Shown piece by piece: positions 1-23,188 of a stretch of 23,188 nt of DNA. The notes beneath the pieces were generated by a model. It saw nothing but the letters and a program-made list of their open reading frames with translations, searched no databases and was not told where the DNA came from. Where the stretch lies: the IMG/VR virus record IMGVR_UViG_3300038621_000003, positions 1 through 23,188 of that record. The stretch is one strand, 5' to 3'. This DNA is from a virus. The translations under genes were made by a program, and so were the position numbers. Position 1 is the stretch's first letter. Every line of letters starts with the position of its first letter.

Positions 1-216
1 GCCGCGCAGAAGTGGATGGACAGCAGCGTGTCCAAGACCGTGAACGTGGGGAGCCTCGTGACCTTCCCGCAGTTCAAGGACATCTACACCAAGGCGTTCC
101 ACGGCGGGGCGAAGTCGTGCAGCACCTTCCGCAAGGACGGCAAGCGGTGGGCGCTGCTCAACCCTGGGACGGCCTGCGAGGTCGATCCCGAGAGCGGGAA
201 GAAGGAGTGCGAGTGA
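1..216 (+). CDS. 3' end of an unknown gene, partial at left edge
   Basis: The frame is open from base 1 to TGA at 214-216, giving at least 71 residues. There is an ATG at 16, but only gccgcgcagaagtgg precedes it, with no ribosome binding site, so the true start probably lies outside the window. The visible part is soluble-looking, has no membrane segment, and carries three cysteines in its C-terminal half (CSTFRKDGKRWALLNPG, then TAC and KKEC). I do not recognise the family. The stop overlaps the start of the hydrolase gene (TGATG), so the two are translationally coupled and probably belong to one lysis-related transcript, though that role is only inferred from the neighbour. Confidence 0.6.
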   Translation, partial: AAQKWMDSSVSKTVNVGSLVTFPQFKDIYTKAFHGGAKSCSTFRKDGKRWALLNPGTACEVDPESGKKECE

Positions 217-623
217 TGATGGACCTTCGAGACGACGTGACGTTCCGGGACATCTGGGCGATCTACCAGACCGTCTGGGGTGAGGCCCGTGGGGAGACGT
301 ACCAGGGCAAGCTCGCCGTGGCGAACGTGATCCTCAACCGGGTCCGCGATCCCCGGTGGCCGGACACCGCGTACCGGGTCTGCCACGACAAGTGGCAGTT
401 CTCGGCCTGGAACGAGAACAACCCGAACCGGAAGAAGATGCAGAGCCTGTCGGCGGAGAACTTGAACAAGGAGTGCATGGAGGCCACCTTATATGCGGTG
501 GCTTCGGATGTCGATGTCACGAAGGGGGCGACCCACTACTTCGCCTCGTACATCGACACGCCCCGATGGGCCAAAGAGATGCAGGAGACGACCAGGATCG
601 GCACCCACCGGTTCTTCAAGTAA
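216..623 (+). CDS. SleB-type cell wall hydrolase (phage endolysin)
   Basis: 135 residues matching the Hydrolase_2/SleB family, which cleaves peptidoglycan. Visible signatures are WGEARGE at residues 21-27, with Glu23 the likely catalytic acid, then GKLAVANVILNRV, a FSAWN motif at 62-66, GATHYF near 104, and a C-terminal IGTHRFF. There is no signal peptide or membrane segment, so release to the wall would need a holin. AAGGAG at 202-207 is 8 nt from ATG 216, which I prefer over the second ATG at 219. It overlaps the upstream gene by TGATG. It is one of only two genes on the plus strand, converging on the virion gene block and followed by a strong terminator. Length is that of a bare catalytic domain, with no added binding domain. 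Confidence 0.9.
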   Translation: MMDLRDDVTFRDIWAIYQTVWGEARGETYQGKLAVANVILNRVRDPRWPDTAYRVCHDKWQFSAWNENNPNRKKMQSLSAENLNKECMEATLYAVASDVDVTKGATHYFASYIDTPRWAKEMQETTRIGTHRFFK

Positions 624-668
624 CCTCGTGCGCGCCGCCTCCTCTCGCTTGCCTCCAGCGCACAGGTT

Positions 669-707
669 GGCCCCGCCGGACCCAGTATCCACCGGCGGGG
701 CCTTTTT
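669..707 (+). terminator. Intrinsic terminator of the lysis operon
   Basis: An 11-bp perfect GC stem (GGCCCCGCCGG at 669-679, CCGGCGGGGCC at 692-702) with a 12-nt loop is followed by TTTTT at 703-707. It lies 45 nt after the hydrolase stop. On the minus strand the same stem is followed by AACCTGTG, with no U-tract, so it should terminate plus-strand transcription only. Confidence 0.93.
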
Positions 708-708
708 G

Positions 709-730
709 TATCCAAGGATCATCCCTGGAA
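709..730 (-). repeat. 22-bp hairpin repeat, copy 1 (end of late operon)
   Basis: Plus-strand arms TCCAAGGA (711-718) and TCCCTGGA (722-729) flank a 3-nt spacer. The element matches the copy at 16659-16680 at 19 of 22 positions. On the plus strand one pair is an A/C mismatch; on the minus-strand RNA the same pair is G-U, so the hairpin is preserved in late-strand RNA. It overlaps the stop codon of the 719-928 gene, whose TGA falls in the loop. Function unknown. Confidence 0.6.
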
Positions 731-928
731 GAACTGGACGATGTTGCTCCAGTAAGGCGCGGCTGCCACCAGGGCCGCCATCGCGAGAGCGCCCATGTAG
801 TAGATGCGCTCCAGGCGTTGGACGCGGGTGGTGAGGCTGTCCACGCTCGTGCAGAGGCTGTCCACGCTCTCCTTGAGATGCTCGATCTCAACGTCGTGCT
901 TCGCCTTCTTGCCGTTGAACAGGCTCAT
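719..928 (-). CDS. Small coiled-coil membrane protein, candidate holin (XhlA-like layout)
   Basis: 69 residues. Residues 10-41 form a charged heptad helix, and a single hydrophobic stretch at about 45-65 (GALAMAALVAAAPYW) is followed by a short tail. A short N-terminal coiled coil plus one C-terminal membrane helix is the layout of XhlA-type haemolysin/holin accessory proteins, and a holin would supply the export step for the hydrolase in the converging operon. The assignment rests on architecture and position, not on a sequence motif. Start ATG at 928 is preceded by AAAGGAGG fused to the stop of the upstream fibre gene. Residues 21-34 repeat almost exactly (SVDSLCT, SVDSLTT), matching a 21-bp tandem DNA repeat. 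It could instead be a small virion membrane protein. Confidence 0.8.
   Translation of the reverse strand: MSLFNGKKAKHDVEIEHLKESVDSLCTSVDSLTTRVQRLERIYYMGALAMAALVAAAPYWSNIVQFFQG
833..869. repeat. 16-bp direct repeat, 21-bp period, inside the candidate holin gene
   Basis: GAGGCTGTCCACGCTC occurs at 833-848 and again at 854-869. The 21-bp period is exactly one coiled-coil heptad, so the duplicated unit adds one heptad in frame. Confidence 0.85.
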
Positions 929-939
929 CGCTTCCTCCT

Positions 940-2469
940 TTAGACCGGTGGATACCAGATTATAAGTGCGTAGTTAATGGTGGCACCAGTGCCCGAGTTG
1001 TTGATGTTGAGGGTCAGGCCCTGGTTGCCGCCAGGGTTCACGTCCAACTTCACGTTCCCATTGGAGTTGTCGCTGATCGCGAGAACATTTAGCTGACCAC
1101 TGCTATTCACGCTGTAGCCGCCTTCGACGCTAACGGCGCGGTCACTAGAACCTGATGCCCAGAACGTGAGCGCCCCGGTCGCGCCATTGTCCTGGCGACG
1201 GTAGAACAGTCGGGCGTGGTAGTCACCCCCGGATAGGGAGATGCTGTCCGTGTTGCCGGCTGCAAGTGAGCCGGTGATCTCCGGCATGTTGCCGTAGTTC
1301 CAGATCGTGTTGCCGCGCACCGTGGCGCTGTCGTTGTCCTTGGCGATCAGCCGCGTCTCGGGCGAGTTGGCGTCACCGAGCACGAGGATGTTGTTGGCAT
1401 TGATGCCCGCGAGGTTCCGGTTGTTGCCGTTGTTGTCCTTCGACTGGAACTTGACGAGGTGGTTCACGCGGACGGTCCCCGTGAATGTGTCTCCCGCCAC
1501 GTTTGCCGGGGTGTAGCCCAGGCGGGCCTGGATGTTCGTGTAGAAGCTCTGGAACTCGTCGTCGAACACCCGGTTGTTCGTGCTGAGCGCGACCCAACCG
1601 CCGTTGCCGCTGTCGAGGTTGCCGTCGAACAGCAGGGCCACGTAGTCGTCCTGGAAGATTTGACCGCTGCGGATCGTGTTGCGCTGGTTATCGACCACCA
1701 CCTTGGCGCCGGTCGAGTTCACGTTCAGCGTGGCGCCGGCCACGACGGTCGTATGGAAGCGCAGGAACACCGTCTCGCCCGTGGTCAGCGCCGTGGGCGT
1801 GTTCGGAACCGCTTCGAGCGTGCTGCCGGTGCCCGTGGTCACAGCGAACCGGTCGGCCTGCCCGGCAACACCGAGGGTCTGCCGCGCCTCCGAAGCCGAG
1901 GTGTCGTCCAGAAGCGTCTCCGCGAACGACGACACCGGCACCTGATCGCTGTTCACGAAGCCGCTGAACGGCACCGGCTTCCCGTTGCTGTCGAACCCGA
2001 GGCCGGTGTTGCGGCGGTTCTCCTTGGTCGGCAGGATCAGGTCCACACTGGTGTCGTCAGCGAGGCCGATCCGTAGGGACCGCTCGATCTCCTGCCGACG
2101 CTCCTGGTCGCGGAGCACGGCTCGGTCCAGGCCCTCCTCGTGCGTCGCCGCAGGGAACGGGTCATTCTCCACGTAGTCGATGTCCTGGGTCTGCTTCGAC
2201 TGCCGCACGATGGTGATGCGGATGCCGGCGGACGGGGCCGAGTTGAACACGACCGTGCCGCCCGGATTGTTGAGCGACACGGAATAGTTGGTGCCCTGGG
2301 TGTAGACCTGCGTCTCGCCGGGGCTGATCCCATCGAGCGCGTTGCCCGTGGTGTTTACGCCCAGGACCTGTAGCTCGGCCTCGGTCAGCACCTTGAAGCT
2401 GAACGAGAAGTTCGTGGTGCTGCCGTCGCCGCTGTACTGCTGTCGAGCGTTCGTCGTGCTGACGGTCAT
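940..2469 (-). CDS. Tail fibre protein 2 (T7 gp17-type N-terminal anchor)
   Basis: 509 residues. Residues 1-145 (YSGDGSTTNFSFSF..., NNPGGTVVFNSAPSAGIRITIVRQ, DPFPAATHEEGLDR) look like the T7 tail-fibre N-terminal domain that attaches fibres to the tail, and closely parallel the fibre encoded just upstream. FAETLLDDTSASEARQTLG at about 182-200 is shared with that neighbour. The distal part differs: LGYTPANVAGDTFTG near 318 is a common tail-fibre motif, and the C-terminus is Ser/Gly/Asn-rich beta-type sequence ending in LIIWYPPV. Start ATG overlaps the preceding stop as TAATG, with AGGGAG upstream, so production of the two fibres is coupled. Likely role is host receptor binding. No chaperone or enzymatic tip was recognised. 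Confidence 0.88.
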   Translation of the reverse strand: MTVSTTNARQQYSGDGSTTNFSFSFKVLTEAELQVLGVNTTGNALDGISPGETQVYTQGTNYSVSLNNPGGTVVFNSAPSAGIRITIVRQSKQTQDIDYVENDPFPAATHEEGLDRAVLRDQERRQEIERSLRIGLADDTSVDLILPTKENRRNTGLGFDSNGKPVPFSGFVNSDQVPVSSFAETLLDDTSASEARQTLGVAGQADRFAVTTGTGSTLEAVPNTPTALTTGETVFLRFHTTVVAGATLNVNSTGAKVVVDNQRNTIRSGQIFQDDYVALLFDGNLDSGNGGWVALSTNNRVFDDEFQSFYTNIQARLGYTPANVAGDTFTGTVRVNHLVKFQSKDNNGNNRNLAGINANNILVLGDANSPETRLIAKDNDSATVRGNTIWNYGNMPEITGSLAAGNTDSISLSGGDYHARLFYRRQDNGATGALTFWASGSSDRAVSVEGGYSVNSSGQLNVLAISDNSNGNVKLDVNPGGNQGLTLNINNSGTGATINYALIIWYPPV

Positions 2470-4055
2470 TACTTGAACTCCCTTACGATCACGATGCCTG
2501 GAGCGCCGTCACCCCCGGCAGCGGCGCTGCCAGCGTTGTTGGTCGAGACGCCGCCGCTTCCGCCGGAGCCAAAGCCTTTGGCGTTGTCGCCGTCCCGCGA
2601 TCCGGTCGTGGCTTTCTGACGCGGCGTTGAGCCGTACACCGAATTGCCGCCTGGGCCGGTGCCGGAAATGCCACCCGAGAACGACGGGTTCTCGACGCTG
2701 CCCTCGCCGGGCACGTTCACGTCACCGCCGGATGCGGTGCCGCCGGAAGCGGAGTTGCCGACTAACTGGATTTTGTCCGATGGTCCGCCGGTATCGCCGC
2801 CGCTACCGCCGTTGCCGGTGACCGTGTTGGTGCCGTCACTCCACTGGGAATTGCCGCCGGCACTACCGGTGTTCCCGCCAGCAGCAGCACCGGAGCCCGA
2901 ACCGCCCACGGTGATCGAGGCCGAGTTGATGCTCGACACGTCGATCTCCTTGATGGCGTAGCCGCCGGCACCGCCGCCACCGCCGACAGCAGTCCTGCCG
3001 TTGGAGTTCGACGCGGCAGCGCCTCCGCCACCACCTCCGGCACCAAGGACCTCGACGAGGACGCGCACCGTGCCGGTTTCGCGGCTCCATGTGGTGTCGC
3101 TGGTGAACACCTTATAGGCGTTCAGCGTCGGCTGTTTCGGCTGGTTCGACGTGGCGAGGTCACCGAGCCCGAGGCTGATCCGGGCCTGGGAGCGGTTTTC
3201 CGCGACCCACTTGGAGCCGTTGCCCACAATGAACCGGTCCAGGTTCGGGGTCAGGCCGGCGATGTCGTTGAGGTTGGCGTTGAAGCCCTGCACGTCGGAG
3301 CCGATGGCCAGCCCCAGGTTCGCGCGAGCGCCGGAGGGCGTGCTGGCTCCAGTGCCGCCGTCGTCTACGGCGAGGTCGTTGATCCCGGAGATCGAGCCGC
3401 CCGTGATGTTCACCGAGGAGGCCGACTGCGTGGCGATACTGCCGAGCCCAAGCGTGCCGCGAGCGGTGGCCGCGTCGGTGTCATCGAGCAGCGTCTCGGC
3501 GTAGTTCGAGATCGTCGCCGCCGGGATGTCCTTGCCTGCCGAGGGGTTGCCCTGCGCGTCGAACGTCAGGACCTTGCCGGCGCGTTCGGAGGCCAGCGGA
3601 AGCTCGCCGTGCGTGGTCGGGTCGTCCCCGAGCGGGAAGCGCACCGAGAAGCTGATGCCGCGCTGGAGTTCCTGGGCGATCAGCGTCAGCTTGTCCAGCG
3701 CCTCCTCGTGGCTTTCTGCCGGGAACGGGTCGCCGGGCGTGTAGTCCGTGTCCTGGGTCAGCCCGGTGGACCGGCGGATCGTGACCCGGAAGCCGCTTGC
3801 CGGCGCCTCGCTCACGCCGAAGTCCACGGTGCCGCCGGGGTCGGTCAGCGACACCGTGAAGTCGTCGTTGAGCGTGAGCGTCAGGCTGGCTCCGGCAGAC
3901 ACAGCCGTGCCGTTGAAGTCCAGTTCGCCGGTCGTCGTGTTGGTCACCAGGACCGTGACATCCTGGACCTCACGGGCCGCGAACGCGAAGCTGAACTCGG
4001 TGGTTACGCCGTCGCCAGCGTACTCTGCCTGCGTGGTGGTCGTGCTGATGGTCAT
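2469..4055 (-). CDS. Tail fibre protein 1, T7 gp17-type anchor with glycine-rich tip
   Basis: 528 residues in three parts. Residues 1-145 match the T7-type fibre anchor (YAGDGVTTEFSFAF, LTDPGGTVDFG, DPFPAESHEEALDK). Residues about 185-310 are a shaft with typical fibre motifs (YAETLLDDTDAATARGTLG, DGGTGASTPSGARANLGL, GSDVQGFNANLNDIAGL). Residues about 314-528 form a glycine-rich domain starting KVFTSDTTWSRETGTVRVLVEVLGAGGGGGG and ending GAPGIVIVREF, like glycine-rich adhesin tips on other fibres and adhesins. This tip is absent from the second fibre. The ribosome site AAGGAG is a long 13 nt from ATG, so initiation may be weaker than for neighbours. Probably receptor binding; which host structure it binds cannot be told. 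Confidence 0.9.
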   Translation of the reverse strand: MTISTTTTQAEYAGDGVTTEFSFAFAAREVQDVTVLVTNTTTGELDFNGTAVSAGASLTLTLNDDFTVSLTDPGGTVDFGVSEAPASGFRVTIRRSTGLTQDTDYTPGDPFPAESHEEALDKLTLIAQELQRGISFSVRFPLGDDPTTHGELPLASERAGKVLTFDAQGNPSAGKDIPAATISNYAETLLDDTDAATARGTLGLGSIATQSASSVNITGGSISGINDLAVDDGGTGASTPSGARANLGLAIGSDVQGFNANLNDIAGLTPNLDRFIVGNGSKWVAENRSQARISLGLGDLATSNQPKQPTLNAYKVFTSDTTWSRETGTVRVLVEVLGAGGGGGGAAASNSNGRTAVGGGGGAGGYAIKEIDVSSINSASITVGGSGSGAAAGGNTGSAGGNSQWSDGTNTVTGNGGSGGDTGGPSDKIQLVGNSASGGTASGGDVNVPGEGSVENPSFSGGISGTGPGGNSVYGSTPRQKATTGSRDGDNAKGFGSGGSGGVSTNNAGSAAAGGDGAPGIVIVREFK

Positions 4056-4098
4056 GGCTTCTACTTGGCTCCTTCACCCCATACCAGCAACATCTAAC

Positions 4099-6621
4099 TT
4101 AGGGTGCCAGTTCCAGGCTACCCGGCGGCAGGAAGAACTCGGTGTTCTGCTTGTCCTTGGTGAACGTCTCCTGCGACCGGAAGCTCTCCTCGGCCCGTGG
4201 GTCGATGGCCCGCTGGATGTTGTCCTGCACCGCACGGTCCAGGGCAAGCTGCGACCACCACAGCGAGCCGAAGGGGTTCACCTGATCCACGAAGTCGAGG
4301 AACTCACGCCCGGTGTTGTTGTCCCCGAGCGCCTCGGTCAGGCTGTCGCTGTCGCGGATCGCCTGGATGCCGCTCTCGGTGACAGCCTCACCGAACTGGT
4401 AGCCTTCCTTCATGGTCGTGAACGCCGGCCCGAGCAGGAAGCTGCCGAGCCCGAACTTCGAGACGCTGCCGAACATCACGTCACCGATCAGGCCCATCGA
4501 GCCCGCCCGCAGCATGGCGTCCTGCCAGAAGCTGAGGGTGTCCATCGGGGCTGGCTTCTTGCCACTGGTGAACAGGTCGAGTTGCTGCACGAGCCCGCCG
4601 GTCGCAGCGGTCGCCGCGATCATGCTGCTGAGGTAGCCGACTGCCGGAGCGACGCCGCGCTTGCTGGCGATCTCCATCGTCCGCATACCCTGCTGCGCGG
4701 TCAGCGTCACCGGGAAGCTCTTGAGCATCATCGCGGTGCGGGCCGTCTCACCCACGAACGTGCCGGCCCGGCCACCGAACGTCAGCGTGGCGCGCTCCTT
4801 CACGCCCGGCACCGGGACCGCAAAGCGGGCCTCCTCGACGAGGGTCCGCTTGAGCTTCCGCGCAGCCTCGGGCGCACCAGGACCGCCGGGATCGTCGAAG
4901 TCGCCTCGACCCTTCGGGGCAGCCACCAACTGCGGGTTAAGGATGCGCTCGCCCGTCTCCGGGTCGATGATCTTGTTCTCGTCGGCCCGGATAGCGTTCC
5001 AGTCCTGCTCGTCGATGCCTCGGGCCTCGAACGTCCGGCGCAGGTTGCTCGTAAGCTCGGACCACTGCCGGCGGCTCTGCCGGGTGATCTCCGAGAGCAT
5101 CTCCATCTGGAACGTCCACCGCTGCGTGGTGGTCCACCGCTCCAAGAGCGACAGGCGCATGACCGACTGGTTGACCGCATCGCCCAGGCGGACGACGCCC
5201 TTGGCCATGCCCATCTCGTCGATCATGGTCCGGTTCATATCCTGGATGCGGTTCGTCAGCCCGTTCGCCGTCAGGCCCAGACGGATCGCCATGCGCTGCT
5301 CGGCCTGAGAGCCCGGCTTGAACAGAGTGATCGTGCGTCCGATCTGGTCCTTGATGCTGCCGGGCAGCGAACGGCCAGTGGCGAACGCCTGCGCCGTACC
5401 GGCCAGCGGCACGTCGGTGAGGGCCGAGATGAACGCACCGCCGAGCGCAGCCGCGTTGGTGACCGACCGGAACAGGTGTCCGGCCTGGGCCGCACGGTCG
5501 CGCTCGGGCATGTTGATCTTGCCGCTCACCACGTCGTAGAGCGCGTCGATGTTCGCGAAGAACGGCTGTGGGGCACCCCGCTGCGCCATCTCCTGCTTGA
5601 TCTGGCGCACCGCCGCGTCGGGACGCGGTCCCAGGACGCGCAGGATCGCAATGTCCTCGGAGAAGTCCTCCATCTCAGAGATCAGCGTGTCGTAGATGTG
5701 CTCCTCGCTGTCGGCAGCACCGAACTTCTCCTGGGCCGCGAGCCAGTTGTCCGCGTCCTTGAACGTGAGGACGCGGGGCTGCGCCCGGTTGGCGCTCATG
5801 CTGTCCATCTTCGCGAAGGCGCCGCTGTCGCTCATGCTCTTGCCGTCCACGATGTCGTCGAACATCTGGCCGAGCATACGCTCCAGCCGGGCGTCCTCCA
5901 TCGGCAGGCCGTCCTCCACGTCGATCAGCGCCTCCCGGTCGAGCCGGGGCATGATCTCGTCGATGAACTCCCGCCGCGCGCCCTCGCGGGTCGGGTGCTT
6001 GCGCGTCAGGGCTTCGAGCTTCTGGCGGTCCCACTTCTGGGCCGGGCCACGGTTCTGCCGGAACGGCAGGAAGCCGCCGTGGCGGTTGAACTCGCGCACG
6101 GAGTATTCCTGGACGGCCTTGAGGCCCTCGGCCATCTCCTTGGCTCGCGGGTCGTCCACGCTCTCGCCCATCATCGCGCGGACCACGTTCTTCATCGAGA
6201 CGGCCTTCGGCACCTGACCCAGGACGTTGGGCCGGGCCTCCGTGAAGAAGGATGAGGCCAGCGCGTGCATCTCGCCGCGCACAAGCTCGCTCTCGCTCTC
6301 GATGCTCGGCTGCGTGATCCGGCGGGCCTTGTCGTAGGTGAAGAACGACTGGCCGACACGCGTCAGGTCCAGGCCACGCGCCTCCGCGTCCTGGAACAGG
6401 GTCTTGATGCTCTGCTGCTTGTGCAGCTTGTGCAGCCGCTCCTTGGCCCGCATGGCGATGCGGTTCTGCTCGCGGGCGCGGACCTCGTTGCCGGCCTCGA
6501 AGGCGTCACGCGCCGCACGCCGAGCGTCGTTGTACTCGCGCTTGATGCGGGTCGCCGTGGCCTGATCAACGATGCCCTGATCGGCCTTTAGCTGGATGCA
6601 CTTATCGAGCGTCTGGGTCAT
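4099..6621 (-). CDS. Large internal virion / DNA ejection protein (gp16-like position)
   Basis: 840 residues. The N-terminal 80 residues are a charged helix. RVLTFKDADNWLAAQEKFG at about 283-301 and DIAILRVLGPRP at about 323-334 resemble motifs I associate with large internal virion proteins of podoviruses. Small-residue hydrophobic stretches occur near 383-416, 655-690 and 710-745, suiting a protein that enters or crosses membranes during genome ejection. It occupies the T7 gene 16 slot, just before the tail fibres. No transglycosylase motif was recognised, whereas T7 gp16 carries one at its N-terminus. Start ATG overlaps the previous stop by ATGA, with GGAGG 9 nt upstream. Precise mechanism is inferred from position. 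Confidence 0.8.
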   Translation of the reverse strand: MTQTLDKCIQLKADQGIVDQATATRIKREYNDARRAARDAFEAGNEVRAREQNRIAMRAKERLHKLHKQQSIKTLFQDAEARGLDLTRVGQSFFTYDKARRITQPSIESESELVRGEMHALASSFFTEARPNVLGQVPKAVSMKNVVRAMMGESVDDPRAKEMAEGLKAVQEYSVREFNRHGGFLPFRQNRGPAQKWDRQKLEALTRKHPTREGARREFIDEIMPRLDREALIDVEDGLPMEDARLERMLGQMFDDIVDGKSMSDSGAFAKMDSMSANRAQPRVLTFKDADNWLAAQEKFGAADSEEHIYDTLISEMEDFSEDIAILRVLGPRPDAAVRQIKQEMAQRGAPQPFFANIDALYDVVSGKINMPERDRAAQAGHLFRSVTNAAALGGAFISALTDVPLAGTAQAFATGRSLPGSIKDQIGRTITLFKPGSQAEQRMAIRLGLTANGLTNRIQDMNRTMIDEMGMAKGVVRLGDAVNQSVMRLSLLERWTTTQRWTFQMEMLSEITRQSRRQWSELTSNLRRTFEARGIDEQDWNAIRADENKIIDPETGERILNPQLVAAPKGRGDFDDPGGPGAPEAARKLKRTLVEEARFAVPVPGVKERATLTFGGRAGTFVGETARTAMMLKSFPVTLTAQQGMRTMEIASKRGVAPAVGYLSSMIAATAATGGLVQQLDLFTSGKKPAPMDTLSFWQDAMLRAGSMGLIGDVMFGSVSKFGLGSFLLGPAFTTMKEGYQFGEAVTESGIQAIRDSDSLTEALGDNNTGREFLDFVDQVNPFGSLWWSQLALDRAVQDNIQRAIDPRAEESFRSQETFTKDKQNTEFFLPPGSLELAP

Positions 6622-8426
6622 GCCGTCCTACCTCCGAGGCAACCGTCGATCTCGCGCAGGATGTTCTCCTCTTGGTCGAGTTCATCCAGCGCCTCGTTGA
6701 GCGGGATTTCTTCGTCGCCTTCCTCGCGGAGAACCGTGGGGGTCGCTTCTTCCTCCTCGATCTCCTCCAGGACTGCGCGAAGCTGGTCCTTGATCTGCTG
6801 GTTCTCCTGCATGATCTGGTCGGCGGTCTGTTCGCCTTCGCGCTGCTGCCGGGCTTGGTTGCGCTGCGCCGAGGAGAGGGCGCGGTTGTGGCCCTGCTGG
6901 CGCTGCTCGACCTCCTGCTCCCGGCGCACCTGCTGGCTCTGCTGGCCCTGGCGGATTGCCGTGGCGATCTGGTCCGGCGTCACCTCGCGGCTGTCCACGC
7001 CGGTCACGCGACGCAGAGCCTCGCTGGACTGCGAAAACTCATCCTCGCCCCTGGCGATCCTCTCCAGCACGTCGTCCCGGTCGGCCAGGGCTTGGTTGAG
7101 GTCGGGGTCCGTGCGGATCGCCTCGCGCAGCCGCTTCTCGATCCTCGTGGCCTGGGACTTCTTGCCAGCGGCCTTCTGCTTCGTCGCAGCCTGCTCGGCA
7201 TCGCGCCGGAACTCGCGGGCCTTGATCGCGTCGGCACGCAGCGCCTCGACCTTCGAGAGCGACCGGGCGAACTGATCGGGGTCGTCGATCTCGTTCAGCA
7301 CTGCCCGCTGCTGTAGGTTCTGCTGCGCGTTGCGACTGCCCTGCCGCACACGCTGCCGGGCCATCTGCGCCAGTTCCTCGCCCACCTCGATGTCGCGGGC
7401 GCGCTCCTTGGCCGTGGCGCTGGCGCCGGAGCTTACCTCCACGTCCAGTTCCTCGGAGCGCACCGGGGCCTCAGCCGTGCGCGGACGGAACCGGCCCGAC
7501 ACCTTGAGGTCGGAGGCGTCGATCTGGTTGGCCTCCTGGTACTCGCGCCGCGAGGTCGGCGTGTCCGCGTACGGGTTCTGGGTGCGAAGCTGCTCGCTGC
7601 GCTCCGTGATCGAGGCCGCAGCGTTCACCTCGCTGTTCACGCTCTCGAACTCGCGGGTCTGCTTGAGCCGCCGGGCCGCGTCCCCGAGCGCGCTGACGCC
7701 CTTGCCCGCAGCCTTCACGCCGCCGGCCAGGACGCCAGCGCCTACCGCTGCCGCAGCGACGTTCTTCGCCGCGCGGCCAACACCAGACGGCAGACCCACG
7801 TCAGCACGGCGGGTCTGCGCGATGGCCTGGATCGGTATCTCGGTGGCCGTGGCGATGCCCGCTTCGATGGCCGCAGCCCGCGTGATGCCAGCCGCAGCCG
7901 AGACGCCGAACGGGAGGGTGGCGAGTACGATGGGGTCGATGGTAGCACCACCGACCGTACCGACGACGCCGGCCCCTGCGCCGAACGTCCCGGCCCGCGC
8001 CATCGTCTCCTTGAACTCCTCGTTGGTCTGCTGGAACGCCTTGCGGACATTCTCCTCCAGTTCCGCTCGCGAGGTGGCGAAGCTGACCTCCCGGCCCTCG
8101 GTCTGCTTCTGGACCTCCTCGAAGAACCGGTCGATTTCCTGGTCGAGGCTCTGAGCCTCACCGGGCGCGCGACGCGTAGCGCCGGGCTGCGCCGGACGGA
8201 TCGGGCCACCGAACGGGCTCACCGGCTTCGGCGGCGAGAACCCCTGGGCCTTCATCTCCTCGCGCACACGCTCGGCCTGCGCGAGAAGCTCGGCGTTCAC
8301 CGCGTCGGACGTGCCTAGCTGGCCGGCTTGGGCGCCAGCCAGGAACGCCTCGACCGGGCTCGGCGTAGGCCCGCCGGACGGGTTACGCGACACCCGGTTG
8401 AGGAAGTCGGTCGTCTCGAACGCCAC
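6618..8426 (-). CDS. Internal virion protein with hydrophobic centre and Gln/Glu-rich helical tail
   Basis: 602 residues. The N-terminal 100 are Pro/Gly-rich and soluble. Residues about 142-203 and 214-248 are rich in Ala, Gly and Val (GAGAGVVGTVGGATIDPIVLATL, then KNVAAAAVGAGVLAGGVKAA) and look membrane-active. From about 340 onward the protein is highly charged and Gln/Arg/Glu-rich, with extended coiled-coil character, ending in an acidic stretch (EEIEEEEATP, EEGDEEIPLNEALDELDQEEN). The start is GTG, overlapping the preceding stop as TAGTG, with GGAGG 5 nt upstream. Position between the gp15-like and gp16-like genes implies a capsid-stored ejection protein. No enzyme motif was found, and no direct T7 homologue is claimed. 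Confidence 0.72.
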   Translation of the reverse strand: MAFETTDFLNRVSRNPSGGPTPSPVEAFLAGAQAGQLGTSDAVNAELLAQAERVREEMKAQGFSPPKPVSPFGGPIRPAQPGATRRAPGEAQSLDQEIDRFFEEVQKQTEGREVSFATSRAELEENVRKAFQQTNEEFKETMARAGTFGAGAGVVGTVGGATIDPIVLATLPFGVSAAAGITRAAAIEAGIATATEIPIQAIAQTRRADVGLPSGVGRAAKNVAAAAVGAGVLAGGVKAAGKGVSALGDAARRLKQTREFESVNSEVNAAASITERSEQLRTQNPYADTPTSRREYQEANQIDASDLKVSGRFRPRTAEAPVRSEELDVEVSSGASATAKERARDIEVGEELAQMARQRVRQGSRNAQQNLQQRAVLNEIDDPDQFARSLSKVEALRADAIKAREFRRDAEQAATKQKAAGKKSQATRIEKRLREAIRTDPDLNQALADRDDVLERIARGEDEFSQSSEALRRVTGVDSREVTPDQIATAIRQGQQSQQVRREQEVEQRQQGHNRALSSAQRNQARQQREGEQTADQIMQENQQIKDQLRAVLEEIEEEEATPTVLREEGDEEIPLNEALDELDQEENILREIDGCLGGRTA

Positions 8427-8884
8427 TACTGCCTCCGTTGCAGTTCCTTCTTGATCACGTCGCGAGCCTCACCGACCGTCAGGTTCGAGCCGAACACCTT
8501 GGCATCCGAGGATTGTCCTTGGATGCTGGTCAGGGTCTTGCGAAGGCTCGCCTTGTCGTACTTCCGAAGCTCGCTCTGGAGTGGCTTAATGCCCTCGCCC
8601 TGCGGGTTCGGCTCCGAGGTCTTGGGCTTGCCCCGCTTCTCGCCCTTGCGGAGCATCCGGGGCTCCTCGGCGTCCTTCTCCCCGAGCAGCACCCGGCGCT
8701 CGCGGACCTGATCGCCCTGACGCTCACGCTGGCGCGTCATATCCGCCCGAGAGGTACGCGGCACCTTGTCCTTGGTGTCCCTCGGGAACGAGGTGCCGCC
8801 GGAAGTCTCCCGGAGGAACCGGTTCTGGCTCGGGTCCGTTGGTCCACCGAGGGCCTGCTCCAGTTCGTTGAAGAACGTGCCCAT
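8426..8884 (-). CDS. Unknown charged protein in the ejection-protein cluster
   Basis: 152 residues, very hydrophilic, with many Arg, Lys, Glu and Asp (TRQRERQGDQVRERRVLLGEK, MLRKGEKRGKPKTSEPNPQG) and a C-terminal helix-like part (LTVGEARDVIKKELQRRQ). No membrane segment and no motif that I recognise. The start overlaps the stop of the gp15-like gene as TAATG, and its own stop overlaps the next gene's GTG as TAGTG, so it is locked into the same translational chain. T7 has no counterpart between genes 15 and 16. It could be a minor ejected protein or an assembly helper; the sequence does not decide. Confidence 0.7.
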   Translation of the reverse strand: MGTFFNELEQALGGPTDPSQNRFLRETSGGTSFPRDTKDKVPRTSRADMTRQRERQGDQVRERRVLLGEKDAEEPRMLRKGEKRGKPKTSEPNPQGEGIKPLQSELRKYDKASLRKTLTSIQGQSSDAKVFGSNLTVGEARDVIKKELQRRQ

Positions 8885-11028
8885 TACTGCATACCCCTCT
8901 GTCCAGGTCCAGTTGGTGTCACCTGTCCGCCGTTGCCAGAGGTGTCACCCCCAGGATTTTGGCCAATTCCCAGGCCCTGTGGCCCCGGCGTCGCCTGTGC
9001 GGGGGTCGAACCCTCCGGCTGATCGGGCTCAAGGCTGACTTCGCTTGCCATAGCTTCGAGGTCAAGGATAAACGGCTGACCGGGCCGCTCCTTGGTGTGT
9101 AGCCCGCCACGGTCGCCCTCGAAGCGGACGATGTACTTGCCGTCAGCGCCGGCCCGTACGAACTGCGCCGAGCGGAGGTCCTCGGGCGTGACCTCCTCGA
9201 AGTCGCCGGTCGCCGGCTCACGGAACACCGGGGTGCCGTTCGCGTGCCGGCTGATCACATCGTCGTCGATCTGGCCGACGAGGCGCTGGAACTTGTCGCC
9301 GGTCATGCCCGGCACGGGCGGCAGGGTCTTTTTGTCGTTGATCTCGACCGGGCCACCGGAGACTTCGCCGGTCGGCGTGAACTGGCCAGCAGCGGTCAGC
9401 CGGAGCGCCCGCTTGAACCGGTCCTCGTTGAACTCGTCGATGTCGCCGGCCCGCAGGGACCACTGGGCGTACACGTCCTTGGCCGCGTCCACGACCGCCT
9501 GCTGCGTACGGGCGTCGGCCTCGAACGAGGAGCCCAGGACCTCCTGGGTCGGCTCCCGGATGTCCTTCGAGGTCATGGCGACGTTCAGTTGATCCGTGGA
9601 GCCCTCGGCCTCCAGGACCGTGCGGCTGACCTCCGGGCGCTCGCTGCTCATGAACATGGCCCAGGCCCGCTGCGGGTTGTCGTCCACGAAGCGGGCGGAC
9701 AGTTGCCGGACGGCCTTCTTGCCGAGGCCCTGGCGGATGTTCGAGAAGGTCTGCTGGACCGTCTGCGCGTTGCCCTGCTCGACCACCTGCTTCAACTGCT
9801 GCACCTCAGCGGCCTTGAAGTACATGCCGGCGGTCGGGCTGTCCATACCGAAGTGGTCGGCCACACGCTGCGCGGCACGCTTCCGCTCGCGGAGCGCACG
9901 CTGGAACTGGCCGCTGCCCTGGTCGGTCAGGTCCAGCGGGGTGAGGTCCTGCACCTTGCCCTGCCGCTCCAGAAGGTCCAGAGCGCGACCGTCACGGAAC
10001 GCCTCGATCTGACCCTCGTGGGCCTGCTGCATCATCTGGAGGGTGCGGAAGTCGGTGCCCTGCGGGTTCTCCAGCATCTGACGCTGTTCCTCGATGGACA
10101 TCGTGGAGAACCGGCGCACCTCGCCCGCAGCTTCCTCAGCGGACTGGATGCGCTCGCCAAGCTCGGTCCCGCTGGCAGCCGACTTGAGTTGGTCCGCCGT
10201 GAAGCCGTTGAACGTCACGCCACCGCGCACGGTGCCGCCGCCCTGCGACAGCGCCTGGATGTAGCTGTCCACGCCCTGCGCGAGATCGGCGTTCGCCTGT
10301 TTCAGGTCGCTCTCGATCTGCTCCTTGAGCGTGCGCTTGTCGTCCTGGCTCAGGAACTCGGCCTGATCCACGTAGTCCATCGCGGCGTTCAGGTTGCCGC
10401 CGTTCCGCAGAGCGGCGACCCGCTGCCGGTCGAACTCGCGCCGGGCCTGCTGGAAGCGGTTCTGGGCCTCCTCCGGCGTCAGCGCACCGGAGCGCACGAG
10501 GCGCTGCTGGCTGTCCTGGAGGCTCTCGATGGCCTGCCGGCGCTTCACTTGGTTGCCGGTCGCGAACTGATCGGACAGGGCGCGCGTCTCCTGCTCGAAC
10601 GAGGCCAGGGCCGCACGCTGCGACTTCTGGGCGCTCTCCCGGCGCAGGTCGATCACGTCGGCGGTGATCGAACGCGCGAAGTCCCGGCGAAGCTCGTCCT
10701 GGATCGTCGGGTTCGCTTCACTGACGAGTTCCTGGACGCGCTCCCGGGCCTTGGTCTTGAACCGCTCGGGGGCGTCGCGGAAGTCGGGGCTCTCCAGAGC
10801 ATCCTGCTTCATCCGCGCGAACTCCTGCGCGGCCTGGGTCTGGAGTTCGGCCTTCTGCTCCGCGACCGCCTGCTCGAACATCTGGTTGCCGAGTTCGCCC
10901 AGGGCGCTGCCTGCGGCTGCGATGGCCTCGCCCGTTGCCCCGGCATTACTACGGTCGCGGGGCAGCGACGGCAGACCGCCCCCTACCTGGGGGCCACTCG
11001 GAACGCCAGTGCGCGGAATACGGGGCAT
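8884..11028 (-). CDS. Internal virion protein, gp15-like by position
   Basis: 714 residues. After a Pro/Gly-rich N-terminus, residues about 25-450 are almost wholly helical with Gln, Arg, Glu and Ala heptads (for example FEQAVAEQKAELQTQAAQEFARM and FQQARREFDRQRVAAL). The C-terminal third has a more folded pattern (KYIVRFEGDRGG, GQPFILDLEAMASEV) followed by a disordered Gly/Pro/Gln tail. Length is near that of T7 gp15 (about 750), and it directly follows the gp14-like gene, so it probably belongs to the internal core and the ejected channel. There is no membrane segment and no recognisable lysozyme motif. GGAGG lies 7 nt upstream of ATG. Assignment rests on length, helicity and gene order. Confidence 0.78.
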   Translation of the reverse strand: MPRIPRTGVPSGPQVGGGLPSLPRDRSNAGATGEAIAAAGSALGELGNQMFEQAVAEQKAELQTQAAQEFARMKQDALESPDFRDAPERFKTKARERVQELVSEANPTIQDELRRDFARSITADVIDLRRESAQKSQRAALASFEQETRALSDQFATGNQVKRRQAIESLQDSQQRLVRSGALTPEEAQNRFQQARREFDRQRVAALRNGGNLNAAMDYVDQAEFLSQDDKRTLKEQIESDLKQANADLAQGVDSYIQALSQGGGTVRGGVTFNGFTADQLKSAASGTELGERIQSAEEAAGEVRRFSTMSIEEQRQMLENPQGTDFRTLQMMQQAHEGQIEAFRDGRALDLLERQGKVQDLTPLDLTDQGSGQFQRALRERKRAAQRVADHFGMDSPTAGMYFKAAEVQQLKQVVEQGNAQTVQQTFSNIRQGLGKKAVRQLSARFVDDNPQRAWAMFMSSERPEVSRTVLEAEGSTDQLNVAMTSKDIREPTQEVLGSSFEADARTQQAVVDAAKDVYAQWSLRAGDIDEFNEDRFKRALRLTAAGQFTPTGEVSGGPVEINDKKTLPPVPGMTGDKFQRLVGQIDDDVISRHANGTPVFREPATGDFEEVTPEDLRSAQFVRAGADGKYIVRFEGDRGGLHTKERPGQPFILDLEAMASEVSLEPDQPEGSTPAQATPGPQGLGIGQNPGGDTSGNGGQVTPTGPGQRGMQ

Positions 11029-11039
11029 GGATCAGCCTC

Positions 11040-11612
11040 CTAGAGGTTCTCGTTCGGGATGTTGCCGGCGACACCCGTCTGCGCGGTGCTGCTCGGGATG
11101 TTGTTGTTCTGGTCGAACGCACCAGCCCGGCGGGCCGTCTGCATCCCACCGGTCAACAGCGAAGTGCCAGCCTGGAAGAAGCCGCTCGTGCGGATGCTGC
11201 TCGCACGCTGACCAGCGTTCGCGGCCTCCATCCGGCTCTGGGTCGCACCTCGTTCGGTCTGGAGCGCCTGTAGCTCGCTCTCGAATAGCTGGTCCTGGAC
11301 GGCCAGTTCCTGCTGCATCGCCTCGTCGGCCAGCACGTCCGTAGGCGTGCCGCCAAGTTGGATGCCGCTGGAACCGATGGCAGCACGCGCGGTGCCGATC
11401 CGCCGATCACCTCGACGGCGCTGGCGTTCCGCACGTACCTGCGCGGCCTCACGCTGCGTCTCGGCCCGCTGCTCGCGCAGCCGAGCCTCACGCGCGGCCA
11501 TAGCCTGATTGAACTCAGCCTGATCCGCGCGGGCCTCTGCACTGGCGACGGTGCCGGCGACCGAGACAGCAGTGCTGACCGCCGTGGCGATGATGCCGAA
11601 AGTCGTACCCAT
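11040..11612 (-). CDS. Internal core protein, gp14-like
   Basis: 190 residues. It opens with a small-residue hydrophobic segment (GIIATAVSTAVSVAGTVASA, residues 6-25), followed by a long charged helix (AEFNQAMAAREARLREQRAE..., about 32-72). Near 80-90 comes GSSGIQLGGTPTDVLAD, a motif recurrent in gp14-type core proteins, then another helix and a small-residue C-terminus (SGFFQAGTSLLTGG). T7 gp14 has about 196 residues and forms the outer-membrane part of the ejected DNA channel; length and layout fit. The start overlaps the previous stop as TGATG. It sits between the gp13-like and gp15-like genes, the same order as in T7. Confidence 0.87.
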   Translation of the reverse strand: MGTTFGIIATAVSTAVSVAGTVASAEARADQAEFNQAMAAREARLREQRAETQREAAQVRAERQRRRGDRRIGTARAAIGSSGIQLGGTPTDVLADEAMQQELAVQDQLFESELQALQTERGATQSRMEAANAGQRASSIRTSGFFQAGTSLLTGGMQTARRAGAFDQNNNIPSSTAQTGVAGNIPNENL

Positions 11613-12070
11613 CAGCAGTCCCTTCCCTTGATCTTACTGAACAGGTAAACATCATGCCCATCCGGTGTCCAGGCCCGCATACGGCCTTCCCACTTGAACC
11701 CGAGGACAGCGGTCGTCCAGAAGATTTCGTCCTCCGCATCGACCTCGGACATCGCCTCGATCCGGCGGAAGTGGCCGTCCCGGTTCATCCAGCGGTGGAG
11801 GTTCCGGGCCAGGAACTTGAGGCGTCTGGTGCCGATCCCCTTGGCGATGATCGTCCACGCGCGGAAACGCGGGCCTGATCCCTCGTAGCCATCGTCGAGT
11901 TTGATCATGCCCACGACAGCGGACACCGTGCCATCCTCATCGACCACAGCCCAAGCAGGCCCGGTGTACCACAGCGGGTCATCCGGGGAGTGGAGTTGCT
12001 GCATCCACGCCTGCTCAGGCTTCGGGTCGATACGCCGGAGGTGGTCGGGCGTCAGGTCCTCGATGTGCAT
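11612..12070 (-). CDS. T7 gp13-like protein with GNAT-type fold
   Basis: 152 residues. The central part (AWAVVDEDGTVSAVVGMIKL) and the C-terminal part (GTRRLKFLARNLHRWMNRDG, then TTAVLGFKWEGRMRAWTPDG and HDVYLFSK) follow the strand-helix pattern of GNAT acyltransferases, including the usual late GF-x-x-EG element. T7 gp13 is a GNAT-related protein of similar length (138 residues), placed as here between tail tubular protein B and gp14. Whether it still has acetyltransferase activity is unknown; T7 gp13 is usually regarded as a virion assembly factor. GGAGG is 6 nt from the start. Moderately divergent, so the call depends on both fold pattern and gene order. Confidence 0.82.
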   Translation of the reverse strand: MHIEDLTPDHLRRIDPKPEQAWMQQLHSPDDPLWYTGPAWAVVDEDGTVSAVVGMIKLDDGYEGSGPRFRAWTIIAKGIGTRRLKFLARNLHRWMNRDGHFRRIEAMSEVDAEDEIFWTTAVLGFKWEGRMRAWTPDGHDVYLFSKIKGRDC

Positions 12071-12084
12071 GGCTTGCCTCCATC

Positions 12085-14565
12085 CTACTGTTGACCGCCT
12101 GCGTCGCGGTAGAACTCCATCGAGGCGCCGATCTGGAGAACCGTCATCGGCAGCGGTTGCGTGGACCGGACGACGATGTGCGCGTCCAGATCGTGGCGCA
12201 TCGGGAAGTTCACGTCCTTGAAGCCCGTGAACGGTGGAACCGGTTGGTCCATCGCCATCGAGCTATCGCGGAACTGGAGCGTGTCCAGGTTGTTGGTGTC
12301 GTATCCGTATTTGGCACCGACCGTCTCGTAGAAGAAGATGTGCAGCTTGTGGATGCGCTTGATCTTCCCCGAGAGCGTGTCTGCCTCGACGCCCGTGTTG
12401 AACGGGAACGTCCGCAGGCCGGCGTTGTACGGGAACCCAATGTGGACCACGCTCGCCTCGAAGTCCAGGTCGATCTGGCCGTTCGACACCACGCGACGCG
12501 GGTGAGCCGCGCCGTCCGCGAGGACCGCGACTTCCTCGCCCTCCAGGTGATCGAGCCCGGAGATCGTCTGGGTCGGGGACCCGTCGTAGGTGAGCCCGCT
12601 GTCCACGAAGAACGCGTCCTCGATGGGCTTCTCGTCGTTCAGCCAGGGCTCCTCCATGAACTCGACGTACCGGACGGGCGTGCCGTTCACCTCCCGGCGC
12701 ACCACCATCCAAATCTGGTCGAGGTTGCCCTCGGTGATGTTGGTGATGCTCTCGATGAACGCGTCACCGCCGTCGAAGGTGCCGCCAATGGTGTGCTGGT
12801 GCCACGCGAACACCTCCTGGTCGCTCTCGATGGTGAACCCGATCAGCCGGGCGTCGTTGCGGAGCGCCCACAGGATCGAGTTGCGGTTCTGCTGGTAGGC
12901 CAGCCGCACGATGCGGGGCCGCAGCAGATGCTCCGACACCACCGAGAAGTCCCGAGCCCGGAGGCCGTCGATGTCGAAGTCGAAGGCCAGTTCGCGGATC
13001 ACGCGGTTGCCCCGCTGCACGAACATGAGGCTGTGGCCGATCTTGGCCGGCGGCACGATGTCCGCGCTGCCACGGTTCGTGTTGCGCTCGGCCTCGATGC
13101 TGTTCGGGCTCAGCGGGTCCGTCGTGGTCGCCGCGCGGATCAGGAACTCAGCGCCCGAGGTGCCCACCGCGAGGCCGGCGTTCAGGCTCTCCATCCAGCG
13201 GATCGCGTTCACCTGCGAGGCCGAGATCGTGATGTTGATCGCATCGTCGTTCGACACGGTGCCGTCCCGCGCCGAGGGCTGGAACAGGTTGAAGTCCGCG
13301 ACGAACGAGAACCAGATGTTCTGCGGGTTTGTGTCGGTCGCGCCGAACACGAGACGCTGGTCGTGGAACGTGACCACTTGGGGCCAACCGGTCGTGGCGG
13401 ACCACTCGCCCAGGCGCCAATCCTTAGTCTCGGCGGAGTTCGCAAAGCCTTCGCCGTGGACCACGATCACCACCTCGGTCGAGGAGTTGTGGTCCACGAT
13501 CTCGGCCCAACCCCAGGTGCCGTCCTGCTTCAAGCGCACCACGCGGCCCACGTCCGTGGGCAGGAAGCCGCTGCCGTCGTTGATGCCGACCGTGCTGGAC
13601 GCGGTGAGCGTCCCGCGAGCGTTGCCGGAGGAGACGCTCGGGTTCAGCGTGGTCGGCGTCTCGTTGACCTCGCGGTACGGCCCATCCTCGAACGGGAACT
13701 TCACGAGCGAGAACTCGGTCGGACTGAACCGCTTCAACTGGTACGGCGGATGATCGGGGTGGCAAATCCACATGATGTCGGCGGACTGCACCCACTTGAG
13801 CGCGAAGATTTCCGTGTCGTTCCAGGGCGTCCCCAGTTCGACCGGCACGCCGTCCAGGATTTGCACGTCGTCGAGGTCCACCACGCCTTTCTGGTTGTCG
13901 GTCGTCTCGAACGCGAGGTGGATCGTGCTGTTGCCGTCGGGGTCCACGTCGATGACGTGCCAGCCCGGCGCGAGGTTGTTGTCGTACAGGTCGTTGCCGC
14001 CCTGCGTCGAGCCGACCTTCACGCGGGTCAGGAACTTCCGGCTCTCCTTCGCGTCCTCGATACGGAAGGCGAACGTGTGGACCGTGTCCGTGTTGGAGAT
14101 CGAAATGGACTGGCTGGCAATAGCGTGATCGGACCCCTCGGCCACAAGACCCAGGCGCCCGTTGCCGCGCGAGAGGTGGGTGATGTTGGCACTGCCCTGG
14201 CTCAGGTCGTCCCACCCCGAGATGTCGTTGTCGAAGGTCCCGTTCGTGACCGAGGCGCCCGACACGTCGTTGGTGAATAGCTGGCCCTCGTTCACGAAGA
14301 ACCGCATGTAGCTGCCGCCCATCTCCAGCACATACGTCTCCTCCACGGAGAACTCGAAGGGGAGCAGCCGCGTGGGGCTGTCCTCCTTCGTCTCCGCGAC
14401 GAACTTCGTGCCGGGCCGCTTCATGACCCCGCCGTGCGGGATCACGAGCATGTTGTTCAGTTCCTCGACGCCATTGAAGAAGCCCTGGAAGTCGATCCGG
14501 CCTTGCAGCCGGGGGCTCAGTTCGCCGCGCGTGAAGTTGGTCTGAACGTAGTCGAAGCGGGCCAT
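12085..14565 (-). CDS. Tail tubular protein B-like / tail nozzle protein
   Basis: 826 residues. The N-terminus (FTRGELSPRLQGRID at about 11-25, NGVEELNNMLVIPHGGVMKR at about 31-50, PGTKFV) is the signature of podoviral tail nozzle/tubular B-type proteins that form the distal tail below the adaptor. The body is beta-rich. T7 gp12 is about 794 residues, so the length fits. Ribosome site and start overlap the stop of the tail tubular A-like gene as TAATG, giving coupled synthesis of the two tail-tube parts. No membrane segments or catalytic motifs seen. A frame nearly as long lies antisense to it and is rejected as a composition artefact. Confidence 0.93.
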   Translation of the reverse strand: MARFDYVQTNFTRGELSPRLQGRIDFQGFFNGVEELNNMLVIPHGGVMKRPGTKFVAETKEDSPTRLLPFEFSVEETYVLEMGGSYMRFFVNEGQLFTNDVSGASVTNGTFDNDISGWDDLSQGSANITHLSRGNGRLGLVAEGSDHAIASQSISISNTDTVHTFAFRIEDAKESRKFLTRVKVGSTQGGNDLYDNNLAPGWHVIDVDPDGNSTIHLAFETTDNQKGVVDLDDVQILDGVPVELGTPWNDTEIFALKWVQSADIMWICHPDHPPYQLKRFSPTEFSLVKFPFEDGPYREVNETPTTLNPSVSSGNARGTLTASSTVGINDGSGFLPTDVGRVVRLKQDGTWGWAEIVDHNSSTEVVIVVHGEGFANSAETKDWRLGEWSATTGWPQVVTFHDQRLVFGATDTNPQNIWFSFVADFNLFQPSARDGTVSNDDAINITISASQVNAIRWMESLNAGLAVGTSGAEFLIRAATTTDPLSPNSIEAERNTNRGSADIVPPAKIGHSLMFVQRGNRVIRELAFDFDIDGLRARDFSVVSEHLLRPRIVRLAYQQNRNSILWALRNDARLIGFTIESDQEVFAWHQHTIGGTFDGGDAFIESITNITEGNLDQIWMVVRREVNGTPVRYVEFMEEPWLNDEKPIEDAFFVDSGLTYDGSPTQTISGLDHLEGEEVAVLADGAAHPRRVVSNGQIDLDFEASVVHIGFPYNAGLRTFPFNTGVEADTLSGKIKRIHKLHIFFYETVGAKYGYDTNNLDTLQFRDSSMAMDQPVPPFTGFKDVNFPMRHDLDAHIVVRSTQPLPMTVLQIGASMEFYRDAGGQQ

Positions 14566-15182
14566 TACGTGTCGATGTCCCTCCAGTTCGGGTCAGGGAA
14601 CTGATGCGGGGCCTGGAGCCGGCTGTTCAGCCACAGGTCCGCATCGAACATCTCGCCGGGCTCGTCCATCGCGTCCGCAGTGCGGGCGTCCTGGAGCTTC
14701 TGGCGGTAGATGTTCCACGCGTCGTTGCGGGCTTCGCGGCTCTGCACCAGCGGCACAGCAACCTCGGATGCCAGCCGGGCTGCGACGGCCTCGCGCAGCA
14801 GGGCGTCCCACTTGGACGGGTCCTGCTCGTCCTTCACGTACACGATATGCAGCGGGGAGCCCATATCGGTCAAGACGCGCCGGCCCTCGATCTCGAAGCG
14901 AGCGTAGCGCGGGTGCGCCCCGTTGATCCGCACGAGCCGCAGCCAGTCGGCGGGAAGCTGGTACTGCTTCTGCCAGCCGAACGGGGGAGACTGGGCCAGG
15001 GCGCCGAGCTTCGCACGGGTCTTGGCGCTGTTCCAGGGATGGTCCCTCAGCACAGCTTTACGCACGGTGTCGTATCGCTCGGACACGACCCGTGCGCTAC
15101 GGGTGTCATCGCTGAACGAGGTGATCGGCAGTTCACCGATGATGCTGAGGGCCGTGTTGGCGACCTCTACCTTCGACGCCAT
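14565..15182 (-). CDS. Tail tubular protein A-like (head-to-tail adaptor)
   Basis: 205 residues, close to T7 gp11 (196). Family signatures include NTALSIIGELPITS at about 9-22, RYDTVRKAVLRDHPWNSAK at 36-54, where DHPWN is a hallmark, and LPADWLRLVRI in the middle. This protein links the portal ring to the nozzle and is encoded directly before the nozzle gene. GGAGG sits 5 nt from the ATG. The DHPWN codons happen to create a hairpin-like sequence near 15031 resembling the non-coding repeats, but coding constraint explains it. The gene lies just downstream of the capsid-module terminator, so its level is probably lower than that of capsid. Confidence 0.93.
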   Translation of the reverse strand: MASKVEVANTALSIIGELPITSFSDDTRSARVVSERYDTVRKAVLRDHPWNSAKTRAKLGALAQSPPFGWQKQYQLPADWLRLVRINGAHPRYARFEIEGRRVLTDMGSPLHIVYVKDEQDPSKWDALLREAVAARLASEVAVPLVQSREARNDAWNIYRQKLQDARTADAMDEPGEMFDADLWLNSRLQAPHQFPDPNWRDIDT

Positions 15183-15205
15183 GATGCCCTCCTAGATGTG
15201 AGAGA

Positions 15206-15223
15206 AGGGGGCCGAAGCCCCCT
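15206..15223 (-). terminator. UUCG-tetraloop hairpin terminator after the capsid module
   Basis: Read on the minus strand, GGGGGC, loop TTCG and GCCCCC form a very stable hairpin capped by C(UUCG)G, extended by one A-T pair. It is followed by TTCTCTC, an imperfect U-tract. It lies 5 nt after the decoration gene stop and before tail tubular A. The poor U-tract suggests partial termination, with read-through to the tail genes. Confidence 0.78.
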
Positions 15224-15227
15224 CCCC

Positions 15228-15710
15228 TTAGTCCACGACGTACTGGAACTGGACGTTCACGTTGCCGGAACCGGTAGCCCCGCTGGAGGTCAGTAGGACC
15301 TCGATCTGCGCCGGGGCGTTGCCGGCCTTCGAGTAGCCGAGCAGTTCCCAGAGCGGCTTCGGGGCATCGGTAGCGTAGGTGAAGCCGGCGGCGGTGCCGT
15401 CCGAAACGACCTCGTTCTGATCGGGGCTGGACAGGTCCATGCCGTCCACGAGGCCGTCCGCGTCGTTGGCATCACCGATGTCCTCATCGTCCATGCCGCC
15501 GACACCAGTGGTCGCCACGTTGATCTCGATGATCCGGGCGTTACGCGGGAGCCACGTCAGCCGGACCACCTCTCCACTACCCGGATTGCCGCTAGAGGCG
15601 CTGAACGTGGCCAGCGCAGTCCGAACACGGCCCCCGAGCGAAGCGGCGTCCACCTTGCCCCGAATGGGGTTGGCGAACTCCTGGTACTGGGTGCTTTCGA
15701 CATCAGCCAT
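15228..15710 (-). CDS. Candidate capsid decoration / head structural protein
   Basis: 160 residues, beta-rich and free of cysteine, with no membrane segment. It begins QYQEFANPIRGKVDAASLGGRVRT, then EVVRLTWLPRNARIIEINVAT, and ends in a strand-rich stretch (IEVLLTSSGATGSGNVNVQF). The central part is acidic (GGMDDEDIGDANDADGLVD), possibly a flexible or calcium-binding loop. It lies immediately after the major capsid gene, sharing its ribosome site with the capsid stop (TAAGGAGG), and before the terminator, so it would be made at capsid-like levels. Those facts support a decoration or other abundant head protein; no named family is recognised. Confidence 0.75.
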   Translation of the reverse strand: MADVESTQYQEFANPIRGKVDAASLGGRVRTALATFSASSGNPGSGEVVRLTWLPRNARIIEINVATTGVGGMDDEDIGDANDADGLVDGMDLSSPDQNEVVSDGTAAGFTYATDAPKPLWELLGYSKAGNAPAQIEVLLTSSGATGSGNVNVQFQYVVD

Positions 15711-15724
15711 AGCTCAGGTCCTCC

Positions 15725-16630
15725 TTACGACTTCGGGCTGCACTTGATCTCGACCACCTTCTCCTCCTCAAGGCGGGTCGCGCCCATCGAGGTGGAGTAG
15801 TAGATGTAGGTCGAGTACCGCTTGTCGGGCCGCTCGCTGATGCGGGCGGTCGGAGCCTGAGCCTCGGCCATGCCCATGCCGCTGCGGACGTAGACCGGAA
15901 CCCGGACATCCTGGCCATCCGTCTGGAGAAGCTCGGTGTGGACGAAGTTGAAGCCCATGTAGGTGTTCACTTCGCCGTTCACGAGCGCCCGGACGGTGTT
16001 GTAGTCCGAGCTACGGATTTGGTCGATGCCCAGGAGGTCCTCGGTCTGGTCCGACTTCACGACGATGGTCGGCGTCTCAGCCTCCAGATCGACGTTGTTC
16101 TGCCGCAGCAGACCACGGGCCTGGGTCAGCTTCTCGACGTTCAGCCCCTGGTTGCCGGAGCCGCCGCTGTTGCTGGCACCCGTGCCAACGCTCGCAGGGA
16201 TGCTCTGGCTGGACGGGAAGGACTGAGTGGAGTTGCCCTCCTTGCCGACGACCGCATCCGAGAAGTAGTTCTCGATGATGATCTCATCGACCTCACGACC
16301 GATGGCCCAAGCCGCGTTCTGGCTGTAGGCGCTCTGCGGGTCGATCAGGGTCTTGAGACGGTCGAAGTCGTCGATCAGGTCGCCCCACTCGATGTCGATC
16401 AGCGAGACGCGCCGACGCTCATGCGGGGTGTCCACCTGCGGGCTGTCAGCGTGCCGCGTGGTCACGCGCTGAGCCTCCGTGGGACCGATCTGGTCCATGA
16501 AGGCGACTTCGCCAGTGACGTTCGGCTCCTGCATCACGGTGTCCCGCAGCTTCGACCCGCGCTGCTGCGAGAGCATCATGATGTTGTCACCGAACTGCTT
16601 GACGAACGCAGTGCTAATCTGGTCGCTCAT
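15725..16630 (-). CDS. Major capsid protein
   Basis: 301 residues, within the usual range for podoviral HK97-fold capsid proteins. Recognisable features are QQRGSKLRDTV at about 22-32, GEVAFMDQIGPTEAQRVTTR at 40-59, a DIEWGDLIDDFDRLKTLIDP segment at about 79-98, ALVNGEVNTYMGFNFVHTE, and a C-terminal IYYSTSMGATRLEEEKVVEI. This pattern is common to phage capsids encoded after a scaffold gene. AGGAG is 10 nt from the ATG. It is preceded by a 175-nt structured leader, unusual in this tightly packed block, and followed by a terminator. That suggests the capsid and decoration mRNA is separately initiated, processed or stabilised. Confidence 0.92.
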   Translation of the reverse strand: MSDQISTAFVKQFGDNIMMLSQQRGSKLRDTVMQEPNVTGEVAFMDQIGPTEAQRVTTRHADSPQVDTPHERRRVSLIDIEWGDLIDDFDRLKTLIDPQSAYSQNAAWAIGREVDEIIIENYFSDAVVGKEGNSTQSFPSSQSIPASVGTGASNSGGSGNQGLNVEKLTQARGLLRQNNVDLEAETPTIVVKSDQTEDLLGIDQIRSSDYNTVRALVNGEVNTYMGFNFVHTELLQTDGQDVRVPVYVRSGMGMAEAQAPTARISERPDKRYSTYIYYSTSMGATRLEEEKVVEIKCSPKS

Positions 16631-16658
16631 CGCAGTCTATCTCCTCTGCTCGGTTGAC

Positions 16659-16680
16659 TATCCAGGGATCGTCCCTGGAT
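16659..16680 (-). repeat. 22-bp hairpin repeat, copy 2 (capsid leader)
   Basis: Perfect inverted repeat TCCAGGGA-TCG-TCCCTGGA, extended by one more A-T pair (16660/16680). It is the near-identical partner of 709-730. It lies 29 nt upstream of the capsid start codon on the late strand. Confidence 0.75.
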
Positions 16681-16774
16681 GGCTCTCTCCAGCGTTCTCC
16701 CTGCGTGGCGCGGGGCGCTGCGTGCAGGACGGGGCCGCGATGCGGTTGTCCCTGTCTACTGGAGAGGTGAGGGC

Positions 16775-16798
16775 GCGGGGGTTGGTGTCAACCCCCGC
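16775..16798 (-). promoter_or_regulatory. 10-bp hairpin just after the scaffold gene
   Basis: GCGGGGGTTG (16775-16784) and CAACCCCCGC (16789-16798) with a 4-nt loop lie 7 nt after the scaffold stop. On the minus strand it is followed by GCCCTCACC, not a U-tract, so it is not a classical terminator. It may be an RNA-processing or mRNA-end-protecting structure. Confidence 0.6.
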
Positions 16799-16805
16799 AC
16801 TTGAT

Positions 16806-17699
16806 TTACTGATCCGGGTACGCGTCCCGGTACAGCGCGTTCATCTTCTGGACGGCCTCATCGTGGCCCTCGGCCCGGCTGTCCAGGTACTTCTGCATGA
16901 AGGCGCCATCCTGACGAAGCTCCGCGATCTGGCTCGCGGCCTCATCCGGGGTACGCCCGAACTGGCCCTTCGCGGAACCGCCAATGGTGTCCTCGGAGAG
17001 TTGCTTGCCCATCTCCGCGAACGCCTTCACGACGGCGGGGTGGTTCCCGAGGCCGGTCTGGTCCAGCACCTGCTTGAGTTCGTCCCCGCCGAACTGCTCG
17101 ACCGCCGTCTTAGCGGCCTGCATCCGCTCGTTGTACGAGTTGCCGAACTCCTTGCGAAGCTGCGCCTCGGAGTTATCGCGGAACTCCTGGGCTCGCTCCT
17201 GCATCTGCTGGACTTCCTTCTCGCCCACGCCCTCGACGTACCAGGAGTAGAGGGCCTTCACCTGCTCGTTCGAGAGGCCAAGCTCGTGAGCCTTCTGCTT
17301 GAACTCCTCGGTGAACTCCTCGTTCGGCTGGAACTGCGCGTCCTCAGCGAGGTTCGGCAGTTCGTACTTCGAGGGGTCCTCCGGGAGCGTGCCCTGGTTG
17401 TCGTTCGCCCCGAGCTTCTTCTCAAGCTCGGTGTAGCTCTTGGCGAGGTCGTCCAGGGACTTGAACTTCTGGAGGCTCTCGGACTGGGCGAGGTCGCCGT
17501 CGCTGAGATGGTCGATGATCGTGCCAGTCTGGGTGCTGCCTCCCGTGGCGGCGGTGCTGCCCGGCTCACCGCCACCGCTGTCTCCAGCGCCAGCGTCACC
17601 GGAGCCGTCACCGCCACCATCGTCCGCAGTAGCCGCGCCGCCTTCACCGGCAGGGGCCATCGGGATGGAGGTTGTGGCTAGAAGCTCTCGGATGGTCAT
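16806..17699 (-). CDS. Capsid scaffold / assembly protein
   Basis: 297 residues, close to T7 gp9 (about 307). Residues 15-60 are disordered and rich in Gly, Asp, Ser and Thr. From about 80 to 260 the protein is acidic and helical (FKSLDDLAKSYTELEKKLG, EFTEEFKQKAHELGLSNEQV, MQERAQEFRDNSEAQLRKEFG), a profile shared by podoviral scaffold proteins that template the shell and are then lost. No protease motif seen. It sits directly upstream of the capsid gene. The C-terminal codons of the preceding gene (GAAGGAGAGGAG) serve as its ribosome site, so translation is coupled. The long acidic disordered N-terminus is the main variation from family. Confidence 0.88.
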   Translation of the reverse strand: MTIRELLATTSIPMAPAGEGGAATADDGGGDGSGDAGAGDSGGGEPGSTAATGGSTQTGTIIDHLSDGDLAQSESLQKFKSLDDLAKSYTELEKKLGANDNQGTLPEDPSKYELPNLAEDAQFQPNEEFTEEFKQKAHELGLSNEQVKALYSWYVEGVGEKEVQQMQERAQEFRDNSEAQLRKEFGNSYNERMQAAKTAVEQFGGDELKQVLDQTGLGNHPAVVKAFAEMGKQLSEDTIGGSAKGQFGRTPDEAASQIAELRQDGAFMQKYLDSRAEGHDEAVQKMNALYRDAYPDQ

Positions 17700-17702
17700 C
17701 GT

Positions 17703-17975
17703 TTACTCCTCTCCTTCGAGTTCCGCATGAGCCTGCCGGACCTTCTTCTGGAACTCGGCAAGGCTGATCTGCGTGTGGGTCAGGATGTAGGAGATGACGC
17801 TCCGCTGACCCTCACGGAACGCCATCTTGCGACCAGACGTGTCCTCGCTCTCATCGAACGAGGGCGTCTGGAAGCGAGTGAACTGGCAGAGGTCCTCAAG
17901 GACGCGCTTCCCGGCGTCCGAGTTGAACGCGTACTTGTAGTCCTCGACCAGTTGTTCGCGGTGGTTACTGCTCAT
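17703..17975 (-). CDS. Bbp19-like small virion-module protein
   Basis: 90 residues. The pattern YKYAFNSDAGKRVLEDLCQF at about 13-32, then MAFREGQRSVISYILTHTQI at 51-70, matches the Bbp19 family of small phage proteins (a Bordetella phage BPP-1 protein found near portal genes in podoviruses). Function is poorly known; association with the virion or its assembly is inferred from conserved location. Its start lies inside the end of the portal gene (11-nt overlap), with only a weak AGGA site, suggesting synthesis by translational coupling. Its last four codons form the ribosome site of the scaffold gene. No membrane segment or catalytic motif. Confidence 0.83.
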   Translation of the reverse strand: MSSNHREQLVEDYKYAFNSDAGKRVLEDLCQFTRFQTPSFDESEDTSGRKMAFREGQRSVISYILTHTQISLAEFQKKVRQAHAELEGEE

Positions 17976-19611
17976 TGTTCCTACTCGTCACGCTTGCCAG
18001 GGTTTCCGAACTCTGGGCCAGAGCGTTGATGCCCGGACCCGCCTCCTTGAGCAGGGTCGCAAGCTGCTGCTGTTGCTCAGCCTGCGTGGACTGCTGACGG
18101 ATTTGCTGCACCTGCTCGGGGTCCGTCAAGACCTCCGGCGGCACGTTGTTCAGTTCCGCCAGCATACGGATCGCCTTGTCCACGTCGATGTTCGACGCGG
18201 CCTGCGGGTCCACGTTGATCATTGGGATCACCTGCTGGAGCCACGCCAGGATGTTGTCCGCGTCGGTCTGCTGCGCGGCGGTCGCGGCCTGGGAGACGAA
18301 CTCGACGTTCATGTTCGCGCCCTGCACCTGCGACGGCGGCTCCGGCAGCATGTTGTTCTTGAGCATCAGCGAGAACACGCGGTCGATCAGCGGCCCCAGG
18401 AACTCATTCTGGAGACGGCTGACCACCGGGCTCAGCGCCCGCAGCGCCTGCTGCTGACGCGCGGCCACCTCGGTCGCCTTGAGCGGCGAGGAGTTCCCGC
18501 GCTGCATGATGCCGACCAGGGCGTTCACGAAGAACGCCTCGGCCACGACCTGCTGCCGGGCCTCGATCATATCCTGGCCGATGTCCACGCGGCCACCCGA
18601 GGTGATCGGGGCGAACGCTTGGTTCGGGTCCTGGCCGGTGCGGATGTAGTTCAGCCCGCCGGGCATCATGCGGACGGGGTGCAGGAACCCGTCGTCCGGC
18701 ACCGCCAGTGGTGGATCGACCACCTTCTGCGCGGACTTGATCACCGTCTTGCTCATCTCCTGGAGCATACGGATGTCCGGCAGCACCTCCATCGCCGGGC
18801 TACGCCCGTACGTCTCCCCGGTGACCTTGGCCCACCGAGGCACGATGAAGGGGAAGCTGTCGAAGCCGCTGAACTGCATCTTCGGCTTCTCGGCCTCGTT
18901 CAGGAAGTGGATCGAGGCCCACGGCTTGTTGGTGTTCAGCTTGTGCTTGGTCGCGTCGAACGCGTCGTTCGGCAGGACCGCCTGGATGTACTCGTGTTCC
19001 TTCTGGAGTTCGAGCCGGTCAAGCTCGCGAGAGAGCGCCTTGGACTGGCGGACGGCCTCGGCGCCGAACCGCTCAGCGGCCTGCCGGTTGGTCAGCTTGT
19101 ACTTGCGGAAGTAGGTGTCGATCTTCCCGCGCTCGTTCTCCTGGATGTACGCCTCCGGCAGCGGACGGCTCATGAACCGGATGTCGCCGTCCCGGTCGTC
19201 GATGAACATCGACATCGTGCCGAACGCAACGATGTCCAGGAAGCCCTCGTGCGTGGTCGGGAAGAAGTTCGCGTCCGGCTCGTTGAACTTCTGGAGCATC
19301 AGGTCGCGGACCTCACCGAGCCACAGCGAGGTTTCGCGGTCCTCGTCCAGGCCGGGCACACGAAGCTGGAACCACTTCGTCTGCGGGTTGACCATGAACT
19401 GCTGGAGCCCGGCAGCAAGCAGACCAGCGGACTTCTGCGCCGTGCTGTCGAAGATGCGGTTCTGGCGCTCAGTCCCGCGCGACCTCTGCACAGTGAAATC
19501 GCGCCGGGGCAGGACGAGTTCGGCCACGTCTTGCCACAGCGCCTCCCAGTTCCGGCGGTCTGCTTCCGCGCCCTCGAACAGCTTGAGAGCCGGGTCCTTT
19601 TGCTGTGCCAT
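17965..19611 (-). CDS. Portal / head-to-tail connector protein
   Basis: 548 residues, near T7 gp8 (536). It carries the connector-family N-terminal pattern WEALWQDVAELVLPRRDF at about 22-39, RQNRIFDSTAQKSAGLLAAG at 49-68 and NPQTKWFQLRV at 75-85. FGTMSMFIDD and VPRWAKVTGETYGRSPAMEV follow further in, and a Gln-rich helical C-terminus (QIRQQSTQAEQQQQLATLLK) suits a barrel or crown region. It forms the ring for DNA packaging and ejection and contacts the large terminase. GAGGAGG precedes the ATG, with a large hairpin only 2 nt further upstream. The gene overlaps the next by 11 nt. Confidence 0.94.
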   Translation of the reverse strand: MAQQKDPALKLFEGAEADRRNWEALWQDVAELVLPRRDFTVQRSRGTERQNRIFDSTAQKSAGLLAAGLQQFMVNPQTKWFQLRVPGLDEDRETSLWLGEVRDLMLQKFNEPDANFFPTTHEGFLDIVAFGTMSMFIDDRDGDIRFMSRPLPEAYIQENERGKIDTYFRKYKLTNRQAAERFGAEAVRQSKALSRELDRLELQKEHEYIQAVLPNDAFDATKHKLNTNKPWASIHFLNEAEKPKMQFSGFDSFPFIVPRWAKVTGETYGRSPAMEVLPDIRMLQEMSKTVIKSAQKVVDPPLAVPDDGFLHPVRMMPGGLNYIRTGQDPNQAFAPITSGGRVDIGQDMIEARQQVVAEAFFVNALVGIMQRGNSSPLKATEVAARQQQALRALSPVVSRLQNEFLGPLIDRVFSLMLKNNMLPEPPSQVQGANMNVEFVSQAATAAQQTDADNILAWLQQVIPMINVDPQAASNIDVDKAIRMLAELNNVPPEVLTDPEQVQQIRQQSTQAEQQQQLATLLKEAGPGINALAQSSETLASVTSRNNEQ

Positions 19612-19624
19612 CTGTCCTCCTCGT

Positions 19625-19681
19625 TTAGCTGCGGTGCGGGCCGGTGATCCTGGGCGCGGCTCTCACCGGACCCGCAGCTAA
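19625..19681 (-). promoter_or_regulatory. Large two-tier hairpin directly before the portal ribosome site
   Basis: Outer 10-bp stem TTAGCTGCGG (19625-19634) / CCGCAGCTAA (19672-19681), asymmetric internal loop, inner 7-bp stem CCGGTGA (19641-19647) / TCACCGG (19663-19669), 15-nt loop. No U-tract on either side. It ends 2 nt before the portal ribosome site region on late-strand RNA. The 151-bp gap 19612-19762 also holds a small hairpin (AGGGC-AAC-GCCCT, 19714-19726); no open frame or promoter consensus was recognised in it. Confidence 0.7.
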
Positions 19682-19762
19682 TCGGTCATTGGTCCTGGCC
19701 TTGTGGGGTCAGGAGGGCAACGCCCTATGCCCTGCGTCGGTTCGCCGTGTGCGCCCCAGGCG

Positions 19763-19945
19763 TTACCCGCGTGCAGCCTTCGCGCCCTTGTCCGTGAGCT
19801 TGAGCCCGTCGCCGTCCTGCTTGACCATGCCCTGGTCCTTGAGGATGGCGATGGCGTCGCCCTCGCTCTTAACGTCGTCGTTGTCGCGCATCACCCTGCG
19901 CTTGAGCTTCTTCACGAGATCGCCGCCGTCCTTGTTGCTGGCCAT
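19763..19945 (-). CDS. Small unknown protein
   Basis: 60 residues starting MASNKDGGDLVKKLKRRVM; charged and soluble. I chose the ATG at 19945 over an upstream in-frame start near 20035 because GGAGG lies 6 nt before it and the upstream stretch looks unlike the rest. The C-terminal part (DAIAILKDQGMVKQDGDGL, then KLTDKGAKAAR) faintly resembles the wing region of winged-helix proteins, but this is too short to name. It is encoded before the gap and hairpin that precede the portal gene. Role unknown. Confidence 0.7.
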   Translation of the reverse strand: MASNKDGGDLVKKLKRRVMRDNDDVKSEGDAIAILKDQGMVKQDGDGLKLTDKGAKAARG

Positions 19946-20078
19946 CGTGTTCCTCCGCTGTGATGTGGGACCGATGCAGGGAGTTGCCAGTGGCGATCTT
20001 CCGCAGAACGCGACGATCCCGCCGCTTCCAGTCAAAGGGCGGGACCGTCCTGGTCGGTCGATGCTGCACTCGATCCAT
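19869..20078 (-). CDS. Possible small Arg-rich protein overlapping the next gene
   Basis: 69 residues, MDRVQHRPTRTVPPFDWKRR then DRRVLRKIATGNSLHRSHIT, with an Arg/Gln-rich tail that overlaps the start of the 19763-19945 gene in another frame. In favour: a textbook AGGAGG lies 5 nt before ATG, inside the last codons of the preceding gene, whose TAA ends one base before this start, and without it 134 bp would be empty. Against: it is short, its third codon positions are less GC-biased than its neighbours', and the last third reads as a shadow of the overlapping gene. No family recognised. Confidence 0.45.
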   Translation of the reverse strand: MDRVQHRPTRTVPPFDWKRRDRRVLRKIATGNSLHRSHITAEEHDGQQQGRRRSREEAQAQGDARQRRR

Positions 20079-20079
20079 T

Positions 20080-20325
20080 TTAGCCTCCTAGCAGAGTGCC
20101 GCGTTCGCCAGCACCCTTCTTGCGCCCGGTGCGCCCAAGCGGCTGCGGACCATCATCATCGCCGCGCTCGGTCAGCACGGTGCCGCCGCGACCCTTACGA
20201 CGGGCGTCGCGACGGCGCTGCTCCTCGCCGGCCTTCTGGGTCTGCTGGTCCTTCTTTTTGGGCGGCTCCGGGTCCGGCTGAACAGGAGGCGGTTCAGGTG
20301 GATCAGGCGAACTGAACAGACCCAT
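20080..20325 (-). CDS. Small Pro/Arg-rich protein with TLLGG C-terminus
   Basis: 81 residues. The N-terminus is proline-rich (PDPPEPPPVQPDPEPPKKK), the middle basic (EEQRRRDARRKGRGG), and the C-terminus runs GGTVLTERGDDDGPQPLG to RGTLLGG. The C-terminal pattern GGT-x-LT ... GR ... TLLGG is shared with the gene just upstream, so the two are probably relatives. Similar short GT-x-LT ... LLG tails occur in small proteins encoded near the terminase and portal of other phages, with no firm function known to me. Likely a minor structural or assembly protein. No membrane segment. Confidence 0.75.
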   Translation of the reverse strand: MGLFSSPDPPEPPPVQPDPEPPKKKDQQTQKAGEEQRRRDARRKGRGGTVLTERGDDDGPQPLGRTGRKKGAGERGTLLGG

Positions 20326-20327
20326 TG

Positions 20328-20933
20328 TTACGATCCTCCAAGCAGTGTGGGACGATTGGTGCGGCCACGGAGCTTGCCGGGACCTTCGTCGTCCTCACCG
20401 GTCAGGATGGTGCCACCGCCGCGCGGACGACGCCGGGGGCCGGCTCCTTCGGACTTGCCCTTGCCGCCCTTCTTGCCGTCCGGCTTCTTGCCGCTCGATC
20501 CCTTATTGCCGCCGCCGGCCTTCGGGTTCTCAGTGCGGCCACTTGCCGGCGGTTTCTGGGTGCCTTCGCGAGCGGCCTGGGTGCTATCGCGGCCAGGGTC
20601 GTTACCGCCGGTCGGCTTCGATGGCGTGTCCTTACCGCCGAACGCGCCCGTGGCGTTGTTGTTGCGGCCAGCGCCGCCGCCACCTCGGTCGCTACCGCCG
20701 AAGCCACCGCCGAGGCCGGCACCCTCAGCCGAGGACGCGTCCGCCGCAGCCTGACCGGGGTTCGAGGCCATGTCAGACGCGCGGCCACCGAACGCGGAAC
20801 CGACAACGCCGCTTGGGCCAGTGCCGGAAACGCTCGCAGTGCCTTGGTTTGCGCTAGAACTGGCCGAGCTACCAGCGGAGCCGGCCCCGCCAGCGGCGCC
20901 CATCGGGGCGATCATGAAGATGCGCTTGAGCAT
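20328..20933 (-). CDS. Gly/Ser-rich low-complexity protein with TLLGG C-terminus
   Basis: 201 residues. MLKRIFMIAPMGAAGGAGSA leads into about 130 residues of Gly, Ser, Ala and Asn low complexity, then a basic linker (GNKGSSGKKPDGKKGGKGK) and a C-terminus RGGGTILTGEDDEGP ... RPTLLGGS like that of the 20080-20325 protein. Mostly disordered by composition. The ribosome site AGGAGG overlaps the large terminase stop and is part of a self-complementary AGGAGGACCTCCT. It sits between large terminase and portal, a position where phages often carry small proteins of unknown role. No enzymatic motif. Confidence 0.75.
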   Translation of the reverse strand: MLKRIFMIAPMGAAGGAGSAGSSASSSANQGTASVSGTGPSGVVGSAFGGRASDMASNPGQAAADASSAEGAGLGGGFGGSDRGGGGAGRNNNATGAFGGKDTPSKPTGGNDPGRDSTQAAREGTQKPPASGRTENPKAGGGNKGSSGKKPDGKKGGKGKSEGAGPRRRPRGGGTILTGEDDEGPGKLRGRTNRPTLLGGS

Positions 20934-20945
20934 AGGAGGTCCTCC

Positions 20946-22415
20946 TTATAGCCAACTGCCCTGGCTCGGAAGGTACGATCCCAGAGGGTCCGTATCAACC
21001 GCCTGGGCTGGCTGCTGGAACTTTCTCTTGTACGGCTTGGCCGAGCGAAGCTCCATGAGCCCGTAGTGCATGGCGCTCAGGAGGTCGTCGTTCTCGTCCA
21101 CGACCTGCCCCTCGCGGCGGTGGTATTGGTTCTTCTCGCGGAACCACTCCCGGAGGTTGCGGAACACCTTGAGGCGCCCGTCGCGCATCCGCTGCTCCGC
21201 GAAGCCGATGATCGGCTCACGCGGCTGCGGCCCGCGCTTCTTCGGATCGAGCGCGGCGCTCTCGGGCAGCATGTTCATGCCCTCCTGGCGGAACAGTTCC
21301 GCGAAGGGGCGACCTGTAGCCCCTGGATCGCGCCGAGCCACATCATGTGGCCACGCCACCGGTATCCAGTCGCCGCGCTTGCGGTACGCCTGCACGATGT
21401 CCGCGATCCGCACATCGGGCGACTTCCAGCAGTCGTAGATGTACACGATGTCGCGGTCGGCGTCGTACGCCATCCAGACGAGAGCCGAGGGGTGGTTGAT
21501 GCCCTGGTCGAACCCGCAGATGTGCCGGTAGTGCGGCGGGATGTCGAAGGGCTCGATGGCGATCTGCTCGTCCGGGATCGGGTAGATGAGGCCCTCACCG
21601 AACATCGGAAGCCCCTTCACGCGGGCCTCCTTCATCGCCTCGCTGTACTGGCTCTCGATCTCCCGCTTCTCCTGCTCGGTGTAGTGCGTCGCGTCGTCCA
21701 GCGTCATGTGGACCACGCAGCGCAGGTTCTTGCCGCTGTCGTCGGGCGCCGGCTCCAGGTAGCGCCGGACGACCTCGGTCATGCCGAGCAGCGGCGTGAA
21801 GGTCAGCAGCATCTGGCCCTTGCGTTTGTTCAGGCGCGTGACGGCCTCATCGTACACGTCCGCCGGGGGCTCCTCGTCGCACCAGATGCCGTCGAGCGTC
21901 TCGCCCTGCCACTTCTCGCGGCCCAGTTCGTAGGACTTGAACTTGATCGTGCTGATGCCGCCGGAGACGTGCAGCACCGAGATCGAGTTCACAGCGTCTG
22001 GGGTTCCCCTGGCCATCGACGGCGACCCGGCGAGGCGGTCTGCGGGGATCGTACCGGTGCCCCAGTTGCGCCCGCGCCCGAGGAGGATGCGTTGGGGGTT
22101 ATCGCGCGTGCTGTCCGAGGTGACGCCTGCGACCCACCAGTGGTTGGGCTCCTTGTAACGCACGCCGTTCCACCAAGAGGGATATAGGCCGGTGGCGTGC
22201 ATAGCGACCTCCATGCCCGCCGCAAGCGTCTTGCCGGTCTGGTTACCAGCCATGAGCATACGCTGACGAAACCGCTTGCCCGCATCGTGGAACTCCTTCT
22301 GCTTGGGGGCCGGCTCATACCAGTCCAGTTGGTTGTAGGCCCGGTGCGTCTCCAGGCGTTCGAGAAGCTCGTTGAGTTCAGTCAGCTTCGCCGTATCGTT
22401 CTGCTCGGTACTCAT
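20946..22415 (-). CDS. Large terminase subunit (packaging ATPase-nuclease)
   Basis: 489 residues, full length for the family. ATPase domain: Walker A AGNQTGKT at 56-63, the AMHATGLYPSWWNG motif near 71-84, FKSYELGREKWQGETLDGIW followed by CDEEPP as Walker B with the catalytic Glu at about 181-182, and LTFTPLLGMTEVV as the coupling region. Nuclease domain: GFDQGINHPSALVWM at 301-315 with Asp303 as first metal ligand, AWPHD near 354-358, and ENDDLLSAMHYGL near 441-453 with the last acidic ligands. It drives DNA into the head through the portal and cuts the concatemer. GGAGG is about 5 nt from the ATG, which lies within the end of the small upstream ORF. Confidence 0.97.
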   Translation of the reverse strand: MSTEQNDTAKLTELNELLERLETHRAYNQLDWYEPAPKQKEFHDAGKRFRQRMLMAGNQTGKTLAAGMEVAMHATGLYPSWWNGVRYKEPNHWWVAGVTSDSTRDNPQRILLGRGRNWGTGTIPADRLAGSPSMARGTPDAVNSISVLHVSGGISTIKFKSYELGREKWQGETLDGIWCDEEPPADVYDEAVTRLNKRKGQMLLTFTPLLGMTEVVRRYLEPAPDDSGKNLRCVVHMTLDDATHYTEQEKREIESQYSEAMKEARVKGLPMFGEGLIYPIPDEQIAIEPFDIPPHYRHICGFDQGINHPSALVWMAYDADRDIVYIYDCWKSPDVRIADIVQAYRKRGDWIPVAWPHDVARRDPGATGRPFAELFRQEGMNMLPESAALDPKKRGPQPREPIIGFAEQRMRDGRLKVFRNLREWFREKNQYHRREGQVVDENDDLLSAMHYGLMELRSAKPYKRKFQQPAQAVDTDPLGSYLPSQGSWL

Positions 22416-22572
22416 CTAGGCCCTCCTGGATGGCCTCTGCCTCGTCGAGGTCCTTACGCTTCTGGGTTACGGGACCGGCTCGCCGGATGAAGCCCGCTTG
22501 GAACACTGGGCTCCTCGGCTTCCTCCGCCGGGTCCTCGTCTGAGCCTTCCGGCTCCCCTTGTTCCGCGCCAT
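22378..22572 (-). CDS. Small basic protein overlapping both terminase genes
   Basis: 64 residues, MARNKGSRKAQTRTRRRKPR then SPVFQAGFIRRAGP, with an acidic C-terminus (DLDEAEAIQEGLDEYRAERY). I chose the ATG at 22572 because AAGGAG lies 9 nt upstream; a TTG at 22629 lacks a good site. It overlaps the small terminase 3' end by 119 nt and the large terminase start by 38 nt. It fills a gap of only 38 bp between the terminase genes, so its reality rests on ribosome site and codon pattern. Its very basic N-terminus could bind nucleic acid. No family recognised. Confidence 0.55.
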   Translation of the reverse strand: MARNKGSRKAQTRTRRRKPRSPVFQAGFIRRAGPVTQKRKDLDEAEAIQEGLDEYRAERYGEAD

Positions 22573-23044
22573 GAGCAGATGCTCCTTGATCGGGAGGGTG
22601 GGTGGGCGCCAAAGACCTCTGGTCGTCAATAGTTTCGGCCTCGGCCTCGGTGAAGCCCAGGCCCAGGTCGCGGCTGAGGTCGCGGATGCGCTGCTTGAGG
22701 TCCTCGATGTTCTCGTCGCCGGCCCGGCTGTCGGCGCTGCGGAAGTTGTGCTCGGGCCGGTAGCCGGAGCGGTCCAGCCAGTCGCGGGCCGCGTTCAGCT
22801 TCACGTTCTCCGACGTGGCGTTGACCATCAGTTCCTCAAGCACCCCCAGGGCGACGACGGCGCCGCTCTGGAGCTTCTCGCGGTTCTTGCTCTCGATAGC
22901 CGCCATGACGCGCGGCTCTTTGATGATCTGCCGCCCGCGTTCGCGGGAGATGCCGGCGGCCTTGGTCGCGGCGGCGCGGTCCCCGTGCTTGACGAACGCC
23001 TCGACGAACCGCTGCTCGGTTTGGTTGAGGCCGAAGCCTGCCAT
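22454..23044 (-). CDS. Small terminase subunit
   Basis: 196 residues. The N-terminus (LNQTEQRFVEAFVKHGDRAA, then ATKAAGISRERGRQIIKEPR) is the helix-turn-helix of phage small terminases that recognise the packaging site, followed by a helical oligomerisation region (SGAVVALGVLEELMVNATSE, LNAARDWLDRSGYRPEH). The last 60 residues are acidic and low-complexity (EGSDEDPAEEAEEPSVPSG), probably flexible and in the region that overlaps the basic ORF in another frame. GAGGAGG lies upstream of the ATG. It sits first in the late block as visible here, immediately before large terminase. Length is within the family's range. Confidence 0.9.
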   Translation of the reverse strand: MAGFGLNQTEQRFVEAFVKHGDRAAATKAAGISRERGRQIIKEPRVMAAIESKNREKLQSGAVVALGVLEELMVNATSENVKLNAARDWLDRSGYRPEHNFRSADSRAGDENIEDLKQRIRDLSRDLGLGFTEAEAETIDDQRSLAPTHPPDQGASAHGAEQGEPEGSDEDPAEEAEEPSVPSGLHPASRSRNPEA

Positions 23045-23188
23045 GCGTCCTCCTCGTGGTTGGCGGTGTCAACTCGCTCCCGCCAGAAGTGGCAGGATCG
23101 GAGGCTTTTCGCAAGGTGCCATACACCCGGCAATATCGGTTCGCGCGTATTGTGGCCATATCACACGCGTACGCGCGCGTCGATTTTT
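23045..23188 (-). promoter_or_regulatory. Non-coding region upstream of the terminase genes, at the window edge
   Basis: 144 bp with no convincing gene. Next to the small terminase it holds a GAGGAGG ribosome site and GTTGACACC (minus strand), a 9-mer also present in the capsid leader hairpin. No -10 box lies at proper spacing from the TTGACA. At the extreme edge ACGCG and CGCGT can pair, followed on the plus strand by CGATTTTT, a weak terminator-like pattern for a plus-strand gene. A late promoter is expected here by position but none is recognisable. Confidence 0.4.

Follow-up and report, generated by a model that had tools for sequence, protein, structure and literature searches.

Indications of a two-chain equivalent of T7 gp16, with a conserved cysteine facing the break in each chain, in the ejection cassette of an epsilon15-type podovirus

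Does a podovirus whose ejection genes follow the T7 order 14-15-16, but with apparent extra genes and no recognisable lysozyme, divide the work of the large core protein gp16 among separate chains? The question bears on how podovirus proteins exit the capsid and refold into a trans-envelope channel, and it is raised by a stretch of 23,188 nucleotides (positions 1 to 23,188 of IMG/VR record IMGVR_UViG_3300038621_000003), hereafter the window. The five open reading frames of the initial annotation are all present on the minus strand, with GC3 of 0.79-0.91 and neighbouring genes overlapping or lying at most 11 bases apart; together with two cassette neighbours, they are as follows.

4099..6621, minus strand: gp17, 840 aa, indicated C-terminal half (hub) of a split T7-type gp16 (phrog_684, hhalign, model)
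6618..8426, minus strand: gp16, 602 aa, indicated N-terminal half of a split T7-type gp16 (hhalign, AlphaFold, alignment of the termini with L007/L008)
8426..8884, minus strand: small extra ORF, basic, 152 aa, pI 10.1, GC3 0.85, stop/start overlap with gp15
8884..11028, minus strand: gp15-slot ejection protein, 714 aa, no Cys, in the position of epsilon15/phiV10 gp15 and presumed to form the periplasmic tunnel
11040..11612, minus strand: gp14-type ejection protein, 190 aa, no Cys (Pfam T7_gp14, phrog_418)
11612..12070, minus strand: gp13-type small protein (phrog_4177, E 4.5e-13; phrog_308, E 0.0016)
12085..14565, minus strand: tail nozzle, gp12-type (phrog_376, E 4.7e-202; Pfam Phage_nozzle, E 1.7e-9)

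These genes make up a podovirus ejection cassette of the epsilon15 type. Its order, gp11-gp12-gp13-gp14-gp15-gp16-gp17, is that of epsilon15, in which gp13 is annotated as an acetyltransferase (GNAT-like), and it is syntenic with the cassettes of epsilon15, phiV10, SI2, YeP5, BcepC6B, VP2, and pelagiphages. The gp14-like assignment was borne out by Pfam T7_gp14 (PF24072; E 2.2e-6, 28.2 bits against a cut-off of 27) and phrog_418 (E 6.7e-21). The initial annotation had regarded both 6618-8426 and 8426-8884 as insertions. The former instead occupies the position of gp16 in the epsilon15/phiV10 cassette (gp14-gp15-gp16-gp17), a slot that is filled in epsilon15, phiV10, SI2, YeP5, BcepC6B, VP2, three pelagiphages, and others, and in 70/70 loci in which gp14 was recognised, a count that includes the window and its duplicate L009. 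The 152-residue ORF, lying between gp15 and gp16, is the one extra gene: a search of the forward ORFs of the window and 87 other loci found it only in the window and the identical record L009.

Taken together, profile comparison, predicted structure, and two natural fusion proteins point to the 602- and 840-residue proteins being the two halves of T7 gp16, with the break at about T7 residue 410-530; the suggestion that the functions of gp16 are divided among separate proteins is thereby supported. With hhalign, the gp16 profile (57 sequences; window-family positions 103-245) matched T7 gp16 276-409 (E 2e-6, prob 89) and the gp17 profile (52 sequences; window-family positions 308-675) matched T7 gp16 795-1147 (E 2.8e-6, prob 88), whereas reversed and five column-shuffled controls of each profile gave E 0.13 or worse. 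After removal of 22 lytic members, the gp16 profile still matched T7 gp16 284-409 (E 2.4e-5, prob 76); the single window sequences matched T7 gp16 weakly (E 0.0013 for gp16 and 0.085 for gp17). Window gp17 belongs to phrog_684 ("virion structural protein"; residues 28-836, E 8e-115). Window gp16 matched no PHROG family at E up to 1 and, at E 0.01, none of the Pfam families either; DUF3443 alone appeared, below the cut-off, at 0.078. The gp16 proteins of relatives match the T7 gp16 family phrog_342 (K226, 4.4e-9; VP2, 2.2e-10; BcepC6B, 1.1e-17, this last match falling partly on the protein's own SLT domain). Sequence searches of the PDB with the gp17, gp16, and gp15 profiles yielded nothing better than E 0.029.

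The predicted structure of gp17 (pLDDT 82.7, pTM 0.84) points the same way. In a second look with VIA-align, the core proteins of T7 (9jyy_I; Z 7.6, 264 residues aligned) and phage E1004 (Z 6.3, 273 aligned), both chains being assigned to gp16 by residue numbers, were the first 2 of 969 chains, and the next aligned 87 residues; a Z of 7.6 lies within the range that VIA-align calls unremarkable for helical models. Foldseek found no match to this model in the PDB at E 1e-3, with no T7 protein among the best 50 matches listed; the BFVD matches of the model include core proteins of T7-type phages (1292-1345 aa, E 1.7e-7 to 1.5e-5). The AlphaFold model of gp16 is nearly all-helical, with a mean pLDDT of 68 and mostly low confidence at residues 302-381; the matches listed for it are mainly coiled-coil, repeat, and membrane-helix proteins, the C-terminal residues 516-601 being prefoldin-like. 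Two hydrophobic segments of gp16 may possibly form its membrane part, judging from their composition.

7704..7940, minus strand: hydrophobic Gly/Ala-rich segments of gp16, residues 163-181 and 223-241 (Kyte-Doolittle 19-residue means 1.61 and 1.53)

The two natural gp16-gp17 fusions, of 1450 and 1663 aa, come from the same metagenome-assembled genome. The second was not matched by the gp16 HMM, its gp16 part being detected by protein search alone. The fusion protein was found in 1/394 genomes searched within the source order (its own genome only), so the contigs are possibly misbinned, and a scan of viral contigs with the fusion protein recovered no relative. A divided gp16 is usual in the epsilon15-type group and not peculiar to the window phage.

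The gp15-slot protein is 26% and 21% identical to the gp15 proteins of loci L007 and L008 and produced one PHROG match at E up to 1 (0.028). Its profile scored E 0.14 against T7 gp15 and 0.23 against T7 gp16, and its equivalence to T7 gp15 is one of position only.

As the initial annotation had noted, no lysozyme-like motif is apparent in these proteins: Pfam and PHROG gave no lytic match at E up to 1. A different possibility is that additional genes were indeed inserted and the wall is cut by another activity, or that a divergent lysozyme is hidden in one of the five proteins, a reading that we consider quite unlikely. Weak domains can escape detection, as Pfam misses the (lytic) transglycosylase annotated in epsilon15 gp15, and the full gp16 profile matched two lysozyme probes at E 1.8e-11 and 8.6e-13. 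The latter match is an alignment artefact, because neither the window sequence by itself nor the profile without the 22 lysozyme-bearing members, which had been aligned onto window columns 330-427, reproduces it. Single-sequence profiles of window gp15, gp16, and gp17 gave nothing below E 0.025 against ten lytic-domain or lytic-protein probes, except for the whole-protein homology of window gp15 to residues 172-493 of phage Komp gp15. The N-terminal lytic transglycosylase of T7 gp16 (probe 1-160) scored E 0.38-0.85 against the same three proteins, and the best of six lytic probes against the 152-residue protein and gp14 was E 0.033. Window gp15 aligns with insert-free relatives and is gapped where phiV10 gp15 carries an extra stretch. 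The initial annotation had named a transglycosylase fold as the finding that would count against it; no lysozyme is among the structure matches listed for the nearly all-helical 602-residue model. The divergent domain that it had allowed for was thus sought and not found, by sequence tests on all five proteins and structure prediction on two, gp15, gp14, and the 152-residue protein being covered by sequence only; the absence of a lytic domain holds within these methods. Two annotated candidates among relatives were set aside: the "endolysin" of Komp gp15, whose PHROG match is a family label only, and Greip gp15, annotated with a pesticin domain; neither has a Pfam family at E 0.01.

Among relatives, a lysozyme-like domain lies in the middle of gp16 in 22/57 non-redundant proteins, in gp15 of some (counted with two probes only), and is recognised nowhere in others. 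The one peptidoglycan hydrolase recognised among the window proteins scanned is encoded on the opposite strand.

12..623, plus strand: endolysin (phrog_938 endolysin, E 3e-21, residues 76-203)

That the lytic domain of gp16 can be lost or relocated has been described for P22, Sf6, and K1E in the available text of a review (PMC8954989), so a new wall-crossing activity is unnecessary, and the proposal of one gained no support. The window phage may cross the wall by an unrecognised enzyme or, in the manner described for P22-like phages, without ejecting a dedicated lysozyme.

An unexpected feature of the divided protein is a single cysteine in each chain at the end that faces the break.

6639..6641, minus strand: codon of gp16 Cys596 (residue 596 of 602, near the C-terminus; sole Cys of gp16)
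6598..6600, minus strand: codon of gp17 Cys8 (residue 8 of 840, near the N-terminus; sole Cys of gp17)

Both cysteines, one among the 12 C-terminal residues of gp16, the other close to the start of gp17 (scored if at most 12 residues after any in-frame start codon within the first 45 residues), are present in 70/70 loci with a recognised gp14, despite median pairwise identities of 18% for gp16 and 28% for gp17. No further cysteine occurs in 65/70 gp16 and 62/70 gp17 proteins (extra ones in 5/70 and 8/70), and the Cys596 column is the only invariant one across 49 aligned gp16-slot proteins. In the non-redundant sets, the terminal cysteine is found in 57/57 gp16 (54 without any other) and 52/52 gp17 proteins (47 without any other); these sets exclude L009, a record identical to the window, and that of gp16 also excludes two loci with unusual gp16 proteins (L037 and L038), both of which have the C-terminal cysteine. 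Cysteine totals 2 in 36,690 residues of gp15 and 214 in 36,615 residues of the nozzle.

The pattern extends to named phages, in which 15/15 gp16/gp17 pairs carry both cysteines (14 phages, five of them overlapping the 70-locus set, with both tandem pairs of K226 included), and to prophages, where both are present in 18/21 loci (several of them duplicate IMG/VR loci; L105 and L109 are broken prophages). The 18 of 88 loci (87 plus the window) without a recognised gp14 were left out of the 70 and of the 57/52/50 non-redundant sets; three loci (L043, L046, and L064) are cut at a contig end. In these 18, the cysteine is kept in 15/15 gp17 proteins whose start lies in the locus and in 10/10 recognised gp16 proteins. 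Single-chain T7-type gp16 proteins have no cysteine in 49/54 cases, a redundant set for which the count is 19/20 representatives, and both fusions lack the junction pair. As a cassette trait, the cysteine pattern is one found here and not a published criterion; the open-access literature, with subscription papers mostly outside the scope of the search, yielded no report of a gp16/gp17 cysteine or disulfide.

The pair could in principle be a by-product of the gene junction, imposed by overlap or a ribosome-binding site and not by protein function: the two frames overlap in 33/52 loci, and the gp16 cysteine codon of the window is just upstream of the GGAGG preceding gp17. We regard this as very improbable, given that TGC and TGT both occur at both sites (33/24 and 28/26), the residues flanking the cysteines vary, and the pair is kept where the genes are 0.7-1.5 kb apart.

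With cysteines at both ends facing the break and the pair absent from most single-chain and both fused versions, we infer that the halves of the two-chain T7 gp16 equivalent in the epsilon15-type cassette are probably rejoined by an inter-chain disulfide between the terminal cysteines. The halves of gp16 might also carry cysteines that are not bonded to each other and serve gp16-gp16 or gp17-gp17 contacts, or together coordinate a metal ion within the core ring. Where a multimeric core has one cysteine in each chain, pairing could occur inside a ring, and the N-terminal cysteine of gp17 persists at some loci without a recognisable adjacent gp16 (L187/L195, L190/L194, L057, L063, L075, and L076), but same-protein pairing fails to predict cysteines at both ends of the break that are absent from unbroken chains, and we find this arrangement rather doubtful.

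Under the inter-chain disulfide reading, gp16 would form the N-terminal half, with probable membrane segments and a middle that accommodates variable payloads (no lytic domain in the window), and gp17 the C-terminal hub. The bond between the one conserved cysteine of each half would form once the particle has left the host, or during ejection in the oxidising periplasm; in the cytoplasm, reduction could break it and free the hub. Virions are assembled in the cytoplasm and the hub is thought to end there; both settings are reducing, which counts against a disulfide. A tentative extension, to which we give limited credence, is a redox-timed clasp: the disulfide-joined halves would exit the virion as one thread, cytoplasmic cleavage of the bond would free the DNA-translocating hub and any gp16 payload from the membrane part, and other cysteines would be excluded from gp15-gp17 to avoid wrong bonds in the periplasm. 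The pair, present in all 70 loci counted and absent from most T7-type whole chains and both fusions, offers a simple, direct test in phages already cultured. If the reading is true, gp16 and gp17, mostly labelled hypothetical or virion structural, would gain roles, and gp16 would be a modular carrier with a middle that can house a lysozyme, a domain resembling ParB or Zeta toxin, or no recognised domain.

Among known systems, polyvalent proteins (Iyer et al. 2017, PMC5512222) carry several effector domains. Such domains occur in several relatives' gp16-slot proteins (ddrB-ParB in 9, PBECR1 in 2, and ART-PolyVal in 1 of 49), whereas window gp16 has none; the available text of that paper describes DdrB-ParB-lysozyme fusions in Acinetobacter prophages, and its main text, as available, does not contain the word "cysteine." P22 and Sf6, likened here by description (PMC8954989, in the available text), possess a gp16-type protein without a peptidoglycan-hydrolase domain, as does the window. 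With the T7 gp14-gp15-gp16 ejectosome, the window shares the gp14 family and homology to gp16 outside the lytic domain (hhalign, structure), gp16 and gp17 matching two successive stretches of T7 gp16; in T7, however, gp16 is one chain of about 1300 aa without cysteine and with an N-terminal lytic transglycosylase not found in the window, which has two chains (602 and 840 aa) with one cysteine each, and T7 gp15 has no detectable similarity to window gp15. The Uetakevirus cassettes of epsilon15 and phiV10 (gp13-gp17) differ from that of the window by its extra 152-residue gene and, in epsilon15, by the lytic transglycosylase annotation of gp15, no such insert being found in window gp15; they are like it in gene order, gp17 family, and the terminal cysteine pair of gp16 and gp17.

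The minus strand of this 23,188-base virus record carries podovirus structural genes, among which terminase, head-tail adaptor, head, nozzle and tail-fibre families were recognised, and all five ORFs that the initial annotation had placed in an ejection-protein cluster were present:

4099-11612, minus strand: ejection cassette, including the 190-residue gp14 and the 714-residue gp15
8426-8884, minus strand: basic 152-residue ORF
6618-8426, minus strand: 602-residue protein, here gp16
4099-6621, minus strand: 840-residue protein, here gp17

The 190-residue protein is a member of the T7 gp14 family and the 840-residue protein of phrog_684; the 714-residue protein gave a single PHROG match (E 0.028), and the 602- and 152-residue proteins gave none at E up to 1. 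The adjacent tail-fibre genes (940-2469 and 2469-4055) share the N-terminal families phrog_1640 and phrog_13893. On the plus strand, opposite to the structural genes, an ORF judged by eye to be ribonucleotide-reductase-like precedes the endolysin (window 1-623; L009 15235-17447). L009 is a duplicate contig, with 15,857 bases that agree exactly with the window and a further 1,590 beyond it.

In phiV10 and epsilon15, the gene order is gp11, gp12, gp13, gp14, gp15, gp16, gp17, with gp17 homologous to the 840-residue protein. Equal slots were found in SI2, YeP5, Acinetobacter phage 4316, BcepC6B, three pelagiphages, VP2, Komp_PA14, BUCT708 and 69E27.1, many of these genes being annotated as hypothetical and assigned by position. 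Among 88 loci with gp17 (87 plus the window), gp14 was recognised in 70, and in all 70 the interval from gp14 to gp17 contains a large ORF terminating in the gp16 signature. On this evidence, the 602-residue protein fills the gp16 slot and is not the insertion that had been proposed; of the two supposedly inserted genes, the 152-residue ORF alone is extra. The first ~310 residues and the acidic C-terminal tail of the 602-residue protein align with gp16 of two relatives (L007 and L008), the lytic middle of which has no counterpart in it. Table 1 of PMC8954989 gives epsilon15 gp11 (229 aa), gp12 (499 aa) and gp13 (708 aa) as gp14/15/16-like proteins; in the GenBank record (AY150271.2), gp13 has 154 aa and the cassette is gp14-gp17, so that this row of the table looks mis-assigned. 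Vibrio phage K226 (L004:10110-17662) carries two gp16/gp17 pairs in tandem, each with a terminal cysteine pair.

Profile matches, structural modelling and two natural fusions (below) indicate that the 602- and 840-residue proteins probably correspond to the N- and C-terminal halves of T7 gp16. A profile built from 57 non-redundant gp16-slot proteins matched residues 276-409 of T7-type gp16 (E 2e-6, probability 89), and a second profile, built from 52 gp17 proteins, matched residues 795-1147 (E 2.8e-6, probability 88), with reversed and shuffled control profiles at E 0.13 or worse. As single sequences, the window proteins matched T7 gp16 weakly; gp16 of relatives also matched phrog_342, the T7 gp16 family. 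With the AlphaFold model of gp17 (pLDDT 82.7, pTM 0.84), Foldseek alone did not give the T7 core protein among the PDB matches listed, and its matches among predicted viral structures included several T7-type core proteins. In a second look with VIA-align, the first two of 969 chains were core proteins of T7 (Z 7.6, 264 residues aligned) and phage E1004 (Z 6.3, 273), the third-ranked aligning over 87 residues; the T7 chain is taken as gp16 because its residue numbers reach 1272. Model residue 85 corresponds to T7 527 and E1004 500 and the gp16 match ends at 409, which places the break at about T7 410-530. A figure legend in PMC8954989 has T7 residues 411-1118 fitted to cytoplasmic density.

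The initial annotation had also reported no recognised transglycosylase, and indeed gp15, gp16 and gp17 of the window, as single sequences, gave no lytic-domain match; of the window proteins scanned, only the endolysin on the opposite strand was recognised as a hydrolase. With HMMs built from relatives, a lysozyme-like domain was detected in 22 of 57 gp16-slot proteins and, with two probes, in 1/50 gp15-slot proteins; Pfam family-level lytic matches numbered at most 15/49 (overlaps not resolved) and 1/45, respectively. At Pfam E 0.01, the 49 gp16-slot proteins of relatives scanned (alignment A7) matched ddrB-ParB (9), Zeta_toxin (6), Phage_lysozyme2 (6) and SLT (5), with fewer matching GNAT and PBECR1. 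Among named phages, the domain lies in gp15 of epsilon15 (annotation) and of Skadi-2 and BUCT708 (Pfam), and in gp16 of BcepC6B and 4316; Pfam shows no lytic family in gp15 or gp16 of YeP5 and VP2. Such a mosaic distribution was already described in PMC8954989, and the absence of lysozyme from this cassette is ordinary. Either peptidoglycan crossing needs no ejected hydrolase or an unrecognised one acts.

In the window, the only cysteine of gp16 is C596 of 602 and the only one of gp17 is C8 of 840; gp14, gp15 and the 152-residue protein have none. At all 70 loci with recognised gp14, gp16 has a cysteine within its last 12 residues (no further cysteine in 65) and gp17 one near its start (no further one in 62), and the 18 loci lacking recognised gp14 offered no exception where the ends were present and recognised. 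The pattern holds in 57/57 non-redundant gp16 (no other cysteine in 54) and 52/52 gp17 (no other in 47), at median pairwise identities of 17.5% and 28%. Cysteines total 2 in 36,690 residues of gp15 versus 214 in 36,615 of the nozzle. All fifteen pairs from 14 named phages, including the K226 tandem pairs, have it, five of these phages overlapping with the locus counts. Of 21 prophage loci, several duplicating IMG/VR loci and a few with an extra cysteine or over-extended start, 18 are split (both cysteines in 18/18), two are broken and one is a fusion. A third draw, 398 genomes of one phylum, yielded matches in 12 and gp17 in nine (one case repeating L104), all nine with the N-terminal cysteine; the upstream ORF, its gp16 identity not HMM-checked, ends with a C-terminal cysteine in six, two lack a recognisable gp16 alongside and one sits where its contig begins. 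The gp14 proteins of T7, epsilon15, phiV10 and YeP5 have a cysteine at residue 2, which that of the window does not.

By analogy with T7, gp14, gp15, gp16 and gp17 would exit the capsid ahead of the DNA, gp16 would span the inner membrane via its hydrophobic segments and gp17 would act as the hub. Since T7 has a single chain where there are two here, the paired terminal cysteines would most simply form a disulfide in place of the missing peptide bond; we infer the disulfide, the moment at which it forms and the reduction that it may undergo in the cytoplasm.

Natural fusions occur in one genome (G001), the host bin of which may be wrong. A single 1450-aa ORF (L102, 7071-11423) has a gp16 match followed by a gp17 match, and a second ORF, of 1663 aa (L177), matches gp17 in an HMM search, while a protein search links it to the gp16 portion of the 1450-aa ORF. 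The middle of the 1450-aa fusion contains an HEMFH stretch, which we take to resemble a zinc-peptidase motif. No mention of the gp16/gp17 cysteine pair was found in the open-access literature searched. Its presence in every split pair examined with both proteins recognised is the point meriting attention. Both fusions lack a cysteine at the junction, with one or more elsewhere, and 49 of 54 single-chain T7-type gp16 proteins are cysteine-free.
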